This document shows, piece after piece, positions 1-64,000 of a stretch of DNA of 64,000 bases. Positions within the stretch are counted from its first letter, which is position 1. The number at the start of each line of letters is the position of its first letter. A program made the translations under genes and the position numbers. Below the pieces are notes generated by a model that worked only from the letters and a program-made list of their open reading frames with translations, was not told the DNA's origin and made no database searches. Source of the stretch: a bacterium (lineage in GTDB: Bacteria > Patescibacteriota > Gracilibacteria > Peribacterales > Peribacteraceae). The DNA lies in the NCBI GenBank assembly GCA_029558515.1, contig JAKQEM010000009.1, positions 42,186 through 106,185 on the forward strand, given 5' to 3'.

Positions 1-361
1 TACTCTTCAAAATTCCATTGAGCGCCATACGCACATGGCGAATCACATTGAGTGAGGAGAGGAGCAGAAAAACGGCACCTGCGGCGGAGAGAACCGAATG
101 GGACGATTGCATCTGCAGATTCTGTTTTGCATTCAGCAACATATCCGCGATATCTCGCCCCGCATACAGGGCGACTCGGTTCAGCAATTCCTGCGTGATG
201 GTGCGTTCATCCACGACCCATCCTGCGACGGTGATGACGACGATGGCGAGCGCGGGCAGCGTAAAAATGGAGTAGTACGCAATGGCGGCAGCATGACGCG
301 GTACGTCATCACGTTGCCACTCGTGCCAAAGGCATTGAAGAAAGCAGTGCATCTTGATCAT
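1..361 (-). CDS. YihY/BrkB-family membrane protein, C-terminus outside the window
   Basis: Only the first ~120 codons are in the window, and the frame is open to the edge, so this gene is missing from the ORF track. The N-terminus 'AAAIAYYSIFTLPAL' followed by a hydrophobic segment matches the opening of YihY/virulence factor BrkB (once called RNase BN) integral membrane proteins. A second hydrophobic segment ('GAVFLLLSSLNVI') follows about 60 residues later, as expected for the family. The cellular role of the family is not settled. ATG at 361 was chosen; ATG at 352 is in the same frame. It is divergent from tRNA-Leu. The family call rests on motif resemblance. Confidence 0.7.
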   Translation of the reverse strand, partial: MIKMHCFLQCLWHEWQRDDVPRHAAAIAYYSIFTLPALAIVVITVAGWVVDERTITQELLNRVALYAGRDIADMLLNAKQNLQMQSSHSVLSAAGAVFLLLSSLNVIRHVRMALNGILKS

Positions 362-445
362 GAGAACAGGATACAGAAAACGCAGAGCCTGGGAAATATG
401 GGTGCACGGAGCGTATGTGTGTATACTGAACACAGTACGTTCACT

Positions 446-533
446 GCCGCCGTGGTGGAACGGTAGACACGAGGGACTTAAAATCCCTTGTCCGTAACAG
501 GGCGTCCCGGTTCAAGTCCGGGCGGCGGCACCA
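446..533 (+). tRNA. tRNA-Leu(TAA)
   Basis: Acceptor GCCGCCG pairs with CGGCGGC. The anticodon loop CTTAAAA gives TAA, reading UUA. It has a long class II variable arm, T-loop TTCAAGT, discriminator A530 and an encoded CCA (531-533). A REP-like hairpin overlaps the CCA end. Confidence 0.96.
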
Positions 534-569
534 TTCGACTCGTCCGCCTAGGGCGGACTCGCTCATGGT
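530..569 (+). repeat. REP-like hairpin element, copy 1
   Basis: An outer ACCAT...ATGGT inverted pair encloses a perfect 7-bp hairpin GTCCGCC-TAG-GGCGGAC (542-558). The element starts inside the encoded CCA of tRNA-Leu. Copies 2 (25008-25047, minus) and 3 (30238-30277) share the flanks CACCATT..CTCG and GCTC.TGGT, while the inner stem sequence differs. Confidence 0.7.
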
Positions 570-640
570 AAACCATTCGACTACCTTGTAGTAAACCACA
601 AGAATCATTCATCCTCATTCGCATTCGCAAATGTCATCAC

Positions 641-1831
641 TCAAATGGGCAGCAGGTCCATGCGTAACTTTGGCGTCGTGTCGAGGGTCTGATGTTCGCC
701 GATCTCCATGTCTTCACCCGTGACGGGGTCCACTTCCTGCGCGACAATAATGAGGCGTCGCAACGTCGTGCCGACCGGCGTACAGGTCATGAGAGTGGCG
801 ATGCGCTTGCTGACCGGTTGATCGAGCACGCTCACATCACTCGGGCGAATTTCCTTTTTTTCGCGAATGCGGTAGCGAAAGCGATCGCCGCCGTAAAAAA
901 TCCAGTACTCGTCACCGACATGCAAATCGCTCAGTCTGGCGAAAACGGATTTGTATTTACCGGGCGCCCAAGGGAAATAGGAACTGTGCCCCGTAATGAA
1001 AAAATTTCCCGGTTGACCCGGCTGAGCGGTACCGGGATAGTGCACCACTCCATCCTGCAGAGAGCGCTGAATGTCCTCCTCCAACTGCTTCCAGTTCTCC
1101 GCAAGCAGCGCGGTACGCGGAGGAATGACGATGGGTACGTTCAAATCCAGAGACGGGATGACGATGCGATTCTCGGGTGGGCCCACAGAGGGCAAAACAT
1201 CCAGAATGGCATACGAATTCCCGGCAACATGCAGCGAAGGTACTTTACTCAGCTTCTCGGTTAGTTCCTGTTGAATGACAACGGAATCTTCCTGTTCCGG
1301 CGCGGTGATGGAAGCGAGTGGTTCGATGTACGACTCCGCGATCGCCCAAAAACTTTGGTAATTCAATGCGGAAAATAGTACGAAAAACAGTACGGCGAAC
1401 GTAGTGCCAAATCGTGCCGTATCAATGAGAAAGAGCGTCCCGCGACTGTACTGTTTCGGTTTCTTGTTTCGTCCGGGGATCCAGACCGGCTGGGAGAGGA
1501 ATCTCCGAAGTCTGGCAAACATATGTCCCGATGCGCGTACCGTTTCACGCCCCGCATCGATGCCGTCTCGGATGCCGGATGCATACTGTCGCACGCCTTC
1601 ATCCATCATGGTTGACAGCATATCGGACAAGAGAGAGGTCATGCGCTTCCGTACTTCCGCTTGCTGCGTAGAAGGAATCGTCACGTATGCATTCGCCAGC
1701 CACGGATCATCCGCCGGCACATCGCATGACGGTTGATTTTGATTCTCAGTTTCTTCCGACAACTCGTCACGCACATCGTCCTGCATCGTTTCCTGATTGC
1801 TCATGATCTCTTCCACAATAGGCGCAGGCAT
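641..1831 (-). CDS. Sortase (cysteine transpeptidase), membrane-anchored
   Basis: Sortases cleave a C-terminal sorting motif and attach the protein to the cell envelope. The C-terminal half carries the catalytic histidine in 'ITGHSS', the catalytic cysteine in 'TLMTC' and the arginine in 'LRRLIIVA'. An acidic N-terminal region of about 100 residues precedes one transmembrane helix ('GTTFAVLFFVLFSAL', near residue 140), so the catalytic domain is extracytoplasmic. It is longer (396 aa) than minimal sortases because of the N-terminal extension. The start is uncertain: ATG at 1804 has a GGAAGAG Shine-Dalgarno-like sequence just upstream, and the frame is also open above 1831. A likely substrate is the LPTAG-ending protein at 24245-24838. 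The sortase class was not resolved. Confidence 0.9.
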   Translation of the reverse strand: MPAPIVEEIMSNQETMQDDVRDELSEETENQNQPSCDVPADDPWLANAYVTIPSTQQAEVRKRMTSLLSDMLSTMMDEGVRQYASGIRDGIDAGRETVRASGHMFARLRRFLSQPVWIPGRNKKPKQYSRGTLFLIDTARFGTTFAVLFFVLFSALNYQSFWAIAESYIEPLASITAPEQEDSVVIQQELTEKLSKVPSLHVAGNSYAILDVLPSVGPPENRIVIPSLDLNVPIVIPPRTALLAENWKQLEEDIQRSLQDGVVHYPGTAQPGQPGNFFITGHSSYFPWAPGKYKSVFARLSDLHVGDEYWIFYGGDRFRYRIREKKEIRPSDVSVLDQPVSKRIATLMTCTPVGTTLRRLIIVAQEVDPVTGEDMEIGEHQTLDTTPKLRMDLLPI

Positions 1832-2019
1832 CGGCTCGGGCAGAACGATGTTCCCCTGGGAATCAACGAGTGCGCGGTGAGGGTGCGAATGCTCCTGTAT
1901 CGGGATAGTATAACAGAATAATGGTATTCACGCACGTCGAAGGGGTGAAGCATACAAATGCAAAACGGGAAATGCAAAAGGAGGATATACTCGGGAAGCC
2001 AAGAGGATTCATCAACTCC

Positions 2020-3111
2020 CTATTCCATCACCCCACCGCCCATCACTTCCTCCCCGCGGTACAGCACCAGCGATTGACCCGGCGTCTGGAGCGAAATGGG
2101 AGCATCAAACGTAAACATCCCATGTTCTCCATCACGTTTGAGTGACCCTAAGTAGCGCGGTGAATGAGACCGTGTGCGACACTCAAAAGGAGTGACGACA
2201 TGTTCCTGAGGCACCCAAGAAATCCAATGCAACTCACGAACCGATACCCTGGTCGTCGTGTGTAAAGCACGATCATCGACGATCAGCTCATTGCTCTCCA
2301 CGCGTTTGGACACCACTTCCAGCGGAATCGAGAGACCGCCGATGCCAAGCCCCCGGCGTTGTCCGATGGTGTAGAGCGGCAACCCAGCATGCATGCCGAC
2401 CACCGTTCCATCCGTGCGAACGATGGGACCGGGACAAAGCGCATCGGGAATATGGCGAATAAGAAACGGCTTGGGGTCTCGCTCCGGAAAAAAGCAGAGA
2501 TCCTGACTCTCTTGGTAGTGTTCATCAAATGGGATGCCGAAACGACGCGCAAGTTCGAACACGTATTGTTTGGAAAGTGTGCCTAACGGAAAGAGCGTGC
2601 GTTGCAGTTGTGCCTGAGAAAGACCGTGCAAGTAGTAACTTTGATCTTTGTTTGCATCGACAGCCTCAAGGAGCGACGTACAAATCGTTCCATCTTCCGC
2701 CAGCGTATCCGTCGTCCGCGCATAGTGCCCGGTTGCGATCTTGTCGCATTCCCATTCATCTGCGAGTCGCATCAGCGCATTGAACTTCACCGTCCTATTG
2801 CATCCGATGCAGGGATTGGGCGTCAAACCTCTGCGGTACGCATCGAGGAACGGATCAACGACCCCTTGCTTGAACACCTCTTCCATACTGACGACGTGCA
2901 GAGGGATGCCAAGCATGTTCGCCACCGCGATCGTCCGTGAAGCGGTCTGCGCATTGCAACATTTGCTTGGGAGAAGCTGCGCCATCGCCGGCGCCAACGG
3001 ATCGCTCCAGAGCGCAAAACGCACGCCGATGAGCGTATGACCCTGCTCCTTCAGCAGGCACGCTGCGACGGACGAATCGATTCCGCCGGACAGGGCAACG
3101 AGTATTTTCAT
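2020..3111 (-). CDS. mnmA: tRNA-specific 2-thiouridylase MnmA
   Basis: This ATP-dependent enzyme makes the s2U34 modification in tRNA-Lys, tRNA-Glu and tRNA-Gln. The N-terminal PP-loop 'SGGIDSSV' adenylates the uridine. The catalytic cysteine lies in 'NPCIGCN' and the second cysteine in 'SQDLCFF'; 'KDQSYYL' is a further family hallmark. The length of 363 aa is normal. The ORF track starts 40 codons upstream, but the protein begins at MKILVALSGG, so ATG at 3111 is chosen. It is divergent from the DUF5671 gene with only 32 bp between starts. It would act on the tRNA-Lys family, of which one gene lies at 22611. Confidence 0.95.
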   Translation of the reverse strand: MKILVALSGGIDSSVAACLLKEQGHTLIGVRFALWSDPLAPAMAQLLPSKCCNAQTASRTIAVANMLGIPLHVVSMEEVFKQGVVDPFLDAYRRGLTPNPCIGCNRTVKFNALMRLADEWECDKIATGHYARTTDTLAEDGTICTSLLEAVDANKDQSYYLHGLSQAQLQRTLFPLGTLSKQYVFELARRFGIPFDEHYQESQDLCFFPERDPKPFLIRHIPDALCPGPIVRTDGTVVGMHAGLPLYTIGQRRGLGIGGLSIPLEVVSKRVESNELIVDDRALHTTTRVSVRELHWISWVPQEHVVTPFECRTRSHSPRYLGSLKRDGEHGMFTFDAPISLQTPGQSLVLYRGEEVMGGGVME

Positions 3112-3143
3112 GAAGTAGCAAGATACTGGAATGGCGGGTAATT

Positions 3144-3830
3144 GTGAAATGCGCGCTTTGCGGTGGACAGCATGCGTCAGTGCGCGTAGCATGCCCAGTC
3201 GTGAAGGAACGCATCGCATCATTCGTGGCACACGCTCGCAGCAAAGGGATGGATCATGCGACCATTCGGATGCTCCTTTTGGATGCGGGATGGGGCGAAA
3301 GGGACATCATAGAAGCTCTCACTGCAGAAAGTTTGGAAATGTCGGTGCCCGTTCCTCCCGATCGAGGCGGGGCGCGCGAAGCATTTTTGCATCTGATCAC
3401 GTTCGTCGCCTTATATGTGACATCGATCAGTTTGATCGTGCTCTTCTTTACGTTCATCAACCGTTTGTTCCCGGACCCTGCTTTTGGAATAATTTCACAA
3501 ACAAACGACAATGTCGGCATTCGCTTTGCCATGGCCGCAGTCATCGTAACCTATCCGATGCTCATCCTGCTCTCAAAGAGGCTTCTCAAAGAAATCAGCG
3601 ATGCGCCCGAGAAGGCATTCAGCGCAGTGCGAAGATGGCTGACGTACCTTACGTTATTTCTGGCTGCGCTCGCTCTCATCGGCGACGGAATCACGCTGCT
3701 GTTCAATCTCCTGCAAGGGGAGCTGTCCATTCGTTTCCTCCTGAAGGTGATCGTTGTCCTTGTGATTGCGGGACTCATTTTTTCCTATTACTTCCTCTCA
3801 CTCCGTCACGCTCCGGCTGAGCAATCCTGA
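3144..3830 (+). CDS. DUF5671-type membrane protein with N-terminal CxxC
   Basis: The 228-aa protein begins with a small cysteine cluster (CALC plus a later Cys), then a helical segment 'ARSKGMDHATIRMLLLDAGW' of the kind that precedes DUF5671 membrane domains. Four hydrophobic segments follow (around residues 85-107, 125-147, 165-187 and 200-220). Function is unknown; the domain recurs in CPR genomes. GTG at 3144 is the track start, and GTG at 3201 (VKERIASF) is an alternative that would drop the Cys cluster. The next gene starts 2 bp after its stop, so the two form one unit. Confidence 0.65.
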   Translation: MKCALCGGQHASVRVACPVVKERIASFVAHARSKGMDHATIRMLLLDAGWGERDIIEALTAESLEMSVPVPPDRGGAREAFLHLITFVALYVTSISLIVLFFTFINRLFPDPAFGIISQTNDNVGIRFAMAAVIVTYPMLILLSKRLLKEISDAPEKAFSAVRRWLTYLTLFLAALALIGDGITLLFNLLQGELSIRFLLKVIVVLVIAGLIFSYYFLSLRHAPAEQS

Positions 3831-3832
3831 GT

Positions 3833-4321
3833 ATGTCCATGCATCGCCTCTTCACCGGCATTTCCGCAGGAATCGTCCTGCTGGCTCTCGCATGGGGATT
3901 TGTGTTGGTCGGGTCCCCACTACGCAGCAGACAGGCACAGTTTGATGAGCGCCGGGTGGAGGATTTGAGGATCATTCATCAGACGGTTTTGAACATCGTT
4001 TATGAAGGACGCCCCTGGGAGGTGCCCGTGGACGGGAATCTTCGACGCCCTCTCCCGATTTCGTTACAGGAAATCGCAGAACAGGCAACGATGCAGCGCG
4101 TGAACGTCACGGATCCGCAAACGGGAGAGCCGTACGAATACAATCGCACCGGTGCGACCACCTACGAACTGTGCGCGACATTCAACGCATTGCGAGATGA
4201 ACCGTTTGATGTGTTTTGGAACCACGGACAGGGACGAACGTGTTTTCCGTTGGATGCGAGCAGGGCAGACGGATACGGTGGCGTAGAGCAAAAGCCGATT
4301 GTGCCGACCATGGTGAAATGA
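3833..4321 (+). CDS. Hypothetical single-pass membrane protein linked to DUF5671 gene
   Basis: A 162-aa protein with one N-terminal transmembrane helix (residues about 8-27) and an exported domain. The downstream part contains 'VTDPQTGEPYEYNRTG' and 'YELCATFN', a layout seen in small secreted or pseudopilin-like CPR proteins, with two cysteines that could form a disulfide. ATG at 3833 lies 2 bp after the DUF5671 stop, so the two are probably co-transcribed. No enzymatic motif is visible and no function is proposed. It is followed 14 bp later by prfA, which has its own -10 box. Confidence 0.6.
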   Translation: MSMHRLFTGISAGIVLLALAWGFVLVGSPLRSRQAQFDERRVEDLRIIHQTVLNIVYEGRPWEVPVDGNLRRPLPISLQEIAEQATMQRVNVTDPQTGEPYEYNRTGATTYELCATFNALRDEPFDVFWNHGQGRTCFPLDASRADGYGGVEQKPIVPTMVK

Positions 4322-4335
4322 GGTAGGATGATCGT

Positions 4336-5385
4336 ATGTCCGATTTGATCGATGAACGGGAGGCTCAGTACCGATATGTCAGGGAACAGTTCAATGACCC
4401 TGCCGTTTTGTCCGATCCGGAGAAAATAAAGCTGTTTGGAAAGCAACTGTCCGATCTGGAACCCGTGATGGAATTGATCCGCTCATATCGTTTGGCGGAA
4501 AAATCACTGCATGATGCCGAGAGCGCGCAGTCTGATTCCGAACTTGCGGAGGTCGCCCGCCTGCAGAGCGAGGAAGCTCGAAAGCAGATGGAATCATTGG
4601 AACAACGCATCAACGATCTCCTGCGTACGCATGATCCGATGGACGATCGCAATGCGATCCTGGAGGTGCGTGCGGGAACCGGCGGAGATGAGGCCGCGCT
4701 GTTTGCGTCGGAACTGCTGCGCATGTATGTGCGCTATGCGGAATTGCAGGGATGGAGGACCGAATTGATTGATAAGACGGATTCCGATCTCGGCGGGATC
4801 AAAGAGGGCGTCGTGCGCATCGCCGGGGCCGGCGCGTACGGGCATCTTCGCTTCGAGGGCGGAGTGCATCGCGTGCAACGCATCCCCGCGACGGAGAGCA
4901 AGGGACGAGTGCATACGTCGGTCGCAAGCGTCGCAGTTTTGCCGGAGGCTGAACAACGGGACATCACCATTCGCAATGACGATCTGCGCATCGATACGTT
5001 TCGCGCGGGTGGCGCGGGGGGACAGCACGTGAATAAAACCGATTCCGCCGTACGCATCACCCACATACCCTCCGGCATCGTCGTAACCTGCCAGAGTGAG
5101 CGCAGTCAAGGCCAGAACCGTATGCGCGCCATGGAGGTCCTCCGGACCAAGCTCTATGCCCGGCAACAGGAAGAGCGAGTGAGTGCGGAAGCGGCGCTGC
5201 GTTCCAGGCAAGTCGGCTCCGGCGAGAGGAGTGACAAAATCCGCACCTACAACTTTCCCCAGGACCGTCTGACGGATCATCGGTTGGAGGAAAACTTCCA
5301 CAATTTACCGGGAATTATGGAGGGGGATATCGGCGAAATTATTGCAAGATTAGGCGAATGGAGAGAAAATCAAGCAAAAGCATGA
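4336..5385 (+). CDS. prfA: Peptide chain release factor 1 (RF1)
   Basis: RF1 recognises UAA and UAG and triggers peptide release on the ribosome. The protein has the catalytic GGQ loop ('[12 protein letters not shown]') and the anticodon-like PxT tripeptide as PAT in '[14 protein letters not shown]', which distinguishes RF1 from RF2. The length of 349 aa is standard. A TAGGAT hexamer ends 6 nt before the ATG and there is no Shine-Dalgarno, so a leaderless transcript is likely. TGA is used as a stop by many genes here, so RF2 must be encoded elsewhere. Confidence 0.97.
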
Positions 5386-5426
5386 GAGGCTCTTGCGCAT
5401 CGGTAGGAAGAGGGTAGCATCTCTCC

Positions 5427-5846
5427 ATGACTATGCCATCAGGATGTGGTTCTAATGATTTGTCAAGTGGTGAAGATGAGCCTCCACTACAAATGAATGT
5501 GGTGGATGGAGATCCAACTTTAGTTGAAGCAGAGGATAAAGATCCTCCATTACCGGATAGGTTACAGACTGTCGCTGATATGTTTCAATTACTTGTGAAT
5601 AGAAATTTTCCAAGGAAAAGTATCATAGCAACTAGTCTGAGGGTCATACGGGGGAATGTACCTAGAATTCGAAAACCTAATAAGGATGAAGATTCCATTC
5701 ATCCCATTGTTGTTGCAGTTTCGCTTAATATGCAGGATGTTTTTGATTTACGTGATGCACTGAAGGACACTACCAATCATGTAACAAACGATGTAAGAAA
5801 TATACTAGATATATTATTTGCACAAAGAGACAAATTAGGGATATAG
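5427..5846 (+). CDS. AT-rich orphan protein, unknown
   Basis: A 139-aa acidic protein not recognised. The first ~45 residues are low-complexity (Pro, Glu and Asp rich). The rest looks like a compact helical domain ('LQTVADMFQLLVNRNF', 'VFDLRDALKDTTNHV'). Base composition is markedly more AT-rich than the neighbours, with codons such as ATA, AGA and TTA, which suggests recent acquisition. A TAGCAT hexamer 6 nt upstream of the ATG fits the local promoter pattern, so it is probably expressed. The AT-rich gene at 21020 has the same style but no obvious sequence similarity. Confidence 0.55.
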   Translation: MTMPSGCGSNDLSSGEDEPPLQMNVVDGDPTLVEAEDKDPPLPDRLQTVADMFQLLVNRNFPRKSIIATSLRVIRGNVPRIRKPNKDEDSIHPIVVAVSLNMQDVFDLRDALKDTTNHVTNDVRNILDILFAQRDKLGI

Positions 5847-5958
5847 GGAACTGGCCTACGCATAGAACTGCCCCAGATACCCTATATTGTATATTTTCTC
5901 ATAAGAAAGCCCAATATTTTTAGTTTGAGTAAAAATGCATAGCTCAGCTACTTACTTG

Positions 5959-6801
5959 TCATTGTTGTCTCTTCTTCGCCGTCACGGTATTCCGAATCAG
6001 GCATGCAACCGTCATAGGCCCCACTCCGCCCGGTACGGGCGTGATGGCGGAGGCGACTGCAGCGACTTCATCAAACACACAATCACCGACGATGCCATCC
6101 TCCGTACGCACGATTCCGATATCGATGACGACCGCGCCGGGCTTGATCATATCGCCTCGAATGAGCCCGGGTTTGCCGACCGCCGTGCAGAGAATGTCAG
6201 CCTGCCTCGTGATGGCGCCCAGATCTTGCGTGTACTTGTGGCAGACGCTCACCGTCGCGTTGCGATTGAGGAGCATGGCGGCGAGCGGCTTCCCGACAAT
6301 ATTGCTGTGGCCGACAACGACTGCATGCTTGCCTTCCACCGGAATCGCATACTGATCCAGCAGTGAAAGAACGCCGGCGGGAGTCGCAGGCGGTAAGTGT
6401 TCAAATTCCTTCGAGAGAAGCAGTTTCCCCATGTTATATGCCGTAAAACCATCGACATCTTTCTTCGGATCCATCGAGCGAAACAGGAGCGGCTGCACCG
6501 AAGCAAGATGAGGAGGGAGCGGCAATTGGATGATGTACCCGCTCACATTCGCATCATCATTCAAATCATGAATCAACGATTGCATCGCTTCCATTGTCGT
6601 ATTCGCCTCAAGCGACATCAATTGAACGCGCATGCCGACCGCATCGCAACTCTCCATTTTTTTGCGAATGTAACTGTCGCTCGCGGGATCGTGTCCGACT
6701 TGCACAATCACAAGCTGCGGATTGAGCTGCGCCACCTCAGTACGCAAGCCATCGAGCATCCGCTTTGCCAATTCGATGCCGGAAAGAATGCGCGCGCTCA
6801 T
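5959..6801 (-). CDS. folD: Bifunctional methylene-THF dehydrogenase/cyclohydrolase FolD
   Basis: FolD interconverts 5,10-methylene-THF and 10-formyl-THF, feeding purine and formyl-Met-tRNA synthesis. Diagnostic features are 'SYIRKK' (catalytic Tyr and Lys), 'QLPLP', 'KDVDGF', the nucleotide-binding 'GHSNIVGKP' and the C-terminal 'TPVPGGVGPMT'. The length of 280 aa is normal. Its ATG overlaps the tmk stop by 4 nt, so it is translationally coupled in a tmk-folD operon driven from upstream of tmk. Confidence 0.97.
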   Translation of the reverse strand: MSARILSGIELAKRMLDGLRTEVAQLNPQLVIVQVGHDPASDSYIRKKMESCDAVGMRVQLMSLEANTTMEAMQSLIHDLNDDANVSGYIIQLPLPPHLASVQPLLFRSMDPKKDVDGFTAYNMGKLLLSKEFEHLPPATPAGVLSLLDQYAIPVEGKHAVVVGHSNIVGKPLAAMLLNRNATVSVCHKYTQDLGAITRQADILCTAVGKPGLIRGDMIKPGAVVIDIGIVRTEDGIVGDCVFDEVAAVASAITPVPGGVGPMTVACLIRNTVTAKKRQQ

Positions 6802-7400
6802 AGACGGGAAGGGGAGGGAAGCGCGTGTGCGATATGAGAAAAAACCTCCGCCGATACTTCCTCTTTGCTTTGAAGAGTATCCACGACGGGAATGTCGTGA
6901 TCATGGGCATACTCCCGGTATAGATCATACACGCGACGCTGGAATGTCTCCTCTTCCAAAATTTCTTGTCGGTCTCTCTTGCTCCAGCGTCGTACGCATT
7001 CCTCAAATGGCGGAAGCAGAATCACCTGCGCATCGGGAGCGGGAAATCGGCTGTTCATCTCCGCGAGCCACGATGCGGGTAATCCCGCAGCCATGCCAAA
7101 AATCATCGTAGAGAGTACGTATTGTTCGCAGACGACAATGTTTCCATCCGTGAGTGCAGGAACGATTTCACTGCGCACATGCCATGCGCGATCAGCCGTA
7201 AAGAGTATTTGCAGCGCATCGGACGGAATGTCCGAATCGGCCAATAACGTGCGAATCAATCGGCCGATCGGGTTCTCCGATGGCTCGCGGGTGAGGACGA
7301 CGGAAAAATTCCTCCGGCGGAGTGATTCCGCCAGAATCGACGAATGCGTGGTAGTTCCGCTGCCATCCGGCCCTTCGATGACGATAAACCCATTCTGCAT
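6798..7400 (-). CDS. tmk: Thymidylate kinase
   Basis: TMK phosphorylates dTMP to dTDP. The P-loop is 'GPDGSGTTTH', followed by the 'REPSE' segment that contacts the nucleotide. The usual DR(Y/H) motif appears as 'EQYVLS', an unusual variant. The LID region contains 'KRDRQEIL'. The track start is 11 codons earlier, but TATACT ends 9 nt before the ATG at 7400, and the protein begins MQNGFIVIEG as expected, so 7400 is preferred (200 aa). It overlaps folD by 4 nt. It is divergent from the membrane/ClpC unit, with 54 bp carrying two TATACT boxes in opposite orientations. Confidence 0.9.
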   Translation of the reverse strand: MQNGFIVIEGPDGSGTTTHSSILAESLRRRNFSVVLTREPSENPIGRLIRTLLADSDIPSDALQILFTADRAWHVRSEIVPALTDGNIVVCEQYVLSTMIFGMAAGLPASWLAEMNSRFPAPDAQVILLPPFEECVRRWSKRDRQEILEEETFQRRVYDLYREYAHDHDIPVVDTLQSKEEVSAEVFSHIAHALPSPSRL

Positions 7401-7454
7401 ACGCTCGCAAGTATACTCGTTTTCTGCTATCATTCGAAGATATACTCATCACAC

Positions 7455-7868
7455 ATGAGTGACGTTACCCCTCCCGCCCCACGACCGCGCTCCGGCCTTC
7501 TCCCACAGTTTCTCCGATGGTACTGGATCGTGCGTCCGGTTCGGATCGTACGATTGTACGCTCGGTACGCATCGGCCTTCGGTGGCATGTTCTCGATCAT
7601 CTACTTGATCAAGACGTTTGTCGCACCGTGGAAGAGTATTCAGGACGCTTACCCATCAAAGGGGCTGAACGTATCGGCGATACTGGAAACATGGACATTG
7701 AACATGACTGCTCGTGTCATCGGGATGGTCGTACGAACGTGCGCAATGATTGCTGGTCTTCTTCTGCAGCTCATTCTCATATTCTGTTTTACCGTGTACG
7801 TCATCCTGTGGGTGATATTCCCGCTCCTTTTTATCGGAGGCGTGATAGCAGTAATTTTCTACATTTGA
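7455..7868 (+). CDS. Small membrane protein upstream of ClpC-like ATPase
   Basis: A 137-aa protein with a basic N-terminus, a hydrophobic stretch near residue 40 ('GMFSIIYLIKTF') and a long, very hydrophobic C-terminal half likely forming two helices. It is not recognised. The stop overlaps the next ATG (TGATG), which implies translational coupling with the membrane-anchored Clp ATPase and suggests a partner or membrane adaptor. TATACT ends 8 nt before the ATG at 7455, which rejects the upstream start in the ORF track (7344, inside tmk). The functional link to the ATPase is inferred from coupling only. Confidence 0.65.
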   Translation: MSDVTPPAPRPRSGLLPQFLRWYWIVRPVRIVRLYARYASAFGGMFSIIYLIKTFVAPWKSIQDAYPSKGLNVSAILETWTLNMTARVIGMVVRTCAMIAGLLLQLILIFCFTVYVILWVIFPLLFIGGVIAVIFYI

Positions 7869-10279
7869 TGCTCACTCCCTTGCGCATCACCGGCACCAGA
7901 CAGCATACGGCCATGCGCTTGCGTCACATATTTTTTCGATGGCCCGCGTACTGCTTCTATGCCGCACTGGCAGCGGGAAGCGTCATACTAGGATGGAAAG
8001 CAATGAGTGTGCAGCCCGTGTGCATCGTTCTCATACTCCTCGGCATGTTCTTGCATGTGCTCAACATGTACCTGCGTGAAGAATTGGAAAATGACGCACT
8101 TCCTCTCCCCGAGCTGACAAATCCCGCCGCCATGTTTTCGATGGAAATGTTCAGACACTTCGGGCGGAAGACGAGTATTGGGGGGGCGGATCTTTTGGAG
8201 GCCGCCGTTTCCACTTCGCGCGGAAGATTCATCCTTGAGGAAATGGGTATCAATTGGGCTGAATTTCTATCTTCCTGCCTGAAGGAATCGAGCGAATCCA
8301 TAGATGTTGCACAATTTTTACAGTATGCAATCGAGCGTCTTCCGGAATGGGAAGAGACGCGTGTGGACGCGAATATCGTTCTGCTTCTCTACTGCGAGCA
8401 TGTGGCAAGCTGCAAAGCACTGATGCAAAGTGCGGATCTATCCGTAGAGGATCTGGAAGGAATCATATTTTGGGAACGATTTCATCACCGATTCCGCGCA
8501 TCGGAACCTGCCTGGACTCCCGAGGCCATCAGTCGAAACTCCGCCATGGGCCGATCGTGGGTCACGGGCTATACCGACGCGCTCGATCAACTGACATCGG
8601 AAGTAAACGCCACGAAGCATGTCTACGGCGAGGCAAGCATCATCGCACACCGTGACATCATCGATCAGGTGCTGCGCGTCTTGGCACGTGGAAAGCAGAA
8701 AAATGTTCTCCTGACGGGAGAAGTGGGAACAGGCAAACGAACGCTCATCGGCAACATTGCCATTGCGTTGCGCGCTCGCGAGCGTGCGATGCATCAAACG
8801 TACACAAGGGTCCTTCTGCTGCATACGGAAATGCTCCTATCGGGAGTAGGCAATCCGGATACGTTCCTCCTCAATGCGCTCGCGCGTGCAGAGTCCTCCG
8901 GCCACTTCATCTTGGCCATTCGTGATCTTTCACTTTTGCTTCGCACGGACAACTCAAATCTAAAAGCGATCGTCATGAAATGTCTGGAAGCAAAAAATAT
9001 CAGCGTCATCGGCATCGTCGACAGTCGTGACTACCACACACTCATCAAGAGCGACCCGATGCTGGACAGCCAATTCGAGCGAATTCCCGTCGAGGATACC
9101 GATGAAAACGAGACGATGGCCATTATGATGGCACGATATTTCACCGGAGAGAAAAGAGGCGGCATACGCATGACGTATCGCGCACTGCGCTCCATTGTGA
9201 GTCTTTCCAAACGCTACCTTGCGTCGAGCGGAGGATTCCCCGGGAAAGCCGTCGATGTTATGGATGACGCCATTGTACGGGCGCGAGAACAGAGGCACGC
9301 TTTCGTGACTGAGGAGCACATTCGCGACGTCATTTCCGCAAAAGGAAGAGTGAACGTGCAAAAAGTGTCAGGCGACGAACGTACGCGTCTCCTGCATTTG
9401 GCAGAAGCGATGCGGGAGAAGATCATTGATCAGGATCCCGCGGTGAAGGCGGTTGCAGGCGCACTGAAAAGAGCGAGGCTGGATCTGAGCGAGCGTAAGC
9501 GCCCCATCGGTACATTCCTGTTCCTGGGTCCCACGGGGGTCGGCAAAACACAGACGGCCAAAGTGCTGGCGGAAGAGTATTTCGGATCCGACGATGCGAT
9601 CATCCGATTGGATATGAACGAATTCAGCCACGCGGATTCCGTATTCGGGATAGTCGGTTCTTCGGAGAATGGTGAAGGATTTCTGGCTCAGAAAGTCCAT
9701 GACAAACCGTTCTCGCTCATTCTCCTCGATGAGATTGAGAAAGCGCACCCGCACGTGCTCAACCTGTTCCTCCAAATACTAGATGAAGGATTTCTGCATG
9801 ACAGCCGCGGCATGAAGACCGATTTTCGCAACACCATCATCATTGCGACATCCAATGCCGGAGCGCTCTTCATCCGCGATTACATGAAAGAGCATACGGT
9901 GGAGGACCGGGAACAATTGAAAACTCCGCTCCTCGATACCATCATGCGAGATAAGATTTTTTCACCGGAGTTTCTCAATCGTTTTGATGATGTCGTGATT
10001 TTTTATCCACTGACGCACGATGGTGCCAGGCGCGTGGCGGAATTGATGATCAGTGACATTGTGAGTGACGTTCTGAAGCGCAGAGGCATTACCGTTCGCA
10101 TAGAAGAGGACTTTGTGCACGCGCTGGTGGATCGAGGGTACAGCATGGAATTCGGCGCCCGTGAAATGCGCCGAACCATAACGGAAATGATAGAGGATTA
10201 CCTTGCGGAGTATTTGCTGCGCCACGACATCAAACGAGGCGAGGAGATTGTCATTCGCCACGAAGATATTTCGTACTGA
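7868..10279 (+). CDS. Membrane-anchored ClpC-like AAA+ ATPase
   Basis: An 803-aa protein with two hydrophobic N-terminal helices (residues about 20-65), then a divergent Clp N-domain-like region and two AAA+ modules. D1 has Walker A 'GEVGTGKRT', but its Walker B reads 'LAIRD' instead of the usual 'hhIDE', so D1 hydrolysis is doubtful. D2 is intact, with 'GPTGVGKTQ', 'ILLDEIEKAHP' and 'SNAGA', plus the C-terminal D2-small region. I see no [LIV]GF ClpP-docking loop in D2, so a ClpP partnership is not supported. The ATG overlaps the preceding stop, and an alternative ATG lies at 7913. It probably acts at the membrane in unfolding or protein quality control. Confidence 0.85.
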   Translation: MLTPLRITGTRQHTAMRLRHIFFRWPAYCFYAALAAGSVILGWKAMSVQPVCIVLILLGMFLHVLNMYLREELENDALPLPELTNPAAMFSMEMFRHFGRKTSIGGADLLEAAVSTSRGRFILEEMGINWAEFLSSCLKESSESIDVAQFLQYAIERLPEWEETRVDANIVLLLYCEHVASCKALMQSADLSVEDLEGIIFWERFHHRFRASEPAWTPEAISRNSAMGRSWVTGYTDALDQLTSEVNATKHVYGEASIIAHRDIIDQVLRVLARGKQKNVLLTGEVGTGKRTLIGNIAIALRARERAMHQTYTRVLLLHTEMLLSGVGNPDTFLLNALARAESSGHFILAIRDLSLLLRTDNSNLKAIVMKCLEAKNISVIGIVDSRDYHTLIKSDPMLDSQFERIPVEDTDENETMAIMMARYFTGEKRGGIRMTYRALRSIVSLSKRYLASSGGFPGKAVDVMDDAIVRAREQRHAFVTEEHIRDVISAKGRVNVQKVSGDERTRLLHLAEAMREKIIDQDPAVKAVAGALKRARLDLSERKRPIGTFLFLGPTGVGKTQTAKVLAEEYFGSDDAIIRLDMNEFSHADSVFGIVGSSENGEGFLAQKVHDKPFSLILLDEIEKAHPHVLNLFLQILDEGFLHDSRGMKTDFRNTIIIATSNAGALFIRDYMKEHTVEDREQLKTPLLDTIMRDKIFSPEFLNRFDDVVIFYPLTHDGARRVAELMISDIVSDVLKRRGITVRIEEDFVHALVDRGYSMEFGAREMRRTITEMIEDYLAEYLLRHDIKRGEEIVIRHEDISY

Positions 10280-10280
10280 A

Positions 10281-10305
10281 AAAGCCCCGACGCCGGGGCC
10301 TTCTT
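10281..10305. terminator. Bidirectional intrinsic terminator between clpC-like gene and groEL
   Basis: The hairpin GCCCCG-ACGC-CGGGGC spans 10284-10299. Downstream on the plus strand is CTTCTT. On the minus strand the stem is followed by TTTTT, making the stronger terminator for groEL. It lies between convergent stops. Confidence 0.8.
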
Positions 10306-10323
10306 CAGATTTGCACTGCGTGA

Positions 10324-11952
10324 TCAGAAATCTCCTCCCATCCCACCCGGCATTGCGGGTGTCTCCTCTTTCTTCGGAATATCGGTGATCGCGACTTCCA
10401 GAGTGAGGAACATCGCGGCGACCGACGTCGCGTTTTCCAGTGCGGCGCGTGTGACTTTCTTTGGATCGATGACCATGTCCGTCACCAGATCTCCGTAGAC
10501 GCCGGTCAGTGCGTTGTATCCGAAATTATCCTTGCCATCCTTCACTTTGGAAACGACGACCTCGCCGGAAACACCCGCGTTCTCCGCAATATTGCGTGCG
10601 GGAGCAGAAAGAGCGTTCATGACGATTTCAATGCCGATCTTCTCGTCCACGTCCTGCGTCTCCTTGTGCAGCTTCTCCAAGGATGACAGTGCGCGAATGA
10701 ATGCGGTGCCTCCTCCGGGGACAATGCCTTCCTCAGCCGCAGCGCGCGTGGCGGAAAGGGCGTCTTCCACGCGGTGCTGCTTTTCCTTCTGCTCAACTTC
10801 CGTGGCAGCTCCCACCTTGATGACGGCGACTCCTCCCGTGAGCTTTGCAAGTCGTTCCTGCAGTTTCTCACGATCGAAATCGGACTTGGTGTGTTCCATC
10901 TGGCCCTTGATCTCGTTGATGCGCGCCTCGATGTCCTTCTTGTCTCCGTCGCCGCCAACGATGAGCGTATTCTCCTTGGTAACGACGACCCTGCGCGACG
11001 TACCAAGATCTGCCAACGTGACATTCTCCAATTTGAGTCCCACTTCCTCACTGATGACGCGGCCGCCCGTGAGCGCAGCGATATCCTTGAGTATTTCCTT
11101 GCGGCGGTCGCCGAATGCAGGGGCCTTCACTGCGAGCGCGCTGAAGGTGCCGCGCAATTTGTTCACGACGAGCGTGGCAAGCGCCTCGCCTTCGATATTT
11201 TCCGCAATGATGACGATCTCCTTCTTGCCGCGCTGTGCGACCGCCTCCAGTACGGGAAGCAACTCTTGAATGGAACTGATTTTCTTGTCCGTGATGAGGA
11301 TGAACGGTTTTTCGTATACGGCTTCCATACGCGTGGTATCCGTGACGAAGTACGCGGAGATGTAGCCGTTGTCAAATTGCATGCCTTCCACGTATTCCTT
11401 CTCCATGCCGAGCGTTTGACCAGCCTCCACGGTGACGACGCCGTCCTTGCCCACCTCGTCGATGACATCGGCAATAATTTCTCCGATATCGCCGTCCTGA
11501 GCGGAAATGGTCGCAACCGCAGCATACTGATCCTTCTTTGTCACATCCTTCTTGATCTTCTCCAGGAAGACGGATACGTCCGTCACCGCCTTCTCCATTC
11601 CTCGCTTGATCAGAATGGGATTGCTGCCGGAACTTAAGTGCTTCATGCCTTCCTCCATCATCGCGTGCGCGAGAACGGTCGCCGTCGTGGTACCGTCGCC
11701 CGCGGCATCGTTGGTCTTGGTCGCCGCTTCCTTGACGAGTTGTGCGCCAAGATTTTCAAACGGATCATCCAGCTCGACTTCTTTCGCGACGGATACGCCG
11801 TCCTTGGTGACCATGGGGGCACCGAACTTTCGCTCGACGACAACGTTGCGACCCTTGGGGCCCATGGTGGCTCGGACGGCTTCCGCTAACTTGGATACTC
11901 CTTTAAAAACAATTTGACGGGCGTTTTCGCCGAAGATGAGTTGCTTTGCCAT
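10324..11952 (-). CDS. groEL: Chaperonin GroEL (60 kDa)
   Basis: The large-ring chaperonin folds cytosolic proteins with GroES. The 542-aa sequence has the canonical start '[11 protein letters not shown]', the ATP-binding 'DAAGDGTTT', the hinge and apical segments typical of the family, and a short glycine/methionine tail 'GGMGGDF'. It lies 60 bp downstream of groES in one operon ending at the 10281-10305 terminator. The operon is controlled by the CIRCE-type operator upstream of groES. Confidence 0.99.
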
Positions 11953-12012
11953 AGAGAGGAATGAGGGAAAGAATAGGGGCGGGTCTTCGACCCATGAATA
12001 AAAACATCAATG

Positions 12013-12351
12013 CTATTTGACGATGCCGAGCACGGATTCCAGATGCAGAATCTTCACTTCGACGTCCTTGCCGTCCTTCGTCTTCAGCTTCACTTCATCA
12101 CCTGCGTACTTACCGAACAGCACCTTGTCACCGACCTTCAGGTGCTTGCCAGGATCGTCTCCGTCCTTGCCGATGCCGCCCTTACCAAGGGCGATAATGA
12201 TGCCTTCCTGAGGCTTCTCACCTTTGGCGGTATCGGGAATGACGATGCCGGATGCGGTGACTTGCTCGGCCTCCAGAGGGAGCACCACGACGCGGTCACC
12301 GAGCGGCTGTATGACGACTGAGAGAGAAGGAACATGTGCAGCGGTTGCCAT
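12013..12351 (-). CDS. groES: Co-chaperonin GroES (10 kDa)
   Basis: GroES caps the GroEL folding chamber. Diagnostic segments are 'IQPLGDRVVVLP', a mobile-loop region with 'SGIVIPDTAKGEKP', and 'VGDKVLFGKYAG'. The chosen start (MATAAHV, 12351) gives 112 aa with a short N-terminal extension. The ORF-track start at 12543 would run through the CIRCE promoter and is rejected. It is the first gene of the groES-groEL operon. Confidence 0.97.
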   Translation of the reverse strand: MATAAHVPSLSVVIQPLGDRVVVLPLEAEQVTASGIVIPDTAKGEKPQEGIIIALGKGGIGKDGDDPGKHLKVGDKVLFGKYAGDEVKLKTKDGKDVEVKILHLESVLGIVK

Positions 12352-12391
12352 AAGGGAAACGGGGAAAGAAATGAAGGAGTAAATGCTGATG

Positions 12392-12431
12392 TTAGCAGTC
12401 GGTATTCTAGAGTGATAATTTTTTGAGTCAA
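12392..12431 (-). promoter_or_regulatory. groES promoter overlapping a CIRCE (HrcA) operator
   Basis: On the minus strand, -35 TTGACT (12426-12431), a 16-bp spacer and -10 TAGAAT (12404-12409). The -10 lies inside the N9 loop of an inverted repeat TTATCACTC-N9-GACTGCTAA (12392-12418). This matches the CIRCE consensus TTAGCACTC-N9-GAGTGCTAA with one mismatch per half. The 15-mer TTATCACTCTAGAAT is identical at the dnaK operator (32022-32036). HrcA repression is inferred from the known CIRCE system; hrcA is not in the window. Confidence 0.88.
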
Positions 12432-12584
12432 GCGACAGAAATGCAAATGATATGTGGAGAGAGTACGCTGCTCTGTATCTGGAACCTCCTCCATGGCAGT
12501 AGAAGAACACTACAACCTTGAAGCCGTGTGACAATAGGTACACGCATCACGACGGGTGAGCCCATGACAGTCATACGAGTCGAA

Positions 12585-12671
12585 TGGTGCCGACGGAGAG
12601 ACTTGAACTCTCACAAGATTGCTCTTACACGCTCCTGAAGCGTGCGCGTCTACCAATTCCGCCACGTCGGC
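12585..12671 (-). tRNA. tRNA-Leu(CAG)
   Basis: Acceptor GCCGACG pairs with CGTCGGC, discriminator A, encoded CCA at 12585-12587. The anticodon loop TTCAGGA gives CAG. A long variable arm is present, and the T-loop is TTCAAGT. Confidence 0.96.
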
Positions 12672-12755
12672 ACGAGGCGGGAGAATGATAGCAAAGCAAC
12701 GCTCATTGTCACGTCCTCTACCTTTCCGTCCGTTCGCTGCCTATACTGCACTCCA

Positions 12756-14750
12756 ATGGAAAAGCGCTGGATACAATTTGGCGAATGGAGTGTGCTGCTT
12801 CTCTTGGTCCTGTCCGTTCTCTGGAAGGGGGGAAAGGGATTGGAAACGTTGTGGCTGGTCGCAATGGTCTCATTTCTGCTGACCCTCCTCACCTGGAGAA
12901 TGCCGTTTGTACGCAGGCAAATGGTCCAGCAGGGACTTTCCGCGAGTATGTGGCTGACCGGCATACTGCTCATCCTCTGGACATGTCTCAGCTTCGTGAC
13001 ATCACAAACACGCAATTACGGATTGGATGAAGTCATGCGAACCGCGTCTCTGCTCCTTCTGTTCCTGTGGGTGGTGCGCTTGAAAAAAACCGGAGACTTC
13101 ACGGTGCTTCTCCGATACTTCGTTCCGGTCATGGCCGGCCTTGCGGTGCTCTCATCGTGTATCGGAATGTTCGTGTACACTCTGCAGCCGGTCAATCGAT
13201 TTGTCGGAACGTTCTTTGACCCGCGGTTCCATACGGACTACTGGCCCAATGCCTGGGCGCAGTTTCTGCTGCTTACATGGCCATTGGTTTTGCTGATTGC
13301 ACTTGACGTTGTCAAGCACAGGTACCGTCTGATGCTCGTACTCTCCGCTTTGTCACTGATAGTTTCCGCGCTGCTGCTCAGTTACTCGCGGGGAGCGCTG
13401 ATCGCTTGTATCGGACAAATAGTATTCCTTGCCGGTCTGCTCATACTTAAAACAGTTCGGGGGAAAGAATGGGGCAGGGGACTCTCACGCAACATGCGAT
13501 CCATCGGACTGTCGCTCTTTTTTGTTTTTGCGCTTTCGGGCATCTTCTTTGTGGCGATCAATGCCATCCGCTCCGTGCAATTTGACGTCCAATCGGTCGC
13601 GGAGAAAGCGACATTTACCGCCGCCGAGGGGCGTTCGTCCGTCAGCGAACGATCACAGTTTTGGAATCAGGCACTCTCGTTGAGTGCAATGCGTCCGTTG
13701 CTGGGATGGGGACCTTACAGTTTTCGATTCGTCCAGACGGGATCCATGTACGATGTCCTCGCAACATCGGATCATCCCCATAACGTGCTGCTCAAGTACT
13801 CCATGGAACGTGGGATATTCGCCTCGCTGCTTCTCCTGCTCCTAAGCGGTTTCATTGCGCATGCCGGCATCATGCTTTACGTACGTCGATGGAAAAACTC
13901 GACCGCTCTCTTCCTCACCTCTCTGGCAGGGGTTGCCGCCCATAACATGATTGATTTTAACCTGCAGTTTTTGGGTATCGCACTGCCCGTCGTTGTCATT
14001 GCAGGATTACTCTATGAGTGTCCTGACACTGTCAGTATGCAAACGCGCTACATCACGGGAGTTCTTTATGTACGGAGGGCATTGATGCACACAGAAACAC
14101 TTCTCAGCATCCTCTTGCTCATTGTCCTGCTCTGGGAAGGATCACAGTTGGGGATTTCCTCACTGGGTCGGCATGCGGAAGCAGCAGGCCGTTCACAGGA
14201 GGCGCTGCACTGGTACCGCAAGGCTGAACATACGCTTTTTAGCAGAGATATGTACCTCAGCATGGCACGATTACTCATCGATATGCGCGCTTACGGGCAG
14301 GCGCAGGGTGCACTCAGAACGTACGGATCGCTCAATGGCGAAGATGCACGTGCCTGGAAGCTGCAGGGTGAACTTGCGCTGCGCATGGGACAGGGGGCAA
14401 AAGCAGTCACGTCACTGGCGCAAGCATATGAACGGGGAAGATTTACGAATGCCTCCATTTTGCGTCTGTACGTCGTTTCTCTGATGCAAAGACAGGATGA
14501 CGCCACTCTGGAAAGCAGACAGGCGGATTTTGAGGATACGTTTCTCCGTTTTGCCGAAGCGATAGAGGAAAACGCTCATTATATTGCATTGTCACGAAAT
14601 CCCGAGGAATTACTGTCGCTCTCACAACTTCTTATATCCGCATATCCGCAAAGCGCCGTTCCATTTGCCGCCATTGCGGGGAACGCACTGGATCACGCCC
14701 GAGAGGAACGCATGAAGTACGCAAGCAGGCCTCCGGGCATCCTGTGGTAA
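12756..14750 (+). CDS. O-antigen ligase/Wzy-like polytopic membrane protein with TPR-like tail
   Basis: About the first 450 residues form roughly ten hydrophobic helices with the O-antigen ligase/polymerase signature: 'SYSRGALIAC', then a periplasmic loop with 'FWNQALSLS..RPLLGWGPYSF', then 'HPHNVLLKYSMERG'. The last ~180 residues contain helical pairs resembling TPR repeats ('EALHWYRKAEHTLF', 'ALRMGQGAKAVTSLAQAYERG'). Such proteins join or polymerise surface glycans. TATACT ends 8 nt before the ATG at 12756, so translation starts there (664 aa), not at 12642 inside tRNA-Leu. The exact glycan substrate is unknown, but the glycosyltransferases at 44 and 47 kb may act in the same pathway. Confidence 0.8.
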   Translation: MEKRWIQFGEWSVLLLLVLSVLWKGGKGLETLWLVAMVSFLLTLLTWRMPFVRRQMVQQGLSASMWLTGILLILWTCLSFVTSQTRNYGLDEVMRTASLLLLFLWVVRLKKTGDFTVLLRYFVPVMAGLAVLSSCIGMFVYTLQPVNRFVGTFFDPRFHTDYWPNAWAQFLLLTWPLVLLIALDVVKHRYRLMLVLSALSLIVSALLLSYSRGALIACIGQIVFLAGLLILKTVRGKEWGRGLSRNMRSIGLSLFFVFALSGIFFVAINAIRSVQFDVQSVAEKATFTAAEGRSSVSERSQFWNQALSLSAMRPLLGWGPYSFRFVQTGSMYDVLATSDHPHNVLLKYSMERGIFASLLLLLLSGFIAHAGIMLYVRRWKNSTALFLTSLAGVAAHNMIDFNLQFLGIALPVVVIAGLLYECPDTVSMQTRYITGVLYVRRALMHTETLLSILLLIVLLWEGSQLGISSLGRHAEAAGRSQEALHWYRKAEHTLFSRDMYLSMARLLIDMRAYGQAQGALRTYGSLNGEDARAWKLQGELALRMGQGAKAVTSLAQAYERGRFTNASILRLYVVSLMQRQDDATLESRQADFEDTFLRFAEAIEENAHYIALSRNPEELLSLSQLLISAYPQSAVPFAAIAGNALDHAREERMKYASRPPGILW

Positions 14751-14783
14751 CGCAGATACACTCCAATCACCTCATGCGTGCGG

Positions 14784-14916
14784 AAACCTTCAAAATGAAG
14801 GTTTGAAAGCTCGGCCGTCTCTCTGGGAGCCCCGAAGGGCGAGACGGTTGCGATGATGACCCGGGGGGTCAAGCGGTGGCTCAGCTCCATCCGACGTTCG
14901 CTTACCGAAGTGTCGG
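14784..14916. other. Cluster of four hairpins, possible structured RNA
   Basis: Four inverted repeats lie in 133 nt: AAACCTTC-AAAAT-GAAGGTTT (14784-14804); CCGTCTC...GAGACGG (14815-14847) enclosing GCCC-CGAA-GGGC; TGACCC-GGG-GGGTCA (14857-14871); and CCGAC..GTCGG enclosing TTCG/CGAA (14891-14916). I do not recognise tmRNA, RNase P or SRP RNA motifs on either strand. On the minus strand it lies at and beyond the stop of the 38-residue ORF, so it could be that gene's 3' end. Confidence 0.4.
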
Positions 14917-15018
14917 AATGCTCATCACCATACTCAACGAGAGGAAGATGATGAACGCGACGTGCATCAGCACGATCGGGAGTGAAGCCTTCTGGAGTTC
15001 TTGCTTCACGTCTTTCAT
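14902..15018 (-). CDS. 38-residue single-pass membrane microprotein (candidate)
   Basis: An ATG frame too short for the ORF track. It encodes a charged N-terminus (MKDVKQELQKA) followed by one hydrophobic helix of about 22 residues and a short tail ending ...TLR. Codon choice (CTC, CCG, ATC, GTG, CTG) resembles neighbouring real genes, and the charge-then-helix layout is typical of membrane microproteins. There is no Shine-Dalgarno. The longer minus-strand ORF across this region (14693-15076) is in another frame and lacks protein-like features. The call could be wrong, since a single short ORF can occur by chance. Confidence 0.4.
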   Translation of the reverse strand: MKDVKQELQKASLPIVLMHVAFIIFLSLSMVMSIPTLR

Positions 15019-15337
15019 AGTAGGTCCGATAACGGACGCACGGGAGTGTACGAATATGTCCTTTGTTGTCCAGCACTCATTGACGCCATTTGTTGATCAG
15101 TGTGATTAATGTAAAGTATGGAGAAATAGTGCTATTTCCCCTTTATATTGGTGAATAAGCAGAAATTATACCAAAATATCTGTATAAATTTTGTATACGT
15201 ATTATGTGAATTCACGTGCTATAAGGGCATTGATTCACAAGTGAAATATGTCGTAACGTTTTTTCAACGCTTACTTGGCCGCAAGCACAGATCTCTCTGG
15301 CTATCGTAGACGGGCATGCTACCATGCGCTGCGAAGT
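15019..15337. other. AT-rich intergenic stretch with paired GTGAA palindromes
   Basis: No gene is seen. The stretch 15110-15240 is strongly AT-rich. It contains the perfect palindrome GTGAATTCAC (15206-15215) and, 18 bp later, TTCAC-AA-GTGAA (15234-15245), both built from the same GTGAA half-site. It precedes tRNA-Pro by about 100 bp. It may hold a promoter or operator; no function is claimed. Confidence 0.35.
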
Positions 15338-15414
15338 CGGGATGTAGCTCAGTTGGCTAGAGCGCGTCGTTCGGGACGACGAGGCCGCTGGTTCAAGTCC
15401 AGTCATCCCGACCA
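15338..15414 (+). tRNA. tRNA-Pro(CGG)
   Basis: Acceptor CGGGATG pairs with CATCCCG, discriminator A15411, encoded CCA 15412-15414. The anticodon arm CGTCG-TTCGGGA-CGACG gives CGG; T-loop TTCAAGT. Confidence 0.96.
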
Positions 15415-15547
15415 TCTGGTTTTGCGCTTGAGATCGTCATGATGGACACGAGCAATACAAAGCTCACTGTGAGGCAGAGATGAACATATTTTGCAGCACG
15501 TGCAGGTCATGTGTCATCTCCTTGCGTCTCAATCGTCAAGGAAAAGT

Positions 15548-16192
15548 ATGCAGTTCATTTCTGTCATCATTTTGGTTGCGCTTCTCCTTCTTCAGAACCG
15601 AACTCTCGAAGGCAGCGCAGTGACTACGCAGCAATGGTCATCGGTACGCAGCATACTGCCCAGGACATCAACCGGAACCGCGACAAATCTGCATTGGCCG
15701 CTTCCGTACGCATATAATCGGCCCACGCCGCTTCATTTCGGACTCTTCGTCACGCCCGACCCAAAGCAAAACCCCATTGATCCGCCTGAACGCTTCATAG
15801 GATTTCATGCCGCGACGGATTTTGAAATTGTATCCGGTGAAGAAAATGCGGATGTCCCGGTGTATGCCATATGCAAGGGGCCGGTGGTCTACAGCGGGTT
15901 TGCAAAAGGATACGGCGGGTTGCTTGTGCAGCAGTGCACTCTACGAAATGAGGAGGTGACCGTGCTGTATGGTCATCTCGCTCTCGATGCGTTGCCGGCA
16001 CCGGGAACGGCGCTTCGTCCCGGCCAACAGCTATCGATACTCGCTGCTTCGCGTAGCCATGATGCGGACGGCAATCGTAAGCATTTGCATTTGGGCATTC
16101 ATCGCGGTCCGCAACTGGATGTGCGAGGCTACGTGCAGAGGGAGCAGGAACTGCAACACTATATTGATCCGCAAAAGATTTTGCCGTACTAA
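15548..16192 (+). CDS. Secreted M23-family (LytM-type) metallopeptidase
   Basis: Members are zinc endopeptidases that cut peptidoglycan cross-bridges, or degenerate relatives that regulate envelope enzymes. The protein starts with a signal peptide (MQFISVIILVALLLL...). The M23 ligands are visible as H..D in 'GFHAATDFE' and HxH in 'KHLHLGIH', with 'VLYGHL' in between, so it looks catalytically intact. ATG at 15548 is preferred over 15491 because AAGGA lies about 6 nt upstream and the signal peptide begins there (214 aa). It is followed by lemA, with a 7-bp hairpin (GTTTCTC-AGAG-GAGAAAC, 16257-16274) between. Confidence 0.85.
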   Translation: MQFISVIILVALLLLQNRTLEGSAVTTQQWSSVRSILPRTSTGTATNLHWPLPYAYNRPTPLHFGLFVTPDPKQNPIDPPERFIGFHAATDFEIVSGEENADVPVYAICKGPVVYSGFAKGYGGLLVQQCTLRNEEVTVLYGHLALDALPAPGTALRPGQQLSILAASRSHDADGNRKHLHLGIHRGPQLDVRGYVQREQELQHYIDPQKILPY

Positions 16193-16308
16193 AAAAAAGA
16201 ATCAACGAAGCCGGCGCAGTATGCAAAATCCATCTTCTCTTTGTTCCCCCACAAACGTTTCTCAGAGGAGAAACTGGCATTCATTTCACACAAGGAGTAG
16301 TGTGGCCA

Positions 16309-16914
16309 ATGCTCAATTCACCACCCAACCCTATGAAAGACTTCCGTTCCATCCGGACACTTGCCATCATCGGCATCGTCATCGTGCTCGCACTCTGGAT
16401 ATTCTCCGCCTACAACAATTTGATCACCGCCGATGAGAACATGGAGAACGCATGGCGACAGGTGGAAACGCAGTACCAGCGCCGCATCGACTTGATCCCC
16501 AACCTTGTGAGCACCGTGCGCGGGGAAGCAAATTTTGAGCAGGAAACGCTCGTCGCGGTCACCGACGCGCGCACCCAATGGCTCAATGCGAGTTCCGGCG
16601 ATAACCGCGACGGACAAATCGCATCCGCAGAGCAGTTGGATTCCGCTCTTTCCAGACTCCTCGTCACAGTGGAGGCGTATCCGCAGCTTCGCGCCACCCA
16701 AGCTTTTCAAGACTTGATGACGGAGATCGCGGGAACGGAAAACCGTGTTGCCGTCGCACGTCGTGACTATAACGAGGAGGTGCGAACATATAACCTCATT
16801 GTCCGACGATTCCCGGGTAACATCTTTGCCGGAATCTTCGGCTTTACATCAGAGTCGGGATTCCAGAGCGAACCGGGTGCGGAGGAAGCGCCTGAGGTCA
16901 ATTTCGACAGCTGA
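16309..16914 (+). CDS. lemA: LemA family protein
   Basis: LemA proteins are membrane-anchored helical-bundle proteins of unclear function. The sequence has one N-terminal transmembrane helix and the family hallmark 'YNNLITADENMENAWRQVETQYQRR', of which 'VETQYQRRIDLIPNLVSTV' is the most conserved part. The length is 201 aa from ATG 16309; ATG at 16333 (MKDFRS) is equally plausible. AAGGAG lies 11 nt upstream of 16309. The stop overlaps the ATG of the TPM protein (TGATG), a common gene pair, implying joint function. Confidence 0.93.
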   Translation: MLNSPPNPMKDFRSIRTLAIIGIVIVLALWIFSAYNNLITADENMENAWRQVETQYQRRIDLIPNLVSTVRGEANFEQETLVAVTDARTQWLNASSGDNRDGQIASAEQLDSALSRLLVTVEAYPQLRATQAFQDLMTEIAGTENRVAVARRDYNEEVRTYNLIVRRFPGNIFAGIFGFTSESGFQSEPGAEEAPEVNFDS

Positions 16915-17777
16915 TGTGCCGGCGCATTTCGTTGACGGCGATTCTCATCGCAATGGCAATGCAGCCATACGTTGCGGTCGCTGTGTTTGAGCCGCCGGCG
17001 AATGACGCGTACATCACCGTCGCAGAAGGTGTCCCGTCCACCGTTCTCAGCCCCGAGGAGGAGGAAGCACTGGAGCAGTCACTCCGGGAATATGATAAAC
17101 AGACATCCAACCAGATCGCCGTTCTCATCGTATCCACGCTTGCGGGAGAACCGATTGAAGACGCGGCCGTCGAAACGGGCAGACGCTGGGGAGTGGGCAC
17201 GGCGGAGCATGAGAACGGTATTGTGCTGCTCATCGCCTACGAGGACCGGGAAATGTTTCTCGCCACAGGGTATGGATTGGAAGGTGCGATACCCGATATT
17301 GTTGCGAAGGGAATCATCGATCGTGATCTCACGCCGCACTTTCGCGATGGCAAGTATGCAGAAGGCATCACTGCAGCCATTGAATCGCTCCAGAAGCACA
17401 TCGGCGGTGAGTACACGACGGAACGTTACGCTTCGTCATCAGATACCCCGCCTTTCGCATGGTTGCTCTTCCTGGCATTTCTTGCGCTTGATACTCTGGG
17501 CGCCTTCCTGGCACGATCGAAATCCTGGTGGTTGGGTGGCGTACTGGGCGGCGTATTCGGCTTCATTCTCGTCGCACTCTTCCGCTGGTGGCTGAGCATT
17601 CCACTGCTTGTGATGTTCGGACTCCTCCTTGATTACATCGTCTCACGCACAGGCTACCGCGGCGGTCGATGGCGCGGCGGGGGATGGGGAGGACCCGGAC
17701 GAGGAAGCGGCGGCGGAGGATTTGGAGGGTTTGGCGGCGGATCGTTCGGAGGAGGAGGCGCACGGGGGAAATGGTAG
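16914..17777 (+). CDS. TPM-domain (YgcG-like) membrane protein
   Basis: A signal peptide is followed by a TPM domain (residues about 30-155), recognisable from 'VLSPEEEEALEQSLREYDKQTSNQIAVLIV', with motif core 'TGYGLEGAIPD'. Two or three transmembrane helices follow, then a glycine/arginine-rich tail ('GGGGFGGFGGGSFGGGG'), as in YgcG-type proteins. TPM domains elsewhere occur in photosystem II repair and membrane-protein quality control. It is translationally coupled to lemA. The Gly-rich tail is probably disordered. Confidence 0.9.
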   Translation: MCRRISLTAILIAMAMQPYVAVAVFEPPANDAYITVAEGVPSTVLSPEEEEALEQSLREYDKQTSNQIAVLIVSTLAGEPIEDAAVETGRRWGVGTAEHENGIVLLIAYEDREMFLATGYGLEGAIPDIVAKGIIDRDLTPHFRDGKYAEGITAAIESLQKHIGGEYTTERYASSSDTPPFAWLLFLAFLALDTLGAFLARSKSWWLGGVLGGVFGFILVALFRWWLSIPLLVMFGLLLDYIVSRTGYRGGRWRGGGWGGPGRGSGGGGFGGFGGGSFGGGGARGKW

Positions 17778-17908
17778 GAGTGGGATAACTACATTTGAAT
17801 GAATATACTGAATATGTGCTGTTTCCATCGAAACTTCAAAGAAGCAAGTGCGCTGACTGGCGCCAGGACGACCGATCGTGCACACTATTTTCCACAATTC
17901 CCTCAGTC

Positions 17909-18826
17909 ATGAGACGTTCTCTTCCTGCACTCCTTCTTCTGCCACTCCTTGCCGCCTGTTCGCGGACAAGCAATCTTCCGCCGGAGGTCGTACTGGAACG
18001 AACCGTGGTCGCAAACCAAGCCGTGGAATCCGCGCATGTGGAGGGTACTGCGAACGTTCAAAATCTTTCGCTGTTTGCGGTCAATATGAAGGAAGGAGTC
18101 CTACGCTTTGAAGGAGACATGCAGGATGGCGGCAGACAACTCTTCCTGGATCTGAACCTCACGGGCATCATGACCGATGGAGATCGCAATACGATGGAAG
18201 CCGATGCGGCATTGATCGTACTCGACGGCAGAGAAACGTACGTGCGTCTGAATGAACTCAACGTGAGCGAGGAGAATCCTGCCAACGATCCTATGCGTCA
18301 GATCGCTGCGACGCTCGCCGGACACTGGTGGTCTCTTTCACCCGTTTCGCCGTGGAAGGAAGCGGCAGTCACTCCTGATCCGCATTTTTTACGAATGCAA
18401 TCGGAGACCGTCATCGTGGTGCGTGACAACGGCATCAAGAGCCTCGACGGGCGTGATGTTCACCTCTTTGACGTGCGGATGGATCCCGTGAAGCTTCAAG
18501 CATTTCTCTCGTCGCAGCTCGCGGCAAGCGGTGCGGTGATGGAAGAATCCTCCACCGGAACAACCGTAGTGACGAATGCGCCGGATGCGGACGGCTCACT
18601 CTGGATTGATACGAAGACGTATTTGTTACACAAGGCACGATGGATCGTGCGCCTGAAAAACGGAGAATCGGTGGAGTTCACGATTTCCTTCAGTGATCAT
18701 CAGAAACCCGTAGCAATTGTCCCGCCCAACGATGCACTCCCGTTTCCCTCCAATGCGTCCGATCTGCTGCAACTTCTTCAGACGCAGAATGCGACGGAAT
18801 CTGCTACCATGCTCATCACAGACTGA
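17909..18826 (+). CDS. Lipoprotein, LolA/LppX-like candidate
   Basis: The N-terminus MRRSLPALLLLPLLAAC has a clear lipobox (LAAC), so the mature protein is lipid-anchored. The 305-aa body is rich in beta-strand-forming segments ('VEGTANVQNLSLFAVNMKEGVLRFEGDM'), which vaguely recalls lipid-binding LolA/LppX-type shells; this is a structural guess. The track start at 17795 is rejected because the signal peptide begins at 17909. It is followed after 5 bp by the PKD protein, likely the same transcript. Confidence 0.6.
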   Translation: MRRSLPALLLLPLLAACSRTSNLPPEVVLERTVVANQAVESAHVEGTANVQNLSLFAVNMKEGVLRFEGDMQDGGRQLFLDLNLTGIMTDGDRNTMEADAALIVLDGRETYVRLNELNVSEENPANDPMRQIAATLAGHWWSLSPVSPWKEAAVTPDPHFLRMQSETVIVVRDNGIKSLDGRDVHLFDVRMDPVKLQAFLSSQLAASGAVMEESSTGTTVVTNAPDADGSLWIDTKTYLLHKARWIVRLKNGESVEFTISFSDHQKPVAIVPPNDALPFPSNASDLLQLLQTQNATESATMLITD

Positions 18827-18831
18827 CACTC

Positions 18832-20823
18832 ATGGACGCTCCATCCACTCCCATCGACGGCATCGCGTCTCCCGCTCCACAGCCACCCGATGCAAATGGT
18901 GCGGATGAAAAGTTGGTGCAACGCTGGAAGGTGTTGATTTCCGGCGCGATGGGTGTGACGTACGCGGCGTACATTCTGTGGTGCCTCGTACTTATGATGC
19001 TTCTGCCTTCAACGTCGCCAAACGCACCGTTACTAGTAAACGTAGGGTTGGTGAGCATGCTGGCGGGCGCGGCGGGATTCCTACTGATCTCACTTATCTC
19101 ACTGCTACACATCGGCCGTGCGCACGCATCGCCGCAATCACGGAACATTGCCCTCATCAAGCTGGGAGCGCTCATGGTTCCGGGGCTTCTCCTGAGCGGC
19201 CTGACTGCGTATAAGATCATCGGAGAACCCGCCTACACCATCGATATTCTTTCGCCTACGACCGCCGAGGAATTGGTTGCGCCCGTTGCGATGTCATTCA
19301 GTGCAGAAACGGCGGTGAATGCGCTTGCACGCAAGGGATTCATCCCGCTGCGTTATCGCTGGGACATCAATGGAGATGCGAAAACGGACAGCGAAACATT
19401 CGAGCCGTTGATCATCGCCACGTACGATCATGCCGAAATCTTTTCCATATCGGTCACCATGATTTCGGCGAGCGGAGAGACGCGAATCGCGCGAAAGCGA
19501 ATACCCATCACGCAAGCGGTATTCTCCGTGACGCCCATGACCCCGATCATCGATACGCCTGTCGTCTTCGATCTCTCCAATCTCATCTCCAACGATGTCA
19601 AAATCCTCTCCGCTGATTGGGATTTTGATAATGACGGCACCGTGGATGACACGATTGCAGGACCGCAAGCGAGTACCATTTTCTACCGCACGGGAAAAAT
19701 GACGGTCACCGTAAACGTGCAATTTTCCAACAATACGCGAGTAAGCTACCAGCGCGTGATTTCCGTCGAGGAACCGCCGCCGCTTCCGTTTCCCGTTCGC
19801 ATCGTGAGTGACCCGCAACATTTGGTAAGCACCGCTCCGTTCACGGCGCTCTTTTCCATCGAAACGGACGAGCAAGTTGCCAACGTACAATGGCAGTTCG
19901 GCGACGGAGGCAGGGGAGAGGGGATGAAAGTGGCACATACGTTTACCCGCAACGGCAGCTATCCGGTCCAGGCGAAAGTGCGCACTCAGTCCGGTACCAT
20001 CGCCGACGTTTCCACCGCCGTCTCCATCGTCGAGCGATTGGATTTGCCGGACTTGCGCTTCGAGGGATCGCCCGCGGTATCGGGAGGAAGGATTCAAGGC
20101 GAAGTGCCGCTCACCGTCAGTCTGAAGCCCGTCACAGACAAGCCGTTCGTCACCTTTGTCTGGGAAGCGCCCGATGCGACCGAGATCGGAACGACGAAGG
20201 ATTCCCTGCAGGCGATTTACCGACGTGCGGGTAGGTACAAAATTACTCTGGTTGGGACCGACGCGGAAAACAAAGTCTTGCGACTGCCATTGACCGTGGA
20301 CGTTCGATCGCCCTCCGCCATCGTTTCCTTTCAGATGGAACCGGAATCGGGTGTGGCACCGCTGAACGTACAGTTTGATGCATCTCAGTCAAACATTCCC
20401 GACGATGACATCACCGGTTTCATCTGGGGATTCGGGGACCTCAGCCAGAAGGAATACGGCGGAGCGTATACGGAGCATACTTTCCGAACAGCGGGTACCT
20501 ATACCATTGAACTGACCGTACGAACAGCCGGTGGAAGACAGCAGATTGTGACGCGATCTCTCGTGGTCCGAGCTCCCGTGATTCAAGCGTGCATTCTCCC
20601 AAGCAGAATGCAAGGGACCGCACCGTTTGGCGTTGAATTTTCTTCCGCATGCTCCACCGGTGATATTCGGCAGGTCCTCTGGGATTTTAGCGACGGTTCG
20701 CAGAGCGACGAACGAAACCCCGTACACGTCTTCCTGTCTCCCGGTTCCTACCCCGTTCGATTGACGGTTACGGACGGCGCAGGCTCAACCCATACCGCCT
20801 CCGTGACTCTTACCGCCCAGTAA
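18832..20823 (+). CDS. Membrane-anchored PKD-domain surface protein
   Basis: A 663-aa protein with a proline-rich N-terminus, three hydrophobic segments (about 33-58, 66-90 and 107-123), then an extracytoplasmic region of tandem Ig-like PKD repeats. Hallmarks are 'WDFDNDG', 'WQFGDGG', 'WGFGDLS' and 'WDFSDGS', each followed by an 'F...G.Y.V...V' strand. I count four or five repeats. PKD domains mediate surface protein or carbohydrate contacts. It lies 5 bp after the lipoprotein gene and is followed 1 bp later by a 30-residue membrane ORF. Confidence 0.88.
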   Translation: MDAPSTPIDGIASPAPQPPDANGADEKLVQRWKVLISGAMGVTYAAYILWCLVLMMLLPSTSPNAPLLVNVGLVSMLAGAAGFLLISLISLLHIGRAHASPQSRNIALIKLGALMVPGLLLSGLTAYKIIGEPAYTIDILSPTTAEELVAPVAMSFSAETAVNALARKGFIPLRYRWDINGDAKTDSETFEPLIIATYDHAEIFSISVTMISASGETRIARKRIPITQAVFSVTPMTPIIDTPVVFDLSNLISNDVKILSADWDFDNDGTVDDTIAGPQASTIFYRTGKMTVTVNVQFSNNTRVSYQRVISVEEPPPLPFPVRIVSDPQHLVSTAPFTALFSIETDEQVANVQWQFGDGGRGEGMKVAHTFTRNGSYPVQAKVRTQSGTIADVSTAVSIVERLDLPDLRFEGSPAVSGGRIQGEVPLTVSLKPVTDKPFVTFVWEAPDATEIGTTKDSLQAIYRRAGRYKITLVGTDAENKVLRLPLTVDVRSPSAIVSFQMEPESGVAPLNVQFDASQSNIPDDDITGFIWGFGDLSQKEYGGAYTEHTFRTAGTYTIELTVRTAGGRQQIVTRSLVVRAPVIQACILPSRMQGTAPFGVEFSSACSTGDIRQVLWDFSDGSQSDERNPVHVFLSPGSYPVRLTVTDGAGSTHTASVTLTAQ

Positions 20824-20824
20824 T

Positions 20825-20917
20825 ATGAAGCAATCCACTCTCGTACGCACCATCGCCGTTCTCGGGGTATGTGCTCTGCTCCTCGGGACGATCCTGCCGA
20901 TTCTTTCCGGTTTTTAA
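20825..20917 (+). CDS. 30-residue membrane microprotein after the PKD gene
   Basis: Missed by the ORF track. ATG lies 1 bp after the TAA of the PKD gene. The product is MKQSTLVRTIAVLG followed by a hydrophobic helix and ends ...SGF: a basic N-terminus plus one transmembrane helix. The tight spacing, in-operon position and neighbour-like codon use argue it is translated. It may be a small subunit of the PKD or lipoprotein complex, which is inference. Confidence 0.5.
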   Translation: MKQSTLVRTIAVLGVCALLLGTILPILSGF

Positions 20918-21019
20918 CTCTATTTGTAGGGATGAGCATGCGTTTCATGAATACGAGAAAATAGTGTTGAATTGCTTCTCAGAAGAGATTATTATTTCGT
21001 ACTATTTTCACATTCAATT

Positions 21020-21598
21020 ATGGGACAATTGATCATAAATATATGGAATGATTGTGGTATTGAACCGACAAAGGAAGGTATACTTGTGGTTGCAAAAGCA
21101 GTAAGGAAGTATCGGGCCGCTGTGCGTAGGGATATAGATCATTTGGTTACTTTAAGAAGTGTAAATATGGTTGACCTTGAATCTGTTGCGAGTGCGTTTG
21201 AGCAATATGGTATGTCTGAAAAATTTCAAAAAGCTTTGGAAGAAATGGTAATACATAATGAATTAATAAATAATATACTTGGTAATTTTCCAATTAATCC
21301 ATTACGTCATCCTGAAGATGTATCTGGAATTCATCAAATAACATCAGGGATGGTGAAACGTACAATACAAGAAAGTAAATGTAGATTGAATCACACTAGC
21401 AATTGTTATGCTCCCCCGCAAACGCAAACTGGTGTGCTTGTCAGCAACGATTGTAATGAATTGAATTTTCTTTCGCAGGACGAATTAAAAACTTCATATT
21501 ATTATGGGGGACAGCAAATTAATGGTGAATCAACTTATGGTGAAATTCTTAACATGAGAATAGATTTGTTCCCAAAGACTGAAGAAGTCATTCCCTGA
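21020..21598 (+). CDS. AT-rich orphan protein, unknown
   Basis: A 192-aa protein not recognised. The N-terminal two-thirds is helical ('VRKYRAAVRRDIDHLVTL', 'VASAFEQYGMSEKFQKALEEM'); the C-terminal part is polar with tyrosine and asparagine runs. It is strikingly AT-rich, with AGA, ATA and TTA codons, unlike truB immediately downstream, so probably acquired. ATG 21020 (MGQL) is preferred over 20972 because TACTAT lies shortly upstream of it. It is the second AT-rich single-gene island in the window (compare 5427-5846). Confidence 0.55.
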   Translation: MGQLIINIWNDCGIEPTKEGILVVAKAVRKYRAAVRRDIDHLVTLRSVNMVDLESVASAFEQYGMSEKFQKALEEMVIHNELINNILGNFPINPLRHPEDVSGIHQITSGMVKRTIQESKCRLNHTSNCYAPPQTQTGVLVSNDCNELNFLSQDELKTSYYYGGQQINGESTYGEILNMRIDLFPKTEEVIP

Positions 21599-21643
21599 TC
21601 TCTAACCATATACAGATATTCACGTTGAGAGTAGCATTACCGT

Positions 21644-22507
21644 ATGCGGCACGGATTTCTGCTGATTGACAAGCCCATCGGCCCCACCAGTCATGATATC
21701 GTCGCGACGATCCGCAAGCGTCTCGGCGAGCGCTCCGTGGGACATTTGGGGACGCTGGATCCCGAAGCATCCGGACTGATGATTGTGGCGGTCGGAAAGA
21801 AAGCACTCAAAGTCATTGAACTCTTCGGCAATCTTTCAAAGGAATATCGAGCATCCGTGCGCCTCGGCGCCGTCAGTACAACGTACGATTCGGCGGGCAG
21901 CATCGAAGAACAAACGCCTTTACCCGGAAGAACCCCACCCGATCTCACGACACTCAATCAATGCATCAAGGATCGCTTCATCGGGCACATCAATCAAGTC
22001 CCCCCCGCACACTCCGCCATTCACATTGACGGAACGCGCGCATACGATCTGGCGCGCCAAGGCAAAATCGTGGAGATGAAGGCTCGAACGGTAGAAATCG
22101 AACGATGTGAAGTGCTCTCAAACGAATATCCCGCACTGGAACTATCCGTACGTTGCGGATCGGGAACCTACATTCGTTCCCTCGCGCACGATCTGGGAAG
22201 GGTACTTCGCTGCGGCGGATACCTTAGCGGGTTACGGCGCACGAGAGTGGGGGAGTGGCGGATCGAGGATGCTGTGACGACGGAAACCGTCTCCTGGACG
22301 GACGTGCGGCCGCTGAAAGACATTCTTGCGAATCACCCGCGAGCAATCCTCACCGATGAGGAATACAGAGAAGTTGGTTTTGGACGCCCAATTCAGCAAT
22401 CCGCAACCGGAGAAGTCATTGCTTGGCACGACGGTCTTCCCGTCGCCATTCTCGTACCGGCGGATGCAAATGGCCAAAAGTCACTGAGGCCGAGAAAGGT
22501 ATTTTGA
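21644..22507 (+). CDS. truB: tRNA pseudouridine(55) synthase TruB
   Basis: TruB makes the universal pseudouridine 55 in the T-loop of tRNAs. The motif I region 'KPIGPTSHDIV', the catalytic aspartate in 'GTLDPEASG', the 'EYRASVRLG' strand and the 'RCGSGTYIRSLAHDLG' motif are all present. A C-terminal PUA-like segment follows. The length of 287 aa is normal. TAGCAT ends 6 nt before the ATG, predicting leaderless expression independent of the AT-rich gene upstream. Confidence 0.97.
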   Translation: MRHGFLLIDKPIGPTSHDIVATIRKRLGERSVGHLGTLDPEASGLMIVAVGKKALKVIELFGNLSKEYRASVRLGAVSTTYDSAGSIEEQTPLPGRTPPDLTTLNQCIKDRFIGHINQVPPAHSAIHIDGTRAYDLARQGKIVEMKARTVEIERCEVLSNEYPALELSVRCGSGTYIRSLAHDLGRVLRCGGYLSGLRRTRVGEWRIEDAVTTETVSWTDVRPLKDILANHPRAILTDEEYREVGFGRPIQQSATGEVIAWHDGLPVAILVPADANGQKSLRPRKVF

Positions 22508-22610
22508 TATCGTCACAGCCCTCGATTCCAACACGGGGAAATTTGGGATGATCTGCACCGCAACTACCGCGAGCACAGCGTGCCACAACCGAATTAAGCG
22601 AAGCGAAATC

Positions 22611-22687
22611 TGGTGGGTCAGGTGGGATTTGAACCCACGGCCAATTGCTTAAGAGGCAACTGCTCTACCGGACTGAGCTACTGACCC
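22611..22687 (-). tRNA. tRNA-Lys(CTT)
   Basis: Acceptor GGGTCAG pairs with CTGACCC, discriminator A, encoded CCA at 22611-22613. The anticodon loop CTCTTAA gives CTT; T-loop TTCAAAT. The first three bases also belong to an upstream hairpin CCCGCTC-ATTT-GAGCGGG (minus strand). Confidence 0.96.
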
Positions 22688-22705
22688 GCTCAAATGAGCG
22701 GGGAA

Positions 22706-22733
22706 ACGATACCAGACATCTCAAAGGTATCAA
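22706..22733 (-). promoter_or_regulatory. tRNA-Lys promoter
   Basis: On the minus strand TTGATA (22728-22733), a 16-bp spacer and TATCGT (22706-22711), ending 18 nt before the mature tRNA 5' end. Confidence 0.6.
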
Positions 22734-22776
22734 CCGTTTTTAAGATCACCTCACGATTTGGCTCACGCATCCGGTG

Positions 22777-24168
22777 CTATAACTCGGTACCCAGAACCAC
22801 CATCTCGGGCAGTTCTAACTTCTGAGCAGTGTATGTTCCTTCCAGTTCTGCGATGCCGCGGCTGACAGGATACTCCAAGTGCAGGGAACGAGGCAGAGAG
22901 TTGTACTGTGAGACAATGACGTTATCTTCCGTACGGCCGTCCGCATACGTGACCGCGTGCGTCCAGATGATTTCCGTCGTGCGGGGTTTGCGACCGTTGA
23001 TCAAAAGATCCTCCGGCGCAGTTTGCGCGAAGAATGGGCCTTGCATGTCAACCGATCGTCCATCGGGTAGGCCATAGAGTTCCACAATAGCCTCCGTTCC
23101 CTCGATGCGCGTGAGCATGACCACATCGCCGGGCGTATTATTGACTACCTGCAGATCCTGCTTCCCGAAGTACACCGTTGCATCGATCCCGACGCCAAAT
23201 TCCTTATAGTAGGTGACGTACAGACTGTGACTCTTGCGCTGGGTGACGGGCAAACCCGCCAGAAGCACGGAACGGTACACCGTCGTGGATACCTGGCAGA
23301 TACCGCCCCCGGGTTCATTGACGAGATCTTTGCCGTTCACGATCACCAATGCATTTTTCCAGCCTGATGCGCCCACCAGTGCATCGTTAAAGGAGAACAC
23401 CGATCCGACGGGAATGACCGCCCCGTTCATCCGACCAAGCAACGCTTGATGAATGTTTTGGATGCGTCCCCAGGGTGATCGTGCAAAATCGGACCGTCCA
23501 ACGGAGAGGCGAGTCAGAGTTTTGGAGCTGCCATCCTCCGCGAGGACGAAGAGTTGCGGCTGAACGAATGATGTCTCACTATCAATCACCTCATCTGTCT
23601 GACCCCGCAGGGATTTGGCAATGCGACTGCTGAGCAGAGCGGCATCAAATTCATATCCCGCCTGCGTCTCTCCCACGCTCTCACCGCGCAGGATACGTCG
23701 ATCCTGATGTACATTGCGGAAGATGGCGTTTTTTGGCCGTTGAAAATCCGTCGGTTCCCCCGCCTCGATGGAAAGTCGAATGGCATGCTCATCGATGTGG
23801 AATGCCGCACACTGCTCGTCTAAGGAAAATCCGATCCAAGACGGATGCTTGCCGGCGGAGGCCAGCCATTGCGCATGTATCATTGCCGAACCTCGCTCAC
23901 GATCTACAAAACGTACGTCAGCGATCCGACGGAGCATCTCGTGACGCATGTGTACTGCTAGCACAGCATTTTCCAAAGAAATTTGATGCTGGAAACGATT
24001 CGCTATGCGCCGCTGTAAACGAAGGGCGACTCTGTATTCTTCAACCGTGTAATTGCTGCCTGATTGCTGCGATGATAACGACTGATTGACATCCCATGCT
24101 TGGAGGGCACCGGGAAAAACGACAAGAGAGAGGAGGAGAACGGTTTGGAAGCGTAGGGTGGCGGGCAC
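22777..24168 (-). CDS. Secreted VanW-family protein
   Basis: The 463-aa protein has a signal peptide and a C-terminal VanW-type domain, recognised by 'GSVFSFNDALVG', 'GGGICQVSTTVYRSVLLAGLPV' and 'RKSHSLYVTYYKEFGVGIDATV'. VanW proteins accompany some vancomycin-resistance clusters and are widespread in CPR surface proteomes, but their biochemical role is unclear. The region between (residues about 35-220) resembles the peptidoglycan-binding-like part of such proteins. Start is GTG at 24168. A TATAAT box lies about 25 nt upstream on the minus strand. No resistance function is implied here. Confidence 0.85.
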   Translation of the reverse strand: MPATLRFQTVLLLSLVVFPGALQAWDVNQSLSSQQSGSNYTVEEYRVALRLQRRIANRFQHQISLENAVLAVHMRHEMLRRIADVRFVDRERGSAMIHAQWLASAGKHPSWIGFSLDEQCAAFHIDEHAIRLSIEAGEPTDFQRPKNAIFRNVHQDRRILRGESVGETQAGYEFDAALLSSRIAKSLRGQTDEVIDSETSFVQPQLFVLAEDGSSKTLTRLSVGRSDFARSPWGRIQNIHQALLGRMNGAVIPVGSVFSFNDALVGASGWKNALVIVNGKDLVNEPGGGICQVSTTVYRSVLLAGLPVTQRKSHSLYVTYYKEFGVGIDATVYFGKQDLQVVNNTPGDVVMLTRIEGTEAIVELYGLPDGRSVDMQGPFFAQTAPEDLLINGRKPRTTEIIWTHAVTYADGRTEDNVIVSQYNSLPRSLHLEYPVSRGIAELEGTYTAQKLELPEMVVLGTEL

Positions 24169-24244
24169 GGTGTGTGTGACGAAATTGTTGATTGTATTAT
24201 AACATAGTCATGCTTATATGCAATCACATTTGTTCAACATTCTT

Positions 24245-24838
24245 TCACCGCTTTCTACGCCATGCATGCAGAACTGCCACAGTCATGGCAAGGGGCAGCG
24301 AAGAAATGAGGAACAAGAGATCCGTTGCCACACCGGCCGTGGGGAGCGCGCTCAACACACTGATTGCGGTGATACTCACCTGATCCTGCAACGGTCCATC
24401 CGCGATGTCCGTCCCTGTGATCGTGGTGATGGTATTGAGAACGGTTCCGTGCTCCACCGATGCGTGTGCCGCCAATACATACTCATGTTCCCATACTTCT
24501 CCGGGATCCAAACGCGGCAACGCCCATTGCATGCTGCCGGATCCCAGCATCACCGCTGAACCCGATTCGACGACGGAGAGGAGGGATGGATCGAATCGCT
24601 CCGTCACCTCCGCATCATTGATGACTCTCAGAAGTACGTTTTGCACCCGGATGGTAAAGCGGATGCGTCCGCCGGGAAGCACCTCCTTCTTATCCGTCGT
24701 CTTCATCAAAAGAACGGAGCGCTCCTGTGACGTATCGGCAACCGTCTTCCCATTCGCAAGAGACGAAGCGGGCGCCAGGAAGCAGACGACAATGAACACC
24801 GGGATGAGGACATATCGCATGCGCGAGACACTCTGCAT
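24245..24838 (-). CDS. DUF11-like surface protein with LPTAG sorting signal
   Basis: The protein has a signal peptide (cleavage near 'SSLANG'), one Ig-like DUF11-type domain ('LPGGRIRFTIRVQNVLL..INDAEVTERFDPSLL') and a cell-wall-sorting-like C-terminus. That tail has LPTAG, a hydrophobic stretch of about 20 residues and the terminal RRKR. This layout is what sortases cleave, and a sortase is encoded at 641-1831. LPTAG is a variant of LPxTG, so pairing is inferred. The start could be M1 (24838) or the Met 6 residues later. Confidence 0.75.
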   Translation of the reverse strand: MQSVSRMRYVLIPVFIVVCFLAPASSLANGKTVADTSQERSVLLMKTTDKKEVLPGGRIRFTIRVQNVLLRVINDAEVTERFDPSLLSVVESGSAVMLGSGSMQWALPRLDPGEVWEHEYVLAAHASVEHGTVLNTITTITGTDIADGPLQDQVSITAISVLSALPTAGVATDLLFLISSLPLAMTVAVLHAWRRKR

Positions 24839-25007
24839 AGGAAGGGGAACGGAAAAGGAAGTATGTGTATCACAATTGCGAGTATCTGTACATGCAAAGC
24901 CTCATCAGATTCCGATGAAAAACCCCTTCGCAGAGTACGAGCAGTCTCGCTCACTGTCATTCCACTCATCAAACCTTACAGATCAGTATCGGGAGAAAAG
25001 ACAGCTC

Positions 25008-25047
25008 ACCACGAGCAAGTCCGCATGAGGCGGACGAGCCAAATGGT
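25008..25047 (-). repeat. REP-like hairpin element, copy 2
   Basis: On the minus strand it reads ACCATTTGGCTC, then hairpin GTCCGC-CTCAT-GCGGAC, then TTGCTCGTGGT. It matches copy 1 at most flank positions. It abuts the tRNA-3'-end-like sequence at the left end of the integrated element. Otherwise 24839-25364 holds no gene I can support. Confidence 0.6.
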
Positions 25048-25076
25048 GGACGATACTGTACGAAGCTCGAACCGAG
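25041..25076. repeat. Degenerate tRNA-Ala 3'-end copy, candidate distal att site
   Basis: AATGGTGGACGATACTG...CTCGAACC here parallels AATGGTGGAGCATACCGG.CTCGAACC at 29985-30013, with a few substitutions and a small length difference. The T-stem is not preserved, so it cannot be a functional tRNA. Confidence 0.4.
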
Positions 25077-25364
25077 ATTGTCGAGACTCACTCAAGATTA
25101 CAGACCGCACTTTCTCTGTTGCACGAGCCGATTTTTGCGTAGTTGAAGAAAGAGGAATCGTACAAAAATGGCATTGCAGTGCCATGGCACCTCCATGCTC
25201 CGATCCTCTGAATAGGAACCCCCGAGATAGACTTGGTTGCCCTGTAGAACTCGAATAGAACTCCCGGGAGCATTTCCATCGTCGGGAACACGTTGTCCAA
25301 TTCCGGCAGGATGCCACTAATTCCAGTGTCGCAAATTTCCTATGTCCTCTATCCTATTCAACAT

Positions 25365-25658
25365 ATGAGATACCCTGCGCTCCATAGCAAGCAGACCAAG
25401 AGGCTCATCATTTTAGTATGCAGCGCGATCATGTTATTCATAATCCTCCCCCAACTCTCGATAACAGAGAAGATATGCAATCGAGAGGAAGTCGTTATCC
25501 CCGCATCGAAGACTGCCAATGAGATGACGCGATGCAGAGAATGGGGCAAGATCCCCAGTATAACCGGCATGCTCTTCTTCATGGCTATGACTGTCGGAGG
25601 CATGGTGGGCTGGTCACTTCTGGACGAGCATAAACAAAGGGAGGTGCCACGGAATTGA
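25365..25658 (+). CDS. Small two-helix membrane protein (element cargo)
   Basis: A 97-aa protein with a basic N-terminus, two hydrophobic segments ('LIILVCSAIMLFIIL', 'GMLFFMAMTVGGMVGWSLL') and a short loop containing two cysteines between them. The C-terminus is charged. TATCCT ends 9 nt before the ATG at 25365, favouring this start over the track's 25293. Two-helix topology recalls holin-sized proteins, but that is only a size and topology analogy. Confidence 0.5.
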   Translation: MRYPALHSKQTKRLIILVCSAIMLFIILPQLSITEKICNREEVVIPASKTANEMTRCREWGKIPSITGMLFFMAMTVGGMVGWSLLDEHKQREVPRN

Positions 25659-25712
25659 TATTACACAAAGCACATAGACACTGGCATTGGCATCATCCTC
25701 CTCACCTCTGCC

Positions 25713-26336
25713 ATGCTAAAGAAGAAGCGCCCATCATGTACAAGAACTGCTTCATCGGCGGTCCCTGTAAATACACATCTTCTCTTCGCCCACGCTCTCA
25801 TCGAAGCGAACGGCAACGCCACGGAGGCGGCGCGACGTGTGTTCAAGCTGGGCAGCAAAGGGGGCAAGGACGTGCAGCGGACCGCCGAGAGCATGGGGTC
25901 CCAGTACTTGAGGAAAGTTGAGGTGCAACGGCACCTCGCTGGGCTCCTCGATAGCGTCGCCATGAACCGCAACTGGGTCCTTCTGCGCTTGAAACAGCTC
26001 GGAGAGCAGGAGAGGGACCAGCACCTTGCACTCAAGAGCATCACGCTCGTAGCGCACCTCCTCAAGTTGCTCCCCGAGGAACAGAGGAAGCCGGACAAGG
26101 ACGGAGAGCTGCAGCGCAAGACTCTCTTTCTACTCAAGCCACCGGAGATCCCTGTTGGCGGGAAGCCGTCACCACAGCTCATCGAACAGTGGAGAGAGGG
26201 CGGCATCCCGGAGCATGTGCTCGCGGATTGGCAGCAAAACGGCATGCCCGCAGAGGCAGAGATGACGGATTCTATTGAGGAAGCGATGGGGTTCCATCAC
26301 TCACTTTGTGAGAGTCCGGACCGTCGCGTCGGGTAG
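25713..26336 (+). CDS. Phage terminase small subunit-like protein
   Basis: Terminase small subunits bind phage DNA and recruit the packaging motor. Residues about 23-120 follow the family layout: 'LIEANGNATEAARRVFKLG' (helix-turn-helix), 'SQYLRKVEVQRHLAG' and the downstream helices 'NWVLLRLKQLGEQ..DQHLALKSITLVAHLLKLL'. The C-terminal 80 residues are polar and variable. No large subunit is next to it, so it may be a remnant or a regulator in a satellite. The motif CACATAGACACTGGCA lies 27 nt upstream; a near-copy precedes the gene at 27702. Family assignment rests on pattern resemblance. Confidence 0.6.
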   Translation: MLKKKRPSCTRTASSAVPVNTHLLFAHALIEANGNATEAARRVFKLGSKGGKDVQRTAESMGSQYLRKVEVQRHLAGLLDSVAMNRNWVLLRLKQLGEQERDQHLALKSITLVAHLLKLLPEEQRKPDKDGELQRKTLFLLKPPEIPVGGKPSPQLIEQWREGGIPEHVLADWQQNGMPAEAEMTDSIEEAMGFHHSLCESPDRRVG

Positions 26337-26386
26337 GCGTGAGTAATTTGAAGTGCATCGTTAAACCGATGGAGTATACTGGACTC

Positions 26387-26520
26387 GACCCAAGACATCG
26401 GCGGGCTTTCTACGTCCGCATCCCACCTTCAACGCAAGAAGGGGCACCTCTGCCTCGGTCAAGCGTTGCCGGTGGGAAACCATCCAATGTCTTGGGTCAA
26501 CCGAGCAGGGTGTCCCTTTT
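26387..26520 (+). ncRNA. Candidate structured small RNA with own promoter
   Basis: TATACT (26375-26380) is followed 7 nt later by GACCCAAGACAT (26387-26398), which pairs perfectly with ATGTCTTGGGTC (26487-26498). Nested inside are GCGGGC/GTCCGC (26401-26419), CCCACC/GGTGGG (26422-26427/26471-26476), CAACGC/GCGTTG (26430-26435/26463-26468) and GGGGCA-CCTC-TGCCTC (26441-26456). A weak terminator, AGGG-TGT-CCCT plus T's, follows near 26507-26522. The predicted 5' end coincides with the start of the closing stem. No known RNA family is recognised. Confidence 0.6.
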
Positions 26521-26545
26521 TGGTCCATGCCTTTCTCCCGAGCTC

Positions 26546-26695
26546 ATGCCATCCATCGAAACGATCTTCGAGCGCGTAATCCTCTTTCTTCGCTTCATCA
26601 GCGCGTCGATCTTTTGGGTCCTCCTTCTCGGGGGAATTCTCGTCTCGGTCTTCGCTCCGGCATATCACACGCCTGCCTATCTCATGTTCGAGTGA
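26546..26695 (+). CDS. Small single-pass membrane protein (element cargo)
   Basis: The C-terminal 49 residues of the track ORF 26339-26695, from ATG 26546, form a plausible small membrane protein: an amphipathic start (MPSIETIFERVILF), a transmembrane helix and a short tail ending LMFE. The upstream part of the track ORF is covered by the structured RNA and is probably not coding. There is no Shine-Dalgarno. It is 17 bp upstream of the next membrane protein gene. Translation is uncertain. Confidence 0.4.
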   Translation: MPSIETIFERVILFLRFISASIFWVLLLGGILVSVFAPAYHTPAYLMFE

Positions 26696-26712
26696 ACTTT
26701 CCTATTTCTCCT

Positions 26713-27345
26713 ATGCCCAATTTCCTCACGTACAACAAATGGCCACTCCGGCGGATCATTGGCGCAGTGCTCACTGCGATCACCGCTTTTCTCCAAGGAC
26801 CTGTTTTTGCAGGACTCCTCCGCAGTCAATCACCCGGCATGCTCGGATATTTCTTCGGGCTTGCCATTTGGGGGTATATTCTATTTCGACTACTTCGTGC
26901 GCCAGATGAACAGAAAACCTGGAAGGGAATACCGCACGCATTCTTTGCCATTCTGCTCTATTTTCTCCTTGTTGCAGTGATCGGAGGATCATCGGGCGGT
27001 TACGAGCCTATGCCGACTCCGTATGAAATAAAGGCACAGAAGGCGGACGAGTGCATCGCACGACGGATAGCTGCCAAAGAAGATATGAGCATAGCAGCCG
27101 ATGAGTGCATGCAAGAGGCGGGGATGACACTTGAGGATCAAAGACAGATGATGCTCAATACGATAGAAATGGGGGACGACATGTCCGTCCCGGAGCGTGT
27201 CGAGTGGTGTAAGGATTTCTTGCCGTACTTCTGGGAGGACCCATCCACACTTGATACAGCCTGTGTCTACGCAGCAAACAATTGGAAAGAAGCAAAGTCG
27301 GTGCTTTTACAGGGACTCAATGATCCGCCATATGCCACCGAGTGA
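26713..27345 (+). CDS. Membrane protein with C-terminal soluble domain (element cargo)
   Basis: A 210-aa protein not recognised. Three hydrophobic segments (about residues 18-37, 43-60 and 75-95) are followed by a soluble, acidic, cysteine-containing domain of about 110 residues ('IAADECMQEAGMTLEDQRQMM', 'VEWCKDFLPYFW'). Cysteines are evenly spaced, hinting at disulfides or metal. ATG 26713 is chosen because the track's first 62 residues lie in the other frame of the preceding small gene. A 7-bp hairpin without a U-run follows (27455-27479). Confidence 0.5.
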   Translation: MPNFLTYNKWPLRRIIGAVLTAITAFLQGPVFAGLLRSQSPGMLGYFFGLAIWGYILFRLLRAPDEQKTWKGIPHAFFAILLYFLLVAVIGGSSGGYEPMPTPYEIKAQKADECIARRIAAKEDMSIAADECMQEAGMTLEDQRQMMLNTIEMGDDMSVPERVEWCKDFLPYFWEDPSTLDTACVYAANNWKEAKSVLLQGLNDPPYATE

Positions 27346-27701
27346 GGACCAACGGGTACTCACAAATGAAAAGTTAGCTACACCAAGCCTAAATATGGCT
27401 GTCCAAGGATGGTAGGAAACGACGAGATAGCTCCGTAGTGGTTGTCACGAGTACGCCCCTTCCCACGCCTCTAAGGGGCATGGAAAGGCAAGGAAAGACA
27501 TACCCATTCGTAAGTTGATCCCTTTCACGCGCAGGTTGCTTTGATAGTACCCTAGATAATATTCGGAATTTGAAGTCAATGACGACAACGTGCATGACGG
27601 GTCCGGATGGGTATGATGTGCATGGATATCAAAGGCACTGACACTGACACGTAGACATTGGCACCGACACAGGCGTTTTATCTTCTGTCCGCCTTGGATC
27701 G
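27346..27701. other. Intergenic region: hairpin, AT-rich patch and shared motif
   Basis: No gene is seen. It contains GCCCCTT-N11-AAGGGGC (27455-27479), an AT-rich patch around 27540-27570 with TAATAT, a short GACACTGACAC repeat, and CACGTAGACATTGGCA (27648-27663). The last nearly repeats the motif before the terminase-like gene (25671-25686, 14/16 identical). Confidence 0.4.
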
Positions 27702-28334
27702 ATGCCAGTTGTTGGGGAAAACGAATGTACAGCCGTTTCCGCAGAGGAAGGCGTTCGTCTCCTGTCCGATGCGTTATATCGGTACCTCCAAGAAATTGAG
27801 GCATGCAGAGCAATTTGCACGCATGCTCAAGACACAACTGCGGTACACACGCGCGGCAAAGCACTACAAGTGTTTCGGCTGTTCCAAGTCGATGAAATCA
27901 CAGCAACCCACATACGTCATACCTCGGCAGCATTCCCCGGGTGGGAGACTTCTCCATTTTGGGCCAGCCATGGACAGGCATGGGAAAGAACACTTCAACA
28001 AATTGAGAATCGAATGGAGAAGCACGGCAAACTGCATGCTATTTTAACAACGGGTATCGTTTGGGAAGGTATCCCCCTCATCGTACATGCCTACAAATTC
28101 GAACCGGACCCGGTCATGAAAGTGGAACTTGTACTCCCAGAGATACCAGAGCCGCTGCACGAACTTCCTCTCAAAATGATTGCGACGATGCTGCGATGCC
28201 TCGATCACATTGTCCCCGAATTCATCGCTACACCTCTTCCGCCGTACGTCAGACATGAGGCGAAATTTATGACGATAAAGGAATATCTCCTGCACACAAT
28301 GCCCGCAGGACTGTATGCTACCTCGTGCTTATAG
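27702..28334 (+). CDS. Unrecognised 210-residue protein (element cargo)
   Basis: A soluble mixed alpha/beta protein with no signal peptide or membrane helix. The central stretch 'WERTLQQIENRMEKHGKLHAILTTGIVWEGIPLIVHAYKFEPDP' alternates helix and strand, as in a compact enzyme-like or immunity-type fold. I cannot assign a family. Its TAG stop is the base where the stem of the recombinase leader structure begins, so gene and switch are tightly packed. The ATG start has the shared upstream motif 39 nt away. Confidence 0.5.
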   Translation: MPVVGENECTAVSAEEGVRLLSDALYRYLQEIEACRAICTHAQDTTAVHTRGKALQVFRLFQVDEITATHIRHTSAAFPGWETSPFWASHGQAWERTLQQIENRMEKHGKLHAILTTGIVWEGIPLIVHAYKFEPDPVMKVELVLPEIPEPLHELPLKMIATMLRCLDHIVPEFIATPLPPYVRHEAKFMTIKEYLLHTMPAGLYATSCL

Positions 28335-28416
28335 AGGGTGTCTTGCCACGCCGGAAACGGAGTGGGAAGCCGAGACACCCTCCATGAGCACTCACCGGCA
28401 ACCAGCTTCCCACTCC
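28334..28416 (+). promoter_or_regulatory. Two mutually exclusive hairpins before the recombinase start
   Basis: Fold A: GAGGGTGTCT (28334-28343) pairs with AGACACCCTC (28373-28382), enclosing CCAC-g-CCG-GAAA-CGG-a-GTGG with a GNRA-type GAAA tetraloop. Fold B: GGAGTGGGAAGC (28359-28370) pairs with GCTTCCCACTCC (28405-28416), 12 bp without mismatch, ending 4 nt before the recombinase ATG (28421). The two folds share 28359-28370, so they compete. This suggests an attenuator or translational switch; a DNA-level recombinase binding site is the alternative. Confidence 0.55.
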
Positions 28417-28420
28417 TCCT

Positions 28421-30016
28421 ATGGCTCGACGCAAGCCACCACAAATCACTGCAAATGCACCAATCTGGGGCATCTGTCGAAAATCTCTCGAAGATAAGAA
28501 CAAGCAAATCGAGAGTATCTCCGATCAAAAGGCACTCGCGTCCCAGTATTACGAAGAGCGATTCCCGCCCGAGATTAGAAAAACACACCCGCTCCGTTTT
28601 GTCGTGACGGAACAGAGTGGGTTTTTGCCCGGCCTTCCCACTGTTGCGGAGGTGTGTACAGCTGCACAACAGGGGCAGGTCTACGGTGTCATTGCCGTAC
28701 GCGTGAACCGCATCGGAAGGAATCACGATGATCTTGGGAAATTCACGCAGGACCTAGCCGACGGTTTTATTCCATTTCTCGAAACAACAGACGGCAAGCG
28801 CTACCGAGGGGAGGATGCGGCAACGATCATCATGCTGTGCCTCGAGGGTGCCATGGGATGGCACGAGAGCGCAGAGAAGAGCAAGGTTGTTTTCGACCGT
28901 ATGCGGCTGAAAGCCCAGAATGGCAAACACATGGGTCGCAAGATGTTCGGCGTACGGCCGCACCATGTGGTACTGGATAACGGTGAAGTGCTGCGTCATA
29001 CGGAAGTAGACCACGAGCGGCTGCCACACCTCTTGACTATCTTTCGCATGGCCGCCGCCGGAGCCACCTATCCCGATATTGAGCGTGCCATGAAGAACGT
29101 GACACAGAGGAACGGCAAGCCGCTGAACAAAACAACCATTGCCGGGCTCATCAAGAATCCCTACTTCAAAGGGGCGACGAAATACGATGGCGTGATTTAT
29201 GAGCACACGCACGAGCCACTCATTGCCCCGGAACTGTGGGAGGCTGCACAGTCGAGCATTGCGAAACGGTGCACCCACTCCGGCCGCAAGAAGAAGCAGG
29301 ATGTGCGCACGCTGTTCACGTTTGGAGATACGGTACGCTGTGGGGAATGCGGGGGCGTGATGAGCCCTTACAAGGTGGTGAAGAAGAAGGCAGGCCAAGT
29401 GTACCTTTACTACGAATGCAAGAATCGCCGGACGCAGTGCCGACAGTTGATCAAGCAGCAGCGGCGAGACAAGGACGACAGGGAGGACGGTCTGCGCGAG
29501 CAGTTTGATGCCGTGATGGACAGCATTTCCGTCGATGATGAGGTTCTTGCGGACGTGAGAGAGAAGCTGCTCGCGCTGCACGTCGAAAAGTCCGCAGCGC
29601 GCCGTGCGGAGGTGGAGGGTCTACAGCAGCAGTACAACGACATCGAGGCCAATCTCGCAGAGCAGGTGAAGGCACTGCCGAAGGCGAAGGCGCTTGGGGT
29701 GGAGGACATTGCAGAGGCCGAGATCAAAAAGCTGGCGGATGAGCGACAGCGCATCAAGAGCAAATTGGACGCCGTACACGACGAAGGCACCGACTGGATC
29801 ACCAAGGTTATTGGGAACTTCAAGCTGCTCGAACTCGCACGGGAAGCCATAAACCACGGATCACCCGTTGTGCGGGAATCGGTCATCAAAGCACTCTGTT
29901 CGAACTTGGCCGTACAGGACAAAAAGCTAGTCCCAGAGCTACGTTCTCCATTCAAAGAAACACTCAATCGAGCGGGTGATGAGGAATGGTGGAGCATACC
30001 GGACTCGAACCGGTGA
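28421..30016 (+). CDS. Large serine recombinase (site-specific integrase)
   Basis: The 531-aa protein has an N-terminal resolvase domain with the catalytic serine in 'CRKSLEDKNKQIESISDQ' and the conserved arginine in 'RVNRIGRNHDDLG'. A recombinase domain follows ('GMGRKMFGVRP'-like to 'LIKNPYFKGATKYDG'), then a zinc ribbon 'CGECGG...YYEC...RTQC' and a coiled coil (about residues 385-450). It integrates or excises the surrounding element. The C-terminal 'WWSIPDSNR' is translated from the 3' end of the antisense tRNA-Ala, showing the gene was fused to its attachment site. Expression may be controlled by the leader hairpins. Confidence 0.93.
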   Translation: MARRKPPQITANAPIWGICRKSLEDKNKQIESISDQKALASQYYEERFPPEIRKTHPLRFVVTEQSGFLPGLPTVAEVCTAAQQGQVYGVIAVRVNRIGRNHDDLGKFTQDLADGFIPFLETTDGKRYRGEDAATIIMLCLEGAMGWHESAEKSKVVFDRMRLKAQNGKHMGRKMFGVRPHHVVLDNGEVLRHTEVDHERLPHLLTIFRMAAAGATYPDIERAMKNVTQRNGKPLNKTTIAGLIKNPYFKGATKYDGVIYEHTHEPLIAPELWEAAQSSIAKRCTHSGRKKKQDVRTLFTFGDTVRCGECGGVMSPYKVVKKKAGQVYLYYECKNRRTQCRQLIKQQRRDKDDREDGLREQFDAVMDSISVDDEVLADVREKLLALHVEKSAARRAEVEGLQQQYNDIEANLAEQVKALPKAKALGVEDIAEAEIKKLADERQRIKSKLDAVHDEGTDWITKVIGNFKLLELAREAINHGSPVVRESVIKALCSNLAVQDKKLVPELRSPFKETLNRAGDEEWWSIPDSNR

Positions 30017-30062
30017 TCTCCGCAATGCGAATGCGGCGCTCTACCAACTGAGCTAATGCCCC
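29987..30062 (-). tRNA. tRNA-Ala(CGC), integration target
   Basis: Acceptor GGGGCAT pairs with ATGCTCC, including the G3:U70 alanine identity pair. The anticodon loop TTCGCAT gives CGC; T-loop TTCGAGT; discriminator A; encoded CCA 29987-29989. Its 3' 30 nt overlap the recombinase gene on the other strand. Confidence 0.96.
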
Positions 30063-30166
30063 GTACCATGAAAGCGCAGGAAGTATACAAATCCTGTCTG
30101 AAAAATCCACCCTTCCCACCACTCACCCTCCTTGGTATAGTTTGGCGGCTTTTCGCGGAGAAACAT

Positions 30167-30241
30167 GGCCCGGTAGCTCAGTGGTAGAGCACTCGCCTGA
30201 AGAGCGAGGTGTCGCCGGTTCGATCCCGGCCTGGGCCACCA
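30167..30241 (+). tRNA. tRNA-Phe(GAA)
   Basis: Acceptor GGCCCGG pairs with CTGGGCC (one G:U). The anticodon loop CTGAAGA gives GAA. T-loop TTCGATC, encoded CCA 30239-30241. TATAGT lies at 30136-30141. Confidence 0.96.
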
Positions 30242-30277
30242 TTCAACTCGCATTCCTTTGGAGTGCTCGCTCATGGT
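30238..30277 (+). repeat. REP-like hairpin element, copy 3
   Basis: ACCATTCAACTC, then hairpin GCATTCC-TTT-GGAGTGC, then TCGCTCATGGT. It has the same flanks as copy 1 but an entirely different inner stem that still pairs. It starts inside the encoded CCA of tRNA-Phe. More small palindromes follow to 30375 (CCTCG..CGAGG; GAGTC-GAA-GACTC). Confidence 0.65.
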
Positions 30278-30406
30278 CTCGCCCCTCGCATCCGCTCGAG
30301 GCTCGGGCCACTCTACCCATGCGCGAGTTAAGTGAGTCTGAGCGAAGACACAATGCGGCAGAGTCGAAGACTCCCAAATGATTCGAATCTGCTACGATAT
30401 TTCGCT

Positions 30407-30606
30407 ATGACAGTAGACTCCGCTCAAGGTAAGCCCTGGTTCGTCTACATCGGCACCTCCACTGATCCTCCCGAGAATTGCTGGAAAGAACGTGATCCCC
30501 GTATGTTGGGCAAACGATGTCGTCCACTTCCTTGGGTGAGCAAAAGATGCTCATTGATGGAATATCTGCGCTGTACTGCATGCAAACAAACAGCCATACA
30601 CAACCC
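30407..30606 (+). pseudogene. Unassigned ORF, possible GIY-YIG remnant
   Basis: The 200 bp between the REP-rich tract and obgE hold an open frame starting MTVDSAQGKPWFVYIGTSTD. A TACGAT box ends 7 nt before its ATG. 'WFVYI' followed by 'GTSTD' recalls the two motif halves of a GIY-YIG nuclease with the middle missing; the remaining sequence does not match the family. The track ORF continues to 30742 over the antisense obgE C-terminus, which is probably not coding. It is most likely a decayed or spurious ORF. Confidence 0.2.
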
Positions 30607-31941
30607 CTACAGGCAGGCTGTTACATCCGTCGTGCCGATCATCACCTTCGTGCCCTCTTCCAGTCCGGACTGCTTCAGCGCGCGTGCCAATCCGATGCGG
30701 TCGAGAACGTCGCGGAATCGGGCGAGAGCACCGGGACTCTGAAAATTCGTCATACTGGTGAATTGTTCCAAACGTTTGCCACGAACATACAGCGATCCAT
30801 CCGGTAACTTCTCGATGCGATAGGCACCCATCTTCTCCGTCTGTTCCTGCGGGCGAAGCACTGGGAGAACGGACGCTGATCCTGCATCAAACGTCGGCTC
30901 CGCATTCTGCCTCTCCTCACGCTCTTCTAAGACAATGGGGAGCAGAGACTCGATAAATACGTCCACATTGCCACGCGTGGCAGCGGAGAGAGAAGAGAAT
31001 ACCCTAATCTTCTTTTTTGCCAGCGTGTTCTCGATTGCCAAAGTGTCGCCGGCCAAGAGGTCGTTCTTATTGAGCACGACGAGTTCTCGCTTGGCGGCCA
31101 GAGCAGGGGAGTATCGTTCAAGCTCCTTCCTGATGGCACGGTAATCGTCCACGAGCGAATCAATGTTTACCTTGCCATCCCCCTGCAGTGCTCGGCTGAT
31201 ATCCAGCATGTGTACCAAAACGCCCGTTCTCTCAATGTGCTTGAGAAAGTGCATGCCAAGTCCCTTCCCCTCACTCGCGCCCTCAATGAGCCCCGGTACG
31301 TCACAGACCACAATGCGCCTGTCATGCACCTGCACCACGCCGAGATTGGGAATCAGCGTCGTGAAGGGGTAAGCGGCGATCTTCGGACGAGCGTTGCTGA
31401 TGACGGAAATCAACGTGGATTTTCCCACGCTGGGATACCCGATGATGCCGATATCCGCGACCAGCTTAAGCTCCAGCTTCAACGAGCACTCCTGTCCGGG
31501 CTCCCCCAATTCCGCAAAATCCGGACGTTGACGGGTGGAACTCACGAAGTGCGCATTGCCAAACCCTCCACGACCGCCCTCAGCCGCCACGACTCTGTCT
31601 CCGTGTACGCGTAAATCTGCAAGTACATCCTCTGAACCGTCATCGCGTACGAGCATTGCGACGGTACCGGGAGGAACGAGCAGAACGAGATCCTCACCGT
31701 TCCTGCCGTGTTTGTTGGATCCGCTTCCGTTGCCGCCGGACTGCGCCTCAAACATCTTGCGGGATGCAAAATCACTGAGCGTATCGGTGTTGCGATTGGC
31801 TTCCAAAATCACAGAACCGCCTTGCCCCCCGTCTCCGCCATCCGGTCCGCCCTTGGCCACGTACTTCTCTCTCCGCCATCCGACGACGCCGTTTCCACCG
31901 TTGCCGCCTTTCACGCCGATGATGGCCTCATCCAGGAACAT
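30607..31941 (-). CDS. obgE: GTPase ObgE/CgtA
   Basis: Obg is an essential GTPase linked to 50S ribosome assembly. The glycine-rich Obg fold (residues 1-158, 'GVKGGNGGNGVVGWRREKY', 'GPDGGDGGQGG') precedes the G domain with G1 'GYPSVGKST', G3 'DVPGLIEGA' and G4 'NKND'. A C-terminal OCT domain follows ('YRIEKLPDGSLYVRGKRLEQF'). The length of 444 aa fits Obg proteins with OCT. TATACT ends 6 nt before the ATG, so a leaderless transcript is predicted. It is divergent from dnaK. Confidence 0.97.
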   Translation of the reverse strand: MFLDEAIIGVKGGNGGNGVVGWRREKYVAKGGPDGGDGGQGGSVILEANRNTDTLSDFASRKMFEAQSGGNGSGSNKHGRNGEDLVLLVPPGTVAMLVRDDGSEDVLADLRVHGDRVVAAEGGRGGFGNAHFVSSTRQRPDFAELGEPGQECSLKLELKLVADIGIIGYPSVGKSTLISVISNARPKIAAYPFTTLIPNLGVVQVHDRRIVVCDVPGLIEGASEGKGLGMHFLKHIERTGVLVHMLDISRALQGDGKVNIDSLVDDYRAIRKELERYSPALAAKRELVVLNKNDLLAGDTLAIENTLAKKKIRVFSSLSAATRGNVDVFIESLLPIVLEEREERQNAEPTFDAGSASVLPVLRPQEQTEKMGAYRIEKLPDGSLYVRGKRLEQFTSMTNFQSPGALARFRDVLDRIGLARALKQSGLEEGTKVMIGTTDVTACL

Positions 31942-32007
31942 GGACGCAGTATAGCGATTTCGAGCCGTGTCGCATCGGTATCAACCTACGTAGCGAAGAA
32001 AGAAGGA

Positions 32008-33995
<1,988 letters not shown>

Positions 33996-34048
33996 CGTTC
34001 ATTGTATCTCCCGATACGACGGAACGAGGGTGAATAGCCGACATCGAT

Positions 34049-35020
34049 TCAGGAACCCGCCACAACGGCGAGTTCCACCAAACGATTGCTGTAGCCCCAC
34101 TCATTGTCATACCAGGCAAAGACCTTCGCGAGCGTCCCGTCGATGACCTGTGTGGAGGAAGCGTCGACAATGCTGGACCTGTCATCACCCTTAAAATCCA
34201 TACTGACGAGCGGACGGGATTCAAGACCGAGAATCCCTTTCAGCGATCCCGATTCCGCCTTCTGAAATGCCGCATTGATCTCCTCGGCTGTCGTCTCCTT
34301 CTTCAGGACAACGGTGAGATCCGTCAAACTGACGGTCGGAGTGGGAACACGGACGGAAATGCCGTTGAGTTTGCCCTTGAGATGGGGAAGCACGAGTCCT
34401 ACGGCTTTGGCTGCACCCGTCGTCGTCGGAATCAGGTTGAGTCCCGCGGAACGGGCTCGACGCGGATCCTTGTGCGGAAAGTCAAGAATGACCTGATCAT
34501 TGGTGTAACTGTGGATCGTCGTCATGAGGCCGCGTTCGATACCGAATGCCTCGTCCAATACTTTCACGACGGGAGCAAGCGAATTGGTGGTGCAAGATGC
34601 ATTGCTGATGATGTGCATCGTCGCCGGGTCGTAGGTTTTATGATTGACACCGATGACAAACGTGCCGTCGACTTCATCCTTTGCCGGCGCCGATAAAATG
34701 ACCTTGCGTGCTCCCGCAGCCACATGCAAAGCAGCATCCGCTCTCTTCGTAAAACGGCCGGTACATTCCAGCACGACATCGACCTTCAACTCTTTGTGCG
34801 GCAGCTTGGAAGGATCCTTCTCCGACGTCATCGTCACCCCGTCAAACGCATGAGGGTTGTCGTACGTACCGTACGTGGAATCAAAAACAAACAAATGCTT
34901 GCGTATCGCTTCATCCATCAAATCATTGATGAGAACAACCTTCAGATCCGGATGCTTCTCCAGGATGATGCGCAGGGCAAGTCTTCCGATGCGGCCGAAT
35001 CCGTTGATGGCGATATTCAT
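34049..35020 (-). CDS. gap: Glyceraldehyde-3-phosphate dehydrogenase, NAD-type
   Basis: This glycolytic enzyme converts GAP to 1,3-bisphosphoglycerate. 'INGFGRIGR' starts the Rossmann fold. The acid in 'INDLMDEA' is the residue that favours NAD in type I GAPDHs. The catalytic site is 'SNASCTTN' with the downstream histidine in 'TIHSYTNDQ'. The length of 323 aa is normal. A paralogue at 50156-51175 has lost this aspartate, so this copy is the likely catabolic enzyme. It is convergent with dnaK and divergent from cca. Confidence 0.96.
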   Translation of the reverse strand: MNIAINGFGRIGRLALRIILEKHPDLKVVLINDLMDEAIRKHLFVFDSTYGTYDNPHAFDGVTMTSEKDPSKLPHKELKVDVVLECTGRFTKRADAALHVAAGARKVILSAPAKDEVDGTFVIGVNHKTYDPATMHIISNASCTTNSLAPVVKVLDEAFGIERGLMTTIHSYTNDQVILDFPHKDPRRARSAGLNLIPTTTGAAKAVGLVLPHLKGKLNGISVRVPTPTVSLTDLTVVLKKETTAEEINAAFQKAESGSLKGILGLESRPLVSMDFKGDDRSSIVDASSTQVIDGTLAKVFAWYDNEWGYSNRLVELAVVAGS

Positions 35021-35084
35021 GAGAGGGGGGTGAAAAACGAGATGAGACTAGCAGACTCCAAAGTCGTTGTGTAGCATCACTCAC

Positions 35085-36443
35085 ATGCCTGTTTCTCCAT
35101 CCATTTTCGACGCGTTACTGCGGGAATCCTACGGTGAAGCGGCATACAAAGTGAGCGAACGGCTGATCGACGCCGGCTTCGATACGTGGTGGGTGGGTGG
35201 GGCCGTGCGCGACATGCTCGGCGACATCATGCCGAAGGACATCGACGTTGCGACGGCCGCGCATCCCGAAGACATCGTACGACTCTTCCCGGAGGCAACC
35301 ATTGCTGAAAAGGCACTGGGGAGCACGCGGGTGCGCTGCGGTGTGTACGTGTTTGAACTGACAACGTTCCGTAAAGAGTCAGCAGAAAGCATCGGGCGAA
35401 AGCCTGTCACGGTGCAATTTGGCACGCGGGAAGAGGATGCGGAGCGTCGAGACCTCACGATTAACGCCCTGTACGCTCATCCCGTGGCGCGAGAATTGTA
35501 CGATCCGTTTGAAGGCGAAGATGATTTGAGAGAAAAACTCATTCGATTCATAGGGGATCCCGCCGTACGCATCAAACATGATCCTCTGCGAATGCTCCGT
35601 GCCATTCGCATGCGTGCGAAGATCGATGGGCAGTATCATCCCGATACGTTCGCAGCCTTACATGAGAATGCTTCGCTCAGCACGAAGATTTCCGGGGCTC
35701 GACTACTCAACGAATTGGAGAAATTGCTGCTCTATCCGTTCGCGGAGAGAGGGCTGGAGGATCTCTGGGAACTCGACATTCTGGAGCAGTGCCTGCCGGA
35801 ACTCCATCGGTGCAAAGGCATACCGCAACCCGCCGATTTTCATCATGAGGGTGACCTCTGGGACCACCTATTGCATTGCGTATCCGCCTTCCGCCCCGAT
35901 GATCTGCTGGATGTCCGTTTTGCGACTCTTCTCCATGACATCGGCAAGGTGGAAACATTCGCGCTCAAGGAACGCATCCGGTTCGACCGTCACGCGGAGA
36001 TTTCTGCGAAATTGGCGACGGACATTCTCAAGAAGCTGGGAGCGCCTGCGCGCAGACGAGAAAAGATCGCCTGGCTCATCAGTCACCATATGATGATGGA
36101 ACCGCTGCTTCATATGAATGAAGAACGAAAAACACATTGGTACCACCATCCGTGGTTTGAAGATCTGCAGAGGCTATTTTGGCTGGATATCGCCGGAACC
36201 GCGCCTTCGGACTTCGCACTCTTCGACCGCATTGTAGAAGATAGAAATATTTTTCTGAACAATCACCCTCGTCCGCTGCGTCCGCTCCTCACAGGAGAGG
36301 ATGTCATGGCACTGACGGGGCTGCGACCGTCCGCACGCATCGGAGAAATCCTAGAAAAAATTAGTGAAGCTCAGGAGAAGGGGATCATCACGACGAAACA
36401 CGAAGCGCAGCAGTTCGTTCAGTCATGGGAGGAATCACGCTGA
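35085..36443 (+). CDS. cca: CCA tRNA nucleotidyltransferase / poly(A) polymerase with HD domain
   Basis: The enzyme has a class II nucleotidyltransferase head with 'VGGAVRDMLG' and the metal-binding DxD in 'PKDIDVAT', the neck motif 'RRDLTINAL' and 'DPLRMLRAIRMRAK', and an HD phosphohydrolase domain ('LLHDIGKVE'). Such enzymes repair or add tRNA CCA ends; since the tRNAs here encode CCA, repair is the likelier role. TAGCAT ends 7 nt before the ATG at 35085, so that start is preferred over TTG 35067. The last 25 bp overlap the convergent DedA gene. Confidence 0.92.
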   Translation: MPVSPSIFDALLRESYGEAAYKVSERLIDAGFDTWWVGGAVRDMLGDIMPKDIDVATAAHPEDIVRLFPEATIAEKALGSTRVRCGVYVFELTTFRKESAESIGRKPVTVQFGTREEDAERRDLTINALYAHPVARELYDPFEGEDDLREKLIRFIGDPAVRIKHDPLRMLRAIRMRAKIDGQYHPDTFAALHENASLSTKISGARLLNELEKLLLYPFAERGLEDLWELDILEQCLPELHRCKGIPQPADFHHEGDLWDHLLHCVSAFRPDDLLDVRFATLLHDIGKVETFALKERIRFDRHAEISAKLATDILKKLGAPARRREKIAWLISHHMMMEPLLHMNEERKTHWYHHPWFEDLQRLFWLDIAGTAPSDFALFDRIVEDRNIFLNNHPRPLRPLLTGEDVMALTGLRPSARIGEILEKISEAQEKGIITTKHEAQQFVQSWEESR

Positions 36444-37051
36444 TCAACCCGGGCGCTGCGACGCTTGAGACGCCAATACCATACGATGGCCATGCCGATG
36501 ATCGCCGTCACAATCAATACTCCCACGCCCGCAGTCGACCAGAAGAACGCACGTTGCCATGCAAATCCAAACGCGTACCCCATTGCCAGGAACCATGCGC
36601 ACCACAGAATCGCACTCAGCACATTGGAAACGTAGAACCGCATGCGACCCATGTGGAACGCCCCGGCAACGAAGGGGATGAACGGACGAATGGGTCCCAC
36701 AAACCTGCCGAGAAAGACGCTCATATCATGATGTCGTAGAAAAAAAGCGCGAGCTTTTGCAAGATACGCATTGAACCGCGCCCATCGCTCCACACACACG
36801 CGTCCGATCCTGCCCAATTCGTAGCTGATGGCGTTTCCGATAATGGCGCCGCTGATGGCTGTCAGCGCCAGTAATGGGAACTCAAACGATCCGCGCGTGG
36901 ACGCAAGACCACCCATGATGACCAACACAACCGTTCCGGGGATGAACAGACCCGTGAACACAAGCGACTCCCCCAACGTCATCAGAAAGAGGATTAGGTA
37001 CCCCATGGTTCCCCAGTCCACGATCCAGGAGAGCAGAGATGAGAGGTTCAT
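36419..37051 (-). CDS. DedA/SNARE-associated family membrane protein
   Basis: A 210-aa integral membrane protein of the DedA (VTT-domain) family, implicated in lipid flipping and membrane homeostasis. Hallmarks are 'FTGLFIPGTVVLVIMGGLAS', 'GAIIGNAISYELGR' and 'FLGRFVGPIRPFIPFVAGAF', which contains the conserved F.GR..P..R motif. TAGACT ends 6 nt before the ATG, predicting a leaderless transcript. The 3' end overlaps cca by 25 bp in convergent orientation. Confidence 0.92.
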   Translation of the reverse strand: MNLSSLLSWIVDWGTMGYLILFLMTLGESLVFTGLFIPGTVVLVIMGGLASTRGSFEFPLLALTAISGAIIGNAISYELGRIGRVCVERWARFNAYLAKARAFFLRHHDMSVFLGRFVGPIRPFIPFVAGAFHMGRMRFYVSNVLSAILWCAWFLAMGYAFGFAWQRAFFWSTAGVGVLIVTAIIGMAIVWYWRLKRRSARVDQRDSSHD

Positions 37052-37090
37052 ACTGACAGTCTACTCGACGGAATATCGCTCACGCGACTA

Positions 37091-37540
37091 CTAAAAGTTT
37101 ACGGGAATCGTTATGGAATCGTCATTCTCCGGCAGACCTGAAGGGTTATCCTTCTCCAAAACCAGAGAACCGGTGGTCGTGGCGGGAAGAGGAAAACTCA
37201 ACGTCGCAACGAACGGCACGAAATCCGCCGTCATCCAATCGCCTTGCGCCTGCGCAGTCCCAAATGCGATCTCCGCGCCATTGCCATCGAGGAGTCGTAC
37301 CGGAAAGCTCGCTTCAAAATACCATCCGCCCCGCGCCTCTCCGGTCACCATAAGCGGACTTGCGATCGTACTGCCCGGAAGAGGGCTAATGACATGTACC
37401 ATCGTTTGCTCTGCGCTGCTTGCCGAGGACAATGCAACCGAAGAGCTCGATGTCCCGTCTCTGCCCCACTTGGGCACCGTCGTGCAGGCGGAGAGAAGGA
37501 GAATGAGTGCCATTGTGGAGAAAGTGCGAACAACCATCAT
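37091..37540 (-). CDS. Lipoprotein with Gmad2-type Ig-like domain
   Basis: A signal peptide with lipobox LLSAC gives a lipid-anchored protein. A serine-rich linker leads into one Ig-like Gmad2 domain ('VHVISPLPGSTIASPLMVTGEARGGWYFEASFPVRLLD' through 'FPLPATTTGSLVLEKDNPSG'). In sporulation proteins this domain assists membrane or wall association; here it is a small surface module. The length is 149 aa. It lies between tRNA-Ile and dedA and probably has its own transcript. Confidence 0.8.
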   Translation of the reverse strand: MMVVRTFSTMALILLLSACTTVPKWGRDGTSSSSVALSSASSAEQTMVHVISPLPGSTIASPLMVTGEARGGWYFEASFPVRLLDGNGAEIAFGTAQAQGDWMTADFVPFVATLSFPLPATTTGSLVLEKDNPSGLPENDDSITIPVNF

Positions 37541-37591
37541 TTCCCATGATCCATGGGAGAGTGGAGAGGGTCAAGGAGATGAAGAGGGAGG

Positions 37592-37668
37592 TGGTGGGCC
37601 AGGGTGGACTTGAACCACCGACCACGGGTTTATAAGTCCCGGGCTCTAACCAGCTGAGCTACTGGCCC
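37592..37668 (-). tRNA. tRNA-Ile(TAT), unmodified-type AUA decoder
   Basis: The body matches tRNA-Ile(GAT)-type sequence: acceptor GGGCCAG with CTGGCCC, D-arm AGCTCAGCTGGTTAGAG, T-loop TTCAAGT. The anticodon loop reads CTTATAA, giving TAT instead of GAT. The top pair of the anticodon stem is A-A. Encoded CCA is at 37592-37594. Most bacteria read AUA with a CAT-anticodon tRNA modified by TilS. Confidence 0.85.
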
Positions 37669-37716
37669 ATGCAAAAAGAGTAGCACAGCACACCGTGTCA
37701 TAGAACAAGATGAGAT

Positions 37717-38166
37717 TTACGCCTTCTCCTCCGTCACCTTCACCGTCAATTCCACATCCTGGCCTCCCATCCGCACACTCACGACGTGTTCCCCCAAAGT
37801 CTTGATGTGCTCATCGATGACAATATCCTCCGGCGCTACTTCCGCCTTGTGCTGATCCAGCAGAGCAGTGGCAATGGCCTCTTCCGTAATGGCTGCGTAG
37901 AGTTTTCCGGTCTTGGTCGCCTTGCGGGCAAACGTAACGGTCTTCCCGGAAAGAGCGGCAACTGCATTGGCCGCAAATGACTTCTCCTTCTCCTTTTCCT
38001 CCGCGCGTCTCTTGATGAACTCGGCGTAACGCTTACGCACCAGGGGAGTGGCCACGAGAGCCGCCCGCTTGGGGAGCAAAAAGTTGAGGGCAAACCCGTC
38101 ACCCACGATCAGAAGATCGTTCTTCTTGCCGACACCGGGGATGTCTTGGATGAGGAGTATTTCCAT
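37717..38166 (-). CDS. rplI: 50S ribosomal protein bL9
   Basis: bL9 has two globular domains joined by a long helix and binds 23S rRNA. The N-terminal domain 'LIQDIPGVGKKNDLLIVGDGFALNFLLPKRAA' is diagnostic. The connecting helix (KRRAEEKEKEKSF) and the C-terminal domain follow. The length of 149 aa is standard. ATG 38166 is chosen; the track adds 6 residues. Some CPR lineages lack bL9, so its presence is useful for placement. Confidence 0.96.
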   Translation of the reverse strand: MEILLIQDIPGVGKKNDLLIVGDGFALNFLLPKRAALVATPLVRKRYAEFIKRRAEEKEKEKSFAANAVAALSGKTVTFARKATKTGKLYAAITEEAIATALLDQHKAEVAPEDIVIDEHIKTLGEHVVSVRMGGQDVELTVKVTEEKA

Positions 38167-38210
38167 GGAAAATGAAGGAGACAAGATAGTACGCGATCAA
38201 TTGCGGTGCG

Positions 38211-40496
38211 TCAACGGTCGATCACCGAACCGCTCGTTGTGGCTGCGTTGACGGTCTCCGCGGCATCCTCTTGCAGAATCTCTCTTGACAGCCAGGGCAG
38301 AAAACTGAGCCAACTCTTCCCGTCCTTGAAAACCCGTTCCAAATGGGTATGCCAGCGATGCAGCGTCAGAAACCGATCGGAATGGAGTGACAAATGCCCC
38401 AATTCAATGCCCAGGATATCCTCTCGGTGCGCGAACGTATAGACGGGGGAGTAGAGGTACACCGCGGGGACATCTCGCTTGAGAATCTCCTGCAGCTTCA
38501 TGAGAGCCGTCGCACGCTCCTCATCGGAGTATTTTCCACGGATGGTCTCCAAGAGAGCATCTGCCTCGAACGAGGCGAACTGAGAGAGATTATAGGCATC
38601 GATGCGCAGGGAGGAGCGGTCATCCGTGAGTCGCTGCGTGCCGCTGGAATGCCAGTAGGGATAGGTGTCGTAATTGTCCAGAAGAGATTGACCGAAGAGC
38701 AGCACGTCATACTCACGCTTGAGCAGGTGCTCCTCAAAAAGCGCGCGCGTCTCCGGAATGACAACCCGAACATCGACGCCAAGTCTATCCCACTGGGAAC
38801 GAATCAGTTCCGCCGTGGCGGCATACTCGGGAGGAGAGGGGCTGGTCAGAAGTGTGAGCGAAAGCGTTTCCCCTCGATCATTGATGCGTTTGCTGACGGG
38901 ATCCGTAATTTTTCGGCGACGCAAATATCCGTGATCGAGCGCGAGATCCGCCGACGAGAGACGCTGATCCTCCGGAAGATCCTGCTGCTTGGACTGCAGG
39001 AAGAGATCGACGAGTTTCTGCTCTTCGATCGCCCTGCGATATTCCACCGCATCGGTGATGCGACGCAAATAGAAAGAATCCACCGTACGATTGTTGTCAT
39101 CCGTCAAACGCAGGAGATTCAAACCCGGTTTCAAGCTGCCGTCGCCCGCAGCAGTGGGAAGAGCCGCAATCCAAGCGCCGGAAAGTGTCGGGTGCAATTC
39201 GAGTGAGAGGCCGTTGAGCTTATGCCCCGTACCGGCATCCGCCAGCGACCCCGAGACGGTGAGAACGGCACCCGTTTCCAGGTACACTACCGATGCCATC
39301 TTCAGAGGACCCTTGTCATTGGCCTCCCGTTGCTCCAGAAGCCGCTGCAAGTGCACTTTCTCCGGATAGTACCACTGGGATTCATAGAGAGCGCCCTGTG
39401 CCGTCATTGCATCGTATGAGTACCGCCAGTCATCATCGGCGATTTCCAACAGAGGAGTGTCGATGATCTTCGCCTGCCCCACTTCGTCCGCAATCGCCTG
39501 CTTGTCCGTGCCGATTTGCAATCCCAGTCGCAACGTCCGTTCCTGCATCACCGGACGGTCAAGATTGAAGAAGAGTGCGACGTACTGCGGCAACGTGTAC
39601 TGCAACGCGGTAAATCGATCGGGGACAGCCGCCTCCCCGCGGGACGTGTGCGGAACGATGCGGATACCATCCAAGTTGCGCAAATCCGAAAGCAGCGTTT
39701 GAAAATCGGGAAAAATGCGGAATACGATGCGATCCAGACGGTACGGCGGGGGAAGACTCCGATCCCAGCGTTCCAGCGTCACCTCGGTGCTCAATTCCGT
39801 CGCCTGCAGATTCTTGAAACGGTACGGACCTGCTCCGATGGGCTGGAAACCGAAATCCAGCACTTGATCCAATGACCGAACCGGAACGTCCTGGAAGGAT
39901 CGCTTGGGAAGCAACCCGAGTGTCAGATTACTGGAGAAGAAACCGTAGGGCTCCTCCAAGCGGAATTGCACCGTCCGGTCATCGATGCGTTCGATGGTGA
40001 CACCGTGGAAATTCTGACGCAGGAGACTGTTCGGAAATTCGGGATCCTGGATGGTTTTGAAAGTGAATTCCACGTCCTCCGCACGGACGGGGTGGGGGGA
40101 TTCCTCGGTGGAATCATGCCAGTACAAGTCATCTTTGAGCGTGAGCGTGTAAATGGTGCCGTCCTTCGAAAGAGAAAGCGTCGCGAGATCTTCCTCGATA
40201 TCCTCCGTGACGGGGTTATACCGAAGCAGACCAGAAAACACGAGCGAGACAATGTCGCGATTCACGTCATTGGTGACGGTGAACCACGGATTGAGCGGCT
40301 GCAAATCCCCAAACGACCCCTCGATGTAGGTTCCGCCTTCCGCAGGGACGATCTGCATGTTCTCACGCCGAAACCGGACCAGGAGAACAAGAAAACTGAA
40401 GAGGAAGAGCAACACCAACACCGCGATGATCACTCGTTCCCATCGCAGATAGACAGCCAGAAGCCTGGTGACGAGGAGCGAAGAAGATTTGGACAT
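38211..40496 (-). CDS. Family-5 extracellular solute-binding protein, membrane-anchored
   Basis: A 761-aa protein with one N-terminal transmembrane helix (about 20-42) instead of a lipobox, then a family-5 peptide/solute-binding fold. Landmarks are 'LQPLNPWFTVTNDVNRDIVSLVFSGL' , 'LSKDGTIYTLTLKDDLYWHD', 'VRAEDVEFTFK', 'PIGAGPYRFK' and 'VFRIFPD'. A roughly 170-residue insertion between the lobes ('VVYLETGAVLTVSGSLADAGTG') is unusual and looks Ig-like. No ABC permease or ATPase is adjacent, so partner and ligand are unknown. The start MSKSS is 2 bp after the secG stop, so the two genes form one unit. Confidence 0.85.
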   Translation of the reverse strand: MSKSSSLLVTRLLAVYLRWERVIIAVLVLLFLFSFLVLLVRFRRENMQIVPAEGGTYIEGSFGDLQPLNPWFTVTNDVNRDIVSLVFSGLLRYNPVTEDIEEDLATLSLSKDGTIYTLTLKDDLYWHDSTEESPHPVRAEDVEFTFKTIQDPEFPNSLLRQNFHGVTIERIDDRTVQFRLEEPYGFFSSNLTLGLLPKRSFQDVPVRSLDQVLDFGFQPIGAGPYRFKNLQATELSTEVTLERWDRSLPPPYRLDRIVFRIFPDFQTLLSDLRNLDGIRIVPHTSRGEAAVPDRFTALQYTLPQYVALFFNLDRPVMQERTLRLGLQIGTDKQAIADEVGQAKIIDTPLLEIADDDWRYSYDAMTAQGALYESQWYYPEKVHLQRLLEQREANDKGPLKMASVVYLETGAVLTVSGSLADAGTGHKLNGLSLELHPTLSGAWIAALPTAAGDGSLKPGLNLLRLTDDNNRTVDSFYLRRITDAVEYRRAIEEQKLVDLFLQSKQQDLPEDQRLSSADLALDHGYLRRRKITDPVSKRINDRGETLSLTLLTSPSPPEYAATAELIRSQWDRLGVDVRVVIPETRALFEEHLLKREYDVLLFGQSLLDNYDTYPYWHSSGTQRLTDDRSSLRIDAYNLSQFASFEADALLETIRGKYSDEERATALMKLQEILKRDVPAVYLYSPVYTFAHREDILGIELGHLSLHSDRFLTLHRWHTHLERVFKDGKSWLSFLPWLSREILQEDAAETVNAATTSGSVIDR

Positions 40497-40498
40497 GC

Positions 40499-40714
40499 TT
40501 AGACGTACCAATCGAGAATCGTCAGCGCGAAGAAGGCGACGCTGAGAGCGACGGACGCCTGATAGAGAAACTGCTCCGCGCCGCGCCGCTGGACATAGGA
40601 GGAGGCACCGCCGCCGCCGAATGTCGCGGAGAGACCCGACGCGCGATGCTGCAGCAAAATGCCAAACACCATGAGTGCGCCCAAAACAACTTGTAGGAGA
40701 ACGATGTACTGCAT
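40499..40714 (-). CDS. secG: Preprotein translocase subunit SecG
   Basis: SecG is the small two-helix partner of SecYE. The 71-aa protein has the classical layout: helix 1 ('IVLLQVVLGALMVFGILLQ'), a glycine-rich cytosolic loop ('SATFGGGGASSYVQRRG') and helix 2. TACACT ends 6 nt before the ATG, so leaderless. It is upstream of and nearly contiguous with the solute-binding protein gene. Confidence 0.92.
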   Translation of the reverse strand: MQYIVLLQVVLGALMVFGILLQHRASGLSATFGGGGASSYVQRRGAEQFLYQASVALSVAFFALTILDWYV

Positions 40715-40812
40715 GGGAGAAGTGTAGGACAGCCGGGGGGAGCGGTCCAGTGATTACGAGAAAGGATGGAGTATTGGGAATGGACGCAAAGCAGGTATAC
40801 TCCCTCCGCCCC

Positions 40813-40889
40813 GGGCGCCTAGCTCAGCTGGTTAGAGCGACTCGTTTACACCGAGTAGGTCAGGGGTTCGAATCCTCTGGCGCCCACCA
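40813..40889 (+). tRNA. tRNA-Val(TAC)
   Basis: Acceptor GGGCGCC pairs with GGCGCCC. The anticodon arm ACTCG-TTTACAC-CGAGT gives TAC. T-loop TTCGAAT; encoded CCA 40887-40889. TATACT lies about 11 nt upstream of the mature 5' end. Confidence 0.97.
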
Positions 40890-40952
40890 CACACCGCGCG
40901 GCGAACGCTCTCGTCGCATTCTCTGATTGCACTGATTCCATCGTCGTACGCG

Positions 40953-41270
40953 TTACTGCATCGCCTGGAAGAGCTCGCGCATGAGATCCATGATCGTCGA
41001 GAAATTCAGTTCGAATGGAATGTCGAGAAGATTGGCAACAAAGGAGACTGCGAAGAATGCGACGAACGTCACAACCAATCCGATGATCGCATAGCGGATG
41101 GTATGCACCGCCTTCTTGATTTTCTCCTCATTGCCCGCGGAGAGGATGAACGTGATGCCTCCCCAAATGATGAAGAAAATGCTCAGTACGGACGCAGCAA
41201 TGAGCGCGAGAGCAAGGAACGTAGCCACGATATCGATGACGCTGCCCTGTTCGAGAAGTTCGCGGAGCAT
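40953..41270 (-). CDS. TrbC/VirB2-like two-helix pilin-type protein
   Basis: A 105-aa protein with two long hydrophobic helices ('VATFLALALIAASVLSIFFIIWGGITFIL', 'YAIIGLVVTFVAFFAVSFVANLL') separated by a short basic loop 'SAGNEEKIKKAVHTIRY'. This matches the TrbC/VirB2-type small membrane proteins common in CPR genomes, including the GG-x-x-x-I-x-S-x-G bend. No conjugation genes are nearby, so a pilus role is uncertain. It lies 60 bp downstream of khpA on the same strand. Confidence 0.65.
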   Translation of the reverse strand: MLRELLEQGSVIDIVATFLALALIAASVLSIFFIIWGGITFILSAGNEEKIKKAVHTIRYAIIGLVVTFVAFFAVSFVANLLDIPFELNFSTIMDLMRELFQAMQ

Positions 41271-41330
41271 AGGGGGGAGGGGTAGCCGACCACGTCTAGA
41301 GACGAAGCCGGGAGAGAGAAGGAGAGAGAA

Positions 41331-41606
41331 TTAAGCGGATGGAGGTTCGAGAATTTTCAAGTTGATGCGCTTCTGTGAATTGCCGCCGATGAGTCGAAGC
41401 AGTATGCGCAGCGCTTTGACGGTCTGTCCTCCCTTTCCGATCAATTTTCCCATATCCCTGTCACTGACCTGTACCGTCAGCAAAATGCCCAGTTCATCCT
41501 CCTTCGGCGTGATCATGAGCTGATCCGTATCATCGATGATGGACCCCAGTACATACTGAAGGAAGGCGAGGCCGGGGATGGTTTCCATGTTGGGGGTGTC
41601 AGTCAT
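41331..41606 (-). CDS. khpA: KH-domain RNA-binding protein KhpA
   Basis: A single-KH-domain protein (91 aa) that in Firmicutes binds RNA and affects cell elongation and division. The KH core is 'VQVSDRDMGKLIGKGGQTVKALRILLRLIGG', with the GxxG loop 'GKGG'. Start ATG 41606 is preferred over 41633 since TACACT ends 8 nt upstream. It is downstream of rpsP, the conserved rpsP-khpA order. Confidence 0.92.
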   Translation of the reverse strand: MTDTPNMETIPGLAFLQYVLGSIIDDTDQLMITPKEDELGILLTVQVSDRDMGKLIGKGGQTVKALRILLRLIGGNSQKRINLKILEPPSA

Positions 41607-41629
41607 GCCTCGAAAGTGTAGAGCACCGA

Positions 41630-42034
41630 TCAAGCTTTGTCACCATCGGCTTGTGACCCCTCCGCCGCATCGGTGGGAGCAGCCTGCTCCGCATTGGACG
41701 TCACCGGCGGTTCCTCCATCTTCACGGGAGAGGCTCCTTCGGGAGGCGCCTTCTTGGGCTTCTGCTTCGTATAACGCTTGATAAATTTGTCCATATCTTT
41801 CATTCCCTGTCGCTTCAGAAGACGTGCGACCGTATCGCTGGGGACGGCGCCGCTGCCGATCCAATGAAGGACACGCTCCGTATTGACCTGCAATGAATCA
41901 TCTTTTCTGGATGGCAAATAGTGGCCGATAATCTCGTGAAACTTGCCTTTTGCAGGACGAGCCTTCTCTGCAACGATCAGTCGGTACGTCGCGAGATTCG
42001 ATCGGCCGGTGCGTTGGAGACGGATGACAAGCAT
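41630..42034 (-). CDS. rpsP: 30S ribosomal protein bS16
   Basis: bS16 is a primary-binding 30S protein. The conserved start 'MLVIRLQRTGRSNLATYRLIVAEKARPAKGKF' and 'PSDTVARLLKRQG' are clear. The domain ends near residue 85; the remaining ~50 residues form a low-complexity acidic/Ala tail, longer than usual for bS16. ATG 42034 is chosen, 13 codons inside the track start, with TAGACT 10 nt upstream. It belongs to a cluster with DUF721 upstream and khpA downstream. Confidence 0.95.
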   Translation of the reverse strand: MLVIRLQRTGRSNLATYRLIVAEKARPAKGKFHEIIGHYLPSRKDDSLQVNTERVLHWIGSGAVPSDTVARLLKRQGMKDMDKFIKRYTKQKPKKAPPEGASPVKMEEPPVTSNAEQAAPTDAAEGSQADGDKA

Positions 42035-42091
42035 TGAGGCGCGCAGTCTAGGGAAGAGGGGAAGGACTTGCAAGACGGATTTTTCCGATCC

Positions 42092-42382
42092 TTAGGATCG
42101 GATGACCCGCAGGCCGGCAATCGGCACCAAGGGGCATTCCCGACGCACAAACTGCAAGACATCCTCGGAAACGGACTGCACCTCCTGCAAAGCGATGGAG
42201 TGCGCACAGGAGATGACCAGCTCCCCCTCCTTCAGCATGCGGACCTCAACCATGGCGGTCAGATGCGGACAATACTCCTGCAACCATGTGCGCGCTTTGA
42301 AGGTGACCAGTGCCGCCTGTGCCTGCACGGCAAACCCGCGACGACCAAGCACCCGGGGAAGGACGGTGGAGAGACGATCCAT
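42092..42382 (-). CDS. DUF721 (DciA-like) protein
   Basis: From ATG 42382 the 96-aa protein begins MDRLSTVLPRVLGRRG and continues 'MVEVRMLKEGELVISCAHSIALQEVQ', the DUF721/DciA layout: a short helix, a beta hairpin with 'L.I.....A..QE', and a final 'AGLRVIR'. DciA family proteins help load the replicative helicase in bacteria without DnaC; dnaB is at 52310. The track start (42565) adds non-homologous residues. The stop codon lies in the loop of a hairpin CCGATCC-TTA-GGATCGG (42086-42102). The family call is by pattern and is moderately sure. Confidence 0.6.
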   Translation of the reverse strand: MDRLSTVLPRVLGRRGFAVQAQAALVTFKARTWLQEYCPHLTAMVEVRMLKEGELVISCAHSIALQEVQSVSEDVLQFVRRECPLVPIAGLRVIRS

Positions 42383-42529
42383 GAACTGCGTTGCGTTGAA
42401 ATAGGTAGTACAGTTTCCGGCATGCGACGTAAGAATGCAACATTGCCGCAACCCAGGAACTATTTTTGTCACTTGAAAAGTACCAACCATCCACTCAGAA
42501 TATTTGTTCCATTCTTCCCTCCATCCTCC

Positions 42530-43966
42530 ATGCGCTCCATTTCGAAATTCAGCCGTTTGTTTCATCCGGCCGTCACCTTGAGCTTTGCCGTAGGTTTGCT
42601 TGCCGGCATAGTCGGCACGACCGCGGGAGCATCCGTGCTCGGATCACGTATTTTCGAAGACGTTCCTGCCGGTTCCTATTATGACGCAGCTGTCGGCGAA
42701 ATGTACGAGCGCGGAGTCATCAAGGGATACAACAGCAAAGAATTCGGCCCGGATGATTTTGTCACGCGGGCGCAGGTGGCGGTAATGATGAAACGTATGC
42801 GTGACGATCTGTTGAGCGGAGGCATCACGGCGAGCGCACGTTCGAGTGCGGTTTCCAGCGCAGGGAGCAGCGCATCCGTCTACGTCAATCCACGAGGAAC
42901 ATTCCAATTCAACGCATCGACATACAGCATACGAGAAGGAAGCGGCAATGCAGCCCTGACCATCACCAGAACCAATGCAAACACGGGCGAGATTACGCTT
43001 CGGTACACGATCACCGCGGGTTCCGCATCCAAGGGATCGGACTTCGAAGGGGAGGACGGGACACTGACATTTGCGGATAAACAGACGAGTAAAGTTCTCA
43101 CGATCGGCACACTCAATGATTCCTCCGTCGAAGACGATGAGACGTTCACGGTCACCATCACCGATGTGGGACGCGCAGTAAAGGGATCTCCTGCCACCGC
43201 CATCGTCACTATCGTGGATGATGACGGCGCATCATCCGCATCCGCCGCCTACTCCTCACAATCAGTTTCATCCACGTCCGTTTCTCTGCAATTCTCCGCT
43301 GCGACGTACGCCGTCACGGAAGCGGGCGGCACGTTGACCGTCTCGGTGCAGCGCACGGGGCCCGCCACGGGTACGGTGAGCGTCGCATACGCGACAGGGG
43401 GTGGATCAGCCGTCGCCGGGTCCGATTACACAACCACAAACGGTACGCTCTCGTTTGGTGCCGGTGATTCAGTCAAAGTGATCAGCATTCCCATCACCGA
43501 CAACGCATCCGTTCAGGGGAATAAAACATTCGTCATCACTCTCTCCTCGCCGACGGGAGGAGCCAAACTTGGAACGCAGAAATCAGCGACGGTCAGCATC
43601 GTGGATGACGAAAACGAGAGCATATCGTTTGGCACCGGTTCGTTGAAATTTGCGAAGAGTGATTACGTCGTTGATGAAGAGGAACGTATGGCGTTCATCA
43701 CGGTTCAACGCATGGGAGGCGCGAAAGGCACCGTCGGGGTGAAGATGGCGACATCCGATTTGAGCGCCATCTCCACGGCGGATTATACCGCACAGTCCAC
43801 AACTCTGACGTTCGCGCCGTTTGAAACATCCAAGGTGATCGCAATTCCCATCGTGGAAGACACGACGAACGAGAACGACGAAATTTTTTCTGTTACCATC
43901 AGCAATCCGACCGGAGGCGCAGAACTGCTTGCTCCGTCCACGACGAGCGTCACGATCACGGATTAA
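42530..43966 (+). CDS. Surface protein with SLH and Calx-beta domains
   Basis: A 478-aa secreted protein with a signal peptide/TM start. One S-layer homology domain follows (residues about 38-97, 'FEDVPAGSYYDAAVGEMYERGVIKGY'), which anchors proteins to wall polymers. After a serine-rich linker come three Calx-beta domains, each with the 'S..V.E..G...TV.R.G...G' opening and 'ITDD/IVDDD' endings. Calx-beta domains bind calcium and mediate adhesion. A -35/-10 pair TTGAAA-N17-CAGAAT lies upstream. The track's long 5' extension overlaps the DUF721 gene and is rejected. Confidence 0.9.
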   Translation: MRSISKFSRLFHPAVTLSFAVGLLAGIVGTTAGASVLGSRIFEDVPAGSYYDAAVGEMYERGVIKGYNSKEFGPDDFVTRAQVAVMMKRMRDDLLSGGITASARSSAVSSAGSSASVYVNPRGTFQFNASTYSIREGSGNAALTITRTNANTGEITLRYTITAGSASKGSDFEGEDGTLTFADKQTSKVLTIGTLNDSSVEDDETFTVTITDVGRAVKGSPATAIVTIVDDDGASSASAAYSSQSVSSTSVSLQFSAATYAVTEAGGTLTVSVQRTGPATGTVSVAYATGGGSAVAGSDYTTTNGTLSFGAGDSVKVISIPITDNASVQGNKTFVITLSSPTGGAKLGTQKSATVSIVDDENESISFGTGSLKFAKSDYVVDEEERMAFITVQRMGGAKGTVGVKMATSDLSAISTADYTAQSTTLTFAPFETSKVIAIPIVEDTTNENDEIFSVTISNPTGGAELLAPSTTSVTITD

Positions 43967-44033
43967 TACGTCGGCCGTTCGCCTGACGGCAGATGCCACC
44001 CCTTCAAGGGGGAAGCAGGAGGCCAAGTCATCG

Positions 44034-45110
44034 TCATGCTGACAATGAAGAATCGCGAGCGGGAGACGCACATGCGGCCATGAGTGCTTCCAGCGTGCGC
44101 GCAGCGGCCTTCTCCCAGGATGCAACACGAAAGGGACCGCCGCGAAGAGGGGGATTGCGCAATGCATGCGCAAATGAATCGACCTCCGGTTCGACCAACT
44201 GCGCATGCCCGTTGGCAACTTCCGGAATGGCGGTACGATTGGATGCAATCACGGGACAACCGCACGCGAGCGCTTCGGCAACGGGCAGGCCATATCCTTC
44301 ATACAGCGATGCGGTCACAAATGCGCGAGCAGCGGAGTAGAGCGCCGGCATGTCTGCTTCCGGCACGTCGGAAATCATCCGCACAAAAGGGGGGAGGGGA
44401 TGAAGAGAGTGCGCCTCACGACCTCCCGTCACCAATACCAACATGCACTCGGGCACCTGTGCTTTCTGAAAAGTTTGAATCAGCATCGGCACATTCTTGT
44501 GTTCCTTCGCGCTGCCAACATAGAGAAAGTAAGGAGTCCTCATGCCGTAGCGCTCGAGGACTTGCGCACAGTGTGCCTCCGATTGCGGTGAAAAATGAGA
44601 GGAAACGCCCTCGGGAATGACAATTGTCTTCTGCGCTGCACGCAATCCGTACCGCGCAATCAACTCCTCACGCACAAAAGAACTGACAGCCACAGTTGTT
44701 CGTGCCCGCCGAATCGCAGCACCGATCAATGATCTGTAAGCAAGTTGTCTGACAATGGAAGCTTCGTTGGGATAGTGATGCAGGATGAGGTCATGCACGG
44801 TAATGACCGTGGGAATCGGCGAAAGAACCAACGCATTGAAGTGCGGAACGAAATAGACATCCGGATGGATTCGCGCGAGTAAACGAGGCAATCGAAGCTG
44901 TTCTGCAATCGAATAGTGAGGGATGTCGACATTGATCAATCGGCAGTGCTCCCCGATGTCCCCGAGCCATGCATGATCACTCCCCGTCAAAAGAAGCGTA
45001 AAGGAAGCTTCCTTCGACTGCACCATTCGCGAAACAAGCTCGCGTACATAGCGCCCCAACCCAAGAGGCGAAGCGGCGAAACGACAGTCAATGGCAATCG
45101 TCGGAAGCAT
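44034..45110 (-). CDS. GT4-family glycosyltransferase
   Basis: A GT-B fold glycosyltransferase (358 aa). The N-terminal domain begins with 'RFAASPLGLGRYVRELV'. The nucleotide-sugar-binding domain has 'PYFLYVGSAKEHKNVPMLIQTF' and the GT4 donor motif 'YEGYGLPVAEALACGCPVIAS'. It likely builds surface glycans. ATG 45110 (MLPTIAID) is preferred over the track start. It is divergent from prmC. A second GT4 lies at 46847, and an O-antigen ligase-like protein at 12756 may use the product. Confidence 0.92.
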   Translation of the reverse strand: MLPTIAIDCRFAASPLGLGRYVRELVSRMVQSKEASFTLLLTGSDHAWLGDIGEHCRLINVDIPHYSIAEQLRLPRLLARIHPDVYFVPHFNALVLSPIPTVITVHDLILHHYPNEASIVRQLAYRSLIGAAIRRARTTVAVSSFVREELIARYGLRAAQKTIVIPEGVSSHFSPQSEAHCAQVLERYGMRTPYFLYVGSAKEHKNVPMLIQTFQKAQVPECMLVLVTGGREAHSLHPLPPFVRMISDVPEADMPALYSAARAFVTASLYEGYGLPVAEALACGCPVIASNRTAIPEVANGHAQLVEPEVDSFAHALRNPPLRGGPFRVASWEKAAARTLEALMAACASPARDSSLSA

Positions 45111-45159
45111 GAGGAATTGAGAATGGAAGATGAAAAGTTTACAGTAACGGCTCAAGTAT

Positions 45160-46008
45160 ATGCTCATTCATGAAGCAGTGTCTTCATCGGGGATCGATGC
45201 ACTCGATGCGGAGCTGCTCCTCAGCGAGGTGCTGCATACGGATAGAACATGGCTCTTTGCGCATCCTGATGATGTTTTGGACGACGCACACTTGCAAAGC
45301 TATCGAACCTATGTCGCACGTCGCAGAGGAGGGGAGCCCGTGGCCTATATCGTCGGGCGGCAAGATTTTTTTGGGAGGACATTCAGCGTGGATTCATCCG
45401 TGCTCATTCCCCGTCCTGCGACGGAAGGGTTGGTCGAACTTGCATTGCATGCATTGAATGGGGGGGATGTGCCCGAACAATCAACGATTGATACGCACAT
45501 CGTCGCATGGCATCGCAAGAAAGAATCCTGGCGCCCTGTCCGTTTGGTGGCGGATATCGGTACGGGATCCGGTTGCATCGCCGTCACCCTTGCCTGCGAG
45601 AGACCGGACCTGCGCATCATTGCCACGGATAGTTCCGAAACCGCAGTGCGAACGGCGCGCAACAATGCCGGGAAGCATCACGTTGCGGACCGCATCGACT
45701 TTCGCATCGGTTCCTGTCTGACATCGATTGCGGATATCCATGAACCGTATGTTCTCATCAGCAATCCGCCCTACATTCCGGACGGGACGCCACTCGACGA
45801 TACGGTCATACGATTTGAACCGCACGACGCACTCTTCGCCGGGCCGGAGGGAACCGATGTTCTTCGGGAAATCATCCAATCGGCCGCAGCTGATCCCTGG
45901 TGCAAGGGCTGGATGATTGAGTGCCGGGAGGAGCAGACGCATCGCACTATCCCCACCGCAGCTTCGATCGAATCGTTTTGTAAAAGGTCTCCTTATTGCG
46001 ACGAATGA
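45160..46008 (+). CDS. prmC: Release factor glutamine methyltransferase PrmC
   Basis: PrmC methylates the glutamine of the GGQ motif of RF1/RF2; RF1 is encoded at 4336. It has a short N-terminal helical domain, the SAM motif 'VADIGTGSGCIAVTLA' and the catalytic 'ISNPPYIP'. The length of 282 aa is normal. The C-terminal 62 bp overlap the convergent nadK gene. The final ~25 residues look less conserved, possibly shaped by that overlap. Confidence 0.95.
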   Translation: MLIHEAVSSSGIDALDAELLLSEVLHTDRTWLFAHPDDVLDDAHLQSYRTYVARRRGGEPVAYIVGRQDFFGRTFSVDSSVLIPRPATEGLVELALHALNGGDVPEQSTIDTHIVAWHRKKESWRPVRLVADIGTGSGCIAVTLACERPDLRIIATDSSETAVRTARNNAGKHHVADRIDFRIGSCLTSIADIHEPYVLISNPPYIPDGTPLDDTVIRFEPHDALFAGPEGTDVLREIIQSAAADPWCKGWMIECREEQTHRTIPTAASIESFCKRSPYCDE

Positions 46009-46819
46009 ATCGAACGGCATCGGGATGCATGCGCACGGTAACCCTATCCTCTCCATGCAGCTCAAAGTACGTTTGCCCGTCCACCGTCAGACTGACATGC
46101 GGGGGAACGGGGGTCGAGGTGGCCGTGAGTATCTCGGAGCGAATGATGCTGCCGCCCGGAATGACAATGGGCTTCTGCGTGAGACTGTGAGGATTGATGG
46201 GGGTAAGAATAATGGCGTCGAGACGCGGATGCACCACGGGACCGCCGGCTGCGAGCGAATACGCCGTGGAACCCGTGGGTGTGGCAAGAATCAGACCGTC
46301 GGCATGGAAAGTGGCGAGCGATTCCTCGTCGATGCAGGTCCGCACGTTCAATAAGCGCGCAATGGCACCCTGCGAAATGGCAACTTCGTTCAAAGCCCTG
46401 CTCTCAAACACTTTGGCTCCGTCACGTTCGACATCAACATGTATCAAGTGACGCTCCTCAACGATGCCGGCACCCTCCAGCAAGCGTGGCAACAAAGATG
46501 CCACCTCCTCCGTCAGAAGCTCGGTGAGAAAACCGACGGACCCGCGATTGACACTCACGATGGGAACGGAGAGATCGGGGAGCTCGCGCACGGCGCGCAG
46601 AATGGTGCCGTCCCCCCCCACGACGAGAAGGAGATCGGCCGCATCACCGAACGCATAGGAATCGAACGAACGCAGTACGTCCACATCATTCAAAGTATCA
46701 CGATCCACGAGGATTTCCGCACCAATCTCGCGCATGCACTCCACGAGGGTGCGCATGATTTCCTCCTTCCCCGTCAAATTCGGCTTGGCCGTCAGAGCGA
46801 TGCGTCGATACCTGAGCAT
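45947..46819 (-). CDS. nadK: NAD kinase
   Basis: NAD kinase makes NADP+. The phosphate-binding 'VVGGDGTILRAVR' and 'NRGSVGFLTEL' motifs and the central 'DGLILATPTGSTAYSLAAGGP' are diagnostic. The start is ATG 46819 (MLRYRRIAL), 5 codons inside the track start, since CATACT ends 6 nt upstream. The length is 290 aa. It would supply NADP for the GapB-like enzyme at 50156. Confidence 0.96.
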   Translation of the reverse strand: MLRYRRIALTAKPNLTGKEEIMRTLVECMREIGAEILVDRDTLNDVDVLRSFDSYAFGDAADLLLVVGGDGTILRAVRELPDLSVPIVSVNRGSVGFLTELLTEEVASLLPRLLEGAGIVEERHLIHVDVERDGAKVFESRALNEVAISQGAIARLLNVRTCIDEESLATFHADGLILATPTGSTAYSLAAGGPVVHPRLDAIILTPINPHSLTQKPIVIPGGSIIRSEILTATSTPVPPHVSLTVDGQTYFELHGEDRVTVRMHPDAVRFIRRNKETFYKTIRSKLRWG

Positions 46820-46846
46820 GAAGACAGTATGCACGAAAGGAAGGAT

Positions 46847-47926
46847 TTATGCAGGATGTGAATCCATCGCGGTAAAAAAGAGATCTACCGTTCGCCGCCA
46901 AGAAAACAGCGCGGCACGCTTCGGCCCGACGACGGATAATCGCTCCCGTTGCGACGCATCGGTAAGGAGACCGGCGAGACCGTCCCGGATGGACTCGATG
47001 CTCTCAGGTTCGATGAGCAGCGCCGCGTCTCCGGCCACCTCCGCCAAACTGCCATGATCGGAGCAGAGTACGGGAATGCCAAGACGCATGGCGTCCAGAA
47101 CCGGCAGACCAAATCCTTCATACAGTGACGGATACGCAAAAATATGAGCATCGGACAACAGGCGCTCCGTCTCCGCATCGCTGCAAAAACCGAGACATTC
47201 GACACCCGGCACTTCCCGCGCACGGCTCACGATGCCGTCATCATCCCAGCCCCTGCCTCCGACGAGCACCAGACGATGATGCGAGCGCAGCGGCTCCGGC
47301 AAACGAGCGAACGCCTCGATGAGCCGCAACTGATTCTTTCTCGGACTCAACGTCCCGATGGAAAGAATCGTTCTGCCATCCGATCTGTGCACAAGGGGGA
47401 AAGTGCTGACCGCAGCGGCAAGAATCACCGAAACATTTCTTGGATCGACGAACGGAAAACGCACAAGGAGATCTCGTTTCGTTGCCTCACTGATGAGGCA
47501 GATGCGGTGCGCCTTCCGCAGTGTTCGCGGCAACATCCAACGCTCGATTCGCGCGGCTCTTCTTTCGTGTGTCTCGTCTTGAAACGCGATGAGATCGTGG
47601 ATAATCGGAATGACTTTCTTCTTGCTCCCAACGAGAAAGGGCACGATGAAGCTGACCGTACTGACGTACACGTCGATGTCCCGAGCCGATCGGAGCCATA
47701 GCGCACAGCGCACATGCCAGCGCAATCCCGGTGCAAATCGCATGACATGCACGCGATCGGGATGAACAAGACGCATGTGCTCCCATGCAGTCGGCAGCGG
47801 AGCGTCAGTCACAAGCGTCACAACGGTTTCACGCCGCAACAGTTCATCGGTAAACGCACGAGTCCACCGACCCTTTCCGGTTCTCTGCTCATGGCACGCT
47901 TCCCGAACATCGAGTGCGATATGCAT
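46847..47926 (-). CDS. GT4-family glycosyltransferase
   Basis: A 359-aa GT-B enzyme. 'DVREACHEQRTGKGRWTRAF' forms the start of the acceptor domain. 'ILSIGTLSPRKNQLRLIEAF' and 'LYEGFGLPVLDAMRLGIPVLCSDHGSLAEVAGDAALL' are the donor-binding motifs typical of GT4. TATACT ends 6 nt before the ATG at 47926, so the longer track ORF is rejected. It is similar in domain layout to the GT4 at 44034, and both probably decorate the same surface glycan. Confidence 0.92.
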   Translation of the reverse strand: MHIALDVREACHEQRTGKGRWTRAFTDELLRRETVVTLVTDAPLPTAWEHMRLVHPDRVHVMRFAPGLRWHVRCALWLRSARDIDVYVSTVSFIVPFLVGSKKKVIPIIHDLIAFQDETHERRAARIERWMLPRTLRKAHRICLISEATKRDLLVRFPFVDPRNVSVILAAAVSTFPLVHRSDGRTILSIGTLSPRKNQLRLIEAFARLPEPLRSHHRLVLVGGRGWDDDGIVSRAREVPGVECLGFCSDAETERLLSDAHIFAYPSLYEGFGLPVLDAMRLGIPVLCSDHGSLAEVAGDAALLIEPESIESIRDGLAGLLTDASQRERLSVVGPKRAALFSWRRTVDLFFTAMDSHPA

Positions 47927-48060
47927 GTGGGAAGTATAGAGTATGGGACACATGATATGCAGTAGGAAGGAGAGATTGGACGATGATCGGATCAAATCGG
48001 CTGCCATCACACGCAATACTCACACACTGTCCATTCCTCTCCGCAGAGCATGGTGCTATC

Positions 48061-48660
48061 ATGGCACGCATGGCACGCTCCCTCCGTCAGATCATTGCAT
48101 CGATGGAACTGGAAGAGAAGATACTCGCCGGAGCGGCGCTCCTCGGGGCACTATCCGTTTTCATGCCATGGCTTTCCGGTGAATGGCTCGGCGCCCCGGT
48201 GGAGCACTATTCGGGATTCGGATTCTTCCATACGTTCCTAGGCTTGGGAGTTTTCGTATGCAATCTCCTTATCCTCACTCTTTCGCTGGCACCGCTTGCC
48301 GGAATCAGACTACCCTGGAACCGGAGGCAGAGAGCAGGCATGCGCCTGATCGCAGCGATCATTATTTCCACTCTTGCATTGGCCGCGCTTTCGGTTTTGG
48401 CCCGTCTCACGTTCGAATCCACGCGAATGAATATTCGATTCGGCGTGTACGTCGCCATCGTCTGCGGCATCATCACAGTCTTCTACGCTTGGATGCGCAT
48501 GCAGGAAATACTGCAAAGCGAGCAACGCGAACATTTCATGCATCCGGATGACCCCGGATCCGTGGGCGTTCATCCCGCGGGAGAGCATACGTTCACACCA
48601 CCCCCTCCTCCGCCCCCTCCCCCGCCTCCTCCCGCAGAGGAGCATAGGAGGCATCAATAG
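48061..48660 (+). CDS. Four-helix membrane protein with polyproline tail
   Basis: A 199-aa protein with four hydrophobic segments (about residues 20-38, 53-77, 92-112 and 124-142) and a polar C-terminus ending in an uninterrupted run of twelve prolines, then AEEHRRHQ. Consecutive prolines stall ribosomes unless EF-P is present, and the tail could recruit a partner domain. No family is recognised. ATG 48061 is preferred over the in-frame upstream TTG/ATT extension. It is divergent from the GT4 gene. Confidence 0.6.
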   Translation: MARMARSLRQIIASMELEEKILAGAALLGALSVFMPWLSGEWLGAPVEHYSGFGFFHTFLGLGVFVCNLLILTLSLAPLAGIRLPWNRRQRAGMRLIAAIIISTLALAALSVLARLTFESTRMNIRFGVYVAIVCGIITVFYAWMRMQEILQSEQREHFMHPDDPGSVGVHPAGEHTFTPPPPPPPPPPPPAEEHRRHQ

Positions 48661-48791
48661 ATTGGCAGTCCGGGAATGATGGAATGCCTAAGTGGCTGCA
48701 GAGCAGGAGGGAGATGAATAAGATCATGACCATCCCACGGTGCTCCCGTTCCTCGGTTCTCCGACATGCCTAATCATGCTATAGTCAAACC

Positions 48792-49184
48792 ATGAGTGAT
48801 CCGACAACCGAAGCACCTCCGGCGGAGCCCCGGAAAGCGGCTTATCAAGATGACGATCTTGTGTACGTCGATCCGCAGGCGAAGATCGTCGTAGGCAAAG
48901 TGGAGTTTGACGCAGCAGGCAGACCCAAACCAAAGCCACTTCCTACCGCGACGTCAGAAACATCGGAAACGCATGAAGAAGATGTGCAGCAGACGCATGA
49001 TGCGCCGAAGAAGGGGAGGGGGAGAGGGCGTCCTCGTACACCTCGTATCCGCTACTGCCCGTGGGGCACCTACCGTTCCATGAAGCACGTCTTCAAATTG
49101 GAAGGCAAACCGCCGCGCGTTGAATCTGACAAAACGCTCGACGAAGTCATGGAGAAGGCACTGCGGGAACCGTTCTGGAACTGA
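48792..49184 (+). CDS. Small basic protein with AT-hook-like motif
   Basis: A 130-aa protein with an acidic N-terminal half ('SETSETHEEDVQQ'), then a strongly basic stretch containing the AT-hook core GRGRPR inside 'KKGRGRGRPRTPR'. A conserved-looking C-terminus follows ('YCPWGTYRSMKHVFKLEGKPPRVESDKTLDEVME'). It could bind the minor groove of AT-rich DNA; the C-terminal part might be a protein-binding helix. TATAGT ends 6 nt before the ATG. It is convergent with fbp at a distance of 5 bp. Function is not known. Confidence 0.6.
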   Translation: MSDPTTEAPPAEPRKAAYQDDDLVYVDPQAKIVVGKVEFDAAGRPKPKPLPTATSETSETHEEDVQQTHDAPKKGRGRGRPRTPRIRYCPWGTYRSMKHVFKLEGKPPRVESDKTLDEVMEKALREPFWN

Positions 49185-49189
49185 GCGCT

Positions 49190-50134
49190 TCAGCGAGAGA
49201 GTACGTCGCACACGGCGCGCACTTCATTGGACGAACCGATGATGATCGGCGTGCGTTGATCGATGGTGAAGAGCTTCTTATCCAAAATGTCCGAATGTCC
49301 GTCGGATGCAAGCCCACCCGCGTGGTGCGCGATATAAGCAAAGGGGCCGCACTCGAACGCAAGTCGAAGTTTTCCTTCCGGGTATTTCTTTCCGCCGACA
49401 TTCACGAAGACGCCCTGTCCTTTGCTGACGATGTGATGAACGTCCGCCACCATGCAACCGGAGTAGCGCAACGTCAACGCCCGACTCAGCCATCCGTCCA
49501 TCACGGATTTGTACGCGCCATTTTCATTGACGGCGCGCAAATTGCCGGGGCTATAATTCTTCGCATCATCCGCGATCCCCAAAAATTCGCGAAGCAGAAT
49601 GAATTCTCCAACTTCGTTGAGAATGAACTCGTGCACGGAATTTCCCGTGGAATAGATCAGCAGCGTGCGAGGTCCGTAGAGAACGTACAGAGCCGCCACC
49701 TGGTCGCGGGGAGTCTTTCCGATGAACGTCGCACCCTCATAGATGCCGAAAATCGACCCGATCGCAAAATTCGTATCCACCAGTGAGGAACCGTCCAACG
49801 GATCGTACGCGACGGAGTAGGGGAGGGATGGATCCAGCTCAATGACCTCATCATGCTCTTCCGATGCAAAGCTCGCGACGCGTCTGCTCTCCGAAAGGTG
49901 CTGGCGAATGATTTCGTCGCTGAGGACGTCCAATTTGAGCTGATCCTCACCATACTGATTGATGGATCCGGCAAGACCGGCCTCCGTCGTCCGGATGGCA
50001 AATTGAATGTATTTGGCCGCACGCGAGATATCGAGAATGAGATGGCGCAGCGCATCGGGAATTTTCCCTTTGTGGTACAGATGTGCGTTGAGAGAAACGC
50101 GGCCGGGCATGCGGCAGATGTCAGTGGTATCCAT
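49190..50134 (-). CDS. fbp: Fructose-1,6-bisphosphatase, class I
   Basis: Class I FBPase hydrolyses fructose-1,6-bisphosphate in gluconeogenesis. The metal site 'YDPLDGSS' and the substrate site 'SGCMVADVHHIVSKGQGVFV' with 'GKLRLAFECGPFAYIAHHAGG' are intact. The length is 314 aa. It is downstream of the GapB-like gene on the same strand (21 bp apart), consistent with a gluconeogenic pair. The end lies 5 bp from the convergent AT-hook gene. Confidence 0.96.
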   Translation of the reverse strand: MDTTDICRMPGRVSLNAHLYHKGKIPDALRHLILDISRAAKYIQFAIRTTEAGLAGSINQYGEDQLKLDVLSDEIIRQHLSESRRVASFASEEHDEVIELDPSLPYSVAYDPLDGSSLVDTNFAIGSIFGIYEGATFIGKTPRDQVAALYVLYGPRTLLIYSTGNSVHEFILNEVGEFILLREFLGIADDAKNYSPGNLRAVNENGAYKSVMDGWLSRALTLRYSGCMVADVHHIVSKGQGVFVNVGGKKYPEGKLRLAFECGPFAYIAHHAGGLASDGHSDILDKKLFTIDQRTPIIIGSSNEVRAVCDVLSR

Positions 50135-50155
50135 AGTGGCCGAAATCTAGCACAC

Positions 50156-51175
50156 TCAGAGAAATTGTGCGACTCTCTGTGTCAATTCAATGACGCGCAT
50201 GGCATACCCCCACTCATTGTCATACCAACTGAGTACCTGCGCCGCCCGTCCGTCGACCACCTTCGTGGAGGGGGCATCGACGATGCTGGAATGCGGATCC
50301 GTCTGAAAATCGATCGACACGCACTGCTCGGTGGAAACCTCCAGGATATCCCGCAAACCGGATGAGTGCGCCGCCTCGGAAAGGACACGATTGATCTCAT
50401 CGGCCGTCGTCTCCTTCGCCAGAGTGAATGCCATGTACGCGCAACTCACCGTGGGGACCGGAACGCGAAACGCCATGCCATCCATCTTTCCTTTCAGATG
50501 TGGAAAAATGGACGCACAAGCCTTGACGGCTCCCGTCTTGGTGGGAATCATCGAGAGCGTGGCCGCTCTGGCTTTGCGCAGCTCTCCGCTCTCCTGCGGC
50601 TTATTGTCCAGCAGATTCTGCGACGCTGTAAACGCGTGCACGGAGCTGACCAGCAGCCGCTCCACCCCGTAGATTTCATCCATCACCTTGATGACGGGCG
50701 CGATGCAATTGGTCGTGCAGGATGCATTGCTGATGATGTCCATCGATGACGCGAGCAGTGCATCGTTCACGCCGAGAACGAACGTCGGCGTGTTATCCTT
50801 CATGGGTGCGGTGACAACCACCTTCCTGGCCCCCGCTCGCAAATGCGCTCCCGCCGATTCGGCAGTCGTAAATTTCCCAGTCGATTCGATGACGACATCC
50901 ACGTGGAGCTCCTTCCAGGGACACAGTGACGGATCGCGTTCCCGCACCACGCGTACCGGCATGCCGTTAACCGAAAAAACGTCTTCGGAAACCGGACCGA
51001 CCGTTCCTGCGAAACGTCCGTGCAATGAATCGTACTTCAACAAATAGGCCCTCATTTCACACGTTGATGATGCGTTCACTGCGACGACCTCCACCGTCTC
51101 GCTGCAGTGCTCCACCAATTGGCGATGCACATTCCTCCCGATACGTCCGTAACCGTTGATAGCGACGCGAATCAT
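50156..51175 (-). CDS. gapB: GapB-like glyceraldehyde-3-phosphate dehydrogenase
   Basis: A second type I GAPDH (339 aa) with 'INGYGRIGR', catalytic 'SNASCTTN' and 'WYDNEWGY'. The cofactor loop reads 'VNASSTCEM' instead of 'xND', the same replacement seen in the NADP-dependent GapB of Bacillus ('INAS'), so NADP and a gluconeogenic direction are likely. The pair with fbp supports that. 'SVHAFTASQN' replaces the usual 'HAYTNDQ', another departure from the glycolytic copy at 34049. Confidence 0.85.
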   Translation of the reverse strand: MIRVAINGYGRIGRNVHRQLVEHCSETVEVVAVNASSTCEMRAYLLKYDSLHGRFAGTVGPVSEDVFSVNGMPVRVVRERDPSLCPWKELHVDVVIESTGKFTTAESAGAHLRAGARKVVVTAPMKDNTPTFVLGVNDALLASSMDIISNASCTTNCIAPVIKVMDEIYGVERLLVSSVHAFTASQNLLDNKPQESGELRKARAATLSMIPTKTGAVKACASIFPHLKGKMDGMAFRVPVPTVSCAYMAFTLAKETTADEINRVLSEAAHSSGLRDILEVSTEQCVSIDFQTDPHSSIVDAPSTKVVDGRAAQVLSWYDNEWGYAMRVIELTQRVAQFL

Positions 51176-51233
51176 AACTCGTGCACTCTAGGCACGTTAC
51201 TTGCCAAGTCAAGCGATTGGACTTGTAAAGGCA

Positions 51234-52301
51234 TCACGCCCCCAGTCCGACAATGATTCCGATGAGCGCCGCAATGAGCCCGACGATCCAGAGGCGCATC
51301 GTCACTTTGCTCTCACCCCACTCCAACGCCTGGCAGTGATGGTGAATCGGCGCAGCTCGAAATACTTTCTTGCCGCCACGCAGCTTCTTGCTGGTGAGCT
51401 GAATGATGACGGAAAGCATCTCGATGACGAAGACGAACCCGATGAGAGGCAGCGTGAGCGCCTGATCGATCATCATCGCCATGACCGCAAGAACGCCGCC
51501 CAGGGCAAGCGCACCCGTATCGCCCATAAAAAAGATCGCAGGCGGTACGTTGTGCCACAAAAACGCAGCGGTTGCCCCCATGCAGACGGCTGAGAATGCA
51601 GCCAGAACACTCAAACCCTCCGCATAGGCCAGAACGCCGAATGAAGCGAACGCAATCATCAGGAGTCCGCCCGCCAACCCGTCAAGTCCGTCCGTGAAAT
51701 TGACGGCATTGGCCGTCCCCACCAGGATGAACATAAAGATGGGAATGTACCAGAGACCCACATACCAATCACCCACGTACGGAATGGAGATGGAATCGTA
51801 TCCGAGCTTGAATGAAAACCACAGAGCACCCGCGAGTGAGATGGCAAGGAGGGACAGAATTTTTGGCAATGCATCCAATCCGCGCTTCTTTCCAACGCCA
51901 CGAATGTTGAGGTAATCATCCAGACCCCCCAGCACTCCCAGAGAGAGGAGAATGGCGAGCGGAAGATACACCTGCCCTCGCTGGAGGAGAGAGTGCTCAA
52001 TGACACCGAAATAGGCAAGAAGTCGCGAAAGGATGACCGTGCAGAGAATTGATCCCCAGATGAGGATGCCGCCCATCGTCGGCGTACCGGACTTCGCCTG
52101 ATGGTACGTGCGAAAAATCGTCGGATCGCGGCCATCAATCGTCTCCACCCGCAGCTGCTTCCCGACTTTGTTGCGTCGAAGAAAATCAACGAACCGCGGT
52201 GTGAGCGCGAGAACGAATACGAACGCAAACAGTGCGTACGCAAGAATCCCAAACAGTGGAATATCCGGACGGACGGGAAGAGTGAGAGGCAGAGGATCCA
52301 T
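51234..52301 (-). CDS. mraY: Phospho-N-acetylmuramoyl-pentapeptide transferase MraY
   Basis: MraY makes lipid I at the membrane. About ten transmembrane helices are visible. 'SGTPTMGGILIW', 'VNFTDGLDGLAGG' and 'FMGDTGALALGG' carry the catalytic aspartates, with 'APIHHHCQALEW' near the C-terminus. The length of 355 aa is normal. It implies a peptidoglycan wall. TAGACT lies 10 nt before the ATG. It sits 8 bp after the dnaB stop. Confidence 0.97.
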   Translation of the reverse strand: MDPLPLTLPVRPDIPLFGILAYALFAFVFVLALTPRFVDFLRRNKVGKQLRVETIDGRDPTIFRTYHQAKSGTPTMGGILIWGSILCTVILSRLLAYFGVIEHSLLQRGQVYLPLAILLSLGVLGGLDDYLNIRGVGKKRGLDALPKILSLLAISLAGALWFSFKLGYDSISIPYVGDWYVGLWYIPIFMFILVGTANAVNFTDGLDGLAGGLLMIAFASFGVLAYAEGLSVLAAFSAVCMGATAAFLWHNVPPAIFFMGDTGALALGGVLAVMAMMIDQALTLPLIGFVFVIEMLSVIIQLTSKKLRGGKKVFRAAPIHHHCQALEWGESKVTMRLWIVGLIAALIGIIVGLGA

Positions 52302-52309
52302 AGACGCAC

Positions 52310-53668
52310 TCAGTCTAGCGGCTCTCCATGGACTTTGTCGATATCGTAAAATCGCATCTGCTCTTTCTTGAACAGAAGCTCTACGCGTCCCGTCGGTCCG
52401 TTGCGATGCTTGCGTATGAAAATGTCACACATGCCCTGACGATCGCAATCCTCATTGTAGTAATCCTCGCGATACATCATCATCACGATATCGGCGTCCT
52501 GCTCGATGGAACCCGACTCACGCAGATCGGAAAGTTGCGGCTGCTTATCCGGACGGCTCTCAACGGCGCGGGAGAGCTGGGAGAGAGCAATGATGGGAAT
52601 GCGCAATTCCCGGGCGATTTGCTTCACGGTGCGAGAAATCTCCGAAATTTCTTGAACCCGGTTGCCGGCGTAACTGTTATTTCCCGTACTCATCAGTTGC
52701 AGGTAATCGATGATCAGCAGATCGAGTCCATGTTCCATCTGCAGACGACGCGCCTTCGTGCGAAACTCAGGCATGGAGGAAGCAGAGGAGTCATCGATGA
52801 AGATATTCGCTTTGGAAAGATCGTCCATGATCGGCCCCATATTCTGAAAATCCGCATCATCCAATTTTCCGCGCTGCAATTTCCAGGAATCAACGCCAAG
52901 GAGTGACGCAAACAAACGATCCACGAGCTGCTCTTTGCTCATTTCCAGAGAAAAAACGCCGACCGTTTTCTGTCCTTTGATGGCGGCATTCACCGCCATG
53001 TTGAGCGCAAGGCTGGTCTTACCCATGCTGGGTCGCGCCGCCAGGATGATGAGGTCACTGGGATGCAAGCCGGAGAGCTTGTGATCGAGCGCGGCAAACC
53101 CCGTGAGAACGCCCTTCATCGCGTTGTCGTCACCGGTGGCATGAATCTCCGCAAAACGTTCGTATCGTTCGTCAAGAATATCTTTGATCGGAACAAACTT
53201 GTCCTTGAGGTATGTATTGGTGATGGAGAATATCGTCTTCTCCACTGCATCCAGCAATTCCGGCACGGCGCGATCCACTTCATACCCCAGTCCGACGATT
53301 GTGCGTCCCGCATCGATGATGTTTCGGTGCAACGCTTTGGATTTGACGATTTGGCCGTACTGATAGACGTGTGAGGACGTAGGCACCGCCGAAGCAATCT
53401 CTGCCAGAAACGCCGTACCTCCTGCGGATTGGATGGCTGCGTTTTCGGCGAGCTTACTGGAAACGGTGATGAAATCTATGGGCTCGTGATTGCCATAGAG
53501 CGCAGTGATCGCTTCGTAAATCTGCCGATTGATGGGATCGTAAAAATCCTCGGGTTTCAGAAAATCCGACACTTTGATGATCGCCTCGGGATCGAGCAGA
53601 AGCGCACCGAGAACCGTACGTTCGGCTTCCAGAGCATGCGGTGGAGTGTCAAAAACGGTCACAGTCAT
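52310..53668 (-). CDS. dnaB: Replicative DNA helicase DnaB
   Basis: The hexameric fork helicase. The N-terminal DnaB domain ('PHALEAERTVLGALLLDPEAI') is followed by the RecA-like motor with Walker A 'ARPSMGKTSLALN', 'GVFSLEMSKEQL', 'LLIIDYLQLM' and 'LSQLSRAVESR'. The length of 452 aa is normal, without an intein. Start ATG 53668 (MTVTVFD) has TACACT 9 nt upstream, so the track's longer start is rejected. Loading may use the DUF721 protein at 42092. Confidence 0.97.
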   Translation of the reverse strand: MTVTVFDTPPHALEAERTVLGALLLDPEAIIKVSDFLKPEDFYDPINRQIYEAITALYGNHEPIDFITVSSKLAENAAIQSAGGTAFLAEIASAVPTSSHVYQYGQIVKSKALHRNIIDAGRTIVGLGYEVDRAVPELLDAVEKTIFSITNTYLKDKFVPIKDILDERYERFAEIHATGDDNAMKGVLTGFAALDHKLSGLHPSDLIILAARPSMGKTSLALNMAVNAAIKGQKTVGVFSLEMSKEQLVDRLFASLLGVDSWKLQRGKLDDADFQNMGPIMDDLSKANIFIDDSSASSMPEFRTKARRLQMEHGLDLLIIDYLQLMSTGNNSYAGNRVQEISEISRTVKQIARELRIPIIALSQLSRAVESRPDKQPQLSDLRESGSIEQDADIVMMMYREDYYNEDCDRQGMCDIFIRKHRNGPTGRVELLFKKEQMRFYDIDKVHGEPLD

Positions 53669-53800
53669 GGAAAGAGGAGTGTAACCCCGAGAGACGCGCA
53701 GCTTCTGTGCGCACGGAAGATCATCGGGACGAGAATTGTACCCTCCGACATCCGGAAGACAACCAAGACCGCATGGCAAATCTTCCGACATTGTACCGCA

Positions 53801-54898
53801 TCATGCCGCCTGCGCTTGTTGAGACTTTGCCTGAATTTCCTTGGTGAGCTGCTGGCATAAACGCTGATTCTTCCTCAGCGTAAGCTTCGCCTGCTCACGG
53901 CCTTGCCCGAGAGTCTCCTCTGCGTATCGGAAGTAGGAACCGGATTTCTCGATGATGCCAAACCGCACGCCCAAATCCAGAATATCACCCTCCTTGCTGA
54001 TACCCTGCGCATAGAGAATATCAAATTCCGCCTGACGGAAGGGTGGCGCGACCTTGTTCTTCACCACCTTCACTCGCGTACGATTCCCCACGACTTCCTG
54101 CGCTTCCGCGCCTTCCTCCGGATTCTTCTCAATGATTTTATCGATCCTGCGGACATCAAGCCGCAGGGAAGCGTAGAACTTGAGCGCATTGCCGCCGGCG
54201 GTGGTCTCGGGATTCCCGAACATCACACCGATCTTCATGCGAAGCTGGTTGATGAAAATCACCGTACACTGCGTCTTGTTGACGATGGCCGTGAGTTTGC
54301 GGAGCGCCTGACTCATGAGACGGGCCTGCAAACCCATGTGACTGTCTCCCATGCTTCCCTCGATTTCCGCACGGGGAGTGAGAGCCGCGACGGAATCAAT
54401 CACGATAAGATCGACGCCGCCCGACCGGACCAACGCCTCCGTGATCTCCAGCGCCTGTTCGCCGTCATCAGGTTGAGAGACGAGAAGTGAATCGATATCA
54501 ACACCGATCTTCTTGGCATACGTCAGATCGAGCGCATGTTCCGCATCGATGAACGCGGCGCGACCGCCCCCACGCTGAATCTCCGCGATGGCATGGAGCG
54601 CGATGGTCGTCTTGCCGGAAGATTCGGGTCCGTATATCTCTATGATGCGACCCAGCGGAATGCCTCCCCCCAGCGCCAGATCCAGAGAAAGCGACCCCGA
54701 ATGAAAACGGGGAATATTCAGATGCGAGTGTTCACCCATCTGCATGATGGCCCCATCGCCGTACTGCTTTTTGATCTGCGCAAGTGCTTGTTCAACCGCT
54801 GCGCGCTTGATCGCCCGGGGATCATTCTTTGCGGAAGTCGTCGACTTGGAGGAGGTATCAGCCATAGAGGAGGTGGAGGAGGAAGATGCTTTCGCCAT
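53801..54898 (-). CDS. recA: Recombinase RecA
   Basis: Strand-exchange protein and SOS co-protease. It has Walker A 'GPESSGKTT', '[11 protein letters not shown]', '[19 protein letters not shown]' and '[22 protein letters not shown]'. The N-terminus carries a serine/threonine-rich extension (about 22 residues) not usual for RecA. The length is 365 aa, with no intein. Transcription is predicted from TTGACT-N17-TAGGAT at 55031-55059 with a palindrome at the start site. Confidence 0.98.
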
Positions 54899-55011
54899 GA
54901 TAGGGGAGGGGAAACGGAGGAGGAAGGTGCCGTCGAGTACAGAAGGGAGGAAGTGCGTTCACTGCGCTTGTGACTACGGAGAAGCGCTGATCTATGACGC
55001 AGGAGAACAGT

Positions 55012-55059
55012 GGTGTAAGAACGTACACCCATCCTACGAAATCTCCCCCGTCCAGTCAA
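55012..55059 (-). promoter_or_regulatory. recA promoter with operator-like palindrome
   Basis: On the minus strand -35 TTGACT (55054-55059), 17-bp spacer, -10 TAGGAT (55031-55036). Immediately downstream is the perfect inverted repeat GGTGTA-CGTTCT-TACACC (55012-55029), covering the predicted start site, a typical repressor position. It would fit a LexA-type operator, though it is not the canonical Gram-positive or E. coli box. The leader to the recA ATG is about 125 nt. Confidence 0.55.
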
Positions 55060-55110
55060 ATAACTCGCGCTGGAAATGGTTGATGAACTGTGTTCTGATG
55101 TCTCTCAATC

Positions 55111-55959
55111 CTACCGTACCGTTCTGCACTGTCCGATTCCCAACGCCGCATCCGTAATCTCGCAGTAACTGCCAGCCGGACAGAGAACACCACCCGGACC
55201 TCCGCACGGAAGAACGGGAATCGCTGCACCGGAGGATGAGGAAGGAACGGAAATGACGCTGCGCGACACGGAACTCTGTTCGCCCCGCGTGAACCGGACA
55301 CTGCGCAGGACAAGCATCTGTTCCGGCGAGAGCGTCGATCCATCTCCACCGTCCGGCGCCGAAAAGGAAAACGCAATGATACCCGTATCACTTCGTACGA
55401 ACACATTCGGGCCATTGGAACCCTGAGTGAGAACAGCGCTGCGGCCACCCACCTGCATGTCTGTGCCTTGCGGGAAGGCGGTAGTAGCCGCACGATACAC
55501 CTGCATCACCGAACCGACCGTCCCGGGAACCGAAAACCGCATCCCGTCATCGAACGTCTGACCGTCCCAGGAAATGGGAGATTCGAGCGTGATGTAAAGA
55601 GGCGTCACCGTCCACTGACGCATCGGCTGGGAGAACAGCGTGACACCCGAAGCCACGAGAACCGGCAGTGCAGCGGGATCGCTATTATGTTCAAATGCAC
55701 CCTGCACGGAGACGTGAAGACCCTCAAATTCACGCAAGTTCACAACTGAGCTCTCCACATACGCCACATCGATACCACTGATGCGCAAAAGATGCGTTCC
55801 GCGGCGATCGAGTGACAGCGGAGTCGACACGAGCACGCCGGAGAGTGTCTGCGGCCCCTGAGGCAAAACCGCATCAGGCGCATCCGGAACAGTCAAACGA
55901 ACAACCGTCACCACGATGGCGACCACCACGGCCGATGCAACGATGAAGCGGAGGTTCAC
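55111..55959 (-). CDS. Membrane-anchored surface protein with cysteine-rich C-terminal motif
   Basis: A 282-aa protein with one N-terminal signal-anchor helix and a beta-rich exported body ('GVLVSTPLSLDRRGTHLLRISGIDV'). It ends in a compact cysteine motif 'CGGPGGVLCPAGSYCEIT...GQC', a pattern CGG-x-G-x-x-CPxGxYC found at the ends of CPR surface proteins that may form two disulfides. No family is recognised. The ATG overlaps the sigma4/HARE gene stop by 4 nt, so the two are translationally coupled. Confidence 0.6.
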   Translation of the reverse strand: MNLRFIVASAVVVAIVVTVVRLTVPDAPDAVLPQGPQTLSGVLVSTPLSLDRRGTHLLRISGIDVAYVESSVVNLREFEGLHVSVQGAFEHNSDPAALPVLVASGVTLFSQPMRQWTVTPLYITLESPISWDGQTFDDGMRFSVPGTVGSVMQVYRAATTAFPQGTDMQVGGRSAVLTQGSNGPNVFVRSDTGIIAFSFSAPDGGDGSTLSPEQMLVLRSVRFTRGEQSSVSRSVISVPSSSSGAAIPVLPCGGPGGVLCPAGSYCEITDAALGIGQCRTVR

Positions 55960-57053
55960 TTCTTACTTGCATCAAAGGCGTACACCGCGCGTCCCACACG
56001 AACGAAGTAGGGCATCTTCTGCAAATTCAACGAGATGGTACCCACCTTGACGGTGCGCTGGCGCGCAACCTCCGCAATGATCTCCTTCTTGGAAAGCGGA
56101 CCCTTCTCCACAAGGATCATCTCAATGACATCGGCGACCGTACCCGGTTCAAATCCCCACTCACGAAGCGCATAGAGTCCGCGACCTACCAACACGAACT
56201 GCGGATAGCGGATGAGCTCGTTATGAACGGCCTGCACGGTGACATTCTTGTGATCGAAACGCGACTCGCGGATGCGATTGGCGATATCCATGAAGTGGAG
56301 AGGCGTTCCGGCCTTGCGCAGAACGATTTCCACTTTGTCGCGAATGGAACGTGGACGAACGAAACGCCATTCCGTGAGCCCCCATCCTTCGTCAATCTCG
56401 CGCAGGCGCTCATCGATGGAGAGGCAGCTGCTGATGAGCTCGCGGCCGGGAATGCGATCCTTGAAAAGATTGAGCGCCTGAACCGCGGAAATGAGCTCGT
56501 CTCGATTCATACAATTGCGACGCTTCTTGAGGATCTTCACGACATTATCCGCAATGAGGGAAATATCTTCCATCGCAAGAGAATCCAACCGCCAGAACGG
56601 GACGAATGTTCCCGTGTGTCCCGATGCATCCATGTCGGTATCGATGGAGAAGGAGAGACGCAGTACCGATCCGTCGAGTTCCGAAGAACCCTGCAAACGC
56701 TTCAGCACCTGGCTGATGAGCTCATCCTCACGCATCACACCGCCGTTGAGACGCAGAATGTTCTTCGCAAGATCATTGATGTCGTTGAGCTTGGTTGTGC
56801 GCACCGTGCGGCGCAACTTGCTCAGCGCGATGCCTTCAATCTGGCGCACGCGCTCGCGGGTCACCTTAAAGTGCTTGCCGATCTTCTCCAGCGTCTGACG
56901 CGGCTGACCCTGCAGTGCAAAACGACGTTTAATCACCATAGATTCCTTATCCGTCAAAACCATGAAGAGATCATCCAGCAATGTCTGCAAGTTGACCGAA
57001 ATTTTGGTTCCCGGCGTTGCCTGCTGCGTTGGAAGGGTGGCGGAATCAGCCAT
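55956..57053 (-). CDS. Sigma-70 region 4 plus HARE-HTH transcription factor
   Basis: A 365-aa protein combining a sigma region 4 DNA-binding domain (residues about 35-85: 'LTDKESMVIKRRFAL', 'TLEKIGKHFKVTRERVRQIEGIALSKLR') with no sigma region 2. Downstream are one or two HARE/ASXL-type winged-helix domains ('VEIVLRKAGTPLHFMDIANRIRE', 'VIEMILVEKGPLSKKEIIAEVARQ'), related to the RNA polymerase delta subunit RpoE of Firmicutes. It probably binds RNA polymerase and promoter DNA as a general or accessory factor. It has a strong promoter at 57200-57228 and a ~140-nt structured leader. Confidence 0.85.
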   Translation of the reverse strand: MADSATLPTQQATPGTKISVNLQTLLDDLFMVLTDKESMVIKRRFALQGQPRQTLEKIGKHFKVTRERVRQIEGIALSKLRRTVRTTKLNDINDLAKNILRLNGGVMREDELISQVLKRLQGSSELDGSVLRLSFSIDTDMDASGHTGTFVPFWRLDSLAMEDISLIADNVVKILKKRRNCMNRDELISAVQALNLFKDRIPGRELISSCLSIDERLREIDEGWGLTEWRFVRPRSIRDKVEIVLRKAGTPLHFMDIANRIRESRFDHKNVTVQAVHNELIRYPQFVLVGRGLYALREWGFEPGTVADVIEMILVEKGPLSKKEIIAEVARQRTVKVGTISLNLQKMPYFVRVGRAVYAFDASKK

Positions 57054-57129
57054 AGGGAGTGGGGGGCGGAGGGAAGAAAAACAACCCTCGTTTTACCAGA
57101 ACATTGACAGAGACAAAAGTTCTTCCGCT

Positions 57130-57228
57130 GAAACGTGTGGACTCCTTTCCACGTTTATTGCGTTTCACTTAACAGATAAGAATAATGAACAGGAATGATA
57201 AATTAGAGTATATTCTCAATCTTGTCAA
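57130..57228 (-). promoter_or_regulatory. Promoter and structured leader of the sigma4/HARE gene
   Basis: On the minus strand TTGACA (57223-57228), 17-bp spacer, TAATTT (57200-57205), a near-consensus promoter. The leader folds TGAAACG/CGTTTCA (57162-57168 with 57130-57136) around GTGG...CCAC, whose loop is AAAGGAGT. The leader is about 140 nt, long for this genome, which suggests post-transcriptional control. Confidence 0.6.
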
Positions 57229-57269
57229 CTGAAAGCTATAACTACCCAATAGACATGGAGAGATGGCAA

Positions 57270-57647
57270 TTACGGAGTGCGCTGACGTCTGCTGAGCGCC
57301 ATCCGCAAGAGTTCCACCGCCGCCGCCGCATCGCCGTCGTAATCCGGGTTATCCTGCGTCGTGTAGCGTTCGTCGAGGTAGAGCAGGGGAAGGCCAAGGG
57401 CGGCCAAGCGCGTCCCCATGTCTCGCACCATGCCGGCCTGTGCACCTTCCTTCCCGGATGGAAGGAGGGGGAGACCGATGACGATCATCCCGATTCCCCG
57501 TTGCGTACAAAGCAGGCGAACCGCCGCCGCCAGTTCCCGCTTTGAAGCATGCTCCAAGGTATGCAGTGCGAGCACGATACCGTCCGCTTCATCAGCGAAA
57601 GCAACCCCCGTCCTCCGCATGCCGATATCCAAAGCGAGTACCTTCAC
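57270..57647 (-). CDS. ruvX: Holliday junction resolvase-like protein RuvX/YqgF
   Basis: YqgF proteins have an RNase H-like fold and are linked to 16S rRNA 5'-end processing and junction resolution. 'LALDIGMRRTGVAFAD' carries the first catalytic aspartate, 'IVIGLPLLPSGKEG' the second region, and 'LLYLDERYTT' the glutamate. The length is 125 aa. The start is GTG at 57647, with TACTCT ending 6 nt upstream, which fits the leaderless pattern with a GTG codon. It is downstream of rpsT. Confidence 0.92.
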   Translation of the reverse strand: MKVLALDIGMRRTGVAFADEADGIVLALHTLEHASKRELAAAVRLLCTQRGIGMIVIGLPLLPSGKEGAQAGMVRDMGTRLAALGLPLLYLDERYTTQDNPDYDGDAAAAVELLRMALSRRQRTP

Positions 57648-57700
57648 AAAGAAAGAGTACCACTTTTCTTCTGTTTCCGTCCTTCCTCATTTTCCTCGCC

Positions 57701-57955
57701 TCAAACCGCCAGCTTCGCTATCGCAGATTTCTTCCGTGCGGCGTTGCTCGGGTGAATGAGATGCTTCTTCGCAGCCATGTCGATGGCCTTGTAGGTCTGG
57801 GGCAACAGCTTCACCACATCCTGCTTCTTCCCCGCTTTTGCGGCATCGATGACCTTCCGGATGGAAGACTTCATGAGCGACTTGACCGGCTGGAGCCGCT
57901 TGTTGCGGTCCCTGCTCTGGCGAGCGCGCTTCGTGGCGGATGCGGTGCGAGTCAT
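57701..57955 (-). CDS. rpsT: 30S ribosomal protein bS20
   Basis: bS20 is a three-helix 16S rRNA-binding protein. The basic N-terminus 'KRARQSRDRNKRLQPVKSLMKSSIRKV' and 'AAKKHLIHPSNAARKKSAIAKLAV' are diagnostic. The length of 84 aa is standard. TAGAGT lies about 30 nt upstream of the ATG, so unlike many neighbours it probably has a short leader. Confidence 0.96.
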   Translation of the reverse strand: MTRTASATKRARQSRDRNKRLQPVKSLMKSSIRKVIDAAKAGKKQDVVKLLPQTYKAIDMAAKKHLIHPSNAARKKSAIAKLAV

Positions 57956-58008
57956 AGAAAATCAGCGGAGAAAATGCCCGCAGACTCTACGGGAGGGGGA
58001 AAGGGGAG

Positions 58009-60585
58009 TCAAGGGAGCACTGCGGCGACCTCTTCCTCCAATTGCTTGTATTCGACACGAGCCTTTTCAAACGCAGCATCAAACGCGGAACCCTCACCCT
58101 GAACCCTGATGGGTTTCTTCGGATCCCATTGAGAAATGGACGGCAAATAGTGAGACAATGCAAACTGCTCGCCTTCCGTCCTTGCTTGATTCACCGTGCG
58201 AAGATTGACTCCGACGTTTCCCGGTTCCCGCTCGGGATCCGTAAAGAGATACTTGGGATCATTCAGCGGGAAAAGTTTATGAAATACTTGCTTGCTTGCG
58301 TCCATCTGTGCCTGCAGCTCAACAAGCCGACTCTTCAGGCGTACGACGTGCTCCGGAACGGAAGATCCGACCGGATACTGCTGCTTCAATGATTCCAACA
58401 TATGCTCGGAACCCTTTTGCATGAGAAGAGACTCCAACTGATTGCGTAAGTAAACCATTTCGATCTCATATCTTCGGGCATCCTTATTCCCATGTTTTTC
58501 CATCAATTCCACGGCAGCCAAAACTCCATCCAGTTCCGGCAGCGCTTGTAAACGATGATCACGCATGATGACACGAAGAAGATCCAGGCCTATCAACGCG
58601 ATGCCCGCCCCGCCCAGTACTCTTTTTCCGATTCTCAACCGAGAGAGAGGAACCTTGCGCGCAAGATTCGTCAATCCCGAAGCACTTCTCGTCGCCAAAC
58701 GCACTGCAGCGGGAGCATGTGTGATCGCAAACGGAACCCCCCTGCGCAACAGCAGGTAACCGCCTCCCGCCTCGGCTGATAGTACGGCGAGCGCATACAT
58801 TGTTTCTTTGAAAAATGCCTGCCCCAACTGCATCTCGATATCTCCGATATCAATATTCAGTGAAATGTTTTCCTGTAGTTTTCCCAAATATTCCTGAAGA
58901 GCGACATGCAAATCCTGCGGGAGTTTTGATTCCAATTGATAAAAAATATTTTCATACGCACCGGCATATTCCTCGTCCGTCTTCAAAGAATCAATCGCAG
59001 GCAATACATCGAACTGCATTGGATCGCCTGCAAGCGCAAGGTCCTCCGGCGGCTTAATTTTGATAAGAGATTGCAAATCATTCACCGCACTCTGCATGCG
59101 CTGTAAAATTTCACCATGTTTCTGTTTGTATTCGTTGATAATGGTCTGCACGCTGCGCAACCTTGCTTGCACCTCGGGAGTATTCCTCGCTTTGACTTGC
59201 TCCTCCGAAGAGAGATCGGAATAGTTATCCGGTAATCCCAATCGCTTATAGATTGGGGCAAGAATAGCCTGCGTACGTGCTTCACGAATATCAAAATCCA
59301 AACCAACCGTTCCCCATGCCGCATCATGCACACCCCACAAATAAGTAGCATTGCGAGCAATGGGTTCCGCCAACGCAAGTTTACTCGGAATGACATGCGT
59401 CGTCATGATGTCTTCAATGATGAGTGAAGGATCCAATTGCACGTTCCCGATCACCGGCACATCGATTGATTTATTCTGCCGTAGTACGACCGATCGCATG
59501 TAATGCACATAATCCTGCAACGATTGAATATGTGCATCGCGTTCACGCGTCAGAGCTTCACGATCGGGTGGCTGGAGCGGCCCATAAGGACGAACGGAAG
59601 GACCTGCCGCATCGGAATCATCCACCGGCAATCCGAAATGGCTTTCCCGCGTGAGAAGCGACGTCTTTTGCGCTTCATTCGACAGGGAGCGTATGTGAAA
59701 TGAAAGAGCATGATCGAGCAGTCGCTCCTGTTCTTTCATAAGCTCGGTTTTCTTTTGTTCCGCAGCGGTGGATGCATCGCCCGCCAACTGCATTCTTCTT
59801 TGCACAATTTCGTCGAATTGACGCATAATCGCCGCACGATGCAATGCGAGAATTTTCGGCGTGCGCAATTTTTTTTGCTTTATTTCATCGGAAGGTGTTC
59901 CTAAAATCACACGAACTTGCTCACGGATGGAACCGGCTAATTCCGATCGATCCATCGAACGTTCCTCAGGCGTGAGCTTCGCGAGCAAAGACGCAATCTG
60001 CATTCGAAGTTGCGGATTTTCAGGTTGTAAAGACAATCGATATTCCTGAATGGAGAGTCGACGCACAACGATTAGTTTTGGCAATACGACAAACAGCGCA
60101 TCTCGCTGCGCCAACACTTCCTGTTCCATCTTCATATCACGTGGCACACCACCGTCCTTCTCCGGTTGGTCCAATTTGAATTGCGTACGATAGTCTTCGT
60201 AATCCAGAATTCCCACGGTTAATTCCTGCAGTGCCGCATCCTCGTACTGCCAATAGGTGATTCGTCTGTCCAGATCCTTCAATATTTGCACATCCTTTTG
60301 CTGCAAATCCCGTATCCGTGCATCGCCAACGCCCAATTTTTGCCGCAAGCGCATGCGCTCCAACACTGCCAAATACATACTGCGCTCGATATCGGTATCA
60401 TACGAAAGGGCATCAATATTTTTATCAATCTCCTCGATACGTTGCTGAATTTCTTTGGCAGAATAGGGTTCACCTTTCTCATTTCTGTCTTGCCACTGAT
60501 GCAAAAGACTCTGCTCTCTGCCTCCACTCAATGTACGAACATCATCTGCCGAACTTCGAAGTTCTGAGGGCTGATCGGTTGACAT
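58009..60585 (-). CDS. Large coiled-coil protein with central membrane segment, unknown
   Basis: An 858-aa protein that I do not recognise. Residues 1-600 are predominantly charged helices (for example 'KEIQQRIEEIDKNIDAL', 'QRDALFVVLPKLIVVRRLSIQEYRL', 'VQTIINEYKQKHGEIL'). Hydrophobic stretches lie around 610-690 ('ALAVLSAEAGGGYLLLRRGVPFAI', 'VLGGAGIALIGLDLL'), then another coiled coil ('QLESLLMQKGSEHMLESLKQQYP'). It is the last gene of a three-gene operon, 19 nt after the preceding stop. ATG 60585 (MSTDQPSEL) is preferred over the track start. It may be a membrane-linked scaffold; no enzyme motif is seen. Confidence 0.75.
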   Translation of the reverse strand: MSTDQPSELRSSADDVRTLSGGREQSLLHQWQDRNEKGEPYSAKEIQQRIEEIDKNIDALSYDTDIERSMYLAVLERMRLRQKLGVGDARIRDLQQKDVQILKDLDRRITYWQYEDAALQELTVGILDYEDYRTQFKLDQPEKDGGVPRDMKMEQEVLAQRDALFVVLPKLIVVRRLSIQEYRLSLQPENPQLRMQIASLLAKLTPEERSMDRSELAGSIREQVRVILGTPSDEIKQKKLRTPKILALHRAAIMRQFDEIVQRRMQLAGDASTAAEQKKTELMKEQERLLDHALSFHIRSLSNEAQKTSLLTRESHFGLPVDDSDAAGPSVRPYGPLQPPDREALTRERDAHIQSLQDYVHYMRSVVLRQNKSIDVPVIGNVQLDPSLIIEDIMTTHVIPSKLALAEPIARNATYLWGVHDAAWGTVGLDFDIREARTQAILAPIYKRLGLPDNYSDLSSEEQVKARNTPEVQARLRSVQTIINEYKQKHGEILQRMQSAVNDLQSLIKIKPPEDLALAGDPMQFDVLPAIDSLKTDEEYAGAYENIFYQLESKLPQDLHVALQEYLGKLQENISLNIDIGDIEMQLGQAFFKETMYALAVLSAEAGGGYLLLRRGVPFAITHAPAAVRLATRSASGLTNLARKVPLSRLRIGKRVLGGAGIALIGLDLLRVIMRDHRLQALPELDGVLAAVELMEKHGNKDARRYEIEMVYLRNQLESLLMQKGSEHMLESLKQQYPVGSSVPEHVVRLKSRLVELQAQMDASKQVFHKLFPLNDPKYLFTDPEREPGNVGVNLRTVNQARTEGEQFALSHYLPSISQWDPKKPIRVQGEGSAFDAAFEKARVEYKQLEEEVAAVLP

Positions 60586-60604
60586 GTGTTTGTGTAAAAA
60601 TGAA

Positions 60605-61180
60605 TTAATTGCCGATAGGCACCCCGTTGTACGGGTTGAAATCCGGCATCTGCCCGATACCATTATTGATGATATCGCTCCCTTCCAAAAAATCCTTGAT
60701 CACCTCCACGGCAACTCCCGCCTGCGCAAGCTGCAAATATCCCGACAGATATAAAGCACCGCCCACTCCCCCGGCCAAAAGAGTCAGCACACCCATCGTG
60801 GTCACTACCGGATGCTTACACGCAAACCCCTTCACGCTCTCCCACGCCCTGCGGAACATGCCTTTCTTCTCGGGCGATTGAATATCCTGCAGATAGCGTT
60901 CATTGGCAACCAACGTTTCCCCGACCTCATCCAGCTGCTTTTGCAGAAGCTCCGGTTGAAAATCCGCATGGTCCTTGCGCAAATCCTCTTCATGTTCCAG
61001 AAGCTGACGCACCAGCGCCTGACGACCTTCCACGCTCTTCATCTGAGTCTCGACTTCCTCTTGCTTGATCTCCAAGTACTGAGAGATGCGATTGGGCGTG
61101 GGAATGAACGGACGCAACTGTTCCACGCCGCCATCCGTCGCGCGGGGGATTTCTACGGTACCGGTCGGATCAAATGCCAT
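60605..61180 (-). CDS. Coiled-coil membrane protein of the unknown operon
   Basis: A 191-aa protein: a proline-containing N-terminus, a long coiled coil (residues about 28-100: 'YLEIKQEEVETQMKSVEGRQALVRQLLEHEEDL'), then a hydrophobic region ('HPVVTTMGVLTLLAGGVGGALYLSGYL') and a short C-terminal tail. It starts 4 nt after the stop of the upstream gene, so translation is coupled. The coiled-coil-plus-membrane-hairpin layout matches its larger downstream neighbour, suggesting they form one complex. No family is recognised. Confidence 0.7.
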   Translation of the reverse strand: MAFDPTGTVEIPRATDGGVEQLRPFIPTPNRISQYLEIKQEEVETQMKSVEGRQALVRQLLEHEEDLRKDHADFQPELLQKQLDEVGETLVANERYLQDIQSPEKKGMFRRAWESVKGFACKHPVVTTMGVLTLLAGGVGGALYLSGYLQLAQAGVAVEVIKDFLEGSDIINNGIGQMPDFNPYNGVPIGN

Positions 61181-61184
61181 GGAA

Positions 61185-61604
61185 TCAGCGGGAAACGGGT
61201 TGAAGAGACGCAAGTACGGAGTGCCGGATGACGGTGAGCGCCGTAATGCCTTCGATGTCCGTATCCGTTTTGACCGTTCGGAGGAGCGCGGCGATCAGCA
61301 GGGAGAGCGTCACGGGCCCCAAAGCGAAAAAGAGTTCCGCCAGATCGCCTTCATCGACATCTTTCAGATCAATGCTTTCCATGAGGACGGCGATTTCCTC
61401 CGCCGATTGCGCCTGCTTAGCCTGCTCACGGAACGCGAGCAGTTTGGGATCATGCAAGCGCAGAAGCGACAGTCGAATCATCCGCCTCTGCGGCGTGTCC
61501 TCATACGACAGCGTTTCCGCCTCCGTCTCCCATCCCTCCCTGAGAGCATCAGGCAGAGTATCGAAGAGCACCTGTTCCTGCATCGTGAGATGAAGAGTGC
61601 GCAT
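61185..61604 (-). CDS. Small C-terminal-membrane protein heading the unknown operon
   Basis: A 139-aa protein with an acidic helical N-terminal domain ('MRTLHLTMQEQVLFDTLPDALREGWETEAE', 'LHDPKLLAFREQAKQAQSAEEIAVLMESIDL') and a hydrophobic C-terminal helix ('LFFALGPVTLSLLIAALL'). TATACT ends 8 nt before the ATG at 61604, so the track's extra 100 residues are rejected. It is divergent from glmS with 97 bp between starts. It is the first gene of the three-gene unit, so its promoter drives the operon. Confidence 0.7.
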   Translation of the reverse strand: MRTLHLTMQEQVLFDTLPDALREGWETEAETLSYEDTPQRRMIRLSLLRLHDPKLLAFREQAKQAQSAEEIAVLMESIDLKDVDEGDLAELFFALGPVTLSLLIAALLRTVKTDTDIEGITALTVIRHSVLASLQPVSR

Positions 61605-61701
61605 ACGATTGCAGTATACTCCGAATATCACCATCGAGGAAGCCGCAATCCGCCATTCTTCCTCGTTGACCTGACCCCAAAGCTCCCTACAATACGCACA
61701 T

Positions 61702-63477
61702 ATGTGCGGAATTTTCGGATACGTCGGCCCGCGGAAGGACGCGGTGGAAATGGCGGTGGAAGGGCTGAAGAGCTTGGAATACCGCGGATACGATTCCTGG
61801 GGCGTTGCATGGAAGGAATCGCAGTTTCTGAACGTGCACAAGGAAACCGGGAAGATCAGCGGCATCGACGGAAAGACGCTGGCGGGGGAATGTTCGCTCG
61901 TCATCGGTCACACGCGCTGGGCCACGCACGGCGGCGTTACGGTGGCAAACGCTCATCCGCACCTCAATGCAGACCGCACCATCGCCGTGGTCCATAACGG
62001 CATCATTGAAAACTACCAGGAACTCCGCGACGAACTGAAGGCAAAAGGGCACGTGTTCCTTTCGCAAACGGATTCGGAAATCATTCCGCACCTCATCGAC
62101 GAAGAACTGAAAACGACCGGTGATTTCGCCCATGCCGTCCGACGCACATGCCTCCGTTTTCAAGGAAGGTACGCCATCGTCGCCGTGCATACGAAAAGCG
62201 AGAGCATCGTCGCCGCGCGCACCGGATCGCCGCTGATTATCGGCAAGGAGAAGGGCGGGGGATACTTCATCGCATCCGATACGCCCGCATTCCTGAAGCA
62301 CACGCGCACCGTGCAGTACCTCGATGACGGCGAAATGGCGGTGACCGACGGCCGGAGCATCCTCATTTCGGACATTGCGACGGGAGAGGAACGCCTCAAG
62401 CGCGAGATTGAAATTCGTTGGACAGCCGATGAAGCGCAGAAAGGAGACTTCGCGCACTTCATGATCAAAGAAATCATGGACCAGAAAGAGAGCGTCGCGC
62501 GCGCCGTCAATCAGAGTGACGAAGAAATTCTCACGCTGGCTGATGCGATTCGCAACGCAAAGGGCACGTTCCTCTCCGGCTGCGGCACGGCGGGCATGGC
62601 CTGCAGAGCGGGGGAGTACTTCCTCTCCATCGTCGCGCACAAGCACGTCAACTTCGCTCCTGCCAGTGAATTCAAATTATTTCATGGCTTCCTGCAGCCT
62701 GAAAGCCTTCTTATCGTCGTTTCCCAGAGCGGCGAAACGGCCGATGTCCTGGAAGCGATGCAGGTCGCCAAGAGCGCGGGAGCCAAGGTGCTCTCCATTG
62801 TGAACGTCCAGGGATCCTCCATCGACCGCGCATCCGATTACACGCTGCGCATCAACGCGGGCCCCGAGCGTGCCGTCGCATCGACGAAAGCACTGACCGG
62901 ACAACTGGCGGTACTGCTGCTCATTGCGTACGCGTTGGACGGGGGAGTGGCGCAGGGGAAGAAAGTTCTGTTGGAAACCGCCGCGCAGATCAACGACATG
63001 TTGAACCCACGCTACGTCGTTTTTCTGAAGGAAATTGCCGAACGCATTAAAGACAGCAAAGATCTCTACATCATCGGCAAGGGTTGGAATTATCCGATGG
63101 CCATGGAGAGCGCAATCAAAATTCAGGAGGTCAGCAACATTCATGCGGAAGGATTCGCTGCCGGCGAACTCAAGCACGGACCCATCGGACTGGTGGAGGA
63201 AGGGACGCCCTGCATCGTACTGGCAGGCTCTGACGAAGTCCTCCCCGATATCATCAGCAATGCCGTACAGCTGAAAGCCCGCGGCGGATTCATCATCGGC
63301 GTCTCGCCCGTCAATAACGAAGCCTTCGACGTGTGGATCAAAGTGCCGGACGCCGGCACCGCGCAACCCATCGTCAACATCATTCCCGTCCAGGTGCTGG
63401 CCTACGAACTGGCTCTGGCACGAGGAAAAGATCCCGATATGCCGAGGAACCTTGCCAAAAGTGTGACAGTGAAGTAA
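61702..63477 (+). CDS. glmS: Glutamine-fructose-6-phosphate aminotransferase GlmS
   Basis: GlmS makes glucosamine-6-phosphate, the first step to UDP-GlcNAc for peptidoglycan. The N-terminal glutaminase uses Cys2 ('MCGIFGYVG'), with 'HTRWATHGGV' and 'HNGIIENYQELR'. Two SIS isomerase domains follow ('VSQSGETADVLEAM', 'ELKHGPIGLVE'). The length is 591 aa. TACAAT ends 8 nt before the ATG. No glmS ribozyme can precede it because the predicted leader is absent. Confidence 0.97.
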   Translation: MCGIFGYVGPRKDAVEMAVEGLKSLEYRGYDSWGVAWKESQFLNVHKETGKISGIDGKTLAGECSLVIGHTRWATHGGVTVANAHPHLNADRTIAVVHNGIIENYQELRDELKAKGHVFLSQTDSEIIPHLIDEELKTTGDFAHAVRRTCLRFQGRYAIVAVHTKSESIVAARTGSPLIIGKEKGGGYFIASDTPAFLKHTRTVQYLDDGEMAVTDGRSILISDIATGEERLKREIEIRWTADEAQKGDFAHFMIKEIMDQKESVARAVNQSDEEILTLADAIRNAKGTFLSGCGTAGMACRAGEYFLSIVAHKHVNFAPASEFKLFHGFLQPESLLIVVSQSGETADVLEAMQVAKSAGAKVLSIVNVQGSSIDRASDYTLRINAGPERAVASTKALTGQLAVLLLIAYALDGGVAQGKKVLLETAAQINDMLNPRYVVFLKEIAERIKDSKDLYIIGKGWNYPMAMESAIKIQEVSNIHAEGFAAGELKHGPIGLVEEGTPCIVLAGSDEVLPDIISNAVQLKARGGFIIGVSPVNNEAFDVWIKVPDAGTAQPIVNIIPVQVLAYELALARGKDPDMPRNLAKSVTVK

Positions 63478-63486
63478 TGAAAATGA

Positions 63487-63684
63487 CTACCTGTAGATCT
63501 CGCTGCGATGACCGATATCGATCACAATGTACTTATCTTCACTCTGATGCGTCAAAATCAATCGATAGTCTCCAATACGTAATCGGTGAGTCGCAGGCAA
63601 AGCATCATGCAACGCCCGCATTGATCGATCATCATGCGCAGCTTGAAGCGATTGTAACTTCTTCAACACTCTCTGCTGAATCAA
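63487..63684 (-). CDS. RelE/ParE-type toxin, N-terminus uncertain
   Basis: The C-terminal motifs of the RelE/ParE/Txe fold are present ('RLRIGDYRLILTHQ' and 'IVIDIGHRSEIYR'), and 'LIQQRVLKKLQSLQ' is the usual first helix. The track start is TTG at 63684, but the same frame extends upstream through 'HEFPISPKKRFGKLAP', which looks like the missing first strand and helix. The only possible start there is ATT (63735), just where the transposase region begins. The gene may have lost its start to that insertion. No antitoxin is visible in the window. Confidence 0.55.
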   Translation of the reverse strand: MIQQRVLKKLQSLQAAHDDRSMRALHDALPATHRLRIGDYRLILTHQSEDKYIVIDIGHRSEIYR

Positions 63685-63789
63685 AGGAGCCAGCTTTCCA
63701 AACCTCTTTTTCGGGGATATAGGGAATTCATGAATGCTGTTTCTTAGACTTTTGGGCTAGGATTAGCGTAATTCTCTTCCCAATTCTTT

Positions 63790-64000
63790 ATGCCCAAAAA
63801 AAGTGTCCTTCCTGTCTTTCATTGCACGTTAAAAAGTACGGTCGTCAATCAGGCCGTCGGAGGTTTCGTTGCATGGCGTGTGGCCGTCAGTTCGTGCGTC
63901 GCTACAAGAAAAAACAAACATGGGTGAATCGAGCGTATGAAGAGTACACGGAGCACAGGCAGACCTACGAGAATCTCCGAGAGCGGCATGGCAAAGATCC
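63790..64000 (+). CDS. IS256-variant (Zn-binding) transposase, frameshifted and truncated by the window
   Basis: In the frame from 63801 the product has a zinc ribbon 'KCPSC...RFRCMACGRQF' followed by 'YEEYTEHRQTYENLRERHG', a helical segment with the layout of the IS256-variant, Zn-binding transposases. The only good start is ATG at 63790 (MPK...), which is one base out of frame: ATGCCC is followed by seven A's (63796-63802). An eighth A, or slippage on the A-run, would give MPKKKCPSC. The catalytic DDE region is outside the window. Confidence 0.6.

What the first reader, a model, noticed from the sequence alone, without database searches (positions are those of the whole stretch)
58009..61604. 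Operon of three unrecognised coiled-coil membrane proteins
The genes encode 139, 191 and 858 aa. They are spaced 4 and 19 nt apart under one leaderless-type promoter, and all combine charged helices with hydrophobic segments. This looks like a dedicated membrane complex, possibly an envelope scaffold or attachment apparatus. No domain was recognised in any of them.
Basis: partly seen in the sequence, partly recalled or inferred. Interest (0 to 1): 0.62.

Follow-up and report, generated by a model that had tools for sequence, protein, structure and literature searches.

The report
Swappable three-gene cassette in Peribacteria
These three neighbouring genes form a previously unrecognised, fast-changing gene set that Peribacteria carry, lose and swap at fixed places in their chromosome; it looks like an accessory system for dealing with other organisms or viruses rather than part of the cell's permanent skeleton, but its function has not been shown.

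Summary
In detail: ORFs of 139 (A), 191 (B) and 858 aa (C), 4 and 19 nt apart, minus strand, with a leaderless-type -10 before A. Relatives show they are real and belong together: A is directly followed by B or another small one-span protein in 65 of 68 assessable loci, and C usually follows; dN/dS is about 0.05-0.37. B and C are membrane-linked. A is not: AlphaFold2 gives a compact soluble fold (pLDDT 95) with no PDB or viral match. No family, phage, plasmid or structure search recognised any of the three. The 'permanent scaffold' reading fails. The set is absent from 19 of 74 family genomes, where the sites checked are usually closed (rpsT next to glmS). It sits at alternative sites, and alleles differ wholesale between relatives whose flanking genes are 91-100% identical. 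C is modular, about 790 to 3052 aa. Four genomes from other families of the class carry diverged copies in the same A-B-C order. Best reading: an undescribed, exchangeable, membrane-anchored cassette under strong diversification, more likely a biotic-conflict (defence) or partner-interaction system than a structural part. Function is inferred, not shown.

The parts
61185..61604 (-). Gene A, 139 aa, predicted soluble adaptor-like protein (not membrane); glycine 96 and arginine 127 invariant in 67 relatives
   Evidence: AlphaFold2 pLDDT 95.1, pTM 0.88; no fold match
60605..61180 (-). Gene B, 191 aa, single-span membrane protein, helical part inferred inside, proline-rich tail (short in the window) inferred outside
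60752..60808 (-). Predicted transmembrane segment of B (residues 125-143)
   Evidence: hydrophobicity and charge pattern conserved in 50+ relatives
58009..60585 (-). Gene C, 858 aa, large helical protein, short-type C-terminus
   Evidence: AlphaFold2 pLDDT 70.7, pTM 0.59
58927..59523 (-). C middle module M (residues 355-553), shared by 35 loci
   Evidence: iterated profile search
58456..58908 (-). C hydrophobic module T (residues 560-710), shared by 30 loci; weaker hydrophobicity in the window than in most relatives
58012..58518 (-). C short C-terminal module E (residues 690-858), shared by 6 loci; replaced by an unrelated module of about 900 aa in about 20 loci
61613..61618 (-). -10 element TATACT, 14 nt before the A start codon (leaderless-type promoter)
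   Evidence: sequence; family-wide enrichment
57956..61701 (.). Interval between rpsT (57701-57955) and glmS (61702-63477) occupied by the cassette; in 11 of 12 checked family genomes without A these two genes are direct neighbours

Best explanation
A-B-C is an undescribed accessory cassette, exchanged between Peribacteria lineages and placed between housekeeping genes at a few recurrent chromosomal sites. It encodes a membrane-anchored complex: A a soluble cytoplasmic adaptor, B a one-span tether with its helical part inside and its proline-rich tail outside, and C a large modular helical protein held at the membrane by its hydrophobic segment. Shown from sequence: the operon, its order, conservation, absence, relocation, replacement, and the modularity of C. 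Predicted: A's fold and B's topology. Inferred: that the three proteins touch one another, and that variation in C gives specificity against a changing biological partner. Because A is soluble and C of the window has no signal peptide, I think an inward-facing conflict system (anti-phage or anti-invader defence) is somewhat more likely than a surface adhesin. Function is untested; the confidence is for the biotic-interaction reading with defence as the favoured form (defence alone about 0.3).
For: A followed by B or another small one-span protein in 65 of 68 assessable loci; conserved spacing; purifying selection; empty sites; alternative sites; allelic replacement with LepA 97% and L19 100% identical but A 30%, B unalignable, C present in one only, with breakpoints near the csaB 3' end and about 65 bp before lepA; C synonymous divergence half that of lepA in one pair; modular C of about 790-3052 aa; A soluble; B bitopic; same order in four genomes of other families of the class.
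Against: No PADLOC match, no enzymatic domain or known effector, no association with known defence genes was shown, no interaction data. Where alignable, C is under purifying, not positive, selection. C's topology is unclear and its charges could place the N-terminal part outside. A composition classifier could not place C. Fast exchange is also expected of surface proteins.
Confidence: 0.4

Rival explanations
1. A surface or partner-contact apparatus: part of B and C lies outside the membrane and helps these presumed symbionts bind or recognise other cells; C varies because partners differ.
For: B's tail is proline-rich and inferred outside; charges around C's hydrophobic segment would allow its N-terminal part outside; C is nearly free of cysteine; one relative (L075) has a signal-like N-terminus; variable large exported proteins are described in Peribacter (PMC4736985); the cassette often follows csaB, a cell-wall polymer enzyme family by resemblance.
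Against: C of the window and almost all relatives lack a signal peptide; A is soluble; csaB stays when the cassette is absent.
Confidence: 0.3
2. A standing envelope or cell-organisation scaffold: the three proteins build a fixed membrane structure.
For: Membrane anchoring, helical architecture, common in the family (55 of 74 genomes), purifying selection.
Against: Absent from 19 of 74 genomes including nearly complete ones, with sites closed; wholesale replacement and loss of C between close relatives; size of C varies about fourfold.
Confidence: 0.15
3. A relic or domesticated phage tail or injection part: A (and B) as chaperones, C as a tape-measure-like protein.
For: Small genes before a long helical protein with a hydrophobic segment and variable length; a weak Pfam match of B to a tail assembly chaperone model, below its cut-off (E 0.0065).
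Against: No PHROGs match beyond chance; none in IMG/VR for A nor in phage records for A or C; no viral fold match for A; no tail genes in any locus examined.
Confidence: 0.05

Closest known systems
Large strain-variable proteins of Ca. Peribacter riflensis (PMC4736985)
   Same: Same lineage; large proteins, variation between close relatives, suggested link to partners.
   Different: Those are described as mostly signal-peptide-bearing and often cysteine-rich; window C has no signal peptide and no cysteine, and is one of a three-gene unit. Whether any of the reported proteins is a C was not checked.
Giant membrane proteins of Vampirococcus lugosii (PMC8080830)
   Same: Very large membrane-associated proteins in a related CPR group, thought to act in recognition of the host.
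   Different: Those carry known adhesion or interaction domains; no domain is recognised in C, and no A-B partner genes are described.
Exchangeable anti-phage defence loci (known kinds in PADLOC)
   Same: Patchy presence, recurrent sites, replacement with conserved flanks (resemblance in behaviour, from general knowledge).
   Different: No component matches any PADLOC model and no effector domain is seen.
Phage tape-measure protein with tail assembly chaperones
   Same: Small gene(s) before a long helical protein with a hydrophobic segment and variable length.
   Different: No sequence match to phage proteins, no viral fold match for A, and no other tail genes.

Membership tests
Known anti-phage defence system (PADLOC) | Component matches a curated defence model | tested here: not met
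   A, B, C and two giant C relatives: 0 families at E <= 0.1
Known anti-phage defence system (PADLOC) | Patchy presence and allelic exchange at recurrent sites | tested here: met
   a shared behaviour, not proof of membership
Known anti-phage defence system (PADLOC) | Protects against phage | not testable with these tools
   Needs an infection assay
Phage tail tape-measure module | Neighbouring tail genes or viral homologues | tested here: not met
   A predicted soluble, pLDDT 95
   a few loci lack C
   No multimer prediction available; genetic linkage only
Surface adhesin or attachment protein | Signal peptide or recognised adhesion domain in C | tested here: not met
   No Pfam domain in C or three giant relatives; no N-terminal hydrophobic segment in C of the window or nearly all relatives
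Surface adhesin or attachment protein | Exposed on the cell surface | tested here: inconclusive
   Charge pattern and composition are ambiguous

The most novel reading that the evidence does not exclude
A-B-C is a new class of membrane-anchored, hypervariable recognition-and-response system (most likely anti-phage or anti-competitor) present in this CPR class, with an adaptor of unmatched fold (A) and a giant modular variable component (C) swapped between strains at housekeeping loci.
Probability: 0.3. Interest if true: 0.85.

Novelty: categorically new. Interest (0 to 1): 0.6.

Why it matters
CPR genomes are full of unrecognised genes. Here three of them are shown to be one unit that comes, goes and is replaced between close relatives, which marks a system under pressure from other organisms or viruses rather than a housekeeping part. 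A is a small protein with a confident model and no PDB match, easy to test in the laboratory; empty and filled sites give natural controls; and variation in C may point to what these bacteria contend with. 'Categorically new' refers to the gene families and their architecture: nothing in the libraries searched matches. The kind of function is not established, and AlphaFold DB could not be searched.

Tried and rejected
Family libraries gave only sub-threshold matches, judged chance: DAB2P_C, Phage_TAC_3, Hemagglutinin in Pfam, and influenza HA2 in PDB at E 0.01. Foldseek of the A model (PDB, viral) and of the C model (PDB) gave nothing at E <= 0.001; the C model is only moderately confident. 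A scan of viral contigs gave no relative of A. A phage remnant was rejected for want of tail genes and viral matches. Composition-based localisation of C was inconclusive. Single-sequence search suggested C was rare (6 of 59 genomes); a profile raised this to 39 of 74 family genomes. A standing scaffold was rejected on empty sites and allelic replacement. Weak B-profile matches inside giant ORFs of other families were not counted; only loci where the A-B-C order could be read were. The terminator scan found no more sites than shuffles, so no terminator is claimed.

Full report
What was checked. The cassette lies between rpsT-ruvX and the divergent glmS. The window belongs to a 1.31-Mb, 49-contig genome of 99% completeness. 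Records of relatives carrying A are mostly named Ca. Peribacteria, Peribacteraceae or Peregrinibacteria, so the family is called Peribacteraceae here on that basis.

No known relatives. Pfam, NCBIfam, PHROGs, PADLOC and PDB sequence searches gave nothing above chance for any of the three, nor did Pfam for all 67 A homologues or for three giant C relatives. tblastn found no phage record for A or C and no plasmid record for C, and a scan of IMG/VR for A gave no relative.

Relatives and co-occurrence. Profile search finds A in 55 of 74 genomes of the family and in none of the other 279 genomes of the class searched. After reading 65 further loci with one gene caller, A is directly followed by a recognised B in 57 of 68 assessable cases and by another small one-span protein in 8 more. 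Most A-B gaps lie between -4 and +25 nt and most B-C gaps between 3 and 45 nt. C follows in most loci, but a few have A-B only (L067, L072, L090), and some carry tandem A-B pairs. Where alleles are close enough to align, dN/dS is 0.09-0.19 for A, 0.05-0.37 for B and 0.07-0.14 for C, so all three are real proteins under constraint.

Promoter. In the window TATACT starts 14 nt before the A start codon. A near-consensus -10 starts at -20 to -8 in 37 of 69 A genes, against 122 of 577 other genes in the same loci, 3 of 113 B/C genes and 8.5% of shuffles. It is commonest in the csaB-lepA context (26 of 34), often as TCTG[GC]TATAAT or close to it; at the window's own type of site only 3 of 9 have it.

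The proteins. A: AlphaFold2 with 67 homologues gives pLDDT 95 and pTM 0.88, a small alpha/beta fold; the hydrophobic stretch is part of one long helix, residues 85-110. No PDB or viral model matches at E <= 0.001. B: one predicted span in 50 of 57 homologues and two in 2 more, often preceded by HP, with several lysines or arginines before it and few after, and a tail averaging 12% proline: inferred N-inside, C-outside. C: mostly helical (pLDDT 71, so only the outline is usable; no PDB match). A middle module and a hydrophobic module are shared by 30-35 loci. The N-terminal part varies, and the C-terminal part is either the short module of the window (6 loci) or an unrelated module of about 900 aa (about 20 loci). 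In some genomes a second large gene follows C and shares parts of the long module. C lengths run from about 790 to 3052 aa. The orientation of C is unsettled: charges suggest that the C-terminal side of the segment is inside, which would put the N-terminal part outside, yet no signal peptide is seen.

An exchangeable cassette. (1) Absence with closed sites: in 11 of 12 checked family genomes without A, rpsT is the direct neighbour of glmS, and csaB is next to lepA in 12 of 14 checked genomes, including the window's own, whose cassette sits at glmS instead. (2) Alternative sites: glmS-rpsT, csaB-lepA, lysS-rplC and others. On a maximum-likelihood tree of A the site label needs 20 changes where 2 is the least possible; well-supported branches alone force at least 4-5 changes per site class. 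It is still clustered compared with shuffles, so moves are repeated but not constant. (3) Replacement in place: two genomes of one genus have LepA 97% and ribosomal L19 100% identical over the parts aligned, yet A is 30% identical, B does not align and only one has C. In other pairs with LepA at 90-95%, A is 34-81% identical and C is largely or wholly unalignable. DNA similarity ends near the 3' end of csaB and returns about 65 bp before lepA. (4) In one pair the synonymous divergence of C (0.66) is half that of lepA (1.40), as expected if C was exchanged later, although codon-usage differences were not modelled. None of this fits a standing scaffold.

Beyond the family. The B profile pointed to weak matches elsewhere in the class. 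In three of them (G336, G259, G314) the gene before B resembles the C-terminal part of A around its invariant glycine and arginine, and a large gene follows: the same A-B-C order. The A-profile E-values are 2.8e-7, 1e-4 and 0.003 in a search of only five proteins, so the weakest rests mainly on gene order. Two of their C proteins are related to each other (E 3e-43). A profile from these three found a fourth such genome (G246) and one weak, unconvincing match among 287 genomes sampled from the phylum.

Interpretation. Shown: one unit, real proteins, dispensable, relocated and replaced, C modular. Predicted: A soluble with an unmatched fold, B bitopic. Inferred: the three act together at the membrane, and variation in C sets specificity against a changing biological partner. 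The pattern is that of conflict or partner-recognition genes. I lean to defence because A and window C have no export signal, but surface contact is close behind: published work stresses variable large exported proteins in Peribacteria (PMC4736985) and giant surface proteins in a related predator (PMC8080830). No assay of any kind bears on function.

Limits. Genomes are mostly drafts and one per species, so allele swaps within a species were not seen. Gene starts in relatives come from a simple caller. AlphaFold DB was not available. Transmembrane calls rest on hydrophobicity scales, not a trained predictor. Absence from other classes was tested only with a three-sequence profile.

Noticed in passing
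L109:7588-9576, L111:831-4118, L113:8143-10454: In one genus (G071-G073) tandem A genes, each followed by a small protein usually with one span, sit just before rplC of the ribosomal protein cluster and carry no C.
   Followed up: partly
L161:5005-10143 and L162:5409-10340: G018 carries two further C relatives (1712 and 1643 aa) without A or B next to them; one sits exactly between csaB and lepA.
   Followed up: no
L156:4534-8652: The C-position protein of G336 appears to hold several copies of a repeat of very roughly 200 aa in its C-terminal half.
   Followed up: no
L075:958-4660 region, and L080, L094, L097, L106: In several genomes C is followed by a second large gene; in L080 and L097 it shares parts of the long C modules, as if the long form were split. 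The L075 C has a signal-like N-terminus.
   Followed up: partly
63487-63684 (minus): A 65-aa ORF downstream of glmS ends in a sequence that resembles a RelE/ParE-type toxin from memory; not tested.
   Followed up: no
L121 (JAIPIN010000009.1): A contig titled Kiritimatiellales bacterium carries A and belongs, by its length and hit, to the same family as the other loci (G090); its public label looks wrong.
   Followed up: no
L128-L139, glmS upstream regions: Several relatives show a TTGAC box and a TATAAT-like box just before the glmS start codon, so leaderless starts may be common in this family.
   Followed up: partly
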